Part shown: piece after piece, positions 1 to 64,000 of the stretch
Layout: every line of letters starts with the position of its first letter
Numbering within the stretch: the first letter of the stretch is position 1
Assembly (NCBI RefSeq): GCF_900182745.1
Contig: NZ_FXTY01000009.1
Location: 1 to 64,000 of the forward strand
Source: Shimia sagamensis
GTDB lineage: Bacteria; Pseudomonadota; Alphaproteobacteria; Rhodobacterales; Rhodobacteraceae
Length of the DNA: 64,000 bases
Direction of reading: 5' to 3'
Notes under the pieces: generated by a model
Database searches by the model: none
Told to the model about the DNA's origin: nothing
The model's input: the letters and a program-made list of their open reading frames with translations, nothing else
Made by a program: the position numbers and the translations under genes

Positions 1-111
1 ATCCTGCGCAAGATTGCTGAGAACGACTATGGCGCCCTGGGTGATACCAGCACACTGGCCGATCCCGGCGTGGTCGATGATCTCATCGAAAATCGCATGA
101 ACAAAGGGTAA
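1..111 (+). CDS. acs: Acetyl-CoA synthetase, C-terminal end (partial)
   Basis: Only the last 36 codons are in the window, read in frame 1 and ending in TAA. They run from [20 protein letters not shown] to a short tail ending NRMNKG. This matches the extreme C-terminus of AMP-forming acetyl-CoA synthetases, just after the conserved SGK region whose lysine is acetylated in known family members; that lysine lies outside the window. The enzyme converts acetate, ATP and CoA to acetyl-CoA, AMP and PPi. The following genes (adenylate kinase, DUF4212 and sodium symporter) support an acetate operon. The identification rests on a short stretch plus context. Confidence 0.8.
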
Positions 112-115
112 GCGC

Positions 116-799
116 ATGTTGGATACAGTCAAAACAAGCGCCCCTGTCCTGATCTTGCTCGGGCCCCCTGGGGCCGGGAAAGGCACTCAGGCGCGGATGC
201 TGGAGAACCAATTTGGTTTGGTACAGCTGTCTACTGGCGATCTGTTGCGTGCGGCTGTGGCGGCGGGTACCGAAGCCGGTAGGGCCGCGCGGGCGGTGAT
301 GGATGCAGGCGATCTGGTCTCTGATGAGATTGTGATTGCCATCCTGCGCGACCGCCTGAAAGACGCAGATTGCGCCAAAGGTGTGATCCTTGACGGGTTC
401 CCACGCACCGGTGCGCAAGCTGAAGCCTTGGACGCATTGCTGGCTGACAGTGGTCAGCGCATCAATGCCGCCATCAGCCTAGAGGTGGAAGACAACGCCA
501 TGGTGAGCCGGATTTCTGGCCGCTTTACCTGTGGTGATTGCGGCGAAGGCTACCACGACAGCTTTAAACAACCGGCCAAAGACGGCGTGTGTGATCAGTG
601 TGGAAGCGCTGACTTCAAGCGCCGTGCGGATGACAACGCGGAAACCGTTGCCAGCCGACTGGAGGCGTACCACGCGCAGACCGCGCCTTTGATTGCTTAC
701 TACGACGGCAAAGACGCGCTGAAGAAAGTGGATGCGATGGGCGCGATTGACGCCATTGCCAAAGAACTGAGCGCGATCGTTTCTGAAACGACCGCATGA
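116..799 (+). CDS. adk: Adenylate kinase, zinc-type LID
   Basis: This 227-residue protein interconverts ATP + AMP and 2 ADP in the cytoplasm. The P-loop GPPGAGKGT is at residues 16-24, followed by the STGDLLR AMP-binding segment and DGFPRT. The LID carries four cysteines (C139, C142, C159, C162) in two CxxC pairs, the structural zinc site seen in many bacterial adenylate kinases. The ATG lies 4 nt after the acs stop, with a purine-rich stretch inside the acs end as ribosome site. Its place between acs and the acetate symporter suggests it recycles AMP made by the synthetase. The usual housekeeping adk sits in the ribosomal-protein cluster, so this may be a second copy; that cannot be checked here. 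Confidence 0.93.
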   Translation: MLDTVKTSAPVLILLGPPGAGKGTQARMLENQFGLVQLSTGDLLRAAVAAGTEAGRAARAVMDAGDLVSDEIVIAILRDRLKDADCAKGVILDGFPRTGAQAEALDALLADSGQRINAAISLEVEDNAMVSRISGRFTCGDCGEGYHDSFKQPAKDGVCDQCGSADFKRRADDNAETVASRLEAYHAQTAPLIAYYDGKDALKKVDAMGAIDAIAKELSAIVSETTA

Positions 800-870
800 G
801 GGAAAGCACTGCGCGTCCCTAGCTGGGCGCGTCGGTGTGGAGGAACGGAACCGAGAGGGAGGAGACATTA

Positions 871-1131
871 ATGTCTGACAACTCATCCAACGACGCATAT
901 TGGAAAGCCAATGTGCGCATCATTTTGATCAGCCTCGTGATTTGGGCGCTGGTCTCTTTTGGGTTTGGCATTCTGCTGCGCCCAATGCTTGCGGGGATCT
1001 CCGTGGGCGGGTCTGATCTGGGCTTCTGGTTTGCCCAGCAAGGATCGATCCTGGTCTTCCTGGCGCTGATCTTCAACTACGCCTGGCAGATGAACAAACT
1101 CGACATCGCCCACGGCGTTGACGAAGAATAA
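871..1131 (+). CDS. DUF4212 small subunit of sodium:solute symporter
   Basis: An 86-residue membrane protein with two hydrophobic segments (about residues 16-36 and 50-72). DUF4212 proteins are always found just before a large SSS-family transporter and are regarded as its small subunit. The ATG at 871 follows a strong GGGAGGAG ribosome site. An in-frame GTG at 835 would add 12 residues that do not look like the family and lacks a good ribosome site. The next gene begins 17 nt downstream, so the two are surely co-transcribed. The substrate is probably acetate or another short carboxylate, inferred from the preceding acs. Confidence 0.88.
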   Translation: MSDNSSNDAYWKANVRIILISLVIWALVSFGFGILLRPMLAGISVGGSDLGFWFAQQGSILVFLALIFNYAWQMNKLDIAHGVDEE

Positions 1132-1148
1132 TAAGGATCTGAGGGACA

Positions 1149-2936
1149 ATGAGCCAATTCGCAATCAACCTGCTGTTTGTGGGCGCGTCATTCGCGCTTT
1201 ACATCGGCATCGCGATTTGGGCCCGCGCTGGGTCCACATCTGAATTTTACGCCGCAGGTCGCGGCGTTCACCCGGTCACCAATGGTATGGCGACAGCGGC
1301 GGACTGGATGTCCGCAGCCTCGTTTATCTCCATGGCTGGCCTCATCGCCTTTACCGGCTATGACAACTCTTCCTTCCTGATGGGCTGGACCGGTGGCTAC
1401 GTGCTACTGGCGTTGCTGCTTGCGCCGTACCTGCGTAAGTTTGGCAAGTTCACAGTGTCGGAATTCATCGGCGATCGTTTCTATAGTCCAACCGCCCGTA
1501 TTGTGGCTGTGGTCTGTTTGATCGTGGCCTCCACCACCTACGTGATTGGTCAGATGACCGGTGTGGGCGTGGCCTTTGGCCGCTTCCTGGAGATTTCCAA
1601 CACCGCTGGTTTGCTGATCGGTGCTTGTGTGGTTTTCGCCTATGCTGTTCTTGGCGGCATGAAAGGTGTGACTTACACCCAAGTGGCCCAGTATTGCGTA
1701 CTGATCACCGCCTATACCATTCCAGCGATCTTCATCTCGCTGCAGCTGACCGGAAATCCGATCCCAGCTCTGGGCCTGTTTGGCGATCACGTTGCCTCTG
1801 GTGAGCCGCTGCTGGCCAAATTGGATGCAGTTGTGACTGAGCTTGGGTTTAAGGAATACACAGCCCACCACGCCGACACGCTGAACATGGTGCTCTTCAC
1901 CCTGTCTCTGATGATCGGTACTGCGGGTCTGCCACATGTCATCATGCGTTTCTTCACAGTGCCTAAAGTGTCTGACGCTCGTTGGTCCGCTGGCTGGGCG
2001 CTGGTGTTTATTGCTCTGCTCTATCTGACAGCCCCGGCTGTTGGTGCGATGGCGCGTTTGAACATCTCTGAGCTGATGTGGCCAAACGGCGGCATCTCTG
2101 GTGATGCTGTGACAACACAGCAGATCGAGAACGAGCCAGAGTATGACTGGATGGCCACATGGCAGAAAACCGGTCTTCTGAATTGGGAAGACAAAAATGG
2201 CGACGGCAAGATCCAGTTCTACAATGACAAGAACGAAGATCTTCAGGCGATGGCCGCGGAAAAAGGCTGGGAAGGCAATGAGCTGACCAAGTTTAACCGT
2301 GACATCCTTGTGCTTGCGAACCCGGAAATCGCAAACCTGCCGTCTTGGGTGATTGGTCTTGTGGCCGCGGGTGGTCTGGCGGCGGCGCTGTCGACTGCTG
2401 CGGGTCTGCTGTTGGCGATCTCTTCAGCCGTGTCTCACGACTTGATCAAAGGGGCGCTCAACCCGAACATTTCGGAAAAGAACGAGCTCCTGTCCGCGCG
2501 TATTGCGATGGGTGTGGCGATTGCAGTGGCAACGTGGCTGGGTCTCAACCCTCCTGGATTTGCGGCGCAAACCGTGGCCTTGGCCTTTGGTCTGGCAGCT
2601 GCATCGATCTTCCCAGCACTGATGATGGGGATTTTCTCCACCAAAGTGAACAACGTGGGCGCCGTGTCTGGCATGCTGGCAGGTTTGACCGTGACCTTGG
2701 TCTACATCTTCCTGCACAAAGGCTGGCTGTTCATTCCGGGCACCAACTCCTTCACCGATGCTGACCCACTTTTGGGTACGATTAAGTCGACCAGCTTTGG
2801 TGCCATTGGTGCAGCCGTGAACTTTGCAGTGGCTTACACTGTATCGGGCATGACCAAGCCAATTCCCCAAGAGATCAAAGATCTTGTGGAAAGCGTGCGA
2901 GTCCCCCGTGGCGCAGGTACGGCTCAGGACCACTGA
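1149..2936 (+). CDS. Sodium:solute symporter (VC_2705-type, probable acetate uptake)
   Basis: A 595-residue SSS-family transporter with about 13 hydrophobic segments. Recognisable features are the N-terminal segment with FYAAGR, the ADWMSAASF stretch and the late SLxTAAGLLLAISSAVSHD-like helix. It is the large partner of the DUF4212 protein immediately upstream and resembles ActP-type cation/acetate symporters of the VC_2705 subfamily. A hydrophilic loop of about 100 residues (around residues 315-410) contains the EF-hand-like sequence DKNGDGKIQF starting at residue 348. The ribosome site is GAGGG before the ATG. Two hairpin terminators follow the stop. Acetate specificity is inferred from neighbours, not from the sequence. 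Confidence 0.88.
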   Translation: MSQFAINLLFVGASFALYIGIAIWARAGSTSEFYAAGRGVHPVTNGMATAADWMSAASFISMAGLIAFTGYDNSSFLMGWTGGYVLLALLLAPYLRKFGKFTVSEFIGDRFYSPTARIVAVVCLIVASTTYVIGQMTGVGVAFGRFLEISNTAGLLIGACVVFAYAVLGGMKGVTYTQVAQYCVLITAYTIPAIFISLQLTGNPIPALGLFGDHVASGEPLLAKLDAVVTELGFKEYTAHHADTLNMVLFTLSLMIGTAGLPHVIMRFFTVPKVSDARWSAGWALVFIALLYLTAPAVGAMARLNISELMWPNGGISGDAVTTQQIENEPEYDWMATWQKTGLLNWEDKNGDGKIQFYNDKNEDLQAMAAEKGWEGNELTKFNRDILVLANPEIANLPSWVIGLVAAGGLAAALSTAAGLLLAISSAVSHDLIKGALNPNISEKNELLSARIAMGVAIAVATWLGLNPPGFAAQTVALAFGLAAASIFPALMMGIFSTKVNNVGAVSGMLAGLTVTLVYIFLHKGWLFIPGTNSFTDADPLLGTIKSTSFGAIGAAVNFAVAYTVSGMTKPIPQEIKDLVESVRVPRGAGTAQDH

Positions 2937-2951
2937 GCCCTTGCGCCCCCC

Positions 2952-2986
2952 TGACGGCGGGTTGTCCCCCAATCCGCCGTCATTTT
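2952..2986 (+). terminator. Rho-independent terminator after the symporter
   Basis: Perfect 9-bp arms TGACGGCGG / CCGCCGTCA enclose a 13-nt loop and are followed by TTTTAATTT. It lies 15 nt after the symporter stop and should end the acetate-uptake transcript. Confidence 0.75.
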
Positions 2987-2992
2987 AATTTG

Positions 2993-3023
2993 GTTGCCTC
3001 CGATCACGTCGGGGGCAACTTTT
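2993..3023 (+). terminator. Second tandem terminator hairpin
   Basis: Arms GTTGCCTCCGA / TCGGGGGCAAC (11 bp with one G-T pair) around a 5-nt loop, followed by TTTT. It sits six bases after the first hairpin, so readthrough into the downstream signalling genes is probably limited and those genes likely have their own promoter in 3024-3100. Confidence 0.65.
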
Positions 3024-3113
3024 CTCTTCGATGATAGTATCTTGATGTCGAAAGCACTGCTGCGGCAGCGCGCCCGATTGCCGCCCGATACCCCTGCGTG
3101 ACAAGGTGAGCCC

Positions 3114-4949
3114 ATGTCGTTAACTCATGATCAAATCACCCGTTTTTTGCGTTCTGTGCATCCTTACGACAGCCTGCCTGATGAGGCGTTGCAGGGATTG
3201 GGCGCGGCATTTGAAATTCAAGTTCTGCCCAGAGATGCGCAGATCTATCGCCTTGGGGAGACACTCAAGGGCTTGTACCTAATTTACAGTGGCACCGTTG
3301 AGGTGACCGACGAGAATGGTGTCGTGGTGTCCCATTTGGGGTTGCGCAATTCTTTCGGCGAGCGTGGGCTGCTGCGCGATGGTGTGGCTGTGACCAGCGC
3401 CCGTTGTGAGAGTGAGACCACTTTATTGATGTTGCCCGTTGCGGCGTTTCAGGACGTGCGCAGCACCGAAGGTGCCGTGCAGCGTTTCTTTGACCGGGCA
3501 GGGCCCGTGGGTCGCAAGGCACCAACCAACGATCTGGCGACGACAGAAGTGGCCACCATGATGGCACGCAAGCCGATCACGCTCACGCAAAATGACACGG
3601 TGCGAACGGCGGCACAAAAAATGCGTGACTCCGGTATTTCGTCGCTTTGTATTGCGGACGGAAAGGTGCTTGTTGGCATTGTCACCACGGGTGATTTGGT
3701 GGGCAAGGTACTGGCTGGAAACCAACCGCCTGACACAGCCGTGGCAGAGATCATGACACGATCGCCGCGCACGTTGCCGTCCTCTGCAATTGGCAGCGAT
3801 GTGCTTCATATGATGATGGAACATGGCATTGGCCATATTCCGATTGTCGATAATGACAAGCTGGTGGGCATTGTTACCCAGACCGATTTGACTCGGTTTC
3901 AGGCAGTCACCAGCGCGGAGATGGTGCGTGAGATTGCGCAAGCCGAGACGGCGGAGGAGATGGCCAAAGTCACCGCGCGTATTCCGCAGCTTTTGGCGCA
4001 ATTGGTGGGAACCGGGCATCGGCATGACATTGTCACGCGCTTGATCACCGATGTGGCCGATACCGCCACGCGGCGGTTGCTTGCGCTGGCTGAGGCCAAA
4101 TTTGGAGCACCACCGGTGCCCTATGTCTGGCTGGCCTGTGGTTCTCAAGGACGACAGGAGCAGACAGGTGTCAGTGATCAGGACAATTGCCTGATCCTGA
4201 ATGACGCGGCCACTGACGAGATGCGCGATGGCTACTTTGCCGATTTGGCCGGATTTGTCTGCGATGGGCTCAATACTTGTGGCTATGTGTATTGTCCCGG
4301 AGACATGATGGCGACAGCGGACCGGTGGCGGCAGCCGCTGCGGGTGTGGCGTAAGTATTTTGCCGGGTGGATCACGACCCCAGACCCAGAGGCGCAGATG
4401 CTGGCCAGCGTGATGTTTGATCTGCGCCCAATTGGCGGAGCGCTCAATTGTTTTGCGCGGCTGCAAAACGAAACATTGGCGGCCGCGTCACATAACTCCA
4501 TTTTTGTAGCGCATATGGCATCCAATGCGCTCAAGCATCATCCGCCGCTTGGCGTGTTGCGCGGATTGGCGACCATTCGCTCTGGCGAGCACAAAAACCA
4601 GATTGATATGAAGCACAACGGGGTAGTGCCGGTGGTCGATCTGGGCAGGTTGTGTGCCTTGCAAGGTCGGCTGACGCCTGCGAACACACGCGCGCGATTG
4701 CGAGCCGCTAGTGACGGTTCGGCGGGTATCTCGTCCTCTGGCGCAGCGGATCTGCTTAACGCGTATGACTTGATTGCGGAAATGCGGCTGGACCATCAGC
4801 TGCGGCAAATCCATGCTGGGCAGGCGCCAGACAACTACTTGTCTCCGGCGGATTTGTCAGACTTTGAACGCAGCCATCTGCGCGACGCCTTTGTGGTGGT
4901 CAAATCGCTTCAATCCGCGATTGGCCATGGGCGCGGCGCATTGAACTAA
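3114..4949 (+). CDS. cNMP-binding / CBS pair / nucleotidyltransferase protein (DUF294)
   Basis: A 611-residue cytoplasmic protein. Residues about 10-125 form a cyclic-nucleotide-binding (CAP_ED) domain. Two CBS domains follow (about 145-265, with VGIVTTGDL and VGIVTQTDL repeats). A DUF294 nucleotidyltransferase domain has the motif GSQGRQEQTGVSDQDN near residue 345, with its acidic pair intact. A substrate-binding C-terminal domain (DUF294_C) completes it. Proteins of this make-up are regularly encoded beside acs and DUF4212/symporter genes and are thought to adjust acetate metabolism by sensing nucleotides; the modified target is unknown. ATG chosen with a weak AAGGTGAG ribosome site. Confidence 0.85.
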   Translation: MSLTHDQITRFLRSVHPYDSLPDEALQGLGAAFEIQVLPRDAQIYRLGETLKGLYLIYSGTVEVTDENGVVVSHLGLRNSFGERGLLRDGVAVTSARCESETTLLMLPVAAFQDVRSTEGAVQRFFDRAGPVGRKAPTNDLATTEVATMMARKPITLTQNDTVRTAAQKMRDSGISSLCIADGKVLVGIVTTGDLVGKVLAGNQPPDTAVAEIMTRSPRTLPSSAIGSDVLHMMMEHGIGHIPIVDNDKLVGIVTQTDLTRFQAVTSAEMVREIAQAETAEEMAKVTARIPQLLAQLVGTGHRHDIVTRLITDVADTATRRLLALAEAKFGAPPVPYVWLACGSQGRQEQTGVSDQDNCLILNDAATDEMRDGYFADLAGFVCDGLNTCGYVYCPGDMMATADRWRQPLRVWRKYFAGWITTPDPEAQMLASVMFDLRPIGGALNCFARLQNETLAAASHNSIFVAHMASNALKHHPPLGVLRGLATIRSGEHKNQIDMKHNGVVPVVDLGRLCALQGRLTPANTRARLRAASDGSAGISSSGAADLLNAYDLIAEMRLDHQLRQIHAGQAPDNYLSPADLSDFERSHLRDAFVVVKSLQSAIGHGRGALN

Positions 4950-4968
4950 CAACAAAAAGGGGCCGGAA

Positions 4969-5490
4969 ATGTTTCTGGAACTGATCGCGGTAATTTTTGC
5001 AGGCATGGCCGGCGCAGGGTTGATGGCAATCATCAGCAAGGTTTCCGGCGGACGTTTGCCCAAATGGATGACACCATTGGCCGCAGGTGGGGCCATGATC
5101 GCAGCAACAATAAGCTCTGAATACAGCTGGTTCAGTCGCACCACGGAAACTTTGCCGGAGGGGTTTTCGATTGTGGAGACCGTGGAAACAACGGCGTTTT
5201 ACCGCCCTTGGACCTATGTGGTGCCTTTGACCGAACGTTTTGTGACGCTGGACACAGCTTCTGTGCAGACCAATCCGACGCAGCCAGATTTGCGGTTGGC
5301 GCAGGTCTATTTTTATGGTCGTTGGTCGCCGCTCAATCGTCTGAACGTAGGAGCCGATTGTGGCAAAGGCCAACGCGCGGCACTGACCGACGGGATTAGC
5401 TTTAATGACGGAGGCACCATCGAAGGTGCCAAGTGGGTAAACGTGCCGGACCAAGACCCGTTGCTGGATGCGATATGTGAGGTGCGGTGA
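4969..5490 (+). CDS. Conserved small membrane protein of the acetate block
   Basis: A 173-residue protein of unknown function. It has two N-terminal hydrophobic segments (about residues 3-20 and 36-52) and then a soluble, probably periplasmic, domain containing single cysteines near residues 147 and 170. It lies 19 nt after the DUF294 gene and overlaps the exonuclease start by one base, so all three are one transcript. The product appears only by its conserved position in such clusters; I recognise no domain. The ribosome site is AAAAAGGGGCCGG before the ATG. Confidence 0.72.
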   Translation: MFLELIAVIFAGMAGAGLMAIISKVSGGRLPKWMTPLAAGGAMIAATISSEYSWFSRTTETLPEGFSIVETVETTAFYRPWTYVVPLTERFVTLDTASVQTNPTQPDLRLAQVYFYGRWSPLNRLNVGADCGKGQRAALTDGISFNDGGTIEGAKWVNVPDQDPLLDAICEVR

Positions 5491-6917
5491 TGGCTAAGGG
5501 GGCAATTTTGGCGGGGTTGTCTCTGCGGTTTCGGATCTTGCTGTTCTTTGTGCTGTTGGCGCTTGGCGGTCTGGCGGTCATGCTGGGCGCGCTTTGGGTA
5601 GGCTATCGCAGCGCGCTCAGTGATGGGATTGCCAACGGGTTTTTACTGGCTGGGATCATCGGCGGGTTTGGCTTTCTGGGGCTCGCTGTGGGCATCTGGC
5701 TGTTGTTTGACGAGAACGTCGCCAAGCCGATCCAAGCACTGTCCACCACTTTGCGCGCACGGGCACATTCTGGTGTAAACGCCACGGTGGACACCCATTC
5801 GGCCCGATATTTGGGGGACCTTGCGCCTGCGGTTGAGGCCGTGAGTACGCGGTTGAGCAATGCCACAATTGATATTGCCCAAACCGTGGCGCAGGAAACT
5901 GAGACCCTGAGTTCGGATCGGGATCAGTTGACCGCCTTGTTGACTGAAATTCCGGTGGCGATCTTGTTGGTCGGGCCAGACCACCGGATAGTGCTTTATG
6001 ATGGACAGGCTGCAGGCACCTTGGCGCAAATTGCGCCACCGCGCCTGAATGCGTCGATCTTTGATTACCTGTGCAAGGAGCGGGTGTTGGATGCACATGA
6101 GCGGTTGATGCAAGAGGGGGCAGAGGTGGCATTTGAGGCCGCGTGTCCTGATGGGCGGGTGTCGTTTGATGCACGCTTAAAACCGTTGCGGGGCACGCAC
6201 AGTTATATGATCCTGATTGATGATGCCCATGCTGAGATTGCACCAGACGCAGAGCGCCCGCTGACGTTTGATTTTGAACTGTTGGGGGATCAACCAATTT
6301 CAGACCTGGCAGCGCGGCGGCTCGATCAAATCCCGTTTGTGGTGTTCGATTGTGAAACCACGGGATTGCTGCCACACAAAGACGAGCTGGTGCAACTTGG
6401 CGCGGTGCGCGTTCTGCGTGGCGAGATTGTGCATGGCGAGTCGATGGACCGGTTTATCCATCCCGGCCGTCCCATTCCGCCAGCCTCCACTAAGGTGCAC
6501 CACATCACTGACGCGATGGTGGCTTCTGCGCCGCCACCCAAATCGATTGTGGCAGAGTTCCATCACTTTGCGCGAGACGCGGTGATTGTGGCCCACAACG
6601 CACCGTTTGACATGGCATTTATGCATCGGCACGGCAATGAGATGGAGATCGACTGGCCGCAGCCAATACTGGATACGGTGCTGTTGTCAGCAGTGTTGTT
6701 TGGCACCACGGAAAAACACACGCTGGATGCGCTGTGTGAGCGATTGGACGTGGTGATCCCGGAACACTTGCGCCACACGGGGCTTGGCGATGCGCAGGCC
6801 ACGGCGGAGGTGTTGTGTCGTATGCTGCCAATGCTGGCAGCGCGGGGGCACACGACGCTGGGTGATGTGTTGGAACAGACGCGCAAACATGGGCGCTTGC
6901 TGGACGACATGAACTGA
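5490..6917 (+). CDS. Membrane-anchored 3'-5' exonuclease (DnaQ-like, DEDDh)
   Basis: A 475-residue protein. Two N-terminal transmembrane segments (about 10-35 and 47-70) lead into a HAMP-like helix and a PAS-like region (about 145-255). A DEDDh exonuclease domain begins near residue 283. Its acidic residues are seen in DCETTG, HNAPFD and HTGLGDA, so the catalytic set looks complete. The domain resembles the proofreading subunit epsilon of DNA polymerase III, but the membrane and sensor parts show it is not the replicative subunit. The start is ATG 5490, overlapping the previous stop (TGATG); a GTG at 5487 is also possible. The substrate and purpose beside acetate genes are unknown. Confidence 0.82.
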   Translation: MAKGAILAGLSLRFRILLFFVLLALGGLAVMLGALWVGYRSALSDGIANGFLLAGIIGGFGFLGLAVGIWLLFDENVAKPIQALSTTLRARAHSGVNATVDTHSARYLGDLAPAVEAVSTRLSNATIDIAQTVAQETETLSSDRDQLTALLTEIPVAILLVGPDHRIVLYDGQAAGTLAQIAPPRLNASIFDYLCKERVLDAHERLMQEGAEVAFEAACPDGRVSFDARLKPLRGTHSYMILIDDAHAEIAPDAERPLTFDFELLGDQPISDLAARRLDQIPFVVFDCETTGLLPHKDELVQLGAVRVLRGEIVHGESMDRFIHPGRPIPPASTKVHHITDAMVASAPPPKSIVAEFHHFARDAVIVAHNAPFDMAFMHRHGNEMEIDWPQPILDTVLLSAVLFGTTEKHTLDALCERLDVVIPEHLRHTGLGDAQATAEVLCRMLPMLAARGHTTLGDVLEQTRKHGRLLDDMN

Positions 6918-6926
6918 GTGGCGGGC

Positions 6927-7349
6927 CTACTTAGGCCAGATGGGAACCATAGTGCCGGTCATCAGCGCGATCTGGGTGCGGGCGTCGCTGTCGATGGCAA
7001 AGACCTCTGCCTGTACAATCACCAACCGTTTGCCAGGCTTGATCACCTTACCAATGGCTTCCAAGCGGTCTCCCTTGGCGGGCGCAAGCAGGTGGATTTT
7101 CATTTCGCTTGTGAGAACTTCGGCCTCTAAAGGCATGACAGATAACGCAGAGTAGCCCGCAGCGCTGTCGCCAATGCCAAAGGTGAGGGCCGCATGGCCA
7201 AACCCGTGCTGCTGTTTGCATTCTTCAAGAATGGGGGCGCTGAGAGTTACACTGCCGTGTGATGTCTCTGTGATGGATGCGCCAATGGTTTACATCATGG
7301 ATTGCTTGCCAAAGCTACTGTGGATTTTGGTGTTGATGTCTGGTGACAT
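6927..7349 (-). pseudogene. PaaI-type thioesterase broken by a nonsense codon
   Basis: Read from ATG 7349 (with an upstream GAGGGAG ribosome site), codons 1-19 are normal and codon 20 is TAA (plus strand TTA at 7290-7292). The same frame then continues without interruption to 6927 and encodes a clear hotdog-fold thioesterase. It includes the family segment HGFGHAALTFGIGDSAAG (the PaaI active-site helix) and the end TGTMVPIWPK. A CAA-to-TAA change would restore a family-like sequence of about 140 residues. No other start codon lies between the stop and an internal ATG at 7136, which would miss the active site. Intact PaaI enzymes hydrolyse acyl-CoA thioesters. Confidence 0.8.
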
Positions 7350-7457
7350 GGCCGTGGGCTCCCTCTCATCGCTGGCCAGCTTGAGTGCGCAAACCAAAGA
7401 GGTCAACGCGCGACGTGGCGTATTTCTTGAGAAGCAGTAAACGATTAGCCGCGCCGG

Positions 7458-8120
7458 TTAACGTGGCATGGGCAGTTGGCGTGGGGTTTGACCGGTCATG
7501 ATGGCCATGGCTTCGGATCGCATGAGGGTGGCCAAAGCAGAATCGTCGGACCGAAGGCCGCCAGTGTACGTTCCATAAGCCGGAAGGATCACGCGGTCGC
7601 TGTCAAACAAGAAGGCGGGCCGCGAGATATTGCGTAGGCGAGTTTGGACACGAACTTTGGGGTGGTAATGTCCTGAAACCTCGCCGCTTTTTCCTTTTTG
7701 TGCGATATGACGAAACGTCAACGGTGGGACCGGCAGTTCCGCCAAATGCGTGCCACCTAGGTCAACGGGCCCGGGATCATGATTGCCTTCGATCCAGACC
7801 CAGCGACGTCCAGCTTGAAGACGGGAAATCCACAGCCGATCCGCTTCTGACAGGGTCTTGGCGGCTTCGACGTCATCAAAGCTGTCGCCTAGGCAAACCA
7901 CGGAAGCCGCGTTGCTGGACTGGAGGTCATTTTCCAATCTTATCAATGTGTCACGGGTCTCATACGGCGGCATTGCGGGCCCGCCACGGCGCAAAACACG
8001 TTCGGTTTTGCCCAGATGCAAGTCGGAGACAATCAAGATGCGCTGATCTTCCCACCACAAGGCGCCTGAGCCAAGTGCCGTGAGGGTAATGCCTGCCAGA
8101 GAGAAGGTAACGCCGTTCAT
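7458..8120 (-). CDS. pdeM: Ligase-associated DNA damage response endonuclease PdeM
   Basis: A 220-residue calcineurin-like metallophosphoesterase. Metal-binding motifs are SDLHLGK, LGDSFDD, GNHD and GHYH, in the usual order. PdeM proteins accompany a DEXH helicase, an ATP-dependent DNA ligase and an exonuclease in the ligase-associated DNA damage response module; here only the helicase is next to it, 113 nt upstream. The start at 8120 (MNGVTFSLAG) fits the family; an in-frame ATG at 8189 would add 23 residues that do not resemble it. Function in DNA end processing comes from family knowledge. Confidence 0.88.
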   Translation of the reverse strand: MNGVTFSLAGITLTALGSGALWWEDQRILIVSDLHLGKTERVLRRGGPAMPPYETRDTLIRLENDLQSSNAASVVCLGDSFDDVEAAKTLSEADRLWISRLQAGRRWVWIEGNHDPGPVDLGGTHLAELPVPPLTFRHIAQKGKSGEVSGHYHPKVRVQTRLRNISRPAFLFDSDRVILPAYGTYTGGLRSDDSALATLMRSEAMAIMTGQTPRQLPMPR

Positions 8121-8233
8121 GGTATGTTCGTACGCTGACCGCCCAATTGGATCAAGAGGGCAGTTACTCCAGTTGCATAATTCGAACATTTCTCTGTCAA
8201 TTAGGCGGCTTTGTGCGCGTCAGACTTCAATAC

Positions 8234-10657
8234 CTAAACCTTTGAGAGCCCGCTGTCGTTCATCAAGGCTGCGGTCTCTTCCGCAAGCAAACGCTCCTCT
8301 GCGCTGCCGCTTTGAACGGGCACTTTGCCCACTTCCAATAACAATGGCGCGGCGAGTGGTGTCACGTGAGGCGCCGCGACATGGTCAATCCGGCCCTCGA
8401 CATTATTAAGCAACACCTCGATCCGCGAAAAATCCACCAGACCGCGCAACGCCTCTTCGCGAGTGATTTGCATCAAGACGTGATCAGGATCGTATTTGAG
8501 CAAGGTATCGTAAAGAATGTCTGAACTGAACGTTGCTTGCCGTCCCGACTTACGCGCACTTGGGCTGTTGCGCTCGATCAGGCCTGCAATGGTGGCGGCG
8601 CCTCGGAAGGTTTTCTTCATCAGCGCGTTGCCCGCGAGCCAGCCGTCGAGACCGCTTTTCAGGGTTTGTAAGTCAAACAACGGGTGTGGATCGACCACTT
8701 TGTCCAGGCCCCAAATAAGGGTGGCATAGTCTGAGGAAACAAACCCCATGGGGGCCAGGTCCATGTCTTCCATGCGCTTGGTCAGGAGCAGGCCCAGAGT
8801 TTGCTGCGCGTTGCGCCCGGCAAACCCATAAACACACATGTTTTGGCGGCCATCACGCTCAAATGTTTCCACCAAAAGGCGGCCTGGTTCTGGCAGGCGA
8901 GACATGGAACGCTGTAGCTGTAGCCAGTCGGCGGTGTGGGCGGGCAGGTCAGGCCAGCTGTCCGCCTGCAGGTAGCGCAGGGTGCGTTGCGATAGCTGGG
9001 TTGAGGTGGAGAACTTTGTACCGGAAAACACAGCCACGCGCGGTTTGCGACTGGCGTTGCGGGAGACCTGTACGGTCATGTCCCGCAGGCCTTCGTAGCG
9101 CACAATTTGGCCGCCAATCAGGAAGGTATCACCCGCAGTTAGGGTTGCGGCAAAGGCTTCTTCGACTTCGCCCAGAGGTTTGCCACCGCGGTTGCGCTTG
9201 AGCTGTACTTTCAGCGTGTCGCTGTCTTGGATGGTGCCTGCGTTCATCCGCAGGCGGGCGGCGGCACGTGGGTCGCGCAGTCGCCATTCTCCGTCAGGGC
9301 GTTGTTGCAGTCTTTGCCAGCGATCATAAGTCTTTAGCGCGTAGCCGCCAGTGGCGCAGAACTCTAGGCAGGTGTCAAAAGCGTCGCGGGTCAGGTCAAC
9401 ATAGGCACCCGCAGTGGTCATTTCGGTGTAAAGGCCGTCTGCGTCAAAAGGGCCGGAGGCGGCGCGCAACAGGATGTGTTGGCACAGCACGTCACGCGGA
9501 CCGGGACCGCGGGGATCACCGTCCAGATCACCCTCCAGTACGGCCTGAAGCGCGTTGACGCATTCAACAACTTCCCAGCGGTTGGCGGGCACCAGAAGGG
9601 CTTTGGAAGGGGCGTTGTAGCGGTGGTTCGCGCGGCCAATGCGTTGTACCAGGCGTTTGACGTTTTTGGGGGCACCCACCTGAATGACAAGGTCGACATC
9701 GCCCCAGTCAATGCCAAGATCGAGGCTGCCGGTGCAAACTATGGCACGCAGGTCGCCGCGCACCATGGCGGCCTCAACTTTCTCCCGCTGCTGGCGATCA
9801 AGGCTGCCGTGGTGGATGCCGATTGGCAGGCTCTCGTCATTGGCAAGCCACAGATTGTGAAAGAAAATTTCCGCTTGTGCGCGGGTGTTGTGAAAGATCA
9901 GCGTGGTCCTATGCGCCTTGATCTGCTCCAGCACAGCCGGGATGGCGTAAGCCGCGCCGCCGCCGAGCCAGGGCGGGGCCTCGTCGGTTTCCAGCATGGC
10001 AATGTCCGGTGCGGGACCGGGATCCGCGTAAAGGATTTTGCACGGGTCCGGATTGCGCGCGAGGAGTTTGGCGATGTCTTCCGGGTGGTCCACCGTGGCG
10101 GAGAGACCAACCCGTTTGAGGTCTGGGCAGAAGGATTGCAGGCGGGCGAGCGCGAGGAAAAGCTGATCGCCGCGTTTGCTTTCGGCCAGGGCGTGGATTT
10201 CATCAACAACCACGCGTTTGAGGCCTTTGAAGATGCGGGGTGCATCTTCGTAAGAGGTTAAAAGCGCGAGACTTTCCGGGGTCGTGAGGAGGATGTGCGG
10301 CGGGTCGACGCGTTGGCGCCTTTTCACGGTTTGCGAGGTGTCACCGGTGCGGTCCTCAATGCGGATGTCGAGATCAATCTCCTCCACCGGTGCGCGCAGA
10401 TTGCGTTTGATATCAGCGGCCAGCGCCTTGAGTGGGGAGACGTAGAGAGTATGCAACCCTTCGTGTGGGGTGGTCGCGACATCGGCCAAAGTGGGCAGGA
10501 ACCCAGCGAGGGTTTTACCGCCGCCTGTGGGTGCTATCAGCAGGGTGCAGGGATCGTCGGCACGGGCGAGCATGTCGCGTTGATGTGGGTGCGGTTGCCA
10601 ACCTCGGTTGGCAAACCAAGCCTCGATATTGTCTGGGATCGCCGTTGCGTTCGGCAA
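8234..10657 (-). CDS. Ligase-associated DEXH-box helicase (Lhr-type)
   Basis: An 807-residue ATP-dependent helicase. Motif I is APTGGGKT, motif II is DEIH, SAT forms motif III, and the second RecA domain has QRIGRANHR as motif VI. A winged-helix and C-terminal Lhr-type domain follow. It is the partner of PdeM just downstream. The frame is open further upstream (to 10864) but runs through the arsR gene. The only sensible start is TTG 10657, four bases after the arsR stop, giving MPNATAIPDNIEAWF and the family length of about 800. Translation is probably coupled to the regulator gene. Confidence 0.88.
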   Translation of the reverse strand: MPNATAIPDNIEAWFANRGWQPHPHQRDMLARADDPCTLLIAPTGGGKTLAGFLPTLADVATTPHEGLHTLYVSPLKALAADIKRNLRAPVEEIDLDIRIEDRTGDTSQTVKRRQRVDPPHILLTTPESLALLTSYEDAPRIFKGLKRVVVDEIHALAESKRGDQLFLALARLQSFCPDLKRVGLSATVDHPEDIAKLLARNPDPCKILYADPGPAPDIAMLETDEAPPWLGGGAAYAIPAVLEQIKAHRTTLIFHNTRAQAEIFFHNLWLANDESLPIGIHHGSLDRQQREKVEAAMVRGDLRAIVCTGSLDLGIDWGDVDLVIQVGAPKNVKRLVQRIGRANHRYNAPSKALLVPANRWEVVECVNALQAVLEGDLDGDPRGPGPRDVLCQHILLRAASGPFDADGLYTEMTTAGAYVDLTRDAFDTCLEFCATGGYALKTYDRWQRLQQRPDGEWRLRDPRAAARLRMNAGTIQDSDTLKVQLKRNRGGKPLGEVEEAFAATLTAGDTFLIGGQIVRYEGLRDMTVQVSRNASRKPRVAVFSGTKFSTSTQLSQRTLRYLQADSWPDLPAHTADWLQLQRSMSRLPEPGRLLVETFERDGRQNMCVYGFAGRNAQQTLGLLLTKRMEDMDLAPMGFVSSDYATLIWGLDKVVDPHPLFDLQTLKSGLDGWLAGNALMKKTFRGAATIAGLIERNSPSARKSGRQATFSSDILYDTLLKYDPDHVLMQITREEALRGLVDFSRIEVLLNNVEGRIDHVAAPHVTPLAAPLLLEVGKVPVQSGSAEERLLAEETAALMNDSGLSKV

Positions 10658-10661
10658 AGGG

Positions 10662-11030
10662 TCAGGCCGCGTTGGGGTCGCAGAAAAGGTTATACAACAA
10701 AGAGATAACCTGGGAGGTGTTGTCGTCTGCCAAGTTGTAGAAGATGGTCTTGCCGTCGCGGCGTGTTGAGACAAGGCCTTCGTCTCGAAGACGCGCCAGC
10801 ATCTGGCTGACAGCGGCCTGGCGCAAGTCCAAAAGCGCTTCCAATTCGGACACCGATTTTTCACCAGATCCCAAGTGGCACAGGATCATCAAACGGCCCG
10901 AATGCGCCAGCGTTTTGAGGTAAGCTGCTGCGGCTTCGGCGTTTTTCTCCATCTCGGAGGGCGGTGCTGGCGGGGTTTGGATATTCACGGTAATGGGCCC
11001 AATTGCTCCTGACTGTGCCTCATATAGCAT
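10662..11030 (-). CDS. ArsR-family regulator, SqrR/BigR-like (persulfide sensor candidate)
   Basis: A 122-residue winged-helix repressor. The DNA-binding helix region is QAAVSQMLARLRDEGLVSTRR, cited here only by its start at about residue 74. Two cysteines, C51 in LMILC and C117 in LFCD, are 66 residues apart, the same spacing as the sulfide-sensing pair of SqrR and BigR (C41/C107 in SqrR). In those proteins sulfane sulfur links the pair and releases the operator. No metal site like that of ArsR or SmtB is evident. The start 11030 has a GGAG site 6 nt upstream. The helicase follows four bases after the stop. Sulfide sensing is an inference from the cysteines. Confidence 0.85.
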   Translation of the reverse strand: MLYEAQSGAIGPITVNIQTPPAPPSEMEKNAEAAAAYLKTLAHSGRLMILCHLGSGEKSVSELEALLDLRQAAVSQMLARLRDEGLVSTRRDGKTIFYNLADDNTSQVISLLYNLFCDPNAA

Positions 11031-11055
11031 CGACCGCTCCGGTTTTCGAGATGTC

Positions 11056-12285
11056 TTACGATTTTAGTGGGGCACCGCCTGCAAACGCGTTGCCGTTGAC
11101 ATAGTCACAAGGGGCGTCCTGCATTTGTAAGTGTAGTCCAGCACCGTCAAATTTGTGTTTTCTGGCAAGGGTTTCGTTGACTTCGATGCCGAGCCCTGGA
11201 GCTGTTGGTGGTATGACAAAGCCATTCTCGACTTTGATCGAAGAAGAGATCAAAGCGTCGTGGAACTTGGTTTCGATGGTTTCGATCATCAAGAGGTTGG
11301 GGATGGAGGCCGCCAGGTGGATGTTTGCGGCCCACTCAACGGGGCCGGCGTAGAGGTGCGGGGCGATTTGGGCGTTGTAACACTCTGCCATTGCAGCAAC
11401 TTTTTTCATTTCCCAGATGCCGCCCGCGCGGCCAAGAGCGGGTTGCAGGATTTCGGCAGCGCCGGTGCGCAGGACTGTTGCGAATTCGGACTTGGTGGTC
11501 AGGCGTTCGCCGGTAGCCACTGGAATCCTTACGTTTTTTGCAACACGGGCCATGTCTTCGATGTTGTCCGGTGGGGTGGGTTCTTCATACCAGAGCGGGC
11601 TGTAAGGTTCCAGCGCTTGGCCGAGGCGGATAGCGCCTGCTGTGGTGAATTGACCATGGGTGCCGAAGAGCAAATCTGCTTTGTTTCCAACGGTTTCGCG
11701 TATGGCAGCGCAGAAGGCGACGGACATGGAGATGTCGCTCATTGCAGGCATGTGGCCGCCGCGCATGGTGTAGGGGCCAGCGGGGTCGAATTTCACCGCT
11801 GTGTAGCCTTTTTCTACCATGGTCAGCGCGCTTTCTGCGGCCATTTCCGGCGAGGTCCAGAAGTTGGAAATGTTATGGTGGTCAAGGGGATAGAGGTATG
11901 TGTAGGCGCGTAGGCGTTCGTTCATCAACCCGCCCAAAAGCGCATAGACCGGGCGGTCGCGATCTTTGCCCAAGATGTCCCAACAGGCGATTTCGAGCCC
12001 CGAGAAGGCGCCCATAACCGTTAAGTCAGAGCGTTGCGTGAAGCCGGATGAGTAGGTGCGGCGGAACAAACGTTCAATGTTTTCAGGGTTTTCGCCCTCA
12101 AAATACCTTTCAAAAACATCGCGGATCACGGCTTGCATGGCGTCGGGGCCAACGGAGGAGGCGTAACATTCGCCCCAGCCGGTGATGCTGGTATCTGTTT
12201 GAAGTTTCACCAAAATCCAGTAGCGCCCGCCCCAGCCAGGGGCGGGGGGCGCGGTGACGATGATATCCAGATCGGTGAGCTTCAT
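11056..12285 (-). CDS. Mandelate racemase/muconate lactonizing enzyme family protein
   Basis: A 409-residue enolase-superfamily enzyme with an N-terminal capping domain (about 1-130) and a TIM barrel. Visible features are KFDPAG on the second strand, the metal-ligand segments WYEEP and GER, and APHLYAGP near the end, resembling sugar-acid dehydratases more than muconate enzymes. The exact substrate cannot be read from the sequence; a galactonate-dehydratase-like reaction is one possibility. The start 12285 follows an AAGGA ribosome site; the frame is open upstream to 12345. It lies 122 nt after the TmpB-like gene on the same strand, but a role in phosphonate use is not obvious. Confidence 0.8.
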   Translation of the reverse strand: MKLTDLDIIVTAPPAPGWGGRYWILVKLQTDTSITGWGECYASSVGPDAMQAVIRDVFERYFEGENPENIERLFRRTYSSGFTQRSDLTVMGAFSGLEIACWDILGKDRDRPVYALLGGLMNERLRAYTYLYPLDHHNISNFWTSPEMAAESALTMVEKGYTAVKFDPAGPYTMRGGHMPAMSDISMSVAFCAAIRETVGNKADLLFGTHGQFTTAGAIRLGQALEPYSPLWYEEPTPPDNIEDMARVAKNVRIPVATGERLTTKSEFATVLRTGAAEILQPALGRAGGIWEMKKVAAMAECYNAQIAPHLYAGPVEWAANIHLAASIPNLLMIETIETKFHDALISSSIKVENGFVIPPTAPGLGIEVNETLARKHKFDGAGLHLQMQDAPCDYVNGNAFAGGAPLKS

Positions 12286-12407
12286 CGGCTTAATCCTTAC
12301 GACAGCGTTCGATGAAGTAAGGGGCCTTTTTGAAGTCAAAATCAACGTCGGTATTTTGTCTGTATCGCGACTGTTTCGCGGTGGTGCGTATTTGCGCGGT
12401 GGGTTTG

Positions 12408-13007
12408 TTAATCTGAAGACGTGTTAAGGTGCGCATCCACCACCCGCTGTACCATGGGCGCAAAATGCCAATAATCCGGCGTGACCATGTCGGCGCGTTT
12501 TCCAGCCTCGTCGAGGTAACGAACCTGAATGATCTTCTCCAAGTTGGGGTTGGCTTCAAAAGTGGTGACTTCGTCCTCAGACATTGGTCCGCCTTGTAAC
12601 TCCAATGTGTGCACAGAGGCGGCGGAGAGGCGTTTGAAGTATTCCGGTTTGGTGGCGCAGAGGTAGCGTTTGGCGGCGACGTGATAGAGCACGCAGTCGG
12701 TGACCACCGAGGGGAAGAACGGCGCCAGCACTTCGGCGCCGGCGTCTTCGTGGTGGCGGTCTTCGGTGTCGTTGGGATGGTAGGTGCCAAACTCGGAGGT
12801 GAAATGGCCGATGTCATGTAGGAGGGCGCTTACGATGACGTCTTCGGGCATGCCGTTTTGCTCGGCAATGGTGGCGCCTTGTAACATGTGTTCCGCCATA
12901 GTGACTGGCTCACCGAGGTATTCCTCGCCGCCGCGGCGGTCAAAGATGTCTCCCAAGAAGGCGACGATGTTGCCCTGCGATAGGGTAGAGAAATCTGGCT
13001 TGCTCAT
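12408..13007 (-). CDS. tmpB: TmpB/PhnZ-like HD-domain mixed-valent diiron oxygenase
   Basis: A 199-residue HD-fold protein that resembles PhnZ and TmpB rather than phosphohydrolases. Probable iron ligands are H40, H64-D65 (in LLHDIGH), H86 and H109. The substrate-contact pair of PhnZ appears here as Y30 and E33 (EYLGE). The family stretch HVAAKRYL and the later LQGGPM are present. In this family the enzyme uses O2 to cleave the C-P bond of a 1-hydroxyphosphonate. It overlaps the dioxygenase gene by ATGA, so the two are translationally coupled. Together they should convert 2-(trimethylammonio)ethylphosphonate to glycine betaine and phosphate (TmpA/TmpB) or 2-aminoethylphosphonate to glycine (PhnY/PhnZ). 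Context favours Tmp. Confidence 0.8.
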   Translation of the reverse strand: MSKPDFSTLSQGNIVAFLGDIFDRRGGEEYLGEPVTMAEHMLQGATIAEQNGMPEDVIVSALLHDIGHFTSEFGTYHPNDTEDRHHEDAGAEVLAPFFPSVVTDCVLYHVAAKRYLCATKPEYFKRLSAASVHTLELQGGPMSEDEVTTFEANPNLEKIIQVRYLDEAGKRADMVTPDYWHFAPMVQRVVDAHLNTSSD

Positions 13008-14131
13008 GCGTTTGCCTCCAGCGCCGCGAGGGTGGAGAGCAGCCCGTCTTTGTCTGCGTAGCAGCCTTGGAGCCAGCGTTTGCCGGCGCCGGAGTAGCCT
13101 TTGCGGGCGTGCAGGACGCGGGTGTTGTCGACAATGAAAGCTTCGCCGGGGTTCAGCTTGAAGCGAACTTCGGATGCTGGATCGTCGATGATGTCTGAAA
13201 GCTGACGCATGGCGGCATAGTACGCGGGCATTTTGTCAAATGGTACGTCCACCGGAGCAGCAGAGGAACGGGCATTGAAACGCACCGATTGCAGTGTGCC
13301 TTCCGGCGTGAGTTCGATCACCGGACGACGGGAGGAAAGGCGTACGCCTGCCTCTCCGGCGTATTCAAAACGAGCCGAGTAGTTGTGCAAAAGTGCAAAT
13401 CCTTCGGGGTTTTGTTCGCGTAGCTTTTGTGCAGCTGCAAAGCCATCGACCACCATATTCGCGCCACCCTCAGCAGAGTTCTCAAGGCAGGATAAGATTT
13501 GCAGTGAAGGCACCGGGTCGCGGTAGGGATTGTCGGTGTGAGCCTGGAGACCCAACCCAGTAAAGGCGAGGTTGGTTGGGTTGACCTCTGTGCGAACCTC
13601 AAAATGGCGGCCGTAGTTGGTTTCGCGCACATAGCCGAAAAGGTCGACAACCTTGAACAACGCGCCGGATTCCGTGGGCAGGCCGGAGACTTTGGCAAAG
13701 CCGTAACGGCGGATGGCGGCGAGCCATGTGCGTTTCGCCTCGGCGTTTGTGGCGAGGTCGGGGTAGTGGCCGGTGGGCACGGTGTCATTGAGAGCTTCGC
13801 CCCAGGTTTCTGCGTGTTCCGGCAGGTGGCCGGGCGTGGTGTCCTGTGGGAGGTCATAGGCGTTTGCGAGCAGCCACGCGATGGGGAAGGAAACCGATTT
13901 GTTGTCATCTGCAAAGGAGATATCAACGGCGCTCTCGGAGGCTTCTGCCGTGGCGAGTGCGCAGTTGTCTGGGAGGTCCGCCAAGGTTATCAGCCGCTGT
14001 CCATTTCCGGGATCGCGCGTATCTGCATCCAGCGCGTTGTGGCGCAGCCAGACACCGTGGAAACGGTGGGCGCCGGACGGTGTTGTGAGCGTAAGGATTT
14101 GATTGTCGGGAGAGAGCTGCACCTGGGTCAT
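13004..14131 (-). CDS. tmpA: TmpA-like 2-oxoglutarate/Fe(II) dioxygenase
   Basis: A 375-residue enzyme of the gamma-butyrobetaine hydroxylase/TauD fold. The iron triad is H198, D200 (AHTDNPYRD) and H341 (VLHARKGY); R352 in KRW is placed to bind 2-oxoglutarate. The N-terminal domain keeps WLRHN but lacks the zinc cysteines seen in human gamma-butyrobetaine hydroxylase. Automatic annotation would call it gamma-butyrobetaine dioxygenase. The ATGA overlap with the PhnZ/TmpB-like gene points instead to TmpA, which hydroxylates the carbon next to phosphorus in N-trimethylated aminoethylphosphonate. The start is ATG 14131 with an AAGGAC site; upstream codons to 14269 overlap the divergent LysR gene. 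It is probably controlled by that LysR protein. Confidence 0.78.
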   Translation of the reverse strand: MTQVQLSPDNQILTLTTPSGAHRFHGVWLRHNALDADTRDPGNGQRLITLADLPDNCALATAEASESAVDISFADDNKSVSFPIAWLLANAYDLPQDTTPGHLPEHAETWGEALNDTVPTGHYPDLATNAEAKRTWLAAIRRYGFAKVSGLPTESGALFKVVDLFGYVRETNYGRHFEVRTEVNPTNLAFTGLGLQAHTDNPYRDPVPSLQILSCLENSAEGGANMVVDGFAAAQKLREQNPEGFALLHNYSARFEYAGEAGVRLSSRRPVIELTPEGTLQSVRFNARSSAAPVDVPFDKMPAYYAAMRQLSDIIDDPASEVRFKLNPGEAFIVDNTRVLHARKGYSGAGKRWLQGCYADKDGLLSTLAALEANA

Positions 14132-14166
14132 GAGACGTCCTTGGGTTGGGTGAGGGCGATGATATC

Positions 14167-14176
14167 TTGTCGACAA
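14167..14176. promoter_or_regulatory. 10-bp palindrome in the tmpA/lysR intergenic region
   Basis: The perfect palindrome TTGTCGACAA lies 36 nt upstream of the tmpA ATG. It could be part of an operator for the divergent LysR protein, or a chance restriction-site-like palindrome. The evidence is symmetry only. Confidence 0.3.
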
Positions 14177-14193
14177 ACTGGGGATGCGTAGGC

Positions 14194-14208
14194 ATAAATT
14201 CAAATTAT
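14194..14208. promoter_or_regulatory. Candidate LysR box (T-N11-A)
   Basis: The sequence ATAAATTCAAATTAT has ATAA/TTAT arms and fits the T-N11-A rule of LysR-type operators. It lies between the divergent tmpA-like and lysR genes, 31 nt before the regulator ATG, where autoregulation and control of the dioxygenase operon would both be possible. Confidence 0.42.
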
Positions 14209-14238
14209 CCTTTTTCATCCTGAGAGGTGGTTTTTCTA

Positions 14239-15102
14239 ATGGATAAAACTGGGTTTGATCATCTGCCACTGGAGTGGGTGCGGGCGTTTGAGGCGGCGGC
14301 GCGGCTGGGCAGTTTCACGGCGGCCGCACAGGAAACAAGTTTGACGCAATCGGCGATCAGTCAGCGGATTGGGCATCTGGAGGCGCGCCTTGGAACGCAG
14401 TTGTTTGTGCGCCAAGCGCGGCGGATCACCTTGACAGCGGATGGCGAGGCCTGGCTGCCGCATGTGCAGGCTGCCTTGGTGGGGTTGCGCGACAGCACGG
14501 AAGCGCTGTTTGGCGTGTCGCGTAATCGGCTGACCATTTCAGCAAGCGGCTCGATCAATGAGCTATGGCTGGTGCCGCGATTGGAGCAGCTCGCTGAGGT
14601 GAGCGGGGCGCAGATCACGCTGAGCACGATGGTTGTGGCGTCCGGCGATACCAAAGACGATGCGGCGGTTCGCATTCGGTATGGCAGTGGCGATTGGCCG
14701 GTGGCCTACGCGGTGCCGCTGTATGAGGAGCGGTTGAGCCCGGTGGTGGCACCCGCGTTGCTTGGGCGAGGAGCCTGGCAGACGTTGCCACGGTTGTCGG
14801 TCTCGGGGCCACGGCCAAGTTGGCGGCGGTGGTGTGCACAGACGGATACGTCTACGACGCCGGTATCCCATCTGCGGTTTGACAGCTTTTGCGCGGGACT
14901 GGCGGCGGCGCGGGCCGGGCAGGGGGTGCTGCTGGCGTCCCTACCTTTGGTGCAGGCGGAGTTGGACGCCGGGCGGTTGGTGCGGGTGGCGGATGAGGTG
15001 CTGCGCCACCATGAGACCTATTGGCTGCTTGGTGCCAAAGAGCGGTTGTCGCGGCGGCAGTGGCGGCAGTTGTCGGGATGTTTGGTGGACGGCACGGCGT
15101 AG
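14239..15102 (+). CDS. LysR-family transcriptional regulator
   Basis: A 287-residue LysR-type regulator. The N-terminal helix-turn-helix covers about residues 6-65 (LGSFTAAAQETSLTQSAIS is the recognition part). It is followed by the linker helix and an effector-binding domain like that of the GcvA/AmpR branch. The ATG at 14239 is preceded by GAGAGG; a GTG four codons upstream is less likely. It is transcribed away from the TmpA/TmpB-like genes and by the usual LysR rule should control them, perhaps with a phosphonate as inducer. Its stop abuts the stop of the next convergent gene with no spacer (TAGTTA). Confidence 0.88.
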   Translation: MDKTGFDHLPLEWVRAFEAAARLGSFTAAAQETSLTQSAISQRIGHLEARLGTQLFVRQARRITLTADGEAWLPHVQAALVGLRDSTEALFGVSRNRLTISASGSINELWLVPRLEQLAEVSGAQITLSTMVVASGDTKDDAAVRIRYGSGDWPVAYAVPLYEERLSPVVAPALLGRGAWQTLPRLSVSGPRPSWRRWCAQTDTSTTPVSHLRFDSFCAGLAAARAGQGVLLASLPLVQAELDAGRLVRVADEVLRHHETYWLLGAKERLSRRQWRQLSGCLVDGTA

Positions 15103-15474
15103 TTAGGTCCCTATGGATTCGGCGAAGGCTTCCAGCTCGCGCTCGATTTCACTGATCGCAGCCTGGGTGCTGAAGAAGTAGAGGTCCGGGGCGTCGACGT
15201 CATCCATGAAGGCTTCGATTTCGACCCGGACTGGATGGCCGTCAAAGTCGGCTGTGATTTTCCAGCGTTTTGTGTCCTCGACAGGGATGTCACTTACAGC
15301 ACCGCCGATGGCTTTGGCGATGTCTTCGGGGAAGGCAAAGCGGCGGTTGTTGGCCAGTTGGGTCAGGAAAGGCGCCACTTCTTCTGCGTCGAAGTTCATC
15401 GAGGTCTCAGACGTGATCGGCGGCGGCGCCTTGGGGGCGTTGGGTTTGAACAGTTCGGTGACAAACTTAAGCAC
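15103..15474 (-). CDS. Hypothetical protein, 123 aa
   Basis: A small soluble acidic protein of unknown function, with no signal peptide or membrane segment. Residues 1-30 are proline-rich. The rest looks like a compact alpha/beta fold ending in an amphipathic helix (EIERELEAFAE). It lies 23 nt after the alcohol dehydrogenase gene on the same strand and probably shares its transcript. Its TAA touches the TAG of the convergent lysR gene. I do not recognise a family. Confidence 0.6.
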   Translation of the reverse strand: MLKFVTELFKPNAPKAPPPITSETSMNFDAEEVAPFLTQLANNRRFAFPEDIAKAIGGAVSDIPVEDTKRWKITADFDGHPVRVEIEAFMDDVDAPDLYFFSTQAAISEIERELEAFAESIGT

Positions 15475-15497
15475 GGTGGTCTCCTGACGGAATGGGG

Positions 15498-16586
15498 TCA
15501 GCGCTCAAATACAATCACATTGCGCTTTGCGCTACCGGTTTTGGTGTCGGCGATGGCCTCGTTGATCTGGTCCAGCGTCCAGCGGCCAGAGATCAGCTCG
15601 TCCAGCTTCAGGCGGCCTTGCTCATAGAGGTCGACCATCCACGGGATGTCGCGTTTGATCACCACGTCTCCCATTTTGGAGCCCTGCATGCCCTGGCCGA
15701 TGGCAGCCATGATAACCGGCTCGTAGGTGGATTTGGCACCGGAGTGTGGCATGCCAACCATGATGACCTTGCCGCCCGGTGCAAGGTAGCGCGGGGCGTC
15801 GTCATAGGCGGGGATGGCACCAACGGTGACAATCACGGCGTCCGCGCCGCGACCCATGGCGCGCATGGCTTTGATGAAGGGCTTTTTGTCGGTGGCAAGC
15901 ACGCCGTCGGTGGCGCCGAATTCCTTCGCGATGGCGAGTTTTTCTTCGCTCATGTCGACGGCGACGATGCGGCGGGCACCGGCAATGCGCGCGCCCTGGA
16001 TGGCGTTGAGGCCCACGCCGCCGGCGCCAATCACCACCACGTCCTGACCGGCGCGGATTTGGGCGGCGTTCACAACCGCGCCAACGCCGGTGATCACACC
16101 ACAGGCAATCAGGCTGGCGGCTTCCATCGGGATGTCTTCGGAGATTTTCACCACTTGCGATTGGTCGACCACGACCTTTTCAGCGAAGGCACCACAGGCC
16201 ATGGCCTGATGCAGTTTGCCGCCGTCGGCGGTGGTCAGCGGGCCTTTGTCGCCGTCGTATGGCGTGGAGCAGATGACTGGCTTGCCTTCGGAACAGGTGG
16301 GGCAGGTGCCGCAGGCGCGGATCAGGGTGACAATGACTGGGTCGCCTTCCGCGAGGCCGGTCACGCCATCCCCCACGGAGGTGATATGTCCGGCGGCTTC
16401 GTGGCCGTAGACCGCAGGCAGACTGCCACCCCAAGCGCCGTCAGCAAAGGAAATGTCGGAATGGCAGATGGCGACGGCGGAGAGGTTGACCTCGATCTCG
16501 CCCATTTGTGGCGCGCGCAGGGTGACGTCTTCGACGACAAGGGGCTGGCCAAATTCATGGCAGACGGCGGCTTTGATGGTGCTCAT
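15498..16586 (-). CDS. Zinc-dependent alcohol dehydrogenase family protein
   Basis: A 362-residue medium-chain dehydrogenase. The catalytic zinc region is seen in AICHSD and GHEAAG. The structural zinc loop has four cysteines in CGTCPTCSEGKPVIC. The nucleotide-binding turn is VIGAGGVGLNAI in the Rossmann domain, pointing to NAD. It resembles the class III alcohol / S-(hydroxymethyl)glutathione dehydrogenase branch but is shorter than formaldehyde enzymes (about 370-375), so the substrate is left open. The start 16586 excludes a 10-residue extension that does not align with the family. It is followed by the 123-residue hypothetical protein. Confidence 0.85.
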   Translation of the reverse strand: MSTIKAAVCHEFGQPLVVEDVTLRAPQMGEIEVNLSAVAICHSDISFADGAWGGSLPAVYGHEAAGHITSVGDGVTGLAEGDPVIVTLIRACGTCPTCSEGKPVICSTPYDGDKGPLTTADGGKLHQAMACGAFAEKVVVDQSQVVKISEDIPMEAASLIACGVITGVGAVVNAAQIRAGQDVVVIGAGGVGLNAIQGARIAGARRIVAVDMSEEKLAIAKEFGATDGVLATDKKPFIKAMRAMGRGADAVIVTVGAIPAYDDAPRYLAPGGKVIMVGMPHSGAKSTYEPVIMAAIGQGMQGSKMGDVVIKRDIPWMVDLYEQGRLKLDELISGRWTLDQINEAIADTKTGSAKRNVIVFER

Positions 16587-16682
16587 GAGCGAGGAGTCCC
16601 TTGTGTTTGGTGTCACGTCCAGTTTGCGCCAGCTTAGGCACGGGCGGACGGTTCAATCCAGACATAGGGTGTCGTTTTTTGC

Positions 16683-17888
16683 CTAAGTGGCGCGACGTGA
16701 CTTTGCAAAAACCGCAATTGCGATCATCAAAAGGGCAGCGGCGAGCAAGAAGGGCGCCCCCGGCAGGTAGAGCACAGCGTGTTTGTCGGAGAAATGCGCG
16801 AAGGTTTGCGTCATCACCAAAGGGGCCGCGATATGGGCCAGTGAGGTGAGTGAGGCGGAGATGCCTTGCAACTCGCCCTGGGCATCGTCCGAGACACGGC
16901 GGGACATAATGCTTTGGAGTGCGGGCAAGCCTACAGAGGAGAGTGCAGCGACGGGGATGCCGATGAACAGGAGGATGCCGTTGGAGATCACGGCGAGATA
17001 GATCAGGGCGACAACTTCCAATCCCAATCCGATCACAACGGTGCGGCGGTTGCCAAACCACTTGGTGAACGGGCCAATCAGGGTCGCCTGCACAATGGCA
17101 AAGCAGAGACCATAGGCGGTGAGGCTGAGGCCAATCATGGCTTCTTCCCAGCCAAAGCGCTCGATGATGAAGTAGGGCCAGATCGCGGGATAGACTGCCG
17201 CAGCAATTTGGTAAAAGAAGAAGACAATCAGTAGGTTGGTCATGGCAGGCAGCTTGCCAAGCGCTTGCAGGGCTCCCAGTGGATTGGAACGACGCCATTC
17301 AAAAGCGCGGCGGTTGGCGTCGGTCACAGTTTCCTTGAGCACCATCCAACCCAAAAGCGCGTTGCCACCTGCCAGAACTGCGGCGGCCCAGAACGGTGCG
17401 CGGGTGCCAAATTGGCCCATAATCCCGCCTATGACAGGCCCAAAGACAAAGCCCACGCCCATGGCGGCGCCGATCATGCCAAAGGCTTTGGCCTTTTCTT
17501 TGGCGTCGGACATGTCCGCCATATAGGCCATGGCGGTGGCGTAGGTGGCCGCGGTGATCCCGGCCACGATACGGCCAATCACCAAAATCCAGATGTTATG
17601 TGCAAGGGCCATGATGACATAGTCCGCCGACATCACCGCAAGCGACACCAGCAACACCGGACGGCGGCCAAAGCGGTCTGAGAGATTGCCCAGAAGTGGA
17701 CCGCAAAGGAACTGCATGAAGGCAAAGACGGTCGCAAGAATACCACCCCAAACCGCCGCTGAACCAAGATCACCGCCAGCAACCTCTTGAATGAGGTCGG
17801 GCATCACCGGGATGATCAGGCCGATACCCATGGCATCGATCATCACCGTGGCCAGAATCACAAATATTGGCAGGCGGTTGCGCATCAT
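16683..17888 (-). CDS. TetA-like MFS transporter
   Basis: A 401-residue major facilitator with 12 predicted membrane segments. The TetA-type loop GNLSDRFGRRPVLL between segments 2 and 3 is the main signature, and the N-terminus MIDAMGIGLIIPVMPDL is typical of the TCR/Tet group. Such chromosomal proteins in marine alphaproteobacteria are generally uncharacterised drug/proton antiporter relatives; sequence alone does not show tetracycline resistance. Two ATG codons in a row (17888, 17885) are possible starts. It follows the PcaB-like gene by 169 nt and may be transcribed with it or separately. Confidence 0.82.
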   Translation of the reverse strand: MMRNRLPIFVILATVMIDAMGIGLIIPVMPDLIQEVAGGDLGSAAVWGGILATVFAFMQFLCGPLLGNLSDRFGRRPVLLVSLAVMSADYVIMALAHNIWILVIGRIVAGITAATYATAMAYMADMSDAKEKAKAFGMIGAAMGVGFVFGPVIGGIMGQFGTRAPFWAAAVLAGGNALLGWMVLKETVTDANRRAFEWRRSNPLGALQALGKLPAMTNLLIVFFFYQIAAAVYPAIWPYFIIERFGWEEAMIGLSLTAYGLCFAIVQATLIGPFTKWFGNRRTVVIGLGLEVVALIYLAVISNGILLFIGIPVAALSSVGLPALQSIMSRRVSDDAQGELQGISASLTSLAHIAAPLVMTQTFAHFSDKHAVLYLPGAPFLLAAALLMIAIAVFAKSRRAT

Positions 17889-18057
17889 AATGACTTTAAC
17901 TCTATGGTTGCATCAGGGCAGGAAAACGCATGTCGGTCAACTGATTACTTGGCTGGGCAGCTACATTCTGTGCGTTGCATGTAACGCACGGGGCGCGTGT
18001 CGCGCAGGCTGGCGCGGCCCAAAGGCCGCTTCAAGCCTTCCGTCACGGAAACGGTAC

Positions 18058-18822
18058 TCAGCTAGCGGTGGCCATCAGGAGCAGCGACAGGCTGCTGAGC
18101 GCGATCTGTGGCAGATAAAGGGGTTCGCTGGCCGCGCAAGAGGTTTCCTGAAGCAGGGCGTTGAGGCCAAGCAGCTGCGCGCGCAGGGCGGTGCTGGTCG
18201 CTGTGTTTGGGGCCGTGTCTGCAGCGGTGTCACCTGCCAAGGTGAGCCAGTTTGCGACGGCGCGGATTGGGGCGCGGGCATCTTGCGGCGCGCCGAGCTT
18301 GAGTGCTTCAGCGATGGCCGCGCCGATCTCAGGGGCATCTTTGAAGGCGACACGCAGACAGGTTTCCTTCAGCATCGGCAGCTCGGCCAGCAGCTGTGTT
18401 TGTGCATTGCTGTCCGGCAAAGCCTTGAGCGCGGTTTCAGCCTGAGCAAGTAGTTGGCGCAGACGCAGTATCAGAGCGGTGTCCGCCACGTCCTGTGGGT
18501 CGGTGTTGTGCATCAGGTGCTGGCTGTGTGGCGGGGCTTCCATGGCTTTGGCAAAGGCAGCCACCATACCCGGGATATAAGTGCCGTCTTGGGCCATTTC
18601 GTTTGCCAATCCCGCCGGATCGACCTGCACTTCCATGGAACTTCTGTGAATAAAATAGGCGCTGTCCTGAGGGATATCGCCGCGCGCGCCCTGAGCCTCG
18701 GCCAATGTACCCAGGACCAGCAGTGCGGCGCGGATTTCGGCGCTGTGGGTGAACAGGCGACCAGCCTCACCCACCGGGTAGAGTTTGGTGAACATCGGGC
18801 TGTCAAAAACGGAAGCGGTCAT
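18058..18822 (-). CDS. Truncated PcaB-like lyase family protein (probably non-catalytic)
   Basis: A 254-residue protein resembling the N-terminal half of 3-carboxy-cis,cis-muconate cycloisomerase (fumarase/aspartase superfamily). The start FDSPMFTKL, the GTLAEAQGARGDIP helix and the DTALILRLRQLL segment line up with the family. The conserved TSQD turn is replaced by NTDPQD. The family signature with GSSxMPxKxNP is missing, and full enzymes have about 350-450 residues. There is no frameshifted remainder in the 169 nt before the next gene. Next to the enol-lactonase gene it may be a degraded or repurposed catabolic gene. Catalysis seems unlikely. Confidence 0.6.
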   Translation of the reverse strand: MTASVFDSPMFTKLYPVGEAGRLFTHSAEIRAALLVLGTLAEAQGARGDIPQDSAYFIHRSSMEVQVDPAGLANEMAQDGTYIPGMVAAFAKAMEAPPHSQHLMHNTDPQDVADTALILRLRQLLAQAETALKALPDSNAQTQLLAELPMLKETCLRVAFKDAPEIGAAIAEALKLGAPQDARAPIRAVANWLTLAGDTAADTAPNTATSTALRAQLLGLNALLQETSCAASEPLYLPQIALSSLSLLLMATAS

Positions 18823-18841
18823 GTGCGCGGTCTTTCTGGCG

Positions 18842-19552
18842 TCAGGCTTTTAGGATGCGATCAATCAGAGCGGCAAGGCCGGTGGGATCGGCAAAGAAGG
18901 GAGAGTGGCTTGTGGCCATTTCATAAACGTCGGCCGTTGGCCAGTCTTCTGTCATGGTGACCTGAAACTCTGGTGGGATGGCTTGGTCATTCATGCAGCG
19001 AATGTAGCTGCGTGGGGTTTGGCGGTGCCCGTCGCCTAGGGCGATTTTGATGTTTTGTGCGGCGATGGATTGCGGCGACAGGTGTGCCAGGGCGAAGTCT
19101 TCGGTGCCGGGTGGACAATCGTGGTAGAGGGCGTCGCGAAGCTGCGCGGGGTCGAAGGTGTAGCTTAGGCCATCTTCGTGTCGCTGGATGGCTTGCATCA
19201 ACGGCTGGCGCGGCGCGGCGATGCGCATGTCGGCGGTGGAGTGGTTGTCCCACGGAGTATAGGCACAGAGGTAAATCAGGCGGGCGATGCGGCCGGGGGC
19301 AAGGTCCGCGGCGCGGGTGATCGGGAAGCCGCCCCAACTGTGGCCCAGAACAACGGTGTTGTCGCCAAGTGCGTCGATGACGGATTGGGCGCAGCTGTCT
19401 AGGGTGACGTCGGCCACCGGGGTTGTGTCCTCACCGTGCGACGGCATGTCGATGGCGCGGGCGGTATGGCCCAAGGCTTCGAGGGCCGGGATCAGATCGC
19501 GATAGCACCATGCGCCGTGGCAGGAGCCGTGTACCAAAAGAATGTCAGACAT
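18842..19552 (-). CDS. Alpha/beta fold hydrolase (esterase-like)
   Basis: A 236-residue alpha/beta hydrolase. The oxyanion region is LVHGSCHGAWC, the nucleophile elbow is GHSWGG, and the catalytic His is probably in SHSPFF near residue 216. It resembles the small methyl-esterase/hydroxynitrile-lyase branch. The ATG at 19552 overlaps the end of the enol-lactonase gene by 8 nt, so it belongs to the same operon. The substrate is unknown. Confidence 0.82.
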   Translation of the reverse strand: MSDILLVHGSCHGAWCYRDLIPALEALGHTARAIDMPSHGEDTTPVADVTLDSCAQSVIDALGDNTVVLGHSWGGFPITRAADLAPGRIARLIYLCAYTPWDNHSTADMRIAAPRQPLMQAIQRHEDGLSYTFDPAQLRDALYHDCPPGTEDFALAHLSPQSIAAQNIKIALGDGHRQTPRSYIRCMNDQAIPPEFQVTMTEDWPTADVYEMATSHSPFFADPTGLAALIDRILKA

Positions 19553-20333
19553 GGCCGGTTTCTTTCATGAAGTCAGTGAGGAGTGCGGCGTAGGCTTCCG
19601 GTTTCTCGACGCAAGGCAGGTGGCCGGTGCGGCGCAGCAGTTCCAGACGCGCGCCGGGGATCAGCTCTACGGTTTCACGCACCAGATCGGGTGGCGTTGC
19701 GCCATCTTCGGAGCCGGCAATGCCCAGTGTGGGCAGGCGTAGGCCTGAGGTGGGTGTGTAGAAATCGGTGCCTTGGATAGCGGCGCAGCAGCCTGCGTAG
19801 CCTTCGGGTGGGGTCGCTTCCAGCATGGCTTTCCAATGGGAGAGTTCTGGGCGGGTTTGGAAATCACGGGAGAACCAACGCAGCATGATGTCGTCTGACA
19901 TGGCGGGCAGGCCTTTGGTCCGCACCGCGTCGATCCGCTCTTCCCACATCTTGGGAGAGCCGATTTTGGCGGCGGTGTTGGACAGCACCATGGCACGCAC
20001 CAGATCGAGGCGTTTCACGGCGAGGCCTTGCGCCACCATGCCACCGATGGACAGGCCAACAACCAAGGCGTCTGTCACGTTGAGATGCTCCAGCAGGGCT
20101 TCGGCATCTTTCACCAATGTGCCCATGGAATAGGGGGCGGGCGGCACCTCACTTTCACCATGGCCGCGCATGTCATACCGCAAGATGCGCAACCCGTCGG
20201 GCAAGTGCGCCAGGATCGGGTCCCAGAGGTGCAGCGTGGTGCCGAGCGAGTTGATGAACAGCACCGGCGCGCCGTTGGGGTCACCTTCGTCGCGGTAGTG
20301 GGTGTCGATTTGGTTCAGAGTGGCGGTTGGCAT
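19545..20333 (-). CDS. pcaD: 3-oxoadipate enol-lactonase
   Basis: A 262-residue alpha/beta hydrolase of the PcaD type. The oxyanion region is INSLGTTLHLWDP, the nucleophile elbow is GLSIGGM, and a late His in RTGHLPCVEKP completes the triad. PcaD hydrolyses 3-oxoadipate enol-lactone in the protocatechuate branch of the beta-ketoadipate pathway. Here it sits in a mixed minus-strand operon with a PcaB-like remnant and without pcaC, pcaG or pcaH in the window. The real substrate may therefore differ. It starts 2 nt after the EEP gene stop. Confidence 0.75.
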   Translation of the reverse strand: MPTATLNQIDTHYRDEGDPNGAPVLFINSLGTTLHLWDPILAHLPDGLRILRYDMRGHGESEVPPAPYSMGTLVKDAEALLEHLNVTDALVVGLSIGGMVAQGLAVKRLDLVRAMVLSNTAAKIGSPKMWEERIDAVRTKGLPAMSDDIMLRWFSRDFQTRPELSHWKAMLEATPPEGYAGCCAAIQGTDFYTPTSGLRLPTLGIAGSEDGATPPDLVRETVELIPGARLELLRRTGHLPCVEKPEAYAALLTDFMKETGHV

Positions 20334-20335
20334 GG

Positions 20336-21538
20336 TCAGTCTTGGTCTTCGGTTTTGAGGCGCATGTGGGCCATGATTTGCCCGTGGTCAGAGGCGAGTT
20401 TATTATAGGGCGCTTCGGCGTGGCTGCCATCGGTGAGATGGTCGTTGAGCACGCTGAAGTATTCCATTTCGCCGAGGCGGTCCGGGTTGTCCGGGTGGAA
20501 GTGCTGGCTGAGATAGATTTGATCGATGCTTTCGTAAACCCCTCCAAAGGCGGTGGTGTAGACCATGTCGCGCAGGGATTTGCGGGTGAACAAGGCTTCG
20601 GCGGAGGTCAGGCGGACGGAGGTGACAGCCTGTTGGATGGCGTCGTTTTCGGCGCGTTTATACCGGTCATTGGCGTGTTTGGCATCATGGCGCAGCATCC
20701 AGCTGTAGTTGCGGAAGGGCACTTCGCCGGAGATGATTTCGGAGCTGACCGCATGTTCGCCATCGTTGAAATCCCCCAGCACCATGACCGGGCGGCCTTG
20801 GTTCAGCTCTTCGACAATGGCGCGGCGCAGCACCCAGGCTTCGGCCATACGGCGCAGGGCGGCGCGCATGGCGCCCATGGCGCGGCCCAGCGGGTCGTAG
20901 TTGGTGAGGTCAGCCTCAGACGCATTGCCGTCGGCGTCACGGGGGAATTCACCCAGTTTGGATTTGAGGTGGCAGTTGAAGACGGTGATGACTTGGTCGC
21001 CAACAGGAATGCGGGCTTTGAGGATCGGGCGCGAGGTGCGGCGTAGCACAAAGGCACCGGAATCGTCGCCATCAAGGCCCTGAAAGGGGATTTCGACGGG
21101 GGTGTCGAGGTCTTGGATGATCTCGGGTGGTTCGGCAAAGCCATAGCGCGACAGGATAGCGACCCCGGGGCGGCGATGACCGGGCTCGCCGGTGTCGTTC
21201 ACGTTGGGCGCGACAAATAGGCCGCCGTCGCCATAGGGCGTGTAGCCGAGTTTGCGGAAGATGGCCTTGCGATGGTAGCGCTTGGATTTGTCGGGGATTA
21301 CGGCTTCGTTGGACTCTTCGCCGATGCGGTCCGCCTCTGCAATCACGGCGCGCAGGGACGGTTCGTCAAAGATCTCCTGAAAGCCTACGATGTCAGCGTC
21401 CATGGAGAAGAGCTGACTGGCGGTCCAGTCCTCTTTCCAGGCGTGTTCTTCGGGCGTGTAGGATTGGAAGGTGTAATACTCCTGATCCGGGCCAATCAGG
21501 TTTTTTACGTTGAAAGAGGCGATGGTGAAGTTGGTCAT
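20336..21538 (-). CDS. Endonuclease/exonuclease/phosphatase family protein
   Basis: A 400-residue EEP-fold enzyme. Conserved points are the N-terminal FNVKN, the metal-binding QEI near residue 55, NCHLKSK, the LGDFND motif with the catalytic aspartate, and the C-terminal SDHGQI histidine. There is no signal peptide, so it is cytoplasmic. EEP enzymes cleave phosphodiesters or phosphomonoesters in nucleic acids, lipids or small molecules; which one applies here cannot be told. The ATG follows directly after the dehydratase stop (0 nt gap). Confidence 0.82.
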   Translation of the reverse strand: MTNFTIASFNVKNLIGPDQEYYTFQSYTPEEHAWKEDWTASQLFSMDADIVGFQEIFDEPSLRAVIAEADRIGEESNEAVIPDKSKRYHRKAIFRKLGYTPYGDGGLFVAPNVNDTGEPGHRRPGVAILSRYGFAEPPEIIQDLDTPVEIPFQGLDGDDSGAFVLRRTSRPILKARIPVGDQVITVFNCHLKSKLGEFPRDADGNASEADLTNYDPLGRAMGAMRAALRRMAEAWVLRRAIVEELNQGRPVMVLGDFNDGEHAVSSEIISGEVPFRNYSWMLRHDAKHANDRYKRAENDAIQQAVTSVRLTSAEALFTRKSLRDMVYTTAFGGVYESIDQIYLSQHFHPDNPDRLGEMEYFSVLNDHLTDGSHAEAPYNKLASDHGQIMAHMRLKTEDQD

Positions 21539-22513
21539 TTACGGGAACCTTTTAAGAGCATCAGCAAAGACACTGGCGTCGACATTGCCGCCGGTACAGA
21601 CGGCAACCACAGCGTCGCCTTCGATTTTGTCGCCATGAAACAGCGCGGCAGCCAGCGCGCAGGCGCCGCCGGGTTCGGCGACAATTTTCAGGCGTTTGAA
21701 GGCGAGGGACATGGCCTGCAGCACTTCGTCTTCACTCACAACAAAGCCAGGGCCGACCAAGCGTTGCAGGATTGGGAAGGTGAGGTCGCCGGGTTGCGGC
21801 GTGATGATGGCATCGCAGATGGAGCCGGTTTCAGTTGCGTTACGTTGAATGCTGCCAGTGGCCAGCGAGCGGGCGGTATCATCAAAGCCTTCGGGCTCTG
21901 CTGGGCGCGCGCGCATGTTGGGGGCTTCGGCCTCCAAAGCCAATGCGATGCCCGCGGTCAAACCACCGCCACCGCAACAGGCAATCACGTCGCCAGAGGT
22001 CACGCCAAGCTCGGCGGCTTGGGTTGCGATTTCGAGCCCCACGGTGCCTTGGCCTGCGATCACTTGAGGCTCGTCATAAGGCCGGATCAGGGTCAGGCCG
22101 CGCTCGTTTGCAATTTTGTCGCCAACCTCTTCGCGGCTTTCGCCACCGGTGCGGTCATAGAGTACCACTTCGGCCCCCAGCGCGCGGGTGTTGTCGATTT
22201 TCAGTTTCGGCGCGTTAGTGGGCATGATGATCACGGAAGGCGCGCCGTGCGCGGTGGCTGCGGCGGCAACGCCTTGCGCGTGGTTGCCAGAGGAGAAGGC
22301 AATCACACCGCGTTTGCGGGTGGCTTCCTCCATCGCGGATACAGCTGACCAGCCGCCTCGGAATTTGAACGAGCCTGTGTGTTGGAGACATTCGGCTTTC
22401 ACTAGGACGCGACGGCCAGCAATTTCATCCAGAAACGGCGAGGTCAGCATGGGCGTCACCCGAGCATGGCCTTGGATGCGGTGCGCGGCGGCGCGGATCA
22501 TGTCGATGTTCAT
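21539..22513 (-). CDS. PLP-dependent threonine/serine dehydratase family protein
   Basis: A 324-residue fold-type II PLP enzyme. K50 in GSFKFRG is the expected cofactor lysine, SSGNHAQG binds the cofactor phosphate/carboxylate, and CCGGGGL is the glycine loop. There is no C-terminal ACT domain, so it is like catabolic threonine dehydratase, serine racemase or related ammonia-lyases rather than biosynthetic IlvA. The start 22513 overlaps the upstream hydrolase stop as ATGA; an upstream extension to 22567 would run inside that gene. Threonine, serine or hydroxyaspartate are possible substrates. Confidence 0.82.
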   Translation of the reverse strand: MNIDMIRAAAHRIQGHARVTPMLTSPFLDEIAGRRVLVKAECLQHTGSFKFRGGWSAVSAMEEATRKRGVIAFSSGNHAQGVAAAATAHGAPSVIIMPTNAPKLKIDNTRALGAEVVLYDRTGGESREEVGDKIANERGLTLIRPYDEPQVIAGQGTVGLEIATQAAELGVTSGDVIACCGGGGLTAGIALALEAEAPNMRARPAEPEGFDDTARSLATGSIQRNATETGSICDAIITPQPGDLTFPILQRLVGPGFVVSEDEVLQAMSLAFKRLKIVAEPGGACALAAALFHGDKIEGDAVVAVCTGGNVDASVFADALKRFP

Positions 22514-23355
22514 GCGGGTTCTCCGGTGGGCAGTTGCGCAATCCACTGGTGCAACACGTCGAGGCACTCTAGCTCATCGAGGAAAGGCACGTGGGCGCGG
22601 TCTTTGACTTCGGTGGCCAACATGGGCGCGCGGCCCTGCATCTCAGCAAATACCTCCTGGCTGAGAATGTCAGAGTTTTTGCCACGCAGCACGGCAAGCG
22701 GACGGCCTTTGAGTTTGTCGAATTGGGGCCACATGTCGCCAGCCGGGGCTTTGGGATCAAACTCGGCCAGCACTGCGTTGCGCAGTTTGGGGTCGTAGTT
22801 GATGTTGAGGCCGGTGTCTGTTTCGACAAAATGGTGTGCGGCCTCTTCGGCCCAGCGGCTGGCCGGCACATTGTGAAAGCCGGGCAGGCGGGTGGCGAGC
22901 GCTTCAGTGGCCTCGGCGTGGGTGGTCCAGACCGGTTTGCGGCCGATGAAGACAAGGATGACCTCTAGGCCAGCGGTTTCAATCACCGGACCAATGTCGT
23001 TGAAGCAAGCGCCGGTTATGCGGTTGGGGGCCATCTCCATCAGGGTGAGGGCAATCAGCCCCCCCCGTGAGGTGCCAAGAATGGCGGTGCGGTCGATGGC
23101 CAAGTGGTCGAGCAGGTCCAACGCGTCTTGGGCTTCGCGAACGAGATTGTAGGTGTTGAAGTCTTCCGCCCAGTCCGATTGGCCGCGGCCGCGATAGTCC
23201 ATGCGGATCACGCGGGCGTTGCTCAAGTGAGGGCGCACATAGTCAAAATCGCTGGCATTTCGGGTCAGGCCGGAGAGGCAAAGCACAACCGGGCCGGGCC
23301 CGCCGGTGTCGTCAAAATAGAGCGACAGGCCATCAGAGGTGGTGAAATGGGGCAT
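22510..23355 (-). CDS. Alpha/beta fold hydrolase
   Basis: A 281-residue alpha/beta hydrolase with CLSGLTRNASDF as oxyanion region, YRGRGQSDW, and the nucleophile elbow GTSRGG. A late histidine (DRAHVPFLDE) completes the triad. The start at 23355 directly follows the dehalogenase stop. It resembles epoxide-hydrolase/haloperoxidase-like enzymes but no substrate can be assigned. Confidence 0.82.
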   Translation of the reverse strand: MPHFTTSDGLSLYFDDTGGPGPVVLCLSGLTRNASDFDYVRPHLSNARVIRMDYRGRGQSDWAEDFNTYNLVREAQDALDLLDHLAIDRTAILGTSRGGLIALTLMEMAPNRITGACFNDIGPVIETAGLEVILVFIGRKPVWTTHAEATEALATRLPGFHNVPASRWAEEAAHHFVETDTGLNINYDPKLRNAVLAEFDPKAPAGDMWPQFDKLKGRPLAVLRGKNSDILSQEVFAEMQGRAPMLATEVKDRAHVPFLDELECLDVLHQWIAQLPTGEPA

Positions 23356-24051
23356 TTACAGTCTCAGCAAATCAGGAACAAATTTCAGGTCGGTTAAAAC
23401 AAACTCGGGTTTCCACGGCAGGCGATCAACTTGTTCGCCGCTGTTGCGATGCACCCAGCAGGAGCGGAAGCCAAAGCCAGCGGCACCGGCGGCGTCCCAG
23501 CCATTGGAGGAGACAAAGATCACCTCTTCGGGTTGGCAGTCAAAACGTTTGGTGACCAGTTCGTAAACCTGATGCGCGGGCTTGAAAATGCCCACGTCTT
23601 CGACGCTGAGCACATCATCCAGCAGGTGGGCGATACCGGCGTTTTGCACCGCGCCGTCGAGCATTTTGGGGGAGCCGTTGGAGAGAATCGCGGTGTTCAT
23701 ACCGGCGTCTTTGAGCTCTTGAAGGGCTTTGGGGGCTTCAGGGTATGCGCTGAGTTCCCAGTAGAGCTGCAACAAGCGTTCGCGCAACTCCCAGTGCTCC
23801 GGCGCATTGAGTTTCACCACGTCCAGTGCGTTGTCGAGGGCGTTTTGGGTGACTTCCCAGAAATCGGTGTGGGCGTTGGTGATGGCCCGGATCCAGGTGT
23901 ATTGCAGTTGTTTGGCGCGCCAGACTTCAGCCACTTTGGGCCAGTGTTTGGCAAAGTCTTCGCGGCCCGGCTCTGCAGCCAACTCGCGGGCGGCGGCAGA
24001 TACATCAAAAAGTGTGCCATAGGCATCAAAGACAAAGGTTGTGGTCGCCAT
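23356..24051 (-). CDS. Haloacid dehalogenase, type II
   Basis: A 231-residue HAD-superfamily enzyme. The nucleophile aspartate is D9 in FVFDAYGTLFD, motif II is ILSNGSP, motif III has the lysine of GIFKPA, and motif IV is VSSNGWDAAGA. This set is that of L-2-haloacid dehalogenases, which replace the halogen of 2-haloalkanoates by hydroxyl; many genomic members have unproven substrates. The start 24051 has a GAGGAAA ribosome site nine bases upstream; the frame is open to 24567 but that part is antisense to the FKBP gene. First gene of the compact operon down to 18058. Confidence 0.87.
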   Translation of the reverse strand: MATTTFVFDAYGTLFDVSAAARELAAEPGREDFAKHWPKVAEVWRAKQLQYTWIRAITNAHTDFWEVTQNALDNALDVVKLNAPEHWELRERLLQLYWELSAYPEAPKALQELKDAGMNTAILSNGSPKMLDGAVQNAGIAHLLDDVLSVEDVGIFKPAHQVYELVTKRFDCQPEEVIFVSSNGWDAAGAAGFGFRSCWVHRNSGEQVDRLPWKPEFVLTDLKFVPDLLRL

Positions 24052-24192
24052 CGTTTCCTCCCGATTTGCAGGCAGATTGGCAGGTTTGATGCGGCGCGAA
24101 AAGGCCTGTTTGCTATTCAGGGGTCGGCCCTTTAGGTTGCCGCGCGAAAGCCGGCCGGAGGGGTCGGAAAATGCTTGCAGATGGGACATATT

Positions 24193-24621
24193 ATGACCGC
24201 AGCAAAATCGGGCGACACCGTCCGCATCCACTACACCGGCACCTTGAATGACGGCACCACCTTTGACAGCTCCGAAGGCCGTGACCCGTTGGAGTTTACG
24301 CTTGGCTCCGGTCAGGTGATCCCAGGGTTTGACACCGCGGTGGACGGCATGGCTGTGGGTGACAAAAAAGTGGCGGAAATCCCGGCGGATCAAGCCTATG
24401 GCCCACGTCACGAGGAAGCCATTCAGGATGTGCCTCGGGAACAGATCCCGGCAGAGATTCCGCTGGAAGTTGGGCTGCAGCTGCAGATGCAGTCTCCAAC
24501 TGGCCAAGTTATGCCGGTGACGGTTGTCGAGATTTCCGATGAGATTGTGAAGCTGGACGCGAACCACATGTTGGCAGGCAAGGACCTGACCTTTGCAATC
24601 GAGCTTGTGTCGATCAACTGA
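24193..24621 (+). CDS. FKBP-type peptidyl-prolyl isomerase (SlyD-like)
   Basis: A 142-residue protein with an FKBP domain interrupted by an insert-in-flap, as in SlyD. Recognisable parts are VRIHYTGTLNDGTTFDSS, the GSGQVIPGFD segment and GDKKVAEIP. Unlike E. coli SlyD it has no histidine-rich tail. It catalyses prolyl isomerisation and assists folding in the cytoplasm. ATG 24193 is preceded by GGGAC; in-frame ATG 24181 and TTG 24175 lack a ribosome site. It is divergent from the dehalogenase operon and has its own terminator. Confidence 0.88.
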   Translation: MTAAKSGDTVRIHYTGTLNDGTTFDSSEGRDPLEFTLGSGQVIPGFDTAVDGMAVGDKKVAEIPADQAYGPRHEEAIQDVPREQIPAEIPLEVGLQLQMQSPTGQVMPVTVVEISDEIVKLDANHMLAGKDLTFAIELVSIN

Positions 24622-24647
24622 TCTGAGGATTGGTGATGTAGATTTTA

Positions 24648-24674
24648 AAGCCCGCCGGTTTCGGCGGGTTTTTT
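24648..24674 (+). terminator. Terminator of the FKBP gene
   Basis: AAAGCCCGCCG / CGGCGGG arms with a GTTT loop followed by TTTTTT, 26 nt after the stop. The A-run on the other side lets it also serve the convergent minus-strand gene at 24684. Confidence 0.85.
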
Positions 24675-24683
24675 GTAGGTGGA

Positions 24684-25013
24684 TCAGGGGCGCAGCACTT
24701 GTTTATCTGCCACAAACTTGCCGCGCTTGCAGTAGGCCATATCCTCAAAAAATGAGGCCACGCCACCAAGTCGATTTTCGCAATGCCGGCTGAACTGAAA
24801 CTCATGCAGGATGGATTTTGGGCGATGGGTGTTGTTGTGCTCGGCGCTGTCGGAGATGGTGCTTTGCAAGGCGACAAAGACAATCACCAGGCTGACAATC
24901 ACCAGAAAAGGTTCCGCCCGGTGCAGCCATGGCCTGCCGGAAAAGGCATTGGTGGTTAGAAACACCAAGAGCGCCAGGCCGGATGCAGCAAGAATGATCG
25001 CGGAAATGGGCAT
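24684..25013 (-). CDS. Small hypothetical membrane protein
   Basis: A 109-residue protein with two hydrophobic segments (about residues 3-20 and 36-52) and a soluble C-terminal part with two cysteines (near 78 and 95). No family is recognised. ATG 25013 is chosen; TTG 25019 is in frame. The upstream region has no strong ribosome site. It converges with the FKBP gene and shares the terminator hairpin region. Confidence 0.5.
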   Translation of the reverse strand: MPISAIILAASGLALLVFLTTNAFSGRPWLHRAEPFLVIVSLVIVFVALQSTISDSAEHNNTHRPKSILHEFQFSRHCENRLGGVASFFEDMAYCKRGKFVADKQVLRP

Positions 25014-25157
25014 TTGCAAAAGGGTCCATGCAAGCGAGAACGAAACATTCCGGGTCTATACTGTGGGCGTTGTTCAACCTCCAAGGCATTTCCCGGTGCC
25101 CATTTCGCCCATTTGCTATGCGTTTTGCGCATGGCTTGGGTAATAGGCTGATAAATT

Positions 25158-25257
25158 TCACCAAATTGGTAAGGGGATTTACCGATTGGTGTGTTTTGAA
25201 AATCTTGAAACTGTTTTGTACTGGTTTTGTGCCCGTAGTTTGACGGGCTTTTCTTTT
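25158..25257 (+). ncRNA. Candidate small RNA (about 100 nt) with own terminator
   Basis: In a divergent intergenic region there is a long stem-loop at 25159-25191. CACCAA pairs with TTGGTG, one A is bulged, then TTGGTAAG pairs with TTTACCGA around a GGGA loop. About 40 nt later a strong rho-independent terminator (25231-25257) ends it. No protein gene on this strand lies upstream that would need the terminator; the FKBP gene has its own. TTGCGC at 25125 with a TGATAA near 25149 is a possible promoter. The order 5' hairpin, single-stranded A/T-rich middle, terminator is typical of trans-acting small RNAs. Not matched to a known family. Confidence 0.42.
25231..25257 (+). terminator. Orphan rho-independent terminator
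   Basis: GCCCGT / ACGGGC arms with a 6-nt loop followed by TTTTCTTTT. It lies 39 nt before the ATG of the following plus-strand gene, so it cannot belong to that gene, and points to a short transcript ending here. Confidence 0.75.
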
Positions 25258-25296
25258 GGCGGGGCTGCGCTAGCGTGTGGTTAGGGAGGACGTCAT

Positions 25297-26352
25297 ATGG
25301 ATTTGGCTGCGGGTTTGAGATTGAAATGGCCACTGTTGCAGGCGCCGATGGCCGGTGTTTCTACACCGGAGATGGCGGCGGCGGTGAGCAATGCCGGTGG
25401 GCTGGGTGCGCTGGGTCTTGGCGCGGCGGGTGTGGATGGGGCGCGGGAGATGCTGCGGGCGACGCGGGCACTGACGGTTCGGCCTTTTAATGCCAATGTA
25501 TTTTGCCACGCGCCCGCGCTACGGGATGCGGATGTGGAAGCGGATTGGCTGGCAGCACTGGCGCCGACGTTTGCGCGGTTTGACGCAAAGCCCCCTGAAG
25601 CGTTGCATGAGATTTACCGCAGTTTTGTGGTGGACCGGGCGATGTGCGACATGTTGATCGAAGAGGCGCCGGGAGTGGTGAGCCTGCATTTCGGAGTGCC
25701 GGAGAAGGCGTGGATTGCGGAATTGCAGGCGGCAGGCAATTTGGTGTTTGCCAGTGCGACCAATGTGAACGAGGCACGCGCCTGCGAAGCTGCGGGTGTG
25801 GATGCGATTGTGGCGCAGGGCATTGAGGCGGGCGGCCATCGCGGGGCGTTTGATCCGGATGTTGAGGATGAGGCATTGCCGACGCTGGCGCTGGTGGAGC
25901 GCTTAGTGGCAGTTTGTGAGCGGCCAGTGATTGCCGCTGGTGGTTTGATGGATGGCACTGATGTGGCGCGGGCTTTGGGACGTGGCGCAGCAGCAGCGCA
26001 GTTGGGCACGGCGTTTTTGGATTGCACGGAGACGGCGGCGGATGCGGCCTACCGCGCGGCGTTGCGGGACCCGGAGCAGGGGCCGCCGGTGTTGACGACG
26101 TCAATATCCGGACGGGCGGCGCGCTGTATGCGCAATGACTTTGTCAAGTTGGGACAGGGTCTGCATGCCAAGGTGCCGGACTATCCGGTGACTTATGATG
26201 CGGGCAAGGCGCTCAACGCGGCAGCAAAGGCAGCAGGCGAGAATGGATTTGGCGCGCAATGGGCTGGCACTGGCGTGGCGCGGGTGCGCTCTGGTGGCGC
26301 GGCGGAGATTTTGGAAGCGATTGGCGCGGGTTTAGATGCGGCGCAGGCCTGA
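25297..26352 (+). CDS. Nitronate monooxygenase-like flavin oxidoreductase
   Basis: A 351-residue TIM-barrel FMN enzyme of the 2-nitropropane dioxygenase family. Signature parts are the N-terminal PLLQAPMAGVSTPEMAAAV, the catalytic-His region GIEAGGHRG, AAGGLMDG and the phosphate-binding GRGAAAAQLGTAF. These enzymes oxidise nitronates with FMN and O2; some relatives are NADH:quinone reductases. The start has GGGAGG upstream. It is divergent from the small membrane protein and convergent with fabB, with a shared hairpin between them. Confidence 0.85.
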   Translation: MDLAAGLRLKWPLLQAPMAGVSTPEMAAAVSNAGGLGALGLGAAGVDGAREMLRATRALTVRPFNANVFCHAPALRDADVEADWLAALAPTFARFDAKPPEALHEIYRSFVVDRAMCDMLIEEAPGVVSLHFGVPEKAWIAELQAAGNLVFASATNVNEARACEAAGVDAIVAQGIEAGGHRGAFDPDVEDEALPTLALVERLVAVCERPVIAAGGLMDGTDVARALGRGAAAAQLGTAFLDCTETAADAAYRAALRDPEQGPPVLTTSISGRAARCMRNDFVKLGQGLHAKVPDYPVTYDAGKALNAAAKAAGENGFGAQWAGTGVARVRSGGAAEILEAIGAGLDAAQA

Positions 26353-26363
26353 CATCAGAAACA

Positions 26364-26390
26364 AGAAATGCCCCACGTGGGGGCATTTCT
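26364..26390. terminator. Bidirectional terminator hairpin between convergent genes
   Basis: AGAAATGCCCC / GGGGCATTTCT arms (11 bp) around a short ACGTG loop, between the stop of the nitronate monooxygenase gene and the stop of fabB. There is no long T-run, but its symmetry and place suit both strands. Confidence 0.55.
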
Positions 26391-26411
26391 GAAAGCGTGT
26401 CGCAGGGCGTG

Positions 26412-27641
26412 TTAGCCGCGATACTTGGACAGCAGCATGGAGCCGTTGGTGCCGCCAAAGCCGAAGCTGTTGGTCATCACCGTGTCCAGACCAGCGTTTT
26501 CAACCAGATCCGTTGCCACTTCGCCCGGGTTGATCGCAGGGTCTAGGGTTTCCACGTTGATCGACGGCGTGATGAAGTCGCCATCCAGCATCAGCAGGCA
26601 GAAGATTGCTTCCAGCGCACCTGCCGCGCCCTGGGCGTGGCCGGTCATGGACTTGGTGGAAGAGATCGGAGGCGTGGTGCCTTCGCCAAAGACGCGGCGC
26701 ACGGCCTCAACTTCACCAACATCGCCCACTGGCGTGGAGGTGCCGTGTGCGTTGATGTAACTGACCTTGCGGTCTTCTGGCAGCGTGGCTGTTGCCAGAC
26801 GCATGGCGCGTTCGCCACCTTCACCAGAAGGTGCCACCATGTCGTGGCCGTCCGAGGTTGCGGCAAAGCCGGTGACTTCGGCGTAGATTTTGGCACCGCG
26901 GGCCAGCGCGTGGTCGAGGTCTTCGAGAACAACAATGCCGCCGCCGCCGGAGATCACAAAGCCGTCGCGGCTTTCATCAAAGGCACGGGAGGCCTTTTCC
27001 GGGGTGTCGTTGAACTTGCTGCTCATCGCGCCCATGGCGTCAAACAGACAGGAGAGAGTCCAGTCGAGCTCTTCGCCGCCGCCCGCAAACATCACATCCT
27101 GTTTGCCCATCATGATCTGTTCCGCCGCATTGCCGATGCAGTGCAGGGAGGTCGAGCAAGCGGAGGTGATGGAGTAGTTGATGCCTTTGATTTTAAAGGC
27201 GGTGGCCAGGTTCGCCGAAATGGTCGAGCTCATGCATTTTGGCACTGCAAAAGGCCCGATACGCTTGGTTGCGCCGGTTTTGGCCACGGTCTGGTGTGCC
27301 ACCAGCATCGCCGAGGTGGAAGGACCACCGGAGCCCGCCACAAGGCCGGTGCGTTCGTTCACAACCTGATCGTCAGAGAGACCGGCATCGGCAATGGCCT
27401 GTTGCATGGCGATATGAGCGTAAGCCGCGCCGGGACCCATGAAGCGCAGGGTGCGTTTGTCGACCTGCTCTTTGATGTCGATGTCGATGTGACCGGCAAT
27501 CTGGCTGCGGAAGCCGTGCTCGGTCATTTCGGCACTGGCGGAAATTCCGGATTTGCCCGCTTTCAATGAGGCGGTGACTTCTTCGGCATTGTTGCCAATC
27601 GAGGATACGATACCCAGTCCGGTAACGACGACGCGACGCAT
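26412..27641 (-). CDS. fabB: Beta-ketoacyl-ACP synthase I
   Basis: A 409-residue KAS I enzyme for chain elongation in fatty-acid synthesis, including the unsaturated branch after FabA. The catalytic triad is C162 (TSACSTS), H299 (NAHGTSTPVGD) and H335 (SMTGHAQG), with K330 before it; the C-terminal GFGGTN is present. It starts directly with MRRVVVTG and a GGGAGA ribosome site. In many alphaproteobacteria fabB follows fabA in one operon; here fabA is 5.3 kb away (32934-33440) on the same strand with other genes between. Confidence 0.95.
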   Translation of the reverse strand: MRRVVVTGLGIVSSIGNNAEEVTASLKAGKSGISASAEMTEHGFRSQIAGHIDIDIKEQVDKRTLRFMGPGAAYAHIAMQQAIADAGLSDDQVVNERTGLVAGSGGPSTSAMLVAHQTVAKTGATKRIGPFAVPKCMSSTISANLATAFKIKGINYSITSACSTSLHCIGNAAEQIMMGKQDVMFAGGGEELDWTLSCLFDAMGAMSSKFNDTPEKASRAFDESRDGFVISGGGGIVVLEDLDHALARGAKIYAEVTGFAATSDGHDMVAPSGEGGERAMRLATATLPEDRKVSYINAHGTSTPVGDVGEVEAVRRVFGEGTTPPISSTKSMTGHAQGAAGALEAIFCLLMLDGDFITPSINVETLDPAINPGEVATDLVENAGLDTVMTNSFGFGGTNGSMLLSKYRG

Positions 27642-27756
27642 GTGCGCTCTCCCTTAGTTTGTTGAGCACTATGTAGGGGATGAAGGGGGGGCGGCGCAAG
27701 GTGGGGCGTTGCGACAGGGCGCCTAGGGGCGGGAAATTTGTGACCCGATGGTTGGT

Positions 27757-27793
27757 GCCGCTGCCAGCCTGGGTGTTGGAGGCTGGCAGCGGT
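27757..27793 (-). other. Strong stem-loop after the GFA gene
   Basis: Perfect 12-bp arms CCGCTGCCAGCC / GGCTGGCAGCGG around an 11-nt loop, 8 nt beyond the GFA stop and 116 nt before the fabB ATG. No T-run follows on either strand, so it may be a factor-dependent end, an mRNA-stabilising hairpin or part of the fabB leader. Confidence 0.45.
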
Positions 27794-27799
27794 GCAGTT

Positions 27800-28207
27800 T
27801 CAGCCCGGCATCTTCTCAAATGCGGGAAGGCCGTCCTCCAGAACCGTGGCGTCCAATTTGCTGGACACGTAGACGTTCACTTTCGGGGCAAACTCTTGAT
27901 GTTCTTTGATGTTCCCGGCGCGGATGCCCAGCATGCCTTCGCGGGCAGAGTTTTGCGTGAACAGGGGGGTGCCGCAGGTGGCGCAGAAGTGTTTGGTCAT
28001 TGTGGTGCCCGCATCCGAGCCGTGTGAGAATGTTTTGGGCGTGCCGGTGATCTTCACATCATCCTGCTTCATGAACATCAGGGTTGCATAAGCGCTGCCG
28101 GTTGAGTGACGGCAAGCGGTGCAGTGGCAATTGGCCATGACCGGCACGTCGCCGTCCGCTTCAAATGAGATTTCGCCGCAGAGGCAGTGACCTGTGAGAT
28201 GTGTCAT
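27800..28207 (-). CDS. GFA family protein (glutathione-dependent formaldehyde-activating fold)
   Basis: A 135-residue zinc protein of the GFA/CENP-V family. The cysteine pattern is complete: C8 and C10 (GHCLCGE), C27, C29 and C32 (CHCTAC), and the later CATCG pair. Some family members bind glutathione and speed its addition to formaldehyde, but most, like this one, have no tested role. The start 28207 (MTHLTGHC) fits the family; an upstream in-frame start at 28270 does not. It lies between the iron transport operon and fabB on the same strand. Confidence 0.82.
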   Translation of the reverse strand: MTHLTGHCLCGEISFEADGDVPVMANCHCTACRHSTGSAYATLMFMKQDDVKITGTPKTFSHGSDAGTTMTKHFCATCGTPLFTQNSAREGMLGIRAGNIKEHQEFAPKVNVYVSSKLDATVLEDGLPAFEKMPG

Positions 28208-28290
28208 GGGATGTCCTTCGATGTTCGCACCATTGCCTCGCGAGAGTACGGCAATAAGGCGATGCATCAAGGATTCATCCCATGAGTCAC

Positions 28291-29091
28291 TTAATGGTGA
28301 GTGGGGCCTGCTGTTCCCTGGTGGGCCAACCGCGCATCCACATAAAGCACATTGCGCTGGGTGCGCTCCAGGTCTGTGAGAACGCGGTAGGTTTCTTCGA
28401 TCTGGGGCAGGGCAAGGATGTGCTCGGGTTTGCCGTCCGCCAGTATGGCACCGTCGCGCAAGAGCACGAGGCGGTCGCAGAATTTGGCAGCGAGGTTGAG
28501 GTCATGCAGGGCGGCCATCACCACGGGCTTTTTGCGGTCCATCTCGTTGCGGACCGAGGTCAGGATGGAGAGCTGGTGGTGCAAGTCCAGCGCGCTGGTA
28601 GGTTCATCCAGCAGGATCACATCCGGCGCACGCACGATGGTTTGGGCGACGGCGACCATTTGCGCTTGCCCGCCGCTCAGATCCGCCACGCCACGGTTGG
28701 CGAGGTGGGACAGGCCAAGCGCGTGTAGCGTGTCAGAGACGCGGTCGAGGTTGTCGTTGTTCACCCGCCAACCGGTGGTTTGCTTGAGGGCCAGCAGTAC
28801 GCTTTCAAACACCGAGAGAAGCGCGTTGCAGCCATAGGCTTGCGGCATGTAGGCCACCCGTTTGGCGCGGTCTTTGCGGCCCAGCTGGGTGACGTCTTCG
28901 CCTGCGATGGTCAACGTGCCTTTGGTAGGCGTGATTAGGCCCGCGATGGTTTTGAACAGGGTGGATTTGCCCGCGGCGTTAGGGCCGATAAGGCCGACAA
29001 AGGCGCCGGGGGGGATGTTGCTGACGGTCACGTCTTGCAGGACATTGGTGCGGCCGTAGCCTGCGGACAGATTGGCGATGGTCAGGGTCAT
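28291..29091 (-). CDS. Iron(III)-siderophore type ABC transporter ATPase
   Basis: A 266-residue ABC ATPase of the FecE/FhuC branch. Walker A is GPNAAGKST, the signature is LSGGQAQ, Walker B is ILLDEPTSALD, and ALHDLN is the switch histidine region. It powers the permease encoded just upstream; the ATG overlaps the permease stop as ATGA. An open frame runs upstream to 29490 but is inside the permease gene. The permease and binding protein point to ferric siderophore or chelate uptake. Confidence 0.9.
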   Translation of the reverse strand: MTLTIANLSAGYGRTNVLQDVTVSNIPPGAFVGLIGPNAAGKSTLFKTIAGLITPTKGTLTIAGEDVTQLGRKDRAKRVAYMPQAYGCNALLSVFESVLLALKQTTGWRVNNDNLDRVSDTLHALGLSHLANRGVADLSGGQAQMVAVAQTIVRAPDVILLDEPTSALDLHHQLSILTSVRNEMDRKKPVVMAALHDLNLAAKFCDRLVLLRDGAILADGKPEHILALPQIEETYRVLTDLERTQRNVLYVDARLAHQGTAGPTHH

Positions 29092-30149
29092 TGCAGGCGC
29101 TCCCGTCGTGAGCTGAGGATGATTGAGATGAAGATCGGCACACCAATCAGCGAGGTGATGATGCCTATGGGATAGATGATGCCCGGCGTAATGGTTTTGG
29201 AGATCAGCGAGGTGAGCGACAGCACCAAGGCGCCAACAAGCGCGGAGAGCGGCACAAAGTAGCGTTGGTCTTCGCCCACCAGCATGCGGGCAATGTGCGG
29301 CCCAACAAGGCCCACAAAGCCTACGGTGCCGACAAAAGATACGGCGGTGGCGGCAAGCAGTGAGATACAGATCAGCATTTCCACGCGCAGACGGCCTACG
29401 TCCACGCCCATGCTTTGCGCGGTGGCTTCGCCCATGCGCAGGGCGGTCATCGGCCAGGTGCGGTAGAGGCTGAAGGGGATGGCGAAGCAAAGGAGGATGG
29501 TGCCGAGGCCGATCTTTTCCCAGCTGGCGCGGCTGAGCGAGCCCATCATCCAGAACACAATGCGGGCGATTTGGTCCTCTGAGGCCATGTATTGCATCAG
29601 CGCCAGCAGGGCGGAGAAGGTGAAGAAAATTGCGATGCCAAAGAGGATCATGGTTTCAGATCCCACCCCTTTGAGGCGGGTGGCCAGCAGGATGAAACCA
29701 CAGGTGCAGAGCGCAAAGACAAAGGCGTTTACAGTGACCAGCAGGGGGCCGACGGCGGGGATAACGCTGATGCCAAGCACAATGGCAAGCGAGGCGCCAA
29801 AGCTGGCGGCGGCGGAGACGCCAAGTGTGAACGGTTCGGCCAACGGGTTGTTCAGGATGGTCTGCATTTGCGCGCCTGCGACAGCGAGCAGAGCACCAAC
29901 CAGAACGGCGGTCACGGCAACAGGCAGGCGATAGTCCCAGACAATGACCTTCAATCGCGCACCATGGGACATTGGATCAAACAGCACTTCGGCAACGGTG
30001 GACAGGCTGTAGCCACCCGGTCCGGTGGTGATGTCCAGTAGGAAGCTCAGGCACAGAAGGCCAAAGACGGCGGCGATAACGCCGTAACGGCGGGATACAC
30101 GCGCCACATAGGCGTGGCGCAGTGCCACGGGATCAACATTGAGGGTCAC
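29088..30149 (-). CDS. FecCD-type iron ABC transporter permease
   Basis: A 353-residue integral membrane protein with about nine to ten hydrophobic segments. Conserved parts are the GGYSLSTVAEVL-like N-terminal loop, the NPLAEPFTLGVSAAASFGA segment and the late GTVGFVGLVGPHIARML cytoplasmic coupling region of the FecCD family. Only one permease gene is present, so it probably forms a homodimer like BtuC. It starts 69 nt after the binding-protein gene. Confidence 0.9.
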   Translation of the reverse strand: MTLNVDPVALRHAYVARVSRRYGVIAAVFGLLCLSFLLDITTGPGGYSLSTVAEVLFDPMSHGARLKVIVWDYRLPVAVTAVLVGALLAVAGAQMQTILNNPLAEPFTLGVSAAASFGASLAIVLGISVIPAVGPLLVTVNAFVFALCTCGFILLATRLKGVGSETMILFGIAIFFTFSALLALMQYMASEDQIARIVFWMMGSLSRASWEKIGLGTILLCFAIPFSLYRTWPMTALRMGEATAQSMGVDVGRLRVEMLICISLLAATAVSFVGTVGFVGLVGPHIARMLVGEDQRYFVPLSALVGALVLSLTSLISKTITPGIIYPIGIITSLIGVPIFISIILSSRRERLQ

Positions 30150-30218
30150 GAGGGAGGTCTCCGGAGGAAAAAGGTGTCCGGCCCCGCAATCTGCGGAGCC
30201 GGGTGTTGGCGGGGGGAT

Positions 30219-31373
30219 TTAGCCGCCAACGTCCAGACTGCCCCAGAACACGCCGGAGTAGTCGATCGGAAGGAACTTATCGTGCAGCTCCTTCATGGAG
30301 GCCTCTGGATCTACGTCCTCAAACAGCTCCGGATGCATCCATTTGGCAAAGGCTTGCATCGCTACGAAGTGGTAGGGGCTGTTGTAGAACTGGTGGTAGA
30401 CCGAGTGGAAACGACCGTTTTTCACGGCCGACAGCTCGCCCCAGCCTTCGCGGGAAGCCAGCGCGGTCAGGCGTTCTTGCACCTGTGCTTGCTCCGCTTC
30501 GTACCCAAACAGCACGGCCGTGGTGGCCGGGTTTGCCTCAGACCAGTTGGCGCCGGTGCCGATGATGATTTCTGGATCATCCGCAAAGATTGCCTCAAGG
30601 CTGACGCTGGTGCGGAAGCCCGGGAATTTCAGAGAGCCCCAGTTGCGGCCGCCGGACATATCGACCAGACGGCCCAAGTTGGCCGCGCCAAAGGTGTTGC
30701 AGCATTTGTTTGGGTTATAGCCCGCAGCGCTCTCGATGAAGACAACAGGGCGGTCTTCAACCGGGATCTGCTCTACGCGGGAATAGATCAGCTTCATCTG
30801 TTGTTGATAGTAATCGCTGAAGGCGTCCGCATTGTCGCGCTTGTCAAAAATGCGACCCATCAGCTGAATGCTGGGCACGGTGTTCTCTGTTGGGTTTTGA
30901 CGAAAGTCGACAAAGACCGTGGCCACGCCAGCCTCTTCGAGCTTTTCGATGATGCCGCTTTCCTGCGCCTTGAGCAGGTTGCCGAGGTTCATAAACACCA
31001 CTTCGGTGCCCAGGGTGATCACGGCCTCCAGATTCCATTCATCAGAATAGGGGCTGCCAAAGCTCTTGAGGCTGGCAATTTCCGGGAATTTTTCGAGGTA
31101 TTTGCGGTAGGCGTCCGGGTCATATTTGACCATGTCGTCTTTCCAGCCAACAACGCGCTCAAACGGGTTTTCCTGATCCACAACCGCAATGGAATAAATC
31201 ATGCGGCCTTCGCCGATCACGATTTTGGATGGGTTTTTCTCAACTTCGACAACGCGGCCTGCGACGTCGGTGACGGTGATGGTCTCTGCGAGGGCGATCG
31301 TGGCGGACGTTACGGAAAACGTCATTGCTGCGGCAGCGGAGCAAAGACCCCGTGTCAGTGTACTGACTTTCAT
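30219..31373 (-). CDS. ABC transporter substrate-binding protein for iron(III)/siderophore
   Basis: A 384-residue periplasmic binding protein. Residues 1-29 form a Sec signal peptide ending ATIALA-ET; there is no lipobox. The mature part has the TroA/FepB fold, with ITVTDVAGRVVEVEKNPSKI at its start and the domain-linking long helix. A CCNTFG segment near residue 225 is unusual for the family. ATG 31373 has AAGGAGAG nearby; upstream open codons to 31448 are less likely. It heads the operon with the permease and ATPase; iron control by Irr, RirA or Fur is expected but not shown. Confidence 0.87.
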   Translation of the reverse strand: MKVSTLTRGLCSAAAAMTFSVTSATIALAETITVTDVAGRVVEVEKNPSKIVIGEGRMIYSIAVVDQENPFERVVGWKDDMVKYDPDAYRKYLEKFPEIASLKSFGSPYSDEWNLEAVITLGTEVVFMNLGNLLKAQESGIIEKLEEAGVATVFVDFRQNPTENTVPSIQLMGRIFDKRDNADAFSDYYQQQMKLIYSRVEQIPVEDRPVVFIESAAGYNPNKCCNTFGAANLGRLVDMSGGRNWGSLKFPGFRTSVSLEAIFADDPEIIIGTGANWSEANPATTAVLFGYEAEQAQVQERLTALASREGWGELSAVKNGRFHSVYHQFYNSPYHFVAMQAFAKWMHPELFEDVDPEASMKELHDKFLPIDYSGVFWGSLDVGG

Positions 31374-31730
31374 GGGTCTCTCCTTGGATGTGTCGCGACA
31401 GGAGTCGCGAACTGACGGCAAACAATGATGATTTACTAAAATTGTCAAGTATGAGTCTCGGTTTATTAACGAATTGGCAAACTAAAATGGAAGGTTGTGG
31501 TTTGTTCATTAGGGGGAGGCTTGGGAGCTCGGAAATCGGGTCTTTGCGCGCTGGGCAAATGTCATGACAAGCGGTTTTGAACCATTGCGACATCATTCTG
31601 TAGCCGACGAGGGAAAGTTCTTGAGCATTTTTCAGTGAGTCATTGATGAAAGGCCACAATGAAACGTTCCAGCCACTATCATTCCTAGCCGCGTAGCTTA
31701 AAGGAGGGGGGACCCCACGGAGATTGAACG
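31374..31730. other. Divergent intergenic region upstream of the iron operon
   Basis: This 357-nt stretch is visibly richer in A and T than its neighbours. On the minus strand TTGACA (31448-31443) could be a -35 for the iron operon, with a weak -10 (TTGTTT) 17 nt on. The same part holds TGA-N13-TCA symmetry, but not a clear Fur, RirA or Irr box. Nearer the plus-strand gene an AGGAGG-like run at about 31702 is too far from its ATG to be the ribosome site. No RNA gene was recognised. Confidence 0.35.
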
Positions 31731-32243
31731 ATGAACACTTCACAAACGCTGCCGGAACTGATTGCGGCAGCACAGGTCAAAGCAAAGATCTCTGAAGATT
31801 GTATCTTGGAAATTCGAGACCTTCTGGAAAAGCAGACCGCGTCCGAAGCACAAGTCGAGGAGTTTCGCGTGGCGCACGTCGCGCTTGAGCTGGCGGCGGT
31901 CGATACCTTTACCCTGTTTGAGGCGCGCATGCAGCACCACTTCAGACGGGGCCCATTTTCCCGAAAGTTAAGAGCCGCACTTTTGGATGCCGGGCATAGT
32001 GACCTCGCCGACAGGATCCACAAATACTATTTGGCAATCAACGTGCTCAAACACGGAAAAGGCGCGAGCTATAGGGAACTGTGCAATACCCCGACCGAGC
32101 TTTTTCATGTGAGGCGCACTGAAACGGTCATGTCACAGGACGAAGACGCTCCTTCAAGCTTTATAGATATTGGCGTACGAGGCTTTTTTGATGGACTCGC
32201 CGCAACCCTTCTTGAAGCTCAGAAATTCCTCGAAGACCAGTAG
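31731..32243 (+). CDS. Hypothetical protein, 170 aa
   Basis: A soluble, mostly helical protein without signal peptide, membrane segment or recognised motif. The N-terminal 60 residues look amphipathic. The centre has basic KYYLAINVLKHGKGASYREL, and the C-terminus contains GVRGFFDGLAATLLEA. The base composition is more AT-rich than the flanking fab and iron genes, suggesting acquisition from elsewhere. ATG 31731 has GGAG eight bases upstream. It stands 73 nt before trmL and may share a transcript. Confidence 0.6.
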   Translation: MNTSQTLPELIAAAQVKAKISEDCILEIRDLLEKQTASEAQVEEFRVAHVALELAAVDTFTLFEARMQHHFRRGPFSRKLRAALLDAGHSDLADRIHKYYLAINVLKHGKGASYRELCNTPTELFHVRRTETVMSQDEDAPSSFIDIGVRGFFDGLAATLLEAQKFLEDQ

Positions 32244-32316
32244 CTTTCAGAGCTCGATTTACAAAACGCGTGCATGGCGAATGCTACGTCCTCAAGTGAG
32301 AAAGTTTACACACCGA

Positions 32317-32790
32317 ATGTCTGAACCGTGCCTGAAAATTGTGTTGGTAACACCCGAAATCCCTTACAATACAGGCGCTATTGGACGGACGTGCGTTGCA
32401 TTGAACCTAGAGCTGATTTTGATCAAACCGTATGGGTTTTCGCTTGATGAGAAAGCCGTGCGGCGTGCTGGAACAGACTACTGGAAATATGTTCATCTCA
32501 GCGAATATGAGAGTTGGCAAGCCTTTCTAGATGAGCGCCGCCCGCTGCCCGAAAGCCTATACTTCTTCGAAGAACATGGCGACCAAACCATTTACGATCC
32601 TGACTATCAACAGGATGGCTACCTGGTGTTTGGGTGTGAATCCAAAGGCCTGCCTTCGGAAGTTCTAAATGGGATGGAAGATCGAACATTCAGTTTGCCG
32701 ATGCTCGATTCACGTGTCCGATCGCTCAATTTGGCAAATGTGGCCACAGCAGTTGTCTATCAAGCCATGCGGACGCAATTGGGTGGTTGA
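32317..32790 (+). CDS. trmL: tRNA (cytidine(34)-2'-O)-methyltransferase TrmL
   Basis: A 157-residue SPOUT methyltransferase that methylates the wobble ribose of certain leucine tRNAs using SAM. Knot motifs are NTGAIGRTC near the start, FGCESKGLP, and the C-terminal RSLNLANVATAVVYQA. The length equals the family norm. ATG 32317 was chosen because residues from there align with the family; the frame is open to 32170 and an ATG at 32281 is possible. No strong ribosome site is visible before either. A bidirectional terminator separates it from fabA. Confidence 0.9.
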   Translation: MSEPCLKIVLVTPEIPYNTGAIGRTCVALNLELILIKPYGFSLDEKAVRRAGTDYWKYVHLSEYESWQAFLDERRPLPESLYFFEEHGDQTIYDPDYQQDGYLVFGCESKGLPSEVLNGMEDRTFSLPMLDSRVRSLNLANVATAVVYQAMRTQLGG

Positions 32791-32864
32791 AGGCCGCCAG
32801 TGGTGAGTTGATTAGTGCTGCCTGCAAGAGTGCGTAGCGGTCGATATCCAATGTACTGAATGAC

Positions 32865-32896
32865 AAAAGCTCCCGAAGAGTACTTCGGGAGCTTTT
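32865..32896. terminator. Bidirectional terminator between trmL and fabA
   Basis: A perfect 14-bp stem AAAAGCTCCCGAAG / CTTCGGGAGCTTTT with an AGTA loop. Its A and T ends give U-rich tails in both directions, fitting the two convergent genes. Confidence 0.85.
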
Positions 32897-32933
32897 GATT
32901 GTAGTGGCAGCGCCGATACGGCTGTGGCGCAGA

Positions 32934-33440
32934 TTATTCCGTCGCCAAGCCGACTTTCATGTCTTTGACCGCGTAAATCTCTTCACCGTCTGCGTGTACG
33001 GTACCGTTGGCGACGCCAAGCTTCAGCTTACGGTCGATGATACGTGTGTATTGTACATTGTAGGTCAGCATCTTGCGGTCAGGTTTGACCATGCCTTTGA
33101 GCTTCACTTCGCCCACACCCATCGCCATACCTTTGCCGGGCATGCCGCGCCAGCCAAGGCCGAAGCCGGTCAGTTGCCACAGGCCGTCAAGGCCCAAGCA
33201 GCCTGGCATGATTGGGTTGCCGGGGAAGTGGCAGTCAAAAAACCAGAGGTCGGGCGTGATGTCGAATTCTGCGATCACGTGGCCTTTGCCAAACTCACCG
33301 CCGTCTGCGGAGATGTCGGTGATGCGATCCATCATCAACATCGGTGGCATTGGCAGTTGGGCGTTGCCGGGACCAAACAATTCGCCACGGGCGCATTTCA
33401 GCAGGTCGTCTTTGTCAAAGCTCGTGGGGTAGTCGGCCAT
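32934..33440 (-). CDS. fabA: 3-hydroxydecanoyl-ACP dehydratase/isomerase
   Basis: A 168-residue hotdog enzyme that dehydrates 3-hydroxydecanoyl-ACP and isomerises the product, opening the unsaturated fatty-acid branch. The catalytic pair is H71 (CHFPGNP) and D85 (GCLGLDG), matching H70/D84 of the E. coli enzyme. The ATG at 33440 has a GGGACC-type upstream stretch. It is divergent from irr, an arrangement common in Rhodobacterales. It ends at the bidirectional hairpin, so fabB is not in the same transcript. Confidence 0.95.
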   Translation of the reverse strand: MADYPTSFDKDDLLKCARGELFGPGNAQLPMPPMLMMDRITDISADGGEFGKGHVIAEFDITPDLWFFDCHFPGNPIMPGCLGLDGLWQLTGFGLGWRGMPGKGMAMGVGEVKLKGMVKPDRKMLTYNVQYTRIIDRKLKLGVANGTVHADGEEIYAVKDMKVGLATE

Positions 33441-33557
33441 TCTGGTGGTCCCTTGTCATCTCGGTGTTGCTTTTGCCTGCTTTATCACCTGCCAGCGTGG
33501 TCCTGCAAGGCAACTGTCGACAAGGGGCGCCGGGCCGCAGATTTGTTTGCGACTCAT

Positions 33558-33593
33558 TTTCATTTGAAATTGGGGTGCAGTTCGCGTTAAATA
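33558..33593 (+). promoter_or_regulatory. Probable irr promoter with overlapping palindrome
   Basis: TTGAAA (33564-33569) and TTAAAT (33587-33592) are 17 nt apart, a good sigma-70 arrangement for the irr gene at 33620. The near-perfect inverted repeat TTTCA-TT-TGAAA (33558-33569) covers the -35 element and could bind Irr itself or another iron regulator. It does not match a published iron-control element closely. Confidence 0.45.
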
Positions 33594-33619
33594 TGCAGCT
33601 GACGCACAGGATATGACTT

Positions 33620-34036
33620 ATGACCACTGAGGCACTTCGTAACGGCACCCAATGGCTCGCATCAGCTGGACTGCGCCCAACACGGCAACGTGTGGCGCTG
33701 GCCGGGTTGCTTGTGGGGGATGGTCAGGACCGGCATGTGACAGCGGAAAGCCTGTTTGCCTCGGTGCGTGAACATGGGGATCGTGTGTCTTTGGCGACGG
33801 TTTACAACACGTTGCGGGCGTTTTGCGACGCGGGTCTGATGCAGGAAATCACCGTGGATGGGTCAAAGAGCTATTTTGACACCAACACCGGCGACCATCC
33901 GCATTTCTTCTGGGAAGATGATCGCGTGCTGACCGATGCCCCTGCGGACGAACTGGAGATTTCCCGGTTGCCAGGCGCGCCTGAAGGGGCTGAGATATCC
34001 AAGATCGATGTTGTGATCCGCTTGCGCCGCACCTGA
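33620..34036 (+). CDS. irr: Iron response regulator Irr (Fur family)
   Basis: A 138-residue Fur-superfamily protein. The winged helix spans about residues 15-85 (LRPTRQRVALAGLL; SLATVYNTLRAF). The dimer domain keeps the Irr-type histidine motif HPHFFWEDD near residue 93, where rhizobial Irr binds haem, but there is no N-terminal haem regulatory motif, as usual in Rhodobacteraceae. No zinc CxxC pairs of classic Fur are present. Irr acts in iron shortage on haem and iron-uptake genes and is destabilised or inactivated by haem. It is divergent from fabA. Confidence 0.9.
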   Translation: MTTEALRNGTQWLASAGLRPTRQRVALAGLLVGDGQDRHVTAESLFASVREHGDRVSLATVYNTLRAFCDAGLMQEITVDGSKSYFDTNTGDHPHFFWEDDRVLTDAPADELEISRLPGAPEGAEISKIDVVIRLRRT

Positions 34037-34121
34037 GCGACGCTGGGTCAAACCCTCCCTCCTGCAATTGTTCCTGATTTGCACCTGTGACAGCATGGGC
34101 GCAGAGCAAAGAGGATTTGTC

Positions 34122-35105
34122 ATGAAAGCAGTGACGTGGCGTGGCTTTGGGCCAGCGCGGGAAGTTTTGCGGATCGAAGAGTTGGCAGCGCCGACGCCAA
34201 AGGCTGGCGAGGTTTTGGTGCGGGTGGCGTTTTCCGGGGTCAATCCGTCAGATTGCAAGGCACGGGGGGGCGCGCGACCAGGTGTGACCAAGCCGCCGTT
34301 TGAGGTGATTGTGCCGCATAGCGATGGTGCGGGTGTGATTGAAGCGGTTGGCGCAGATGTTGACGCGGATCGTGTTGGGCAGCGGGTGTGGATCTGGAAC
34401 GGGCAGTGGCAGCGGCCATTTGGCACCTGTGCGGAATACGTTTGTCTGCCAGCGGAGCAGGCAGTGTCTTTGCCAGACGGCGTGTCCTTAGAAGACGGCG
34501 CGGTGATGGGCATTCCGGGGCTGACGGCAGCGCAGACGGTGTTTGGTGGTGGAGATGTCATGGGGCAGACCTTGCTGGTGTCTGGCGGCGGTGGCTCTGT
34601 GGGGTATCTGGCGGTGCAGCTGGCAGCCTGGGGTGGCGCGACGGTGATTGCCACCTGTGGTGCGCGGGATGTGGAACGGGTTAAAGCTGCCGGTGCGTCA
34701 CATGTATTTGACTACGCAAGCCCAACATTGGCGGCGGATATCCTCGCCGCGAGTGGCGGTGGTGTGGATCGGGTTGTGGAAGTTGAACTTGGGCCGAACT
34801 TGGTGCTGCTGACTGAAGTATTGAAGCCTTTGGGCACCATTGCGGCTTATGGGTCGGCTAAAAACATGGCTCCGGAGATGCCGTTTGGACCGATGCTGTT
34901 CAAAGCGTTGAAGCTGGATATTTCGCTGATTTACATCCTGCCGCTGGCAGCGCGGGAGGCCGCGATTGCGCGGCTACACGCAGCCTTTGCGGATGAGGCG
35001 TTGACGCTGGACGCGCCCAATGTGTTTGGGTTGGATGAGGTGGCAGCCGCACATGAGATGGTTGAGGCTGGTGGGCGCACGGGCGCGGTTTTGGTGAAAT
35101 GTTAA
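34122..35105 (+). CDS. NADPH:quinone reductase-like MDR protein
   Basis: A 327-residue medium-chain reductase without the structural-zinc cysteines, of the zeta-crystallin/quinone reductase type. The cofactor turn is VSGGGGSVGYLAVQL and the N-terminal catalytic domain has SGVNPSDCKARGG. It should reduce quinones or enones with NADPH. ATG 34122 (MKAVTWRGFG) has GAGGA nearby; the 18-residue upstream extension is not family-like. Its stop lies 4 nt from the stop of the convergent phospholipase gene. Confidence 0.85.
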   Translation: MKAVTWRGFGPAREVLRIEELAAPTPKAGEVLVRVAFSGVNPSDCKARGGARPGVTKPPFEVIVPHSDGAGVIEAVGADVDADRVGQRVWIWNGQWQRPFGTCAEYVCLPAEQAVSLPDGVSLEDGAVMGIPGLTAAQTVFGGGDVMGQTLLVSGGGGSVGYLAVQLAAWGGATVIATCGARDVERVKAAGASHVFDYASPTLAADILAASGGGVDRVVEVELGPNLVLLTEVLKPLGTIAAYGSAKNMAPEMPFGPMLFKALKLDISLIYILPLAAREAAIARLHAAFADEALTLDAPNVFGLDEVAAAHEMVEAGGRTGAVLVKC

Positions 35106-35109
35106 GTCG

Positions 35110-36639
35110 TTAGGTGAGGCCTTCGAGGCCAAACCATTGTGGCAGCACCGACATGAAACGCCGCCAGAGACCTGCATCTGGGTCTTTGGTGACAACCGTG
35201 GGCACGATCGTTTTGGGCTGATGCGTCCATAGTAGTCCGGTTTCGGTTGCGGTGACTCGATAGGCAAAATCCGCGAGGTTGGCTTCGATGCTGGCAAGCA
35301 TGCTGCGCGCGTAGGCGGGGCTGTCGACCAAGAGGCCAATTTCGGCGTTGATTTTGATCGAGCGCGGGTCGAGGTTGAGGGAGCCGACCAGCACGGAGCT
35401 GTTGTCGATGATGGCGAGCTTGGTGTGCAGGGTGATGTGCGGCGGGCTGTCCTGATCGGTCAGGTTGAGCGCGGCAATGGAGTCGTGGCGCAACTCGTAG
35501 AGTTCCACACCGGCCGTCAAAAGATCCGCGCGATGGCGGGCGTAGCCGCCATGCACGTAAGCGTGGTTGGTGGAGGCAAGCGAGTTGGTCACAATGCGGA
35601 CTTTGACGCCAGATCGAGCGAGGTTGGCATAGAAGCGCGCGCCGTAATCTTCGGGCACAAAATAGGGGCTGATCAGGGTGACCTGAGATTTGGCTTCGCC
35701 GATGGCGGCAAAGAAGGCTTCGCCCAAGACATGCGGGCCTTTTCCGTCGGGATTGCGCAGCTTCTGCGGCGGGTCTGCGATAATGCGTGAGGTGCCACGA
35801 AATGGGGCGACTTTTCGATTGGAGATGTCTTGTAGATAAGGCGCGTTGATGGCTTTGGTGTAGGCGACAACTTCGGGACTGTCCGGGTCATAGGCCCAGT
35901 CGGACAGGCTGATTTGCGGTGGTTGTGGCGCCGATTTGGCGCGCAGGTTGGCAACGGGAACGGCGTAGGTGTCGTTCCAGTAGGTGTCAAAGATCGGATT
36001 GATCTCAGCCGCTTCGGGGCCAAAGACAGCGAGGTCGTAGTCGGCAAAAACTTCGGTGGGTTTGAGTTCGTAATACTCATCCGCAAAATTGCGCCCACCG
36101 ATGATCGCCATGTCATTGTCGACCACAAAGGTTTTGATGTGCATGCGCCGGTTCACGCGTTTGAAGTCCCAGAGAAACCCCATGGATTTGGGCGCGTTGC
36201 GGGAACTTGGATTAAAAATGCGGATCTCGATGTTGGGATGCGTGTCCAGTACGGCGAGGTCGGTGTCATCAGCGGTGGTGAAAACATCATCTACCAGAAG
36301 CCGCACACGCACGCCGCGATTGGCCGCATCAAACAGGCGGTGGGTGAGAATGCCGCTGGCGGTGTCCGGTTTGATCAGGAAGGTGGCAATGTCGATGCTG
36401 TGCTGCGCGCTTTCGATCATGCGCAGTCGGGCACCAAGCGCGTCGGTGCCGTTGGTCAGCTCAAAATAGGCGGATTGGGAACCGGTTTGGGCGGATACAG
36501 CGCGACTGACGGCGTCAGAAGAGGTGTTGGCGGCTGTAAGGGCATAAGAAGGTGTGCGTGGTCCATCAAAGGGGACTTTGGCGCAGGCTGTGAGGCTCAT
36601 CGCTATCACTATGGCGGTTGCAATCCTAAGCGGGGGCAC
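35110..36639 (-). CDS. Phospholipase D family lipoprotein (cardiolipin-synthase-like)
   Basis: A protein of about 509 residues with two HKD motifs: HIKTFVVDNDMAIIGGRN and HTKLAIIDNSSVLVGSLN. Each has the histidine, lysine and aspartate needed for phosphatidyl transfer. The N-terminus is a lipoprotein signal with lipobox LTAC, so it is likely anchored in the envelope and acts on phospholipids. Start choice: GTG 36639 gives a compact signal peptide; GTG 36654 is also possible and overlaps the upstream gene end; ATG 36702 lies well inside that gene. It resembles the YmdC/ClsC branch. Probably co-transcribed with the preceding gene. Confidence 0.82.
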   Translation of the reverse strand: MPPLRIATAIVIAMSLTACAKVPFDGPRTPSYALTAANTSSDAVSRAVSAQTGSQSAYFELTNGTDALGARLRMIESAQHSIDIATFLIKPDTASGILTHRLFDAANRGVRVRLLVDDVFTTADDTDLAVLDTHPNIEIRIFNPSSRNAPKSMGFLWDFKRVNRRMHIKTFVVDNDMAIIGGRNFADEYYELKPTEVFADYDLAVFGPEAAEINPIFDTYWNDTYAVPVANLRAKSAPQPPQISLSDWAYDPDSPEVVAYTKAINAPYLQDISNRKVAPFRGTSRIIADPPQKLRNPDGKGPHVLGEAFFAAIGEAKSQVTLISPYFVPEDYGARFYANLARSGVKVRIVTNSLASTNHAYVHGGYARHRADLLTAGVELYELRHDSIAALNLTDQDSPPHITLHTKLAIIDNSSVLVGSLNLDPRSIKINAEIGLLVDSPAYARSMLASIEANLADFAYRVTATETGLLWTHQPKTIVPTVVTKDPDAGLWRRFMSVLPQWFGLEGLT

Positions 36640-36644
36640 CGCGG

Positions 36645-37577
36645 TCAGAACCACTGTCCGGGTTCCATCAGGCCGAGGTCGAGCAATTGGCGAGAATGCC
36701 AATCAAACCGCACCGAATTGTGCCAGGTGAACTCGTGAATATCGAAGGTTGAACCGGGGTTGAATTTTAAGGCCTTGGCTGTGCGAAAAGAACAGACGGC
36801 CGCGGTGAGGTTGTTATGCCACGGGCAGGCGTAGGTGTTGTATTCTTCGTCTGAAAACGTGAAGTCGTCACGCAGTTTCAGGCCGGGTTTGGTGCGAAAA
36901 ATCGAGATGCGATCAATCTTGCGTTTTTGCGCTGGGATGTGTTCTTCAAAACGCCAGCGCAAGCCACCAAAAAAGTCCAGTTGGCGCTCCTTGGGGTGGT
37001 TGTGATTGGCCGCATCGGTGCGGGCCAAAGCATAGTAGCCTGAGCGATCAAGCTGCGCGTCTTCCAGTGACACGGCACCAGGCGTGACTTTCAGGTCAGG
37101 CGCATAGAGGTCAATCACATAGGTGAGCATCGCGTCGCGCTGCTCTTCGGTATGAAAGGCGAGCATTTCTCCAATGCCACGGGTCTCACAGAACGGGAAA
37201 AAAAGATATTCAGCGTTAAAGCAATAGTAGAGCCAGAGTGCGGGGGCCGCCTCAATAACTCTGTTCACGGCCTCAATCATTGGCTGGCCACGCGCCACAT
37301 CCATTGTGATGCGGGGGCAGAGCGCCGCCAATTCGTCAGGCAGGGCAAATTCGGCGGGCATAAACACGATGACCTTTGCGAAGCCAAGATCGAGATGATG
37401 ATACAGCGTACTCGCGATTTCGACGACATCTTCGGCAAAGATCAAGGCCACCGGCCCTTTCGCCAGTTCAGCTGTGCCGCTGCGCAGAAACTGCTCCAAC
37501 GAGTCGTATGTCATGCGCGGCCCCATCTGCGTGTTTTTGTCCTTGTTGTGCTCAAAATCCGCTAAAAGCGATCGCAT
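36645..37577 (-). CDS. Conserved hypothetical, divergent glycosyltransferase-2-like
   Basis: A 310-residue soluble protein. Residues about 45-75 (a helix then GFAKVIVFMP) and about 120-130 (NAEYLFFPF) recall the PF13704-type GT-A fold, in which a DxDEF motif binds metal and sugar nucleotide. Here the acidic motif is reduced to NAE, so transferase activity is doubtful. The C-terminal half has GGLRWRFEEHIP and several tryptophan/histidine pairs. ATG 37577 has GAGGGG eight bases upstream. It overlaps or touches the phospholipase gene and is divergent from miaB. Confidence 0.6.
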   Translation of the reverse strand: MRSLLADFEHNKDKNTQMGPRMTYDSLEQFLRSGTAELAKGPVALIFAEDVVEIASTLYHHLDLGFAKVIVFMPAEFALPDELAALCPRITMDVARGQPMIEAVNRVIEAAPALWLYYCFNAEYLFFPFCETRGIGEMLAFHTEEQRDAMLTYVIDLYAPDLKVTPGAVSLEDAQLDRSGYYALARTDAANHNHPKERQLDFFGGLRWRFEEHIPAQKRKIDRISIFRTKPGLKLRDDFTFSDEEYNTYACPWHNNLTAAVCSFRTAKALKFNPGSTFDIHEFTWHNSVRFDWHSRQLLDLGLMEPGQWF

Positions 37578-37636
37578 TGCAAGCGCCCCTCGTTTTCTGT
37601 AGTGAGGCGCCTTAAAACCGCTGCAGGATATGTCCC

Positions 37637-38971
37637 ATGGCCGACAACACCACCGCTGAGAAAAAGAAGCTCTTCATCAAGACCTACGGCTGTCAGATGA
37701 ACGTCTATGACAGCGAACGCATGGTCGAGGCCATGGATGGCGCAGGGTATGAGACCACGGACACACCGGATGACGCGGATATGATCCTGCTCAACACCTG
37801 TCACATCCGGGAAAAAGCCGCGGAAAAAGTCTATTCAGAGCTGGGCCGTTTCAAAGGGCTGAAGGCCGAAAAGCCAGACCTGAAGATTGGCGTGGCAGGT
37901 TGTGTTGCGCAGGCCGAAGGCAAAGAGATTATGCGGCGCCAACCGATTGTTGATTTGGTTGTGGGGCCACAGGCGTATCACCGCCTGCCGGAAATGGAAG
38001 CCAAGACCCAGGAAGGCGCGAAGGCGTTGGACACTGACTTCCCGGAAGAAGACAAATTTGAGAAGCTCAAACGCCGCCCAAAGGCCAAACGTGCACCAAC
38101 GGCGTTTTTGACTGTACAGGAAGGCTGCGACAAGTTTTGTGCCTTCTGTGTGGTGCCGTACACGCGAGGCGCCGAGGTCAGCCGTCCGGTGGATCGTGTG
38201 ATCACTGAGGCCCAAGACTTGGTTGAGCGCGGTGTGCGCGAAATCACTCTGTTGGGCCAGAACGTGAATGCCTACCACGGGACACACAGCAGTGGCGACA
38301 TGACCCTCGCTGGTCTGATCTGGGAGCTCGATAAGATTGATGGGTTGGAGCGTATTCGCTTCACCACGTCTCATCCCAACGACATGATGGATGACCTGAT
38401 CGAAGCACATGGCACCTGTTCCAAGCTGATGCCGTATCTGCATCTGCCGGTGCAGTCAGGCTCCGACAAAATTCTGAAGCGTATGAACCGCAACCATGAT
38501 CGCGACAGCTACATCAAGTTGATTGAGCGCATTCGCGCAGCACGGCCGGACCTGATGCTGTCTGGCGACTTTATTGTTGGTTTTCCCGAAGAGACCGAGG
38601 CCGATTTTCAGGACACATTGGATCTGATCAAAGAAGTCAAATACGGGCAGGCGTACAGCTTCAAGTATTCAACACGCCCGGGCACCCCTGCAGCGGAGCG
38701 CCCACTGGTGGATGAGGCTGAGGCCAATGATCGGCTGCAGCGCCTGCAAGCCTTGCTCAGCACCCAGCAGAAAGAGATCCAAAACAGCATGGTCGGCAGA
38801 GAAGTCAACGTGCTCTATGAAAAGGCCGGGCGGCTTGAGGGGCAGATGGTGGGCAAATCTGACTACTTGCACGCGGTGTTTGTGGCGGATCCAAAGGGCA
38901 AAGTTGGCGATATCAAACGTGTGAGAATCGTGGAAAGTTCAGCCAACTCCCTGGGTGCTGTGCTGGTCTGA
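37637..38971 (+). CDS. miaB: tRNA-2-methylthio-N6-dimethylallyladenosine synthase MiaB
   Basis: A 444-residue radical-SAM methylthiotransferase acting at A37 of tRNAs that read UNN codons. The N-terminal cluster domain has cysteines C19 (TYGCQMN), C55 (NTCHIRE) and one in VAGCVAQ. The radical SAM cluster is CDKFCAFC, with the usual PYTRG after it. A C-terminal TRAM domain follows residue 380. The start is ATG 37637 with GGAT upstream, matching family N-termini. Divergent from the glycosyltransferase-like gene with 59 nt between. Confidence 0.95.
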
Positions 38972-39032
38972 TATTGATCCAAGCTCGGAAACAATCTTGG
39001 TTAATTTGAGAATATTGATGCGTGCGCTCACC

Positions 39033-39126
39033 TTACGGTAGGGCATGGCTGCCACATTTTGGGCATATTTCTTGTCCCCGGACAGGGGAATTAAGCATTT
39101 CTTCTTCACATGACGTGCAACTCAGT
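39033..39126 (-). other. Zinc-ribbon-like reading frame remnant
   Basis: In the 241-nt gap between miaB and the OmpA gene the minus strand encodes LSCTSCEEEM and then ICPKCGSHALP before a TAA. This is a pair of CxxC motifs 17 residues apart, the pattern of a zinc ribbon. The frame stays open upstream but there runs antisense to the OmpA gene, and no ATG, GTG or TTG start with a ribosome site lies in the gap (CTG at 39126 is the only nearby option). It may be the tail of a lost gene or chance. Confidence 0.28.
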
Positions 39127-39212
39127 GCATCTTGATCGAATAGAGAAAGCTTTGATTTAGAACGTGTTTCAAAAAATAAATAGCTTTCGGGGGATATGGA
39201 GAGGAACTCGCT

Positions 39213-39788
39213 GTGGCGAATAAGTCCAAAAAAATGGCGCGGGCGGCGCTTGGAGGTGTGGCAGCTGCCTGCGTTGCACTTCTGGCCATTGCTCAGCCCG
39301 CTGCGGCCCAAAACCAACGCACCGTTCTGGGCCAACCGTATGTGCCAACCGTCTGGGTTGATCCGGATGGCTGCGAACATTGGGTGATGGATGACGGCGT
39401 GGAGGGATACATGACTCCACACGTGAACCGTCAAGGTATTCCGGTGTGTCGTCGAGGTAACGTCTGTGGTGTGATGAACTCTGACCAGTTTTTCGCGACC
39501 GACAAATACGCGATCAATTCGGCCAATCGTCAGCGTTTGGCAGAGTTCTTTAGCAGCTCTACCGCGTCGGCCTTCATTGTAGCTGGTCACACGGACAGCC
39601 GGGCAAGCGACGACTACAACATGCGCCTGAGCTACAACCGCGCCAATGCTGTGGCCAAAGTTGCCCGCGGCACCGGTGCACGGGTTGTGGATGTGCGCGG
39701 GTACGGGGAGCGCATGCCGCGCGCAACCAACCGCACCGCCGCGGGCATGTCGGAGAACCGTCGTGTCGAAATCATCTGTCTGCGCTGA
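39213..39788 (+). CDS. OmpA-family outer-membrane/periplasmic protein
   Basis: A 191-residue exported protein. The GTG at 39213 follows GGAGAGGAA and opens a signal peptide cleaved after about residue 33 (QPAAA-QN). A module of about 40 residues (VWVDPDGCEHWVMDDGVEGY...PVC) precedes the OmpA C-terminal peptidoglycan-binding domain (about 85-191). That domain has ATDKYAINSANRQRL, GHTDSRASDDYN and an ending SENRRVEIICLR, so it probably binds the wall. The module with two cysteines recurs in the next gene. Both lie 12 nt apart in one operon. Confidence 0.87.
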   Translation: MANKSKKMARAALGGVAAACVALLAIAQPAAAQNQRTVLGQPYVPTVWVDPDGCEHWVMDDGVEGYMTPHVNRQGIPVCRRGNVCGVMNSDQFFATDKYAINSANRQRLAEFFSSSTASAFIVAGHTDSRASDDYNMRLSYNRANAVAKVARGTGARVVDVRGYGERMPRATNRTAAGMSENRRVEIICLR

Positions 39789-39800
39789 GGGAGAGAAGAC

Positions 39801-40100
39801 ATGAAACTGACCAAAAGCGTTCTGCTTCTCGGCCTCGCAGTGAGTGTGTCGGCCTGTGTTGACAATAAAGTCGACAAAACCGTGGACAATTACACAGACA
39901 ACGGTCACTTGAGCAATCTGATTGCCGGTGTCTGGGTGGATCCAAATGGCTGTGATCATTGGATCATTGATGACGGCGTTGAGGGCTACCTGTCCCAGCG
40001 TTTGGACCCATACGGCAAGCCAGTGTGTTCCGGTGCAGCTCCTCCCGGCGTGGCGACCGGTCCGTTCAAAGCCGGTCAGGGTATCGGCGACTGGATCTGA
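39801..40100 (+). CDS. Small lipoprotein sharing the cysteine module of the OmpA protein
   Basis: A 99-residue lipoprotein. The signal peptide ends in the lipobox VSAC, with cysteine 19 as the lipid site. Residues about 45-77 hold the module VWVDPNGCDHWIIDDGVEGY followed by LDPYGKPVC, closely like residues 47-80 of the preceding OmpA protein. The two module cysteines could form a disulfide. It begins 12 nt after the OmpA gene with a GAGGGAGAG ribosome site. The function is unknown; a partner or decoy role towards the OmpA protein is possible. Confidence 0.82.
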   Translation: MKLTKSVLLLGLAVSVSACVDNKVDKTVDNYTDNGHLSNLIAGVWVDPNGCDHWIIDDGVEGYLSQRLDPYGKPVCSGAAPPGVATGPFKAGQGIGDWI

Positions 40101-40122
40101 TCCACATCACATAAGAGTTTTG

Positions 40123-40154
40123 AAGGTCGCTGGAAATTTCCGGCGGCCTTTTTT
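40123..40154 (+). terminator. Terminator after the OmpA-lipoprotein operon
   Basis: GGTCGCTGG / CCGGCGGCC arms with two G-T pairs around AAATTT, followed by TTTTTT. It lies 25 nt after the stop. Confidence 0.75.
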
Positions 40155-40268
40155 GTGTTTTGGGCATGGGCAATGTTGTGCGCGTCACGGAAAATTCACG
40201 CCGCTGCGCTTGCGCCCGTCTGCGCAACTTGGCACGATGGGGCATAACCCGCTTCACAGGAGATGTGA

Positions 40269-41309
40269 TTGGCCACTGGCACCATGACCCCACCGCCTTC
40301 ATCCGATGCCCCGAAAAATATTTCGGTGGAATTCCCGGACAACAGACTGCTGATTGAGCTTTGCGGCGAATATGATCGCAACCTTGCGGATATAGAGCAA
40401 AAACTGGGTGTGCAGATTCTGCGCCGGGGAAATTTGCTCGACATTCATGGCGAAGAGGCGGCGCAAGCTGAGGCCGCTGAGGTGCTTACCGGGCTCTATA
40501 CGCGCCTGGAGAGTGGCAAGTCTGTTGAAGGTGGCGACATTGATCGCGAGATTCGCATGGGTGGCTCTGAAGAAGACACCGGCGTGCGGGACGGCGATCA
40601 GATCGAGATGTTCAAAGGCGGCGCTGTTGAAATTAAGACCCGCAAAAAGCTGGTCGAGCCGCGCACGGATGCCCAGAAAGCCTATGTGCTGTCCTTGTTT
40701 GACAATGAGCTGGCGTTTGGAATTGGCCCGGCTGGCACCGGCAAGACTTATTTGGCTGTCGCCGTTGGTGTGAGCATGTTCATTTCGGGGCAGGTGGATC
40801 GGATTATTCTGTCGCGCCCGGCTGTCGAAGCTGGCGAAAAACTGGGCTACTTGCCCGGTGACATGAAAGACAAAGTCGACCCCTACATGCAGCCGCTGTA
40901 TGACGCGCTAAATGATTTTCTGCCCGCCAAGCAGCTTGGCAAGTTGATCGAGGAAAAGAAGATCGAGATTGCGCCACTGGCCTTTATGCGGGGCCGCACA
41001 TTGGCCAATGCGTTTGTGGTGCTGGATGAGGCGCAGAACGCAACCACGATGCAGATGAAGATGTTCCTCACCCGTCTGGGCGAGGGCAGTCGTATGGTGA
41101 TCACCGGCGACCGCAGCCAGATCGATTTGCCACGTGGAGTTCCCTCTGGCCTAAAAGATGCGGAGCGGCTTCTGTCCAATATCAAAAATGTCAGTTTCAA
41201 TTACTTTACGGCGGATGATGTGGTGCGCCACCCGCTTGTGGCTGCGATCATCAAAGCGTATGACGCGGATGCGATGCGGGCGTTGAAAGATAAGGACAAA
41301 AAGTCCTGA
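40269..41309 (+). CDS. PhoH family ATPase (YbeZ-like)
   Basis: A 346-residue protein with an N-terminal KH-like domain and a P-loop ATPase: Walker A GPAGTGKT near residue 158 and Walker B VVLDEAQN. It is encoded just before ybeY, as in most proteobacteria, where PhoH/YbeZ works with YbeY in rRNA maturation. The TTG at 40269 is preferred because AGGAG lies 9 nt upstream; the ATG at 40284 has no ribosome site. Confidence 0.9.
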   Translation: MATGTMTPPPSSDAPKNISVEFPDNRLLIELCGEYDRNLADIEQKLGVQILRRGNLLDIHGEEAAQAEAAEVLTGLYTRLESGKSVEGGDIDREIRMGGSEEDTGVRDGDQIEMFKGGAVEIKTRKKLVEPRTDAQKAYVLSLFDNELAFGIGPAGTGKTYLAVAVGVSMFISGQVDRIILSRPAVEAGEKLGYLPGDMKDKVDPYMQPLYDALNDFLPAKQLGKLIEEKKIEIAPLAFMRGRTLANAFVVLDEAQNATTMQMKMFLTRLGEGSRMVITGDRSQIDLPRGVPSGLKDAERLLSNIKNVSFNYFTADDVVRHPLVAAIIKAYDADAMRALKDKDKKS

Positions 41310-41349
41310 AACGCCCTTTTGCCAGATATAATCACGCGGTGCGCGGGCG

Positions 41350-41856
41350 ATGCTGACGGACACCATTTTTGAAGACGACCGCTGGAATTCTGTGGCGTTT
41401 GAAAGCTTGGCCGAAACAGCGGCGCAGGCGGTTTTGGGGCATCTGTGCTTGGAGACCGCCGCGTTTGAGATTGCGGTGCTGGCCTGTGACGACGCGCGCA
41501 TTGCGGAGCTAAATGCTGATTTTCGAGACAAGGACAAAGCCACCAATGTGCTGAGTTGGCCCAGTGAAGAGCGCGGTGTCGACATGGATGGGGACACGCC
41601 GGACCTGCCAGAGCAGAGCTTTCCTAGCATGCCGGAAGAGCTTGGTGACATTGCGATTTCATATGACACCTGTGCGCGTGAAGCGGTGGAGGCTGGCAAA
41701 TCCATGGCTGACCATGTGATGCACTTGATGGTGCACGGTACTTTGCATTTGTTGGGCTACGACCATGTGCGTGACAAAGATGCCACTTTGATGGAAGGTT
41801 TAGAGGCCACCATACTTGGCAAACTGGGTCTGTCGGACCCATATGACGTGAGTTAG
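41350..41856 (+). CDS. ybeY: rRNA maturation RNase YbeY
   Basis: A 168-residue metalloendoribonuclease involved in 16S rRNA 3'-end processing and ribosome quality control. The zinc motif H-x3-H-x5-H is present in HGTLHLLGYDH. The central LGDIAISYD segment is typical of the family. It follows phoH by 40 nt and precedes the CorC-like gene. ATG 41350 follows a GCGGGCG stretch with no strong ribosome site. Confidence 0.93.
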   Translation: MLTDTIFEDDRWNSVAFESLAETAAQAVLGHLCLETAAFEIAVLACDDARIAELNADFRDKDKATNVLSWPSEERGVDMDGDTPDLPEQSFPSMPEELGDIAISYDTCAREAVEAGKSMADHVMHLMVHGTLHLLGYDHVRDKDATLMEGLEATILGKLGLSDPYDVS

Positions 41857-41892
41857 CGGCCATAAGGTCGCGGTAAACCTTGGAAAGGGCCC

Positions 41893-42789
41893 ATGGGCGA
41901 TAGTTCAGACGGGTCTTCTAACGCAGCGCCAAGCGCGCAGCCGGAAGGCCAGATAAAGAAACCAAAAGGGTGGATTGGCCGCCTGTTTGGCATGAGTGAC
42001 ACAAAAGATGCCGTGGTAGAACGCCCGGCCCGCGTAAACACGCCCGTGCCGCAGGCACATGGTATGATGAACCTGCGTCGCATGCGGGTGGAAGACGTGG
42101 CTGTGCCCAAAGCCGATATTCAGTCGGTGCCCACAACCATCACCAAAATTGAGCTTGTTCAACTGTTTCGCGACAGCGGGCTGACTCGTGTGCCGGTGTA
42201 TGAAAACACGCTGGATACGCCGGTGGGGTTTGTGCACCTAAAAGATTTTGCGCTGCGGCATGGGTTTAACGGCGACAAGGCCAAAGACTTTGACATCACC
42301 AAAGTGCTACGCCCGCTGTTGTTTGTGCCACCCAGCATGTCGATTGGCGTGTTGCTGACCAAGATGCAGGCCGAGCGGCGGCATATGGCGTTGGTGATTG
42401 ACGAATATGGCGGCGTGGACGGTTTGGTCACCATCGAAGATCTGATTGAACAGGTCATTGGGGAAATCGAAGACGAGCACGACGTGGAAGAGGCTGACCT
42501 CTTTGTAGAAGAGAAGCCTGGTTGCTACCTCGCGCTGGCAAAAACGCCATTGGATGAGTTTGAAACAGCTGTTGGTCGGTCTTTGACACACCACGAAGAG
42601 GTGGACCCGGAGGAGATCGATACGTTGGGCGGGTTGGTCTTTATGCTGGCGGGGCATGTGCCGGCCCGTGGCGAGGTGGTTGAAAGTCCGGATGGCGTGG
42701 AGTTTGAGGTGGTGGATGCCGATCCGCGCCGGATCAAACGCCTGCGGGTATTCCTGCCAAGCCCAAGCGTGGTTGTGCAGGATGGCTGA
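41893..42789 (+). CDS. CorC/HlyC-type CBS-domain protein
   Basis: A 298-residue cytoplasmic protein with a variable N-terminus (1-60), two CBS domains (about 65-195) and a C-terminal CorC_HlyC transporter-associated domain (about 210-292). VIDEYGGVDGLVTIEDLIEQ is the family hallmark. Such proteins are linked to magnesium/cobalt export (CorC) and are nearly always found between ybeY and lnt; the older haemolysin label is historical. It overlaps the lnt start by 8 nt. Confidence 0.87.
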   Translation: MGDSSDGSSNAAPSAQPEGQIKKPKGWIGRLFGMSDTKDAVVERPARVNTPVPQAHGMMNLRRMRVEDVAVPKADIQSVPTTITKIELVQLFRDSGLTRVPVYENTLDTPVGFVHLKDFALRHGFNGDKAKDFDITKVLRPLLFVPPSMSIGVLLTKMQAERRHMALVIDEYGGVDGLVTIEDLIEQVIGEIEDEHDVEEADLFVEEKPGCYLALAKTPLDEFETAVGRSLTHHEEVDPEEIDTLGGLVFMLAGHVPARGEVVESPDGVEFEVVDADPRRIKRLRVFLPSPSVVVQDG

Positions 42790-44287
42790 CGGCGCTTTGC
42801 GCCGCCGGTTGCGGGCTGTTCCATGGAAGACAATTGGCTGCGGCGCGCTTGCCGGGGTCGTCGCTGCGCTGGGGCACCCGCCGTTTGATGTTTGGGTCTT
42901 GACGCTACTTGGCTTTGGCACCGCGTTTTTTCTGTTGATGCGAGCTGTTTCTGGCAAGCCGGCTTTCTGGCTGGGGCTGGGGTTTGGCACCGGTTACTTT
43001 GCGCTCTCGCTGAGCTGGATTGTCGAACCGTTTCTTGTGGATCCATGGTTGCACGGCTGGATGGCCCCGTTTGCGATCACGTTTATGTCGGTTGGGCTGG
43101 CGCTGTTCTTTGCATTGGCTTTTTGGGCGGGCAAACAACTGAGTTCCACCACTTGGCCTGTCGTGCTGACGCTTACCTTGGCGGAGCTTGTACGGGCGTA
43201 TCTGTTGACCGGGTTTCCTTGGGCGATGCCGTCATATGTGTTGATTGATCAAGCTGTCGGGCAGGGGGCGGCGTTTGTTGGTCCGCACGGGTTGAACGCA
43301 GTATTCTTCTTGGTGGCCTGGTGTTTGGCGTGGGTGGTGTTCAGCGGTGATCGACGGCGGTTCTGGGCGCCCATTGCGATGATTGGCGTCGCAGGTCTGT
43401 TTGTTCCGCTTACCGTCTCTGACCCAATACCGGGTGACGATCGTCCGACAATCCGTCTTATCCAGCCAAATGCACCACAACATCAAAAGTGGGATCCAAA
43501 CTACGCCGGTGTCTTTTTTGAGCGTCTGGTGCGCTTTACACGCGCCGGGGAAGAACGTCCCGACCTGATTGTCTGGCCGGAGACTGCGGTGCCGGTGTGG
43601 CTGCACAATGCGGCAAGGACGTTAGGGATCATTTCTGATGCCGCAGGGGATGTGCCGGTGGTGCTGGGCATCAACCGGGCAGAAGGGGCGCGGATCTTTA
43701 ACGCGGCAGTGTTGATGGACGCGGAGGGACGTGTCACCCAGACCTATGACAAGCACCATCTGGTGCCGTTTGGGGAATACATCCCGCTCGGTGATATGCT
43801 GAGCAGAATTGGCATTCAGGGGTTGGCCAGCCGCACTGGAGATGGGTTTTCGCCCGGCGCAGGGGCGGATGTCATCGACCTTGGGGCGATGGGCAAGGCG
43901 CTGGTGTTGATCTGTTATGAGGCAGTGTTTCCGCAAGACGTGCGCGCCGCGCCGGAGCGGCCGGATTTCATTTTGCATCTGACCAATGACGCTTGGTTTG
44001 GCAATTTTTCGGGGCCTTATCAGCATTTGTCTCAAGCACGCATGCGCGCAATTGAAAGTGGGCTGCCAGTGCTGCGCGCAGCCAATACTGGCGTGAGCGC
44101 AGTGATTGATAGCAAAGGCCGTGTGTTAGACGCCTTGCCGCTCAATACCGAAGGCTATTTGGATGCGGCGTTGCCGGAGCCATTGTCTAGAACACTTTAT
44201 GCAAAGAGTGGTGATCTGCCGTTAACCATTGTGATTGTGCTGCTGCTGTTAACAACGCTTTTACTGCGTTGGCGCGAAACACATTGA
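42782..44287 (+). CDS. lnt: Apolipoprotein N-acyltransferase
   Basis: A 501-residue inner-membrane enzyme that adds the third acyl chain to lipoproteins. Six or more N-terminal membrane segments are followed by a periplasmic nitrilase-like domain. Its catalytic triad is E267 (WPETAVP), K324 (YDKHHLVPFGEY) and C378 (ICYEAVFP). A last membrane segment ends the protein. The start at 42782 is the first in-frame ATG matching family N-termini and lies inside the end of the CorC-like gene; an open frame to 42656 is antiparallel to nothing but overlaps that gene. The stop overlaps a possible metK -35 element. Confidence 0.94.
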   Translation: MADGALRRRLRAVPWKTIGCGALAGVVAALGHPPFDVWVLTLLGFGTAFFLLMRAVSGKPAFWLGLGFGTGYFALSLSWIVEPFLVDPWLHGWMAPFAITFMSVGLALFFALAFWAGKQLSSTTWPVVLTLTLAELVRAYLLTGFPWAMPSYVLIDQAVGQGAAFVGPHGLNAVFFLVAWCLAWVVFSGDRRRFWAPIAMIGVAGLFVPLTVSDPIPGDDRPTIRLIQPNAPQHQKWDPNYAGVFFERLVRFTRAGEERPDLIVWPETAVPVWLHNAARTLGIISDAAGDVPVVLGINRAEGARIFNAAVLMDAEGRVTQTYDKHHLVPFGEYIPLGDMLSRIGIQGLASRTGDGFSPGAGADVIDLGAMGKALVLICYEAVFPQDVRAAPERPDFILHLTNDAWFGNFSGPYQHLSQARMRAIESGLPVLRAANTGVSAVIDSKGRVLDALPLNTEGYLDAALPEPLSRTLYAKSGDLPLTIVIVLLLLTTLLLRWRETH

Positions 44288-44326
44288 CCCTGCACTGGCA
44301 CGGGCGTAAGTCAGACTGGAAATTAT

Positions 44327-44371
44327 CGCCACAACGGCTTCCTGACGTGGCGAAGTACGCATATTGGAGCA
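44327..44371 (+). promoter_or_regulatory. SAM/SAH riboswitch controlling metK
   Basis: The stretch CGCCACAACGGCTTCCTGAC then GTGGCG and, after a short linker, ATTGGAGCA matches the SAM/SAH riboswitch known from Rhodobacterales. Stem P1 pairs CGCCAC (44327-44332) with GTGGCG (44347-44352). The loop GCTTCC can pair with GGAGC (44366-44370), forming the pseudoknot that hides the metK ribosome site GGAG six nt before the ATG. Binding of SAM or SAH should therefore stop translation. The element directly precedes metK, its standard target. Confidence 0.88.
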
Positions 44372-44375
44372 CTTC

Positions 44376-45557
44376 ATGACACGACAGAACTACACGTTTA
44401 CTTCCGAAAGTGTTTCGGAAGGACATCCTGATAAGGTGTGCGATCGCATTTCCGATGCTGTATTGGACGCTTTTTTGGCAGAAGAACCTGAAGCCCGCGT
44501 GGCAGCGGAAACGTTTGCGACAACAAACCGGGTGGTGATTGGCGGTGAGGTTGGTCTGTCAGATCAAGACAAGCTGCATGATTACATGGAGCGCATCGAC
44601 GAAATTGCGCGCGCATGTATCAAAGACATCGGCTACGAACAGGAAAAGTTCCACCACGAGACCGTGGAGATCACAAACCTGCTGCACGAGCAGTCCGCCC
44701 ATATCGCGCAAGGCGTTGATGCGGATGGCGACAAGGATGAAGGTGCCGGTGATCAAGGCATTATGTTCGGCTATGCGACCACTGAAACTGACGCGCTGAT
44801 GCCAGCCCCTATCCAATACGCCCACGCGATCCTACGGCGTTTGGCGGAGGTGCGTAAATCCGGTCAGGAGCCAACGCTTGGTCCTGACGCAAAGTCGCAG
44901 TTGTCCGTGGTCTATGAAGGTGGCAAGCCGGTTGGCATTGACTCGATTGTGCTGTCGACACAGCATTTGGACGAGAGCATGACCAGCGCGGATGTGCGCG
45001 CGGTAGTAGAGCCCTACATTCTTGAAACGCTGCCTGATGGGTGGATCACGGATGCGACGGCATGGCACGTGAACCCAACCGGCAAATTTGTGATTGGTGG
45101 CCCCGATGGGGACGCGGGGCTGACAGGCCGCAAAATCATCGTGGATACCTACGGCGGTGCGGCTCCGCATGGCGGCGGGGCGTTTTCCGGCAAAGACCCA
45201 ACCAAGGTTGACCGCTCTGCAGCTTATGTGGCGCGGTATCTGGCCAAGAACGTTGTGGCGGCGGGCATGTCAGAGCGCTGCACCATTCAGCTTTCTTATG
45301 CGATCGGCGTGTCTGAACCCTTGTCTATCTATGCCGACACGCATGGCATAGGAGATGTGGCACCTGCTGATATTGAGAAGGCGATCCGCAATGTGATGTG
45401 CCTGACCCCACGAGGCATTCGCGAGAAGCTGCAGCTCAACAAGCCGATCTATGAGCGCACGGCTGCCTATGGCCACTTTGGCCGCACACCCAGTGACGAC
45501 GGCGGCTTCAGCTGGGAGCGCACCGATCTGGTTGAGGATCTGAAAAAAGCGATTTGA
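44376..45557 (+). CDS. metK: S-adenosylmethionine synthetase
   Basis: A 393-residue enzyme forming SAM from ATP and methionine in the cytoplasm. Signature parts are the N-terminal [20 protein letters not shown], the [13 protein letters not shown] motif and [17 protein letters not shown]-loop near residue 270. The start is ATG 44376 just after the riboswitch; an in-frame TTG at 44364 lies inside the pseudoknot and is rejected. It has its own terminator. The gene should be shut off when SAM is plentiful. Confidence 0.96.
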
Positions 45558-45579
45558 TCCACGAAACATCGTGAGATTG

Positions 45580-45610
45580 AAAAGCCCGCCGAGTTTCTTG
45601 GCGGGCTTTT
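45580..45610 (+). terminator. Terminator of metK
   Basis: AAAAGCCCGCC / GGCGGGCTTTT arms (11 bp) around GAGTTTCTT, with the T-run in the descending arm, 22 nt after the stop. Confidence 0.85.
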
Positions 45611-45711
45611 GTGGTTTTGTGGGTGGCCAATCAAAAGCTGCCCCAACGGAAGTCTTTGGAATTGTTAAAGACCTGTGCCACGGTCGCCTTGCGAAACGGG
45701 AGGAATGCGCG

Positions 45712-46566
45712 ATGTTGATCGATGTGGCTTTGCCGCTGTCGTTGGCCATAATTATGTTTTCACTGGGGTTTGGACTGACCTTTGCCGACTTCGGCCGGGT
45801 GTTGACCATGCCAAGGGCTGTCATTGTTGGGGTGCTGATGCAAGTGGCGGCAGTGCCTGCGGTGGCGTTGCTTTTGGTATCATTCACAAACTTGCCGCCT
45901 GCGATGGCCTTTGGGGTGATGCTGCTGTCATTTTGTCCTGGGGGGGTGACCTCCAACATCCTGACCAAGTTGGCCGGCGGCACGGTCGCGCTTTCGATCA
46001 CATTGACAGCTGTGGTGAGCCTGTTGTCCGTGCTGACAGTGCCTGCCTTGACGGGCTGGGCCGCAACCACCTTTCTGGGCGGCGATGCGCCGGTGATCAA
46101 TGTGACCGCGATTGGCATGAGCATGTTTGTGATCACCGCAATTCCAGTGGCGATTGGCGTGTTGCTGCGGTTTGTTGCACCGACATTTGCCGACAACAAC
46201 GAACGGCGTGTGTCTGCATTGGCATTGGTGTTGTTTGTGGTGATCGTGGGGGCGGCGCTGGCGACCAACTGGACGATGTTCATGGAAAACATTGGTGGTT
46301 TGGGGCCGGTTCTGATGGCGCTGAACGCAGTTCTGCTCGTTGTGGGTGTTGTGGTGGCTCGGGTGCTTGGACTTTCCGGGGCGGACGGGCTCTGTATTTC
46401 TGTGGAGATGGGGGTGCAGAACGCAACCTTGGGCATCGCTGTGGCAGGCATAATTGCGCAAACCGGCGGCATTCCGGAGTATGCTGTGCCTGCGGCAGTT
46501 TATGGGATCACCATGTATATTGTGACCATTCCCGGAATGTTCATTTTGCGCAGAATTTTTGGCTGA
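45712..46566 (+). CDS. Bile acid:sodium symporter family protein
   Basis: A 284-residue membrane protein with nine to ten hydrophobic segments, of the BASS (SBF-like) family. The sodium-site segment SFCPGGVTSNILTKLAGG and the late EMGVQNATLGIAVA segment are typical. Bacterial members carry organic anions, for example keto acids or pantoate; bile acids are unlikely here. ATG 45712 has GGGAGGA seven bases upstream. Upstream open codons to 45571 are non-coding, including the metK terminator. Confidence 0.85.
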   Translation: MLIDVALPLSLAIIMFSLGFGLTFADFGRVLTMPRAVIVGVLMQVAAVPAVALLLVSFTNLPPAMAFGVMLLSFCPGGVTSNILTKLAGGTVALSITLTAVVSLLSVLTVPALTGWAATTFLGGDAPVINVTAIGMSMFVITAIPVAIGVLLRFVAPTFADNNERRVSALALVLFVVIVGAALATNWTMFMENIGGLGPVLMALNAVLLVVGVVVARVLGLSGADGLCISVEMGVQNATLGIAVAGIIAQTGGIPEYAVPAAVYGITMYIVTIPGMFILRRIFG

Positions 46567-46624
46567 ACTTGACCTTTGCTGCAGGTTTGGGCAAAGGCAG
46601 GCCCGCAGCATAAGGTAATTTGGC

Positions 46625-47362
46625 ATGTCCGACGACAAACACCCCGGCAAAGATTCTGGCAGACACGCAAGCGGTGCGCCATGGCGCAACTTCTATGGCC
46701 GTTTCAAAGGCAAAGGCTTGCGGCCCAGCCAAGAGGCGTATCTGGATGAAGATCTGGCGGCGTTGTCTCCCGGTAAAGTGGGCTGGGATGTAAACCCAGA
46801 GCGGGAAAACCTTGATCTAGAGGCGCTGTTTGGCGGCAAAGATGTTTGGTTGGAAGTTGGTTTTGGCGGCGGCGAGCACATGGTGCATCAAGCGGCGCAG
46901 AACCCGGATGTGGGCATCATTGGGTGTGAACCCTACATCAACGGTGTGGCCATGCTGCTTGGCAAAATCCGTGAAGCCGGAGCGGAAAACATCAAGGTGC
47001 ATCCCGGTGATGCGCGGGACATGTTTGACGTGCTGCCGGATCAAAGCCTGAGCCGGGCGTTTTTGCTTTATCCAGACCCGTGGCCAAAAAAACGCCACCA
47101 CCGCCGTCGTTTTGTGACGCCAGAACATCTGGAGCCTTTGTCGCGCAAGTTAAAACCTGGTGCAATTTTCCGCGTGGCGACGGACATTGAAGACTATGTG
47201 CGCCAGACGTTGGAAGAAGTGCCGCGTCAGGGGTTTGAATGGTTGGCGGAGAAACCTGAGGATTGGCGTGAGCCGTGGGGGGATTGGATTTCCACGCGCT
47301 ATGAACAGAAAGCCTTCCGGGAGGGGCGCACACCGCATTATCTGACCTTCAGGAAGACTTGA
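46625..47362 (+). CDS. trmB: tRNA (guanine(46)-N7)-methyltransferase TrmB
   Basis: A 245-residue SAM-dependent methyltransferase for m7G46 in tRNA. The SAM site is LEVGFGGGEHM, the family signature is LYPDPWPKKRHHRRR, and the segment TDIEDYVRQTLE follows. The N-terminal 40 residues are basic and glycine-rich as usual. It has the AAGG ribosome site nine nt before ATG 46625. Confidence 0.94.
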   Translation: MSDDKHPGKDSGRHASGAPWRNFYGRFKGKGLRPSQEAYLDEDLAALSPGKVGWDVNPERENLDLEALFGGKDVWLEVGFGGGEHMVHQAAQNPDVGIIGCEPYINGVAMLLGKIREAGAENIKVHPGDARDMFDVLPDQSLSRAFLLYPDPWPKKRHHRRRFVTPEHLEPLSRKLKPGAIFRVATDIEDYVRQTLEEVPRQGFEWLAEKPEDWREPWGDWISTRYEQKAFREGRTPHYLTFRKT

Positions 47363-47375
47363 TAAAGACGCGGGT

Positions 47376-47406
47376 TTGAACAATTCTGGGGGCATTTAGT
47401 TATATA
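47376..47406 (+). promoter_or_regulatory. Probable promoter of the amidohydrolase gene
   Basis: TTGAAC (47376-47381) and TTATAT/TATATT (47400-47406) are 18-19 nt apart. The ATG of the next gene lies only 11 nt after the -10, and there is no ribosome site before it, so the mRNA would be nearly leaderless. Confidence 0.45.
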
Positions 47407-47417
47407 TTGAGTGCCCC

Positions 47418-48464
47418 ATGTCAGATCGCCATATCATCAATTGTCACCTTCACTTGTTCACGCTGGACAATGTTCCCGAAGATTTTCCGAGCCCGATTGT
47501 GGGCAAATTGCGCAACAAGCCTCGACTGATCAGTTTTCTTGCAAAAATGCTCAAGGGCGTTGCGCCGCAGATTGAGCGCCTTGCACGAATGGCGGATGTC
47601 GGGCGGCTTGAGTCACAAGAGAAGGTCTTGCAGCGGGTGCTGCCACATTACCCAGACGATACGCAGTTTGTCATACTTCCAATGGACATTGCGCCGGGCG
47701 GCTATAGTGAGGCGCCTGTGGGGTTGCGAGAGCAGCATGATCTTCTGGCACAGCTCTGTCGGACAGGAAAATATGCCGAGAGATTGATCCCCTTTGCCGC
47801 GCTGCACCCAGCACGTGAGGGAGCGTTTGATGAATTTCGCCGCTGTGTGGAGGAACATGGATTTCGCGGGCTGAAGCTTTATCCCAAGCTGGGATACTAT
47901 CCCTATCATCCAGTTTTGATGGACAAGGTGTACCCTTACTGCGTCGACAACAATCTGCCTGTCATGACCCATTGTTCGCGCGGCGGCGTTTATGGAAAAA
48001 ACGCCGCGGGTGTTTGGGGAGAAGACCTTGGCGCGCCGCACCGCTATATCCCGGTTATGGCACAGTTTCCGGAGTTGCGCATTTGTCTGGCGCACTTTGG
48101 CGGCAGTGACGAATGGGAGGACTATGTGGCGGGGATTGATCCGCTGGACCCGGACGCGCGAATTGTGAATTGGGTGACCATGATCCGCGACATGATCAAA
48201 TCACCGGAGTATCCAAACCTGTTCACTGACATCAGCTATACGATGTTCGATTTTGAAGAGAACCTGCCGTATCTTGATATTTTCCTGAAAAATGATGCGC
48301 TGCGTTCTCGTGTTTTGTTTGGCTCTGATTACTACATGACCAAGCAGGAAGATTTGTCGGAGCGGGCGGTGTCGATGCGGATGCGGCATGCGCTTGGGGA
48401 TGAACTCTATTACCAGATTGCTCATGACAACGTGAGGCATTGGCTGACGGGGGAAGCGGTTTGA
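47418..48464 (+). CDS. Amidohydrolase family protein (ACMSD-like fold)
   Basis: A 348-residue metal-dependent hydrolase/decarboxylase of the Amidohydro_2 group. Metal ligands are visible in NCHLHLF near the N-terminus, THCSRGG, LAHFGG and the aspartate of LFGSDYY. A segment around residue 154 (LKLYPKLGYYP) is typical of this branch. The substrate is unknown. ATG 47418 has no upstream ribosome site; a promoter ends just before it, suggesting a leaderless message. It stands alone between trmB and aroA on the same strand. Confidence 0.8.
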   Translation: MSDRHIINCHLHLFTLDNVPEDFPSPIVGKLRNKPRLISFLAKMLKGVAPQIERLARMADVGRLESQEKVLQRVLPHYPDDTQFVILPMDIAPGGYSEAPVGLREQHDLLAQLCRTGKYAERLIPFAALHPAREGAFDEFRRCVEEHGFRGLKLYPKLGYYPYHPVLMDKVYPYCVDNNLPVMTHCSRGGVYGKNAAGVWGEDLGAPHRYIPVMAQFPELRICLAHFGGSDEWEDYVAGIDPLDPDARIVNWVTMIRDMIKSPEYPNLFTDISYTMFDFEENLPYLDIFLKNDALRSRVLFGSDYYMTKQEDLSERAVSMRMRHALGDELYYQIAHDNVRHWLTGEAV

Positions 48465-48568
48465 AACAGCGCCGGCTGTGGTGGCGCAATAATCGCGTCA
48501 ATCCTGCCATGGACCTTGGGCATTTGTTGCGCTAACAGCGTTGGCAACAGCAATAAGGATGACGCGCT

Positions 48569-49915
48569 ATGTCTGGCCACGGCACCCCAATTCCGATGAC
48601 TTCTTCCCCTTGCGGCCCCTTGTCTGGAGAGGCGCACGTGCCTGGCGACAAGTCGATCAGCCACCGCAGTTTGATCCTGGGTGCGATGGCCGTTGGCGAG
48701 ACCAAAATCTCTGGCCTGCTGGAAGGCGAAGACGTGCTCGACACCGGTAAGGCGATGGCGGCGTTTGGGGCAGAGGTGATCAACCACGGCGAAGGCAATT
48801 GGTCGGTGCATGGTGTGGGTGTTGGTGGCTTTGCTGAGCCGGACAATGTGATTGACTGTGGCAACTCTGGCACTGGCGTGCGCCTGATTATGGGCGCAAT
48901 GGCGACAAGCGACATCACCGTGACCTTTACTGGGGATGCAAGTTTGAATGGGCGTCCGATGGCGCGGGTAACCGATCCGATTGATCTGTTTGGCACCGTG
49001 TCTGTGGGACGGTCCGGTGGGCGTTTGCCAATGACCATTGTGGGCGCAAAAGACCCGGTGCCGGTGCGTTACGAGGTGCCGATGCCGTCGGCGCAGGTGA
49101 AGTCTGCCGTATTGTTGGCGGGGTTGAACGCGCCGGGGCAAACTGTGGTGATTGAGAAAGAGGCGACGCGGGATCATACTGAACGTATGTTGGCGGGTTT
49201 TGGTGCAGAGATTTCCGTTGAGGAGACCGACGAAGGCCGCGTGATCACCCTGACCGGTCAACCTGAGTTGAAACCTCAGACCATTGCAGTGCCACGTGAT
49301 CCAAGCTCGGCGGCATTCCCCGTTTGTGCGGCGATCATCACGCCGGGATCAGATGTGCTGGTGCCAAACATCGGTTTGAACCCAACGCGGGCAGGGCTGT
49401 TTTATGCGCTGCAAGCCATGAATGCCGACCTGACGTTTGAGAATGAGCGCGAAGAAGGCGGGGAGCCTGTGGCGGACCTGCGGGCGCGGTTCTCGCCTGA
49501 TCTCACGGGCGCTGAGATCGACCCGGCGCGGGCGGCGAGCATGATTGATGAATATCCGGTGTTGTCTGTTGTCGCAGCTTTTGCCAAAGGCGAGACTGTG
49601 ATGCGCGGCGTGAAAGAGCTGCGTGTCAAGGAAAGCGACCGGATCGACGCCATGGCCAAAGGCCTGCGGGCCAATGGTGTCGAGGTTGATGAGGGCGACG
49701 ATTGGTGGATCGTGAAAGGTCTGGGCCACGGCAAAGTTCCGGGCGGCGCGACCTGTGAGAGCTTTCTGGACCACCGCATCGCCATGAGCTTTATGGTGAT
49801 GGGTATGGCCACCCAGAAACCAGTGAGCCTAGATGACGGCAGTCCAATTGCGACATCTTTCCCGATTTTTGAGCCGTTGATGGATGGCTTGGGCGCGAAG
49901 ATCACCCGCGCTTAA
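48569..49915 (+). CDS. aroA: 3-phosphoshikimate 1-carboxyvinyltransferase (EPSP synthase)
   Basis: A 448-residue shikimate-pathway enzyme joining shikimate-3-phosphate and PEP. PEP and substrate sites are seen in [34 protein letters not shown] and NPTR, and ESDR near the end. The SAQxK and RxHxE forms are those of class II enzymes, the group of the CP4 protein. However, the residue equal to alanine 100 of CP4 is glycine here (GNSGTG), as in glyphosate-sensitive enzymes. The ribosome site AAGGA precedes ATG 48569. It heads the aroA-cmk-rpsA group. Confidence 0.95.
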
Positions 49916-50007
49916 ACCAGCGGCATACGTTTTTGTTGATTTTGGCGGTGGCTTGGTCATGATCGGGCCACACTGCGTTGTGTGGTGTCAATCAGTAGCG
50001 AGGCCAC

Positions 50008-50511
50008 ATGCAGCGGGTGTTTTGGAGCAGTTTTGCAGCGGCAACCGCCATCTATTTGGTGATGGTGTTTTGGACCATGCCCACGATCAGCGCGGCGGCT
50101 GGCGGGATGGTACCGTTTGATATGCGGCCGTTTGGATATACGGCGCAAGAAGCGCGCAACTTCTTGGCATCGTTGACGGCTGACGGGCGCGATTTTTATC
50201 TTTCGGTTCAGTTGCGTTTGGACCTGATCTATCCGGCGGTGTTGGGTATCATGCTGATTGTCGGGTTCCAAAACCTGTTTGAGCGCCCCTGGAGCATGCT
50301 GTTTTCATTTGTCGCATTGATCATGGTGTCTGCCGATTACCTTGAGAACTATATGGTGGCGACCATGTTGCACAGCGGGGCCGATGGGCTTGAAGACAGT
50401 GTGGTGGCCTTTGCAAGTTTTTGGACACGGTGCAAATCGGCCGCAGCCACGGTTGCTTTCGTTGGGCTTTTGGCGGGCGCGGTGATGCAGGTGCGCCGCC
50501 GGTGGGCATAA
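50008..50511 (+). CDS. Hypothetical membrane protein between aroA and cmk
   Basis: A 167-residue protein with four hydrophobic segments (about 5-25, 68-88, 93-112, 137-158). A conserved-looking acidic [12 protein letters not shown] stretch follows segment 3. No known domain was recognised. Members of such size occur between aroA and cmk in relatives, but I cannot name a function. ATG 50008 is used with GAGG upstream. It lies 92 nt after aroA and 85 nt before cmk. Confidence 0.72.
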
Positions 50512-50596
50512 ACCGGCGCAGCGCGACGCCGCCGGCTTGCTTCGAGAGGCCGGGCTCGGTAGAGCGACGAGAGATCAACCAAAGGCAGGGCAAGAC

Positions 50597-51211
50597 ATGC
50601 GGTTTACCATTGCAATTGATGGGCCAGCGGCAGCAGGCAAAGGCACAATTTCCAAAGCTGTGGCGGCGCATTACGGATTTGCCCATTTGGATACCGGCTT
50701 ACTCTATCGCGCAGTGGGTGCACGGACGCTGGATGGCACCGATCCAATCGAAGCTGCCAAGGCGCTGACCGCTGACGATCTGGACGCGGGCAACCTGCGC
50801 ACGCCAGAAGTGGCCCAAGCGGCCAGCAAGGTGGCCGTGATTGGTGAAGTGCGCGCTGCTTTGGTGGATTTTCAGCGTGCTTTTGCACGTCGCGCGGGGG
50901 GCGCCGTTTTGGACGGGCGGGATATTGGCACGGTGATTTGTCCCAATGCTGACGCCAAGCTTTTTGTGACGGCAAGCGCAGATGTGCGTGCTGAGCGGCG
51001 CTATCTGGAACTGGTGGGCAAAGGCACGGAGATCGACCGCGAGACCGTGCTTGCGGATGTGAAAGAGCGGGACGCGCGCGATATGGAGCGGGCAGAGGCA
51101 CCGCTGAAGCCTGCCGACGACGCGGTTTTGATCGACACCTCCGACCTGGCCATCCAGGAAGCTATCGCGGCGGCGGTGGCGGCGATTGACAAGCTAAGTC
51201 CGGCGGAGTGA
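50597..51211 (+). CDS. cmk: Cytidylate kinase
   Basis: A 204-residue (d)CMP kinase. The P-loop is GPAAAGKGT (residues 9-17), followed by DTGLLYRA, the CMP-binding DGRDIGTVI and the LID arginines of RYLELVGKG and [12 protein letters not shown] 50597 has AGGCAGGG upstream; the frame is open back to 50537 but without a ribosome site. In most alphaproteobacteria rpsA follows directly; here three other genes intervene. Confidence 0.95.
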
Positions 51212-51213
51212 GT

Positions 51214-51239
51214 CGCGCCTGATCAGGCGGACTTTTTTT
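51214..51239 (+). terminator. Terminator of cmk
   Basis: The palindrome CGCCTGATCAGGCG is followed after GAC by TTTTTTT, 4 nt after the cmk stop. The following GGCGGAC...GTCCGCC arms with the T-run as loop could form an alternative hairpin inside the end of the convergent HxlR gene. Confidence 0.5.
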
Positions 51240-51609
51240 CGTCCGCCTGCATGTCAAACTCCGCGCGGGCTTCGTCGATGTTGGGCAGGTTGTCCAACGC
51301 CCATGTGCCAAGGGTTTTGACAGGCTCATAGAACGAGTAGCCGAGATCAGTGAGGGCGTATTCCACTTTGGGTGGGATAGTCGGGTGATAGGTTCGGTTG
51401 ACCAACCCGTCGCGTTCCAACTCCCGTAATTTCAAAGATAACATGCGCTGGGAAATGCCCAAGTGACGTTTCAATTCGTTGAAGCGCAGCACTTTGTATT
51501 GCGCTAGCGAGAGCACGATCAACACCGACCAGCGGTCGCCGACGCGGCCGAGAACCTCATTGATGCGGGAGCATTGCGGGCAGCCTTGGTAGGCAGACTT
51601 CTCAGGCAT
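51223..51609 (-). CDS. HxlR-family transcriptional regulator (thiol-sensor candidate)
   Basis: A 128-residue winged-helix regulator. The fold is recognised from VLGRVGDRWSVLIVLSL, FNELKRHLGISQRMLSLKL and the wing NRTYHPTIPPKVEYALT. Two N-terminal cysteines, C10 and C13 (GCPQC), lie where YodB-type HxlR proteins keep their redox-sensing cysteine. The start 51609 has AAAAGGAA upstream. It is divergent from a nitroreductase gene with an inverted repeat between, so it probably represses that gene until electrophiles modify the cysteines. Confidence 0.87.
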   Translation of the reverse strand: MPEKSAYQGCPQCSRINEVLGRVGDRWSVLIVLSLAQYKVLRFNELKRHLGISQRMLSLKLRELERDGLVNRTYHPTIPPKVEYALTDLGYSFYEPVKTLGTWALDNLPNIDEARAEFDMQADEKKSA

Positions 51610-51683
51610 AGCGGTTCCTTTTGTGTAACCGGGTCTCAAACATGTGCCTTCTTGTGGCGATTTTCAGTGCTACTTATATCGCA

Positions 51684-51700
51684 GGTATCGAAAGTATACC
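51684..51700. promoter_or_regulatory. Inverted repeat, candidate HxlR operator
   Basis: GGTAT-N7-ATACC lies between the divergent HxlR and nitroreductase genes, 48 nt before the nitroreductase ATG. Perfect 5-bp arms suit a small dimeric winged-helix protein. Confidence 0.45.
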
Positions 51701-51748
51701 AGCCTCGGTTCCGGTGAGTTTGCCGGCCGCAAGAAGGATCATGTGAGA

Positions 51749-52384
51749 ATGACAAGCCTGAAGGACCTGATGACCTGGCGCTACGCCACCAAGAAGATGG
51801 ACCCGGCGAAAGCGGTCCCCGAAGAGAAAGTGGAGGCGATCCTGGAAGCGATCCGCATGGCGCCGACCTCCAGTGGTACGCAGCCGTTTGAGGTATTTGT
51901 TGTTACCAATGACGAGATGCGTGAGAAGATCCGCAAGGTGGGCTGGGATCAGAGCCAGATCACCGAAGGCAGCCACCTATTGGTGTTTGCGGCTTGGGAC
52001 AACTACTCGGCGGATCGCATTGATGCGGTGCGTGCGCATATGGAAGAGCTGCGCGGTGAAAATGAGATGCTGTCGCAGTACTTTGAGAACCTCAAAAACG
52101 TCTATTTGCCGCGCGATGAGACCGTGAATCATGATCACGCTGCGCGTCAGGCCTATATCGCGTTGGGCTTTGCCATGCTGGCTGCCGCCGAGCTGGGCGT
52201 CGATACTTGCCCGATGGAAGGGTTTGACCCGGAGGCCGTAGATGAGATTTTGGGTCTGGAAAAGCTGGGGCTGAAGTCTGTGACGTTGTTGCCGCTTGGC
52301 TACCGTCAGGAAGGCGCGGACTGGTTGCTGCCGATGGCGAAAGTCCGCAAGTCGCGTGAGACATTGGTCAACGAGATCAACTGA
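51749..52384 (+). CDS. Nitroreductase family protein
   Basis: A 211-residue FMN enzyme of the NfsB/NAD(P)H-nitroreductase type. The N-terminal helix has MTWRYATKKMDP, FMN contacts are in MAPTSSGTQPFEVFVV, and the end has LPLGYRQ. It should reduce quinones or nitro compounds. Start: ATG 51749 is family-like; GTG 51743 has the better-spaced AAGGA site and would add two residues. It is divergent from the HxlR gene. Confidence 0.88.
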   Translation: MTSLKDLMTWRYATKKMDPAKAVPEEKVEAILEAIRMAPTSSGTQPFEVFVVTNDEMREKIRKVGWDQSQITEGSHLLVFAAWDNYSADRIDAVRAHMEELRGENEMLSQYFENLKNVYLPRDETVNHDHAARQAYIALGFAMLAAAELGVDTCPMEGFDPEAVDEILGLEKLGLKSVTLLPLGYRQEGADWLLPMAKVRKSRETLVNEIN

Positions 52385-52520
52385 AGTTTCAGCTGCATTT
52401 GGCGTATGATTGGAGGCGCTCTCTAATAAGGGGGCGCCATTTCTGTTTGTAGGGGTTGAAGGTCACGTATATTGCAATGTAATAACGTATCATTTTAGGC
52501 GATTGATCAAAGGTGGTCAG

Positions 52521-52781
52521 GTGGTGCGAAATATAAAAAGTAGCCTTCGGGGGCGGCGTAGGTCAGGCAATGTGATGCAAGCGTATGATCGGTTGCCACC
52601 AGAGTTGCGAAATTGGCTGCGCACAGCTGTTCTGCCGTGGAGCCCGGCTTCCGCCCGGGGAATCTGGCGCAAGGCAGGAGGTGCCAAAGATCCGGCGGCG
52701 GCACTTGAGCGGCTAAATGTGGTCGAGCAGGCGACGTTGCGCCAAGACCAGCAAATGCAGGGAATCGGCTTGCCGAACTAG
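52521..52781 (+). CDS. DUF6525-like small protein
   Basis: An 86-residue basic protein. The core MQAYDRLPPELRNWLR, then AVLPWSPASARGIW, resembles short Rhodobacteraceae proteins annotated DUF6525; no function is known. The N-terminus is rich in arginine. The start is taken as GTG 52521 (or GTG 52524), with AAAGGTGG upstream; the frame is open to a TTG at 52410 that lacks family likeness. A hairpin with a T-run 64 nt after the stop may be its terminator. Confidence 0.6.
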   Translation: MVRNIKSSLRGRRRSGNVMQAYDRLPPELRNWLRTAVLPWSPASARGIWRKAGGAKDPAAALERLNVVEQATLRQDQQMQGIGLPN

Positions 52782-52798
52782 GGGTTTAAGGCTATATC
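52770..52798 (+). promoter_or_regulatory. Probable rpsA promoter
   Basis: TTGCCG (52770-52775) and TATATC (52793-52798) are separated by exactly 17 nt, overlapping the end of the preceding small gene. A second -10-like TATAAG lies at 52809. The long leader to rpsA would be about 195 nt. Confidence 0.4.
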
Positions 52799-52844
52799 GC
52801 CCCTGTCTATAAGGCGCAAACGCCATAAAATAACAGGACGAGCA

Positions 52845-52876
52845 GGGTCGGAAGCACCGGCCCTCTTTGTTTTTTG
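52845..52876 (+). terminator. Hairpin with T-run in the rpsA leader
   Basis: GGGTCGG / CCGGCCC arms with an AAGCA loop are followed by a T-rich run including six T. It is either the terminator of the preceding small gene or, if the promoter at 52770 is real, an attenuator in the rpsA leader. A smaller GGCG-CAAA-CGCC hairpin lies at 52813-52824. Confidence 0.6.
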
Positions 52877-53000
52877 TGTGTTTTTCCAGTTGTTTGGCGC
52901 GCCAAAGACCAAATTGCTCTGCCAGAAGGCGGACACCAACCAAGACCGGCGGAGACAACCGCGCGGCCAGAAAAAATGTTTGAAAAGGAAATGACGCCAC

Positions 53001-54677
53001 ATGGCTGATACAACCATGGAGGAATTCGAAGCCCTCCTGCAAGAAAGCTTCGAAATGGACACACCGAACGAGGGTTCGGTTGTCAAAGGCAAAGTCATCG
53101 CAATTGAAGCGGGCCAAGCCATCATCGACGTCGGCTACAAAATGGAAGGCCGCGTTGATCTCAAAGAATTCGCAAATCCAGGTGAAGCTGCTGAAATCGC
53201 TGTTGGCGACGAAGTAGAAGTCTTCCTGCGCTCGGCTGAAAACGCCCGCGGCGAAGCGGTTATCTCCCGTGAGATGGCGCGCCGTGAAGAAGCATGGGAT
53301 CGCCTCGAGAAAGCCTACGCAGACGAAGAGCGCGTTGAAGGCGCAATCTTTGGTCGCGTTAAAGGCGGCTTCACAGTTGACCTCGGCGGCGCCGTGGCCT
53401 TCTTGCCTGGCTCTCAGGTTGACGTACGTCCAGTACGTGACGCTGGCCCACTGATGGGTCTGAAGCAGCCGTTCCAGGTTCTGAAAATGGACCGTCGTCG
53501 TGGCAACATCGTTGTATCGCGTCGTGCGATCCTCGAAGAGTCCCGTGCCGAACAGCGTGCCGAAGTTATCGGCAACCTGACCGAAGGCCAAGCGGTCGAC
53601 GGTGTGGTCAAGAACATCACCGAATATGGTGCGTTTGTTGACCTCGGCGGTGTTGACGGCTTGCTGCACGTCACCGACATGGCATGGCGTCGTGTGAACC
53701 ACCCATCTGAGATCCTGACAATTGGCGAAACCGTCAAAGTACAGGTTATCAAGATCAACAAAGAAACCCACCGCATCAGCCTGGGCATGAAGCAGCTGCA
53801 GGACGATCCTTGGGATCTGGTTGCTGCCAAGTACCCACTGTCTTCCGTGCACAAAGGCCGCGTGACCAACATCACCGATTACGGTGCTTTTGTTGAGCTG
53901 GAGCCTGGTGTTGAAGGTCTCGTTCACGTGTCCGAGATGTCTTGGACCAAAAAGAACGTACACCCCGGCAAGATCGTTTCCACCTCTCAGGAAGTGGACG
54001 TCATGGTGCTGGAAATCGACGGCGCCAAGCGTCGCGTTTCCCTGGGTCTCAAGCAGACTCAGCGCAACCCATGGGAAGTGTTTGCAGAAACTCACCCAGA
54101 GGGCACCGAGGTCGAAGGCGAAGTCAAGAACATCACCGAATTTGGTCTGTTCATTGGTCTGCCAGGCGAGATCGACGGCATGGTTCACCTCTCCGACTTG
54201 TCTTGGGACGAGCGCGGCGAAGAAGCCATCCAGAGCTACCACAAGAACGACGTTGTTCAGGCCGTTGTGTCCGAAGTTGACGTTGAAAAAGAGCGTATCT
54301 CTCTCTCGATCAAAGCGCTGGGCGGCGACAAATTTGCAGATGCAGTTGGCGGCGTGAAGCGCGGCTCGATTGTGACCTGTGAAGTGACTGCCATTGAAGA
54401 CGGCGGCATCGAAGTTGCGTACGAAGGCATGAAGTCCTTCATCCGTCGCTCCGACCTGTCCCGTGATCGTGCTGAGCAGCGCCCTGAGCGTTTCAACGTT
54501 GGTGACAAACTCGACGTACGTGTGACCAACATCGACAGCAAGACCCGCCGTCTGGGTCTGTCGATCAAAGCACGCGAGATTGCAGAAGAGAAAGAAGCCG
54601 TGGCACAGTATGGCTCTTCGGACTCTGGTGCATCGCTCGGCGATATCTTGGGCGCAGCGCTCAACACCGACGAGTAA
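53001..54677 (+). CDS. rpsA: 30S ribosomal protein S1
   Basis: A 558-residue protein with six S1 (OB-fold) repeats from about residue 25 to 525. The repeated pattern GxVxNITxYGAFVxLxxxxxGLVHxS is clear in repeats 3 to 5. It brings mRNA to the small ribosomal subunit. Codon use is more biased than in neighbours, as expected for a highly expressed gene. The ATG has AAAAGGAA upstream. It is followed by a strong terminator. A long open frame on the opposite strand is a shadow of this codon use. Confidence 0.97.
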   Translation: MADTTMEEFEALLQESFEMDTPNEGSVVKGKVIAIEAGQAIIDVGYKMEGRVDLKEFANPGEAAEIAVGDEVEVFLRSAENARGEAVISREMARREEAWDRLEKAYADEERVEGAIFGRVKGGFTVDLGGAVAFLPGSQVDVRPVRDAGPLMGLKQPFQVLKMDRRRGNIVVSRRAILEESRAEQRAEVIGNLTEGQAVDGVVKNITEYGAFVDLGGVDGLLHVTDMAWRRVNHPSEILTIGETVKVQVIKINKETHRISLGMKQLQDDPWDLVAAKYPLSSVHKGRVTNITDYGAFVELEPGVEGLVHVSEMSWTKKNVHPGKIVSTSQEVDVMVLEIDGAKRRVSLGLKQTQRNPWEVFAETHPEGTEVEGEVKNITEFGLFIGLPGEIDGMVHLSDLSWDERGEEAIQSYHKNDVVQAVVSEVDVEKERISLSIKALGGDKFADAVGGVKRGSIVTCEVTAIEDGGIEVAYEGMKSFIRRSDLSRDRAEQRPERFNVGDKLDVRVTNIDSKTRRLGLSIKAREIAEEKEAVAQYGSSDSGASLGDILGAALNTDE

Positions 54678-54707
54678 GATCAACCGATCTTTCGTTTGAA
54701 GATTTGG

Positions 54708-54736
54708 AAAACCCCGCCAGTGATGGCGGGGTTTTT
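54708..54736 (+). terminator. Terminator of rpsA
   Basis: AAAACCCCGCCA / TGGCGGGGTTTT arms (12 bp) with a GTGA loop and T-run, 30 nt after the stop. Confidence 0.9.
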
Positions 54737-54820
54737 CATTTTGGCGGCGTGGTTGCGCCAAAGGATCGCCGCAATGCGGTGTGAGGTTGTGGCCGACATC
54801 AACATGAGATGAGGTGCATT

Positions 54821-55666
54821 GTGATACGAGTGGTGGTGCTGTTTGTGGCAGCTATAGCCGTTGTTGCCTGTGCGGGAGCGGGGCTTTTTGTCTGGACAGC
54901 GCAGAGTGCCAAAGCGCGGAACGAGGCGGCAACAATGCCGGTTGCGCAAGTGACGCCAGAACCCGCGATTTTTTCGATGGAAAGCGCGACGCAATTCAAT
55001 GTGCGCCACCTAAAAGAGTTTGACTACGCGCCGTCTGAGAAAATGCAGCGTATTGTGGCGTCGGACACAACACTTGATGGGATCACTCCGGTGAAGTGGC
55101 ATTTTGTGGGACCGCAGACAGCCCGACCTGTGCCTTTGGTGGTGTTGTTTCATGGGCGGGACCGCACGGGATTGTCGATGACCGAGATGTGGTATGAGAC
55201 CGCTCGTAATAATGGGTTTGCTATCTTGGCTCCCACAGCCCCAAGCGGAAACTGGCCTTATCAGGATCCGTCACCACAGGTGCTGGAAAAGATGATCACA
55301 CAATTGGATGCGAAACATTTGATCGATCGTGACAGAGTATATCTGTTTGGCCACTCTGCGGGGGCCGTCTATGTGCAAGCTTTGCTCAATACAACCCAAG
55401 GCCCGTGGCGGGCTGGCGCGATACATGGAGGGTTTTTACCCGCTGAGTTTCAGATCATTCCACAGCAGCCCAAACCTTACAGAGCGTATGTGGGCCAATA
55501 TGAGGAGGCATTTGATCTATCAGACATACGTGCAACGGGCGAAGAGATGGCCAAACGTGGTGTGGAAAACGATCTGATCGTCATCCCACAACACACACAT
55601 TGGTTTTATGATATCGGCGACCAGATTGCCGCCGACAGCTGGGCTTGGTTCAAGAGCCTGCCTTAG
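54821..55666 (+). CDS. Exported or membrane-anchored alpha/beta hydrolase
   Basis: A 281-residue hydrolase. The N-terminus (about 1-24) is hydrophobic and contains VVAC, a possible lipobox, but is followed by more hydrophobic residues, so a membrane anchor is equally possible. The catalytic part has VVLFHGRDRTG, the elbow GHSAGA and a late histidine (PQHTHWFYD). It resembles the dienelactone hydrolase/PHB-depolymerase-like esterases. GTG 54821 is preferred for its GAGG site; ATG 54809 is an alternative. Its stop overlaps that of the convergent gene by four bases. Confidence 0.72.
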   Translation: MIRVVVLFVAAIAVVACAGAGLFVWTAQSAKARNEAATMPVAQVTPEPAIFSMESATQFNVRHLKEFDYAPSEKMQRIVASDTTLDGITPVKWHFVGPQTARPVPLVVLFHGRDRTGLSMTEMWYETARNNGFAILAPTAPSGNWPYQDPSPQVLEKMITQLDAKHLIDRDRVYLFGHSAGAVYVQALLNTTQGPWRAGAIHGGFLPAEFQIIPQQPKPYRAYVGQYEEAFDLSDIRATGEEMAKRGVENDLIVIPQHTHWFYDIGDQIAADSWAWFKSLP

Positions 55667-56430
55667 GACTCACCGTAAAGGCGCTCGGCCTGCTGCGTCA
55701 GGGCTTTCATGGCGGCGCGGTAGGGCGCTGGACCAAAGCTGATACGGGACACACCCGTCGCAGCCAAGGGCGCCACGTCTGCGGTGACATCCAGACACAT
55801 GGCGTTGATTGGTAAGGCAACCGCTTCGCAAATGCTGCGGATCATCTCTGGGTCAGACAGGCCGGGGATGAAGAAGCTGCTGGCGCCGGCCTCGGCATAA
55901 GCCGTGCCTCGGGTGATGGCAGCCTCAACATGTTGGCCATGGTCGGCGGGGTCTGATTGTAAAACCAGATCGGTGCGGGCGTTGATAAAGAGCGGTACAT
56001 CGTGGGCGTCGGCCTCTGCCCGGATGGCTGCAATGCGTTTGGTTTGGGTGTCGATGTCATGAAGGCCTTGGCCTTGCACCACACGGTCCTCAAAGTTGAT
56101 GCCAATGATGCCCGCCGCCAACACACCCGCAATGTTTTTGCGCAGCGCGTCGGTCTCACCGGCATAGCCGCCCTCAAAATCGAGCGAGACCGGCAGGTCG
56201 CAGGCTATGGTGATGCGGGTGGCGATTTGCAGGAGGGTCTCCAGCGGCAGAGCTTCCCCATCGGCATAGCCCTGCGCCGCAGCCACAGACCAGCTGCCGG
56301 TGGCCAGCGCAGGCGCGCCGCCTTTGGCAATGGCTGCACCGCTGCCAGCATCCCAGCAGTTGTAGAGCACAAGGGGCTTGCCGGGTTGGTGCAGCGCGGC
56401 GAAGGCGCGGGCGCGATCAGCTTGGGTCAT
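55663..56430 (-). CDS. Isocitrate lyase/PEP mutase family protein
   Basis: A 255-residue TIM-barrel enzyme. Residues near 45 (SWSVAAAQGYADGE), the metal/substrate loop SLDFEGGYAG, INFEDRV and INARTD are features of the ICL/PEPM superfamily. The active-site loop KKCGH of true isocitrate lyases is absent, so it is closer to the 2-methylisocitrate lyase/phosphonomutase-like branch with unknown substrate. ATG 56430 has AAGGAC upstream and lies inside the end of the ada gene (14-nt overlap). Confidence 0.8.
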   Translation of the reverse strand: MTQADRARAFAALHQPGKPLVLYNCWDAGSGAAIAKGGAPALATGSWSVAAAQGYADGEALPLETLLQIATRITIACDLPVSLDFEGGYAGETDALRKNIAGVLAAGIIGINFEDRVVQGQGLHDIDTQTKRIAAIRAEADAHDVPLFINARTDLVLQSDPADHGQHVEAAITRGTAYAEAGASSFFIPGLSDPEMIRSICEAVALPINAMCLDVTADVAPLAATGVSRISFGPAPYRAAMKALTQQAERLYGES

Positions 56431-57490
56431 GGACAGGTCCTTTTTGGTATTGGCGTTCGATTTCAATGAGTTTCTGTTTCCGCCAGAGCCCGCCGCCGTA
56501 GCCTGTGAGTGAACCGTCCGCGCCCAGCACGCGGTGACAGGGCACCAGCAGCGCAATTTGGTTGGCACCGTTGGCGCGGGCCACAGCGCGGGTGGCGGAG
56601 GGGCGGTCTAGGGATTTGGCAATCTCTGAGTAGCTGCGGGTTTCTCCTGCGGGAATGCCACAGAGCGCGTGCCAGACGTCTTTGGTGAAGGCTGTGCCGT
56701 GAAAGGCGAGGGGTGTTTCAAACTGTGCATTCTGGCCCGTGAAGAAGGCGGCAAGTTCTGCCTCCACTTGATCTGTCGGCGCATAGCGGCCCAAGCCAAG
56801 GTCCCCTTTGGCAAAGTTACGTAGGCGGGTGAGTTCGCGGGGCAGGGCCTTGCGTTCGACAAATTCCAACAAGTGTAAATGGGAGGCGCTGGAAACGGCG
56901 ATCAGGTCACCCAGCGGCGAGGTGATCCAATCCGCGCGTAACAAACCGCCTTTTCGCAGGTCGGCAGGGGCGCAGCCAAGCAACCGGGCAAAGGCGGCAC
57001 GGAAGGCGGAAGGGCTGTCAAAGCTGGCGCTGTGTTGTGCGTCGATGACTTTGTCGCCTTGGCTCAGGACCTCAAAGCCTTCGCGCAGGCGACGTTGGCG
57101 GGCCATTTCCAAGAAGGTCATGCCAAACTGGCGTTTGAAAGACCGGCGCACTGTGGAGAGATCAAAGCCCATTTGTGCGATGTGCCGTTCTGACCATCGG
57201 AAATCGGGGCGTTCATCTAATGCGGCGAGCAGGGCGGCAATGGCAGGGTCTTCTTCGGCGGCAGGGGCCATGGGGTGGCAGCGCTTGCAGGCTCGGTAGC
57301 CTTGCTCAATGCACTCGCCAATGGAGGCAAAGAAGCTGCAGTTCTCTGTCTTGGGTTTGCGGGCGGGGCAGGTCAGGCGACAGAAGACGCCGGTGGAGGA
57401 GACACAGACAAAGGCGCGGCCGTCATAAGCGGGATCTCGGGCCAGTAGGGCGGCATAAAGTGTGTCATGGGTGGGCAAGTCAAAAAGCAT
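56417..57490 (-). CDS. ada: Bifunctional regulator / O6-methylguanine-DNA methyltransferase Ada
   Basis: A 357-residue protein. The N-terminal zinc domain has C37 and C41 (VFCRLTCPARKP) and a later CKRC pair; C37 corresponds to the methylphosphotriester acceptor of Ada. An AraC-type helix-turn-helix follows (about 90-180). The C-terminal methyltransferase has PCHRV with acceptor C318. Ada repairs alkylated DNA and, once methylated, activates the alkylation response. It starts at ATG 57490 and runs into the PEP-mutase-family gene. Confidence 0.93.
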   Translation of the reverse strand: MLFDLPTHDTLYAALLARDPAYDGRAFVCVSSTGVFCRLTCPARKPKTENCSFFASIGECIEQGYRACKRCHPMAPAAEEDPAIAALLAALDERPDFRWSERHIAQMGFDLSTVRRSFKRQFGMTFLEMARQRRLREGFEVLSQGDKVIDAQHSASFDSPSAFRAAFARLLGCAPADLRKGGLLRADWITSPLGDLIAVSSASHLHLLEFVERKALPRELTRLRNFAKGDLGLGRYAPTDQVEAELAAFFTGQNAQFETPLAFHGTAFTKDVWHALCGIPAGETRSYSEIAKSLDRPSATRAVARANGANQIALLVPCHRVLGADGSLTGYGGGLWRKQKLIEIERQYQKGPVHDPS

Positions 57491-57625
57491 GATGACACCC
57501 TAGCAGCCAGCAAAACCCGTGCAGCCGGAAATCGGGCGTGTATTTCAGAAAGCTGGTCAGGAATATGTGACTGGTGGGTTACCTAAGGTAAGACTTAAGG
57601 TCCTCGCCAGGGAGCGAGAGGGAAA

Positions 57626-58378
57626 ATGGCAGAGAACAGTTTGTATTCGGATCCCGCCTTGATTGCGGTTTATGACGCCCTAAATGCCGGGCGGGAAGAC
57701 TACGATTTCTACCTGTCGCAGCTGCCTAATGTGCCACTACGGATTTTGGACATTGGCTGTGGCACCGGACAGTTTGCGTTGGCGCTGGTGGTGCGGGGGC
57801 ATGACGTCTGTGCGGTTGATCCGGCGCCGGGCATGGTAGCTCATGCGCGGGAGAAACCCGGCGCAGAACTGATCGAATGGTATGTGGGCCGGTGCTGTGT
57901 GGTGCCCAAGTCGCGGCCGTTTGATTTCATATTCATGACCGGCCACGCGTTTCAGTGTTTGTTGAGCGATCAGGACATCTTGCGGCTTTATGCTGATGTG
58001 GCGGAGCGGTTGGCGCCGGACGGGGTGTTTTTTGCTGAGAGCCGCAACCCGGCAGCGAAGGCTTGGGAACGGTGGCGTCCAGAGAATGCAGGGGTGCCGG
58101 TTGTTTTGCCGGAGGGGGGCAGGGTTCAGGTTGAGCATGAAGTGACCTCCGTGCGTGATGAACAGGTGCAGTTTGTTGAGACCTACAGGTTTGAGCCTGA
58201 AGGGGCAGTGGTGCGCTCGGAAAGCTGTTTGAGGTTCTGTGCAAAAGACAAGCTGGTTTCTCTGGCGCAGCAGGCCAGCCTGAACGTACGGCACTTGAGT
58301 GGTGGTTGGGAGGGGCAAACCTTTGACGAGGCAACCAGCCCTGAAATTATACTGGGTCTACAATTCCAAAACGAATAA
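57626..58378 (+). CDS. Class I SAM-dependent methyltransferase
   Basis: A 250-residue methyltransferase. Motif I is LDIGCGTGQFAL, motif II has VCAVDPAPGM with the acidic residue, and motif post-II is FDFIFMTGHAFQ. The C-terminal part is a beta-rich domain with several aromatic residues. The substrate is unknown. It has GGGAGCGAGAGGG as ribosome site region and its stop codon lies in the first arm of the terminator. Confidence 0.82.
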   Translation: MAENSLYSDPALIAVYDALNAGREDYDFYLSQLPNVPLRILDIGCGTGQFALALVVRGHDVCAVDPAPGMVAHAREKPGAELIEWYVGRCCVVPKSRPFDFIFMTGHAFQCLLSDQDILRLYADVAERLAPDGVFFAESRNPAAKAWERWRPENAGVPVVLPEGGRVQVEHEVTSVRDEQVQFVETYRFEPEGAVVRSESCLRFCAKDKLVSLAQQASLNVRHLSGGWEGQTFDEATSPEIILGLQFQNE

Positions 58379-58401
58379 GGCCGGGCAAGTGCCCGGCCTT
58401 A
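58376..58401. terminator. Bidirectional terminator overlapping the methyltransferase stop
   Basis: TAAGGCCGGGC / GCCCGGCCTTA (11-bp perfect stem, AAGT loop). The stop codon TAA is the start of the stem. It separates the plus-strand methyltransferase gene from the end of the minus-strand peptide transporter operon. Confidence 0.7.
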
Positions 58402-58420
58402 AATGTCTTATGTGATTGTC

Positions 58421-59332
58421 TTACCGGCCGCGGATACGGGGGTCGAGCGCGTCGCGCAGGCCGTCGCCGAGGTAGTTCACCGACAGCACGGTCAGCGAGA
58501 TGCCCAAGCCGGGCCAGAACACGCGTTCCGGATAGTCTTGCAGATACTGCACCGCGTCGTTCAGCAGGCGGCCCCAGGTTGGGAAGTCTGGCGGGAAGCC
58601 AAGGCCCAAGAAGGACAGCGCCGATTCTGTGATGATCGCGTTGGCGATCCCCAGTGTGGCCGACACCATGATGGGCGACAGCACATTGGGCAGGATGTGG
58701 CGGGTGATCATGTTCTTGTTGGATGTGCCGATGGAGCGGGCGGCCAGAACAAATTCACGTTCCTTCAGTGCCAGTACATCGCCTCGCACGATCCGTGCGG
58801 TGGGCATCCAGGAGGTGATGCCGATGGCAACCACAATCAGGATGAAGATGCCACGCTCTGGACCAACCGCAGAGGACAGCGGTTCGCGGAAGAGCATCAT
58901 CATCACCAACAGAAGTGGCAGAATTGGCAGCGCCAGGAACAGGTCGGTTAGGCGCATCAGCGGCCCGTCGAGCTTCTTAAAGAAGCCAGCGACGATGCCG
59001 ACAAAACTGCCCAGGCTCAGTGCCAGCAACATGGCGGTAAGACCCACAGCAATGGAGGTTTGCCCCCCAGCCATCATCCGCGCCAGAAGGTCACGGCCCA
59101 ATTGGTCTGTGCCAAAGGGATGTGCCAGGCTTGGACCCTGGTTACGCGACCGGATGTCGATGTAGGTGGCGTCATAGGGCCAAAGCAGTGGGCCGAGAAA
59201 GACCCCGAACACAATGATCAGGAAGACGATGCCACCCAGCATGGCGCCTTTGTGCGCCTTGAACTGGTGCCAGACGTCGTACCACTGGCTGTGCGGTGGG
59301 GTGGTCGGCTCGGTGTTGGTGGTATCAGTCAT
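58421..59332 (-). CDS. Dipeptide/oligopeptide ABC transporter permease (DppC-like)
   Basis: A 303-residue inner-membrane protein with six predicted membrane segments. Family marks are HPFGTDQLGRDLLARM near residue 80, the EAA-type loop RARSIG-like segment (AARSIGTSNKNMITRHILP), and the ending GDGLRDALDPR. It is the second permease of the peptide importer. ATG 59332 has GAGGATC upstream and overlaps the DppB-like gene by 8 nt. Confidence 0.9.
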   Translation of the reverse strand: MTDTTNTEPTTPPHSQWYDVWHQFKAHKGAMLGGIVFLIIVFGVFLGPLLWPYDATYIDIRSRNQGPSLAHPFGTDQLGRDLLARMMAGGQTSIAVGLTAMLLALSLGSFVGIVAGFFKKLDGPLMRLTDLFLALPILPLLLVMMMLFREPLSSAVGPERGIFILIVVAIGITSWMPTARIVRGDVLALKEREFVLAARSIGTSNKNMITRHILPNVLSPIMVSATLGIANAIITESALSFLGLGFPPDFPTWGRLLNDAVQYLQDYPERVFWPGLGISLTVLSVNYLGDGLRDALDPRIRGR

Positions 59333-60332
59333 AGCGGATCCTCGGATCAAGAACGCCGTAGAGCACGTCTGCGATCAGGTTGAAGAAGACGATCAGGAAG
59401 GCGAACATAAAGGTCAGCGTCTGCACGGTGGGCAGATCGTTGGCCTGGATGGCGCCAATCAGCTGTGCGCCGATGCCGTTCACCGAGAAAACCTGCTCGG
59501 TGATGATGGCGCCGCCGAAGATGGCTGGAAGACCCAGCGCAATCACGGTCACAACCGGGATCATCGAGTTGCGCAACACGTGGACCAGAACCACAACTTT
59601 CTCGCTCAGACCTTTGGCACGTGCGGTACGTACGTAGTCCTGATTGAGATTGTCCAGCATCGAGGCGCGCATGTAGCGGCTGATCTGAGCGGTGGTTTGC
59701 AACGCAAGCACCATCACCGGCATGATCATCTGACGCAGCTGATAGACAAAGCTGTCCCAATCCACGACCTCATGTGTCGTGTCATAGATGAACGGGAACC
59801 AGCCCAAATTCACCGAGAACAGCACGATCACCAGCGGGCCGGTGAAGAATGGTGGAATGGAGTAGCCGATCATGGTGATGAACGTACCAGCCTGATCGAA
59901 CATCGAGTACTGCTTGTAAGCAGAGTAGATGCCGATCGGCAGCGCGATCATGATACCGACGATGTAGGACAGGCCCACAACCCAAAGCGTCTGTGGCAGG
60001 CGCTCGACAACCACGTCCATCACAGGGCCGCGGTGCTGCCAGCTGATGATGCGCAGTTTGCCTTCGGCAAAGGTGGTGCCAAACATGTGGTCAAACAGGA
60101 TCTGGGGTTCTACCCAGAAGAACTGGACCAGCCATTTGTAGAAACGGATATAGCCAGGTTCGCCAAGGCCAAGAGCCAAGCGCATTTTTTCTTTGACCTC
60201 TGGCGGGACGGTCAGGGGAACTTGAGCCATCGGATCGCCGGGCGCAAGCTCGAGCAGGAGGAAGATGACAAGGGAGATAAAGAGCAACGTCGGGATCGCA
60301 AGGATCAGACGGCGTATGGTGAAGGTCAGCAT
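59325..60332 (-). CDS. Dipeptide/oligopeptide ABC transporter permease (DppB-like)
   Basis: A 335-residue membrane protein with six segments. The N-terminus LTFTIRRLILAIPTLL, the PGDP motif, the loop VRTARAKGLSEK and the end LIADVLYGVLDPR are those of DppB/OppB. It pairs with the next permease. ATG 60332 with AAGGCG nearby was chosen over the open frame to 60374, which would overlap the intergenic hairpin. It is separated from the binding-protein gene by two stem-loops. Confidence 0.9.
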   Translation of the reverse strand: MLTFTIRRLILAIPTLLFISLVIFLLLELAPGDPMAQVPLTVPPEVKEKMRLALGLGEPGYIRFYKWLVQFFWVEPQILFDHMFGTTFAEGKLRIISWQHRGPVMDVVVERLPQTLWVVGLSYIVGIMIALPIGIYSAYKQYSMFDQAGTFITMIGYSIPPFFTGPLVIVLFSVNLGWFPFIYDTTHEVVDWDSFVYQLRQMIMPVMVLALQTTAQISRYMRASMLDNLNQDYVRTARAKGLSEKVVVLVHVLRNSMIPVVTVIALGLPAIFGGAIITEQVFSVNGIGAQLIGAIQANDLPTVQTLTFMFAFLIVFFNLIADVLYGVLDPRIRYD

Positions 60333-60365
60333 GGAAGCGCCTTTGTGCGTCGTTTTTGTTGTTGA

Positions 60366-60395
60366 GCCCCGCACAGGGACCTTACTGTGCGGGGC
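60366..60395 (-). repeat. Stem-loop between binding-protein and permease genes (proximal to permease)
   Basis: GCCCCGCACAG / CTGTGCGGGGC arms (11 bp) with an 8-nt loop. With the next hairpin it lies in the space between the abundant binding protein and the permease, where such structures usually protect the upstream message and reduce downstream expression. Confidence 0.65.
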
Positions 60396-60405
60396 CTAAT
60401 AGAGT

Positions 60406-60431
60406 TGGGGCGAGCCCGAAAGCTCGCCCCA
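60406..60431 (-). repeat. Stem-loop just after the binding-protein gene
   Basis: TGGGGCGAGC / GCTCGCCCCA arms (10 bp) with a 6-nt loop, 10 nt beyond the binding-protein stop. There is no T-run on the minus strand, so it is likely an mRNA 3'-protecting or partial-termination hairpin rather than a full terminator. Confidence 0.65.
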
Positions 60432-60441
60432 TTTTGGTGAA

Positions 60442-62142
60442 TTACTTCACGCGATGCCAGTCAGCAACATTCCACAGCTCGGAGTCCCAAACGTTCAGGA
60501 CGACGCCGCCCAGAGAGTTTGCGTGTGCCGAGACGCGGCCACGGTGCACAAGTGGCACGATGGTGTAGCTGTCTTTGGTCAGCATGTTGTTCATCTTGAT
60601 CGCGATCTCGCCGCGCTTCTCGATGTCACCGGTGCGAGCCAGTTCGTCGATCAGAGCGTCGTATGCCGGATCACAGAAGCGGTTGATGTTTTCACCCTGC
60701 CACTGGCTGTCCGGCTTCGGCTCACCACCACAGCGATATGCTGCGAGGTACTGCTGAGGGTCGGTGCCGTTGAAGGTGTTGGCATACATTTCCACGTCTG
60801 CGTAGAACTTCTGGAAGGTGTCAGGGGAGCCTGGGTCACCACCGAAGAATACAGATGCGGACAGGTTGCGCAGCTCGGTTTCAACACCAATCTCGCTCCA
60901 CCACTGTTTGATCAGGGCTTGGAAGTCCTGACGTACAGCGTTTGTGGAGGTCTGGTACAGGATGGACAGCTTCACGCCGTCTTTGGCGCGGATACCGTCG
61001 CCACCCTTAACCCAACCAGCTTCGTCCAGCAGTGCGTTGGCGCCAGCGATGTCCTGCGTTGCGCAGTAGTCGTTTTTGGCAGCATAGTTATCTGGAGAAG
61101 GCACGAGGTCACAGGTGACTTTACCTGCTTTGCCGTAACCAATTTCCACCAGCAGTTCGCGGTCGATTGCCATGGACAGTGCTTTACGCACGTTCATGTC
61201 AGACAGGAATGGGTGAGGATGTGCAACAGTGCCGCGCTCGCCTTCCGGAAGATCGGAGGACGGGTTGGTCATGTTCATTTCCAGACGCTCAACCAAAGGA
61301 CCGAAGCCTGCAATGGCTTTGCCTTTGCCGCCTTCTTCCATCTTGGCAATCACATCGGGTGCCAGTTGGAGGTTCCATGCGTAGTCAAATTCGCCGGTTT
61401 CCAGAACCGCACGACCAGCACCGGTTGCGTCGCCACCCCCTTTGAAGGTCACAGTTGCGAACGCAGGCTTGGATGCGTCACGGTAGTTAGGGTTGGCTTC
61501 GTACTGGATCACGTCGTTGGTTTTGAAGTTTGTTACAACGAATGGACCGGTGCCGATTGGGCCAAAGTTCTCAGCTGTACACTCAGGCGCCTTGGCACCG
61601 GTGCAGTTTTCAAACTGAGCTTTCTGGATGATCGGAGACTGACCGCCAACAAATGGGCCGTATGGGTTCGGCTTTGGCTGGTTGAAAGTCACTTTGACGG
61701 TTTTGTCGTCGAGCGCTTCGATGTTTTCAACGCCGTCAAAGAATGCCGCCTGTGCACAGCCACCTTCGGGGTGCATGCAGTACTCGCCTGTGAAGACAAC
61801 GTCGGCAGAGGTCACTGCGGTGCCATCAGACCACATCATGCCGTCTGCAATGGTCCAGGTGATAGTGGTCAGGTCTTCGGAAACGCCACCGTTTGAAACG
61901 GTTGGGATTTCAGCTGCCAGGTAGGGAACCATCTTGCCGGTTTCGTCGTAACGTGCCAGCGGCTCCAGGGTGAGGGAAGCGGATTCAACGTCCTTAGTGC
62001 CCGAAGACAGATATGGGTTCAGGATGGAAGGCGCTTGCCAATAAATGATGTTCACGTGGCCGTCCGAACCGCGCTCTGCCATGGCCGCTGGGGCCATCAC
62101 AAACGCTGCTGCGGCGCCAAGCATCAAAGTTTTTGCTTTCAT
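60442..62142 (-). CDS. Peptide ABC transporter substrate-binding protein
   Basis: A 566-residue periplasmic protein of SBP family 5 (OppA/DppA type). The signal peptide ends APAAMA-ER at residue 22. Typical parts are the N-terminal TLEPLARYDETGKMVPYLAAE and the middle DMNVRKALSMAIDRE. It contains several cysteine pairs (for instance C122 and C129, C184 and C190), more than most relatives, which may form disulfides. It probably binds oligopeptides; exact ligands cannot be predicted. First gene of the minus-strand operon and divergent from the ATPase gene. Confidence 0.9.
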   Translation of the reverse strand: MKAKTLMLGAAAAFVMAPAAMAERGSDGHVNIIYWQAPSILNPYLSSGTKDVESASLTLEPLARYDETGKMVPYLAAEIPTVSNGGVSEDLTTITWTIADGMMWSDGTAVTSADVVFTGEYCMHPEGGCAQAAFFDGVENIEALDDKTVKVTFNQPKPNPYGPFVGGQSPIIQKAQFENCTGAKAPECTAENFGPIGTGPFVVTNFKTNDVIQYEANPNYRDASKPAFATVTFKGGGDATGAGRAVLETGEFDYAWNLQLAPDVIAKMEEGGKGKAIAGFGPLVERLEMNMTNPSSDLPEGERGTVAHPHPFLSDMNVRKALSMAIDRELLVEIGYGKAGKVTCDLVPSPDNYAAKNDYCATQDIAGANALLDEAGWVKGGDGIRAKDGVKLSILYQTSTNAVRQDFQALIKQWWSEIGVETELRNLSASVFFGGDPGSPDTFQKFYADVEMYANTFNGTDPQQYLAAYRCGGEPKPDSQWQGENINRFCDPAYDALIDELARTGDIEKRGEIAIKMNNMLTKDSYTIVPLVHRGRVSAHANSLGGVVLNVWDSELWNVADWHRVK

Positions 62143-62443
62143 GTCTCACTCCATGTTGGTGCACGCTGGTTGCGTGCCGTTCAGGCGGATTGATTCCACC
62201 CGGTTTTTGCTTGTCAGGAAAGGACACAGATGTTGCCATCTACGGTTCCACATGGTGGAAAAGTCGTACACCCCTCCGACTGCAGGCATCACAGACCAGT
62301 GGGGGTGAAATTGCAAGGGGCCAAATTGAATAAATGTTCATTCAGAGCCGGAATCTGGCCTTACATTGTTTGACCATTGCTTTTGTGGGCGGTAGCGTCG
62401 GCGCGAGGGACAAACAAAAACAATACTCAGGGGAGCCACCTTC
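62143..62443. other. Divergent intergenic region of the peptide transporter
   Basis: This 301-nt region must hold both promoters. An inverted repeat TGAAT-N8-ATTCA lies at 62327-62344, next to TTGAAT, and may be an operator. GGGGAG before ATG 62444 is the ATPase ribosome site. No RNA gene or terminator was seen. Confidence 0.35.
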
Positions 62444-64000
62444 ATGTTGGACAACGCCATTGCGTCAATCGAGAATCTGCGAGTCGAGTTCCAAACCAAG
62501 GATGGGCCTGTGGTGGGCGTGGAGGATGTGTCCTTCAAGGTGAACCCTGGCGAAACCGTTTGTATTGTTGGTGAATCTGGGTCCGGGAAATCCGTATCTT
62601 CGCTCTCTTTGATGCGCCTGGTAGAATTCGGCGGGGGTGATATTGCGGGCGGCAGGTTGCTGTTTGACCGCAAAGATAACGACGATGTGGATTTGGCCAA
62701 AGCCGACCAAGACCTGATGCGCACGATTCGCGGCAATGAAATTGGCATGATCTTCCAAGAGCCAATGACCGCCTTGAACCCGGTTTTCACGGTTGGGCGT
62801 CAGTTGACCGAAGGTCTGCGGTTACACAAGAAACTGTCGAAGGCGGACGCCGAAGCCCGCGCGATTGAGCTTTTGCGCGAAGTTCGAATTCCGGAACCTG
62901 AGCGCCGCCTACAACAATATCCGCATGAGTTGTCCGGTGGCATGCGTCAGCGTGTGGTGATCGCTATGGCAATGGCCTGTGAGCCGCGCTTGCTGATTGC
63001 AGATGAACCAACAACGGCTTTGGATGTGACCATTCAGGCCGAGATTCTCGCGCTGATGGACCGCCTAAAACGCGAAACCGGTACGGCTGTGATGTTCATC
63101 ACCCACGACATGGCAGTTGTGGCGCAGATGGCGGACCGCGTTGTCGTGATGTTCCGCGGCAACAAAGTTGAAGAGGGCACTGTCGAAGAAATCTTCGAGA
63201 ACCCAACACATGATTACACAAAGGCACTTTTGGCGGCTGTGCCAAAGTTGGGTGAAATGACCGGCACGGATGTGCCAAGCCCAATGAAGCTGTTTGGCGA
63301 CAACACCCACAGCACCGATCCGATCCCGGGCACTGAAGAGCCTATCCTAGAGGTTAAGAACCTTGTCACGCGTTTCCCGGTAAAAGGCGGCTTGATGCGT
63401 CGGACCGTGGCCAATGTACACGCGGTCGAGGACTTGTCTTTCACCGTAAACAAAGGGCAAACCTTGTCGCTGGTCGGGGAATCCGGCTGTGGTAAGTCGA
63501 CGGCTGGCCGTTCTTTGTTGCGCCTGGTGGAGCCGACCTCCGGTGAAGTGACGTTTGATGGTCAGGACGTCATTTCTTTGAACCCCAAAGAGATGCACTC
63601 AGCGCGCCAGCAGATGCAGATGATCTTTCAGGACCCCTTTGCATCATTGAACCCGCAGATGATGTTGCAGGATCAGGTGTCCGAACCAATGCGCAACTAT
63701 GGCACACACTCGGGTAAAGAGCTGCAGAAGCGCGTCGAGATGCTGTTTGACCGCGTTGAGTTGCCGCGCAGCTTTATGCGTCGCTACCCGCACGAAATGT
63801 CCGGTGGCCAGCGTCAGCGCATCGCGATTGCCCGTGCGCTTGCCTTGAACCCCAAACTGATTGTGTCTGACGAAGCTGTGTCCGCGCTCGATGTCTCTGT
63901 GCAGGCGCAGGTGTTGAACCTGATGATGGAACTGCAGGCTGAGCTAGGCATTTCTTACGTCTTTATCAGCCACGACATGGCGGTTGTGGAACGTGTGAGC
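62444..64000 (+). CDS. Peptide ABC transporter ATP-binding protein, two ATPase domains (partial)
   Basis: The first 519 codons are present; the 3' end is outside the window. Two ABC domains lie in one chain, like DppD-DppF fusions (GsiA/YejF type). Domain 1 has Walker A GESGSGKS (residues 43-50), signature LSGGMRQR and Walker B IADEPTTALD. Domain 2 has Walker A GESGCGKS (from residue 345), signature MSGGQRQR and Walker B VSDEAVSALD, in which alanine replaces the usual proline. It should power the two permeases encoded on the other strand. ATG 62444 has GGGGAG nine bases before. Confidence 0.93.
   Translation, partial: MLDNAIASIENLRVEFQTKDGPVVGVEDVSFKVNPGETVCIVGESGSGKSVSSLSLMRLVEFGGGDIAGGRLLFDRKDNDDVDLAKADQDLMRTIRGNEIGMIFQEPMTALNPVFTVGRQLTEGLRLHKKLSKADAEARAIELLREVRIPEPERRLQQYPHELSGGMRQRVVIAMAMACEPRLLIADEPTTALDVTIQAEILALMDRLKRETGTAVMFITHDMAVVAQMADRVVVMFRGNKVEEGTVEEIFENPTHDYTKALLAAVPKLGEMTGTDVPSPMKLFGDNTHSTDPIPGTEEPILEVKNLVTRFPVKGGLMRRTVANVHAVEDLSFTVNKGQTLSLVGESGCGKSTAGRSLLRLVEPTSGEVTFDGQDVISLNPKEMHSARQQMQMIFQDPFASLNPQMMLQDQVSEPMRNYGTHSGKELQKRVEMLFDRVELPRSFMRRYPHEMSGGQRQRIAIARALALNPKLIVSDEAVSALDVSVQAQVLNLMMELQAELGISYVFISHDMAVVERVS

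Follow-up and report, generated by a model that had tools for sequence, protein, structure and literature searches.

The window analyzed here, 64,000 nt of a Shimia sagamensis contig (NZ_FXTY01000009.1), contains two overlapping genes, for a dioxygenase and an HD-domain protein, which the initial annotation read as a pair for the oxidative cleavage of a phosphonate. The gene for the 2-oxoglutarate/Fe(II) dioxygenase (375 aa) lies at 13004–14131 on the minus strand, with the ATG at 14131 and the stop codon ending at 13004. The gene for the HD-domain protein, a predicted mixed-valent diiron oxygenase of 199 aa, follows on the same strand at 12408–13007, overlapping the first one by the four bases ATGA, and a gene for a LysR-type regulator (287 aa, 14239–15102, plus strand) diverges from the pair. 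All of this, coordinates, strand, overlap and divergent gene, had been read in the same way in the initial annotation. The locus is very probably an ordinary tmpA–tmpB operon with a divergent LysR gene, predicted from the sequence to yield glycine betaine and phosphate from 2-(trimethylammonio)ethylphosphonate (TMAEP).

Family assignment of the two enzymes

The proteins were compared with profile models of NCBIfam release 20.0 (June 2026), which carry curated equivalog cut-offs. The dioxygenase scores 551.2 bits with the TmpA model NF049936 (cut-off 400), and the HD protein, 348.5 bits with the TmpB model NF049941 (cut-off 300). The models of the neighboring families stay below their cut-offs: gamma-butyrobetaine hydroxylase (GBBH, TIGR02409) at 393.9 of 414.75 bits, the HMP dioxygenase at 143.3 of 300 bits, and the PhnZ-type Phn-HD family (TIGR03276) at 195.3 of 214.6 bits. 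The only Pfam domains over cut-off are TauD (148 bits) and HD (31 bits). Hence the earlier labels "GBBH type" and "PhnZ-like" are retained at the superfamily level, TauD and HD, respectively, while at the level of families the proteins belong with TmpA and TmpB.

Solved structures yield the same assignment. The best match of the dioxygenase is TmpA (6npb; E = 4.5e-145, 486.6 bits; 60% identity over 363 residues in BLASTP), with human GBBH behind it (E = 6e-44, 153.8 bits), and the best match of the HD protein is TmpB (6npa; E = 3e-105, 353.4 bits; 79% identity over 194 residues), with PhnZ behind it (E about 1e-30, 110.5 bits; 36% identity over 180 residues). TmpA and TmpB of Leisingera caerulea (PDB 6npa, 6npb-d) were reportedly described by Rajakovich et al. 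in 2019.

The initial annotation had proposed a phylogeny of both proteins as a check and had named a grouping of the dioxygenase with genuine GBBHs as a refutation. This outcome did not occur: in both trees that we constructed the dioxygenase clusters with TmpA and does not group with GBBH-like proteins. The quick tree comprises 84 rows, of which 21 are GBBH-like paralogues and 63 are TmpA (the protein of the window, that of 6npb, and 61 others); it splits the two sets with SH-aLRT support of 98. The careful tree, with 62 TmpA and 18 GBBH-like rows and the long rows L047, L083, L087, and L088 left out, places the window dioxygenase with the solved TmpA and apart from all 18 paralogues with support 100/100, although in both trees the program warned of long branches meeting at the TmpA/GBBH-like split, so that the support may be overstated. 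The "GBBH-like" paralogues are putative and are themselves below the TIGR02409 cut-off.

Active-site residues were counted over distinct rows from the fetched loci (65 for TmpB and 63 for TmpA), a set that does not cover all 62 and 60 genomes carrying the respective genes (see below). The residues listed for the HD protein in the initial annotation, Y30, E33, H40, H64, D65, H86, and H109, are present at these very numbers, and the numbering coincides with that of L. caerulea TmpB; the protein also has H68, K113, and the last diiron ligand position, D166. All ten positions are invariant in the 65 TmpB rows and occur in PhnZ as well, H181 is kept in 62 of the 65 rows, and position 172 is variable, with alanine in 38 rows. 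The protein thereby fits the H...HD...H...H...D diiron motif (H40, H64-D65, H86, H109, D166) and the YxxE loop (Y30, E33), both described in the available part of PMC8177086.

In TmpA, the iron ligands H198, D200, and H341 are found in all 63 rows, as are Y173, F177, and Y358. Together with position 190 the latter form the aromatic cage, to which we ascribe binding of the trimethylammonium group by analogy with GBBH structures. Three of the four cage residues are the same as in Leisingera; the fourth, at position 190, is phenylalanine here and tyrosine in Leisingera, phenylalanine occurring in 19 of the 63 rows in a scattered manner. N201, Y203, R204, and R288 are typical of TmpA: each is present in 63 of 63 rows, whereas the same letter is seen in 0, 1, 3, and 1 of the 21 GBBH-like paralogues, respectively. 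One more difference from Leisingera is at position 287, alanine here and asparagine there. This residue adjoins N286, which aligns with N292 of GBBH (numbers of human GBBH were counted by hand on the structure-match alignment), presumably a pocket residue contacting the substrate.

The initial annotation had further claimed that standard pipelines would call this locus carnitine biosynthesis plus a phosphohydrolase. That no longer applies to the window genes, as NCBIfam 20.0 names both of them and the dioxygenase is below the GBBH cut-off, but it does apply to some relatives. In 149 genomes drawn from the family, just three proteins exceed the TIGR02409 cut-off, and all three are TmpA encoded beside TmpB (L032, L033, L034), with 568–596 bits against the TmpA model. 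Calls of carnitine biosynthesis made from that model alone are therefore suspect within the family.

The gene pair and its regulator among relatives

Among 292 genomes of the order, TmpB is over cut-off in 62 and TmpA in 60, and all 60 genomes with TmpA also carry TmpB, encoded adjacently, within 150 nt. The two genomes with TmpB and no TmpA at E<=1e-30 (G184 and G251) might consume ready-made (R)-1-hydroxy-TMAEP ((R)-OH-TMAEP). The lone TmpB of G251 (L066, 7371–7961; 350 bits) has MoeA among its neighbors, and that of G184 (L067, 7662–8231; 339 bits) has a carbon-nitrogen hydrolase directly upstream.

The closest relatives of the window, 80 named loci kept out of 141 relatives, come frequently from Ruegeria, Leisingera, Aliiroseovarius, and Shimia. 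In all 80 of them tmpA is directly upstream of tmpB, and ATGA is found near the junction in 78, as judged by a loose test. In 77 of the 80, a homologue of the LysR gene is encoded divergently to tmpA; since these loci are the window's closest relatives, this figure is not a family-wide rate. The tmpA–tmpB pair is thus ordinary and frequent among relatives.

The best model for the LysR protein is GcvA, at 197.5 bits and under the cut-off of 288. In the alignment of 15 loci with the divergent arrangement, the segment at 14191–14207 between tmpA and lysR (GGCATAAATTCAAATTA) has mean column conservation of 72% over 17 columns, compared to 42% in the whole alignment, gaps included, and we consider it a candidate LysR box. 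The other segments among the six best-conserved ones are all at the lysR start, and the element is weaker in L035, L057, and L059. The region contains ATAA-N7-TTAT at 14194–14208, which we take to have the T-N11-A form of LysR sites; a palindrome with six of seven pairs at the candidate box is seen in only two of the 15 loci, the window and L056.

The slot between ADH and MR/MLE

The cassette is flanked by a gene for an MR/MLE enolase-superfamily protein (409 aa, 11056–12285, minus strand) and, at the other edge of the slot, by a gene for an alcohol dehydrogenase (ADH) family protein (15498–16616, minus strand; best NCBIfam model TIGR03989, below cut-off), between which tmpAB, the LysR gene and a gene for a 123-aa hypothetical protein are located. 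Of the 62 genomes with TmpB, at least 11, that of the window included, have the MR/MLE gene no more than 500 nt away from tmpB, as judged from 18 MR/MLE positions.

We compared 13 loci with the ADH and MR/MLE genes, 10 from genomes without TmpB over cut-off and three (L106–L108) from genomes with tmpAB elsewhere. In the former, two of which are of the same genus (L096, L097), the ADH and MR/MLE genes are 15–402 nt apart with no tmpAB between them, and in two of the ten the hypothetical gene occupies the gap. In the latter, the gap is 13, 32, and 1497 nt (the last in L108), so that over the entire set it is 13–402 nt in 12 of 13 loci. Hence the site is conserved, tmpAB is an optional cassette within it, and the neighbors are probably unrelated to the pathway.

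We also considered the MR/MLE gene as a third gene of the pathway and regard this as unlikely, since matches at E<=1e-60 occur in 228 of the 292 genomes, compared to 60 with both tmpA and tmpB, and in relatives it neighbors ADH in the absence of tmpAB. The nearest solved relatives of the protein, 3t4w and 3rcy, bear generic superfamily names only. The ADH and MR/MLE pair itself (15498–16616 and 11056–12285) looks like an uncharacterised catabolic step. The gene at 16683–17888 encodes an MFS transporter similar to tetracycline efflux proteins (366 bits against a cut-off of 475); as it is found beside the alcohol dehydrogenase gene in many relatives, it is probably an ordinary transporter.

In the careful tree, the TmpA proteins encoded in the slot, those from 11 nested loci and the window, form a single group (support 94/90), consistent with one entry into the slot followed by descent, transfer or loss. 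The alanine at position 287 is confined to this group: it is found in 11 of the 63 TmpA rows, those of the window, L043, L048, L055, L056, L058, L060–L062, L064, and L094, which make up 11 of the 12 nested rows. L006 is the sole nested row lacking it, and no TmpA row from outside the slot has it. The LysR gene is present at the nested loci of the window, L055, and L056; no match to the LysR homologue is found at L058, L060–L065, and L094, and it is missing beside most nested copies of tmpAB outside the window's nearest kin.

What may be novel is in the details, namely, the position of the cassette between ADH and MR/MLE, the single TmpA group found there, and the replacement of asparagine by alanine in most of its members; the pathway and the enzymes are covered on the literature side (PMC8177086, PMC10574752, PMC11203657, and PMC9296572, all as far as their available parts go). 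In the available part of PMC8316502, which does not use the names TmpA and TmpB, homologues of the PhnZ clade are counted in ocean data with regard to the trimethylated substrate.

Predicted pathway and alternative readings

By analogy with the Leisingera enzymes, from which the substrate, stereochemistry and products are transferred, TmpA would hold the trimethylammonium group of TMAEP in its aromatic cage and hydroxylate C1, yielding the (R)-1-hydroxy compound. TmpB, as an Fe(II)/Fe(III) oxygenase of the HD-domain type, would then use O2 to cut the C–P bond of (R)-OH-TMAEP, releasing glycine betaine and phosphate. The operon would be controlled by the LysR protein, and TMAEP would presumably enter the cell through a PhnCDE-like transporter whose genes are at another place in the genome. 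The conversion of TMAEP to glycine betaine and phosphate, as put forward in the initial annotation, is well supported by homology, as both equivalog cut-offs are passed and the dioxygenase clusters with TmpA. Compared to the L. caerulea pair, both enzymes, their pairing, the TmpB active-site residues, the TmpA iron ligands and all cage residues but that at position 190 are the same, while the identity is 60% for TmpA and 79% for TmpB, the window TmpA has F190 and A287, and the window cassette is located between ADH and the MR/MLE gene.

That the dioxygenase is a genuine GBBH of carnitine biosynthesis, with an unrelated HD phosphohydrolase next to it, seems extremely unlikely. Membership in the same superfamily, the shared iron ligands and trimethylammonium cage, and a TIGR02409 score close beneath the cut-off would fit this reading. 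However, the score with the TmpA model is far higher (551.2 bits), both trees part the protein from GBBH-like paralogues, N201, Y203, R204, and R288 are those of TmpA, and the pairing with TmpB holds in 60 of 60 genomes. An equally small chance is given to a PhnY*/PhnZ-type pair acting mainly on 2-aminoethylphosphonate (2-AEP) or methylphosphonate. The systems PhnY*/PhnZ (2-AEP) and GmPhnY/GmPhnZ (methylphosphonate) have in common with the window pair the two-step oxidative cleavage of the C–P bond, according to the available part of PMC8177086, as well as the YxxE loop and the H-HD-H-H-D ligands, and the HD protein is related to PhnZ at 36% identity; yet its identity to TmpB is 79%, the models for the HMP dioxygenase (143 of 300 bits) and Phn-HD (195 of 214.6 bits) are both under cut-off, and the dioxygenase, with its cage for a quaternary ammonium group, belongs to the GBBH/TmpA type. 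Model scores, trees and residues together lead us to reject both the GBBH and the PhnYZ identity. The available part of the review PMC10574752 describes TmpA as highly specific for the trimethylated compound, and activity with 2-AEP is not expected for the enzyme. A further member of the superfamily, DfmD of dehydrofosmidomycin biosynthesis (9j0j), shares TMAEP as a substrate with TmpA, according to the available part of PMC9296572, but it rearranges and desaturates, and the window dioxygenase matches it with 98 bits compared to 487 for TmpA.

More room is left for variation within the TmpA/TmpB family, since A287 and F190 differ from the Leisingera TmpA, which has 60% identity, and a shifted substrate preference might result. 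A sub-type preferring, e.g., mono- or dimethylated aminoethylphosphonate would agree with the single group of slot TmpAs (94/90), with the restriction of all 11 A287 rows to the slot, where L006 alone lacks it, and with the location of residue 287 next to the counterpart of GBBH N292. On the other hand, nothing differs at the iron ligands, at three of the four cage positions or at the residues typical of TmpA, both proteins score above their equivalog cut-offs, and a common ancestor accounts for the shared alanine without any change of function, so we consider such a sub-type improbable. The same low probability is assigned to an extended pathway in the slot, where a TmpA sub-type would act on a related quaternary-ammonium phosphonate, and the MR/MLE or ADH protein, on its precursor or product. 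The ordinary tmpA–tmpB operon acting on TMAEP is thus retained as the preferred reading.

Other parts of phosphonate metabolism were sought in the window's own genome. It has one TauD-family gene and one Phn-HD homologue, with no second copy of either. No PhnJ was found and no PhnX over cut-off, PhnA, PhnW, and PalA being outside this search. On another contig, unlinked to tmpAB, PhnC and two PhnE over cut-off are clustered with a PhnD-like protein, which passes the subfamily cut-off but, with 143 of 261 bits, not that of the PhnD equivalog; the predicted PhnCDE-like transporter is a candidate uptake route for phosphonates. This ABC transporter locus (L118, 5247–9703, contig C6) adjoins genes for a response regulator and a histidine kinase. 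The genome also has two SoxA subunits over cut-off and three matches to PF12849, the latter uninformative.

As PhnJ was not found and PhnX was not found over cut-off, with PhnA and PalA outside the search, TmpA/TmpB may be an important C–P cleaving route in this bacterium, and the locus brings a further genome, from Shimia, into the set of those predicted to use TMAEP by the oxidative route.
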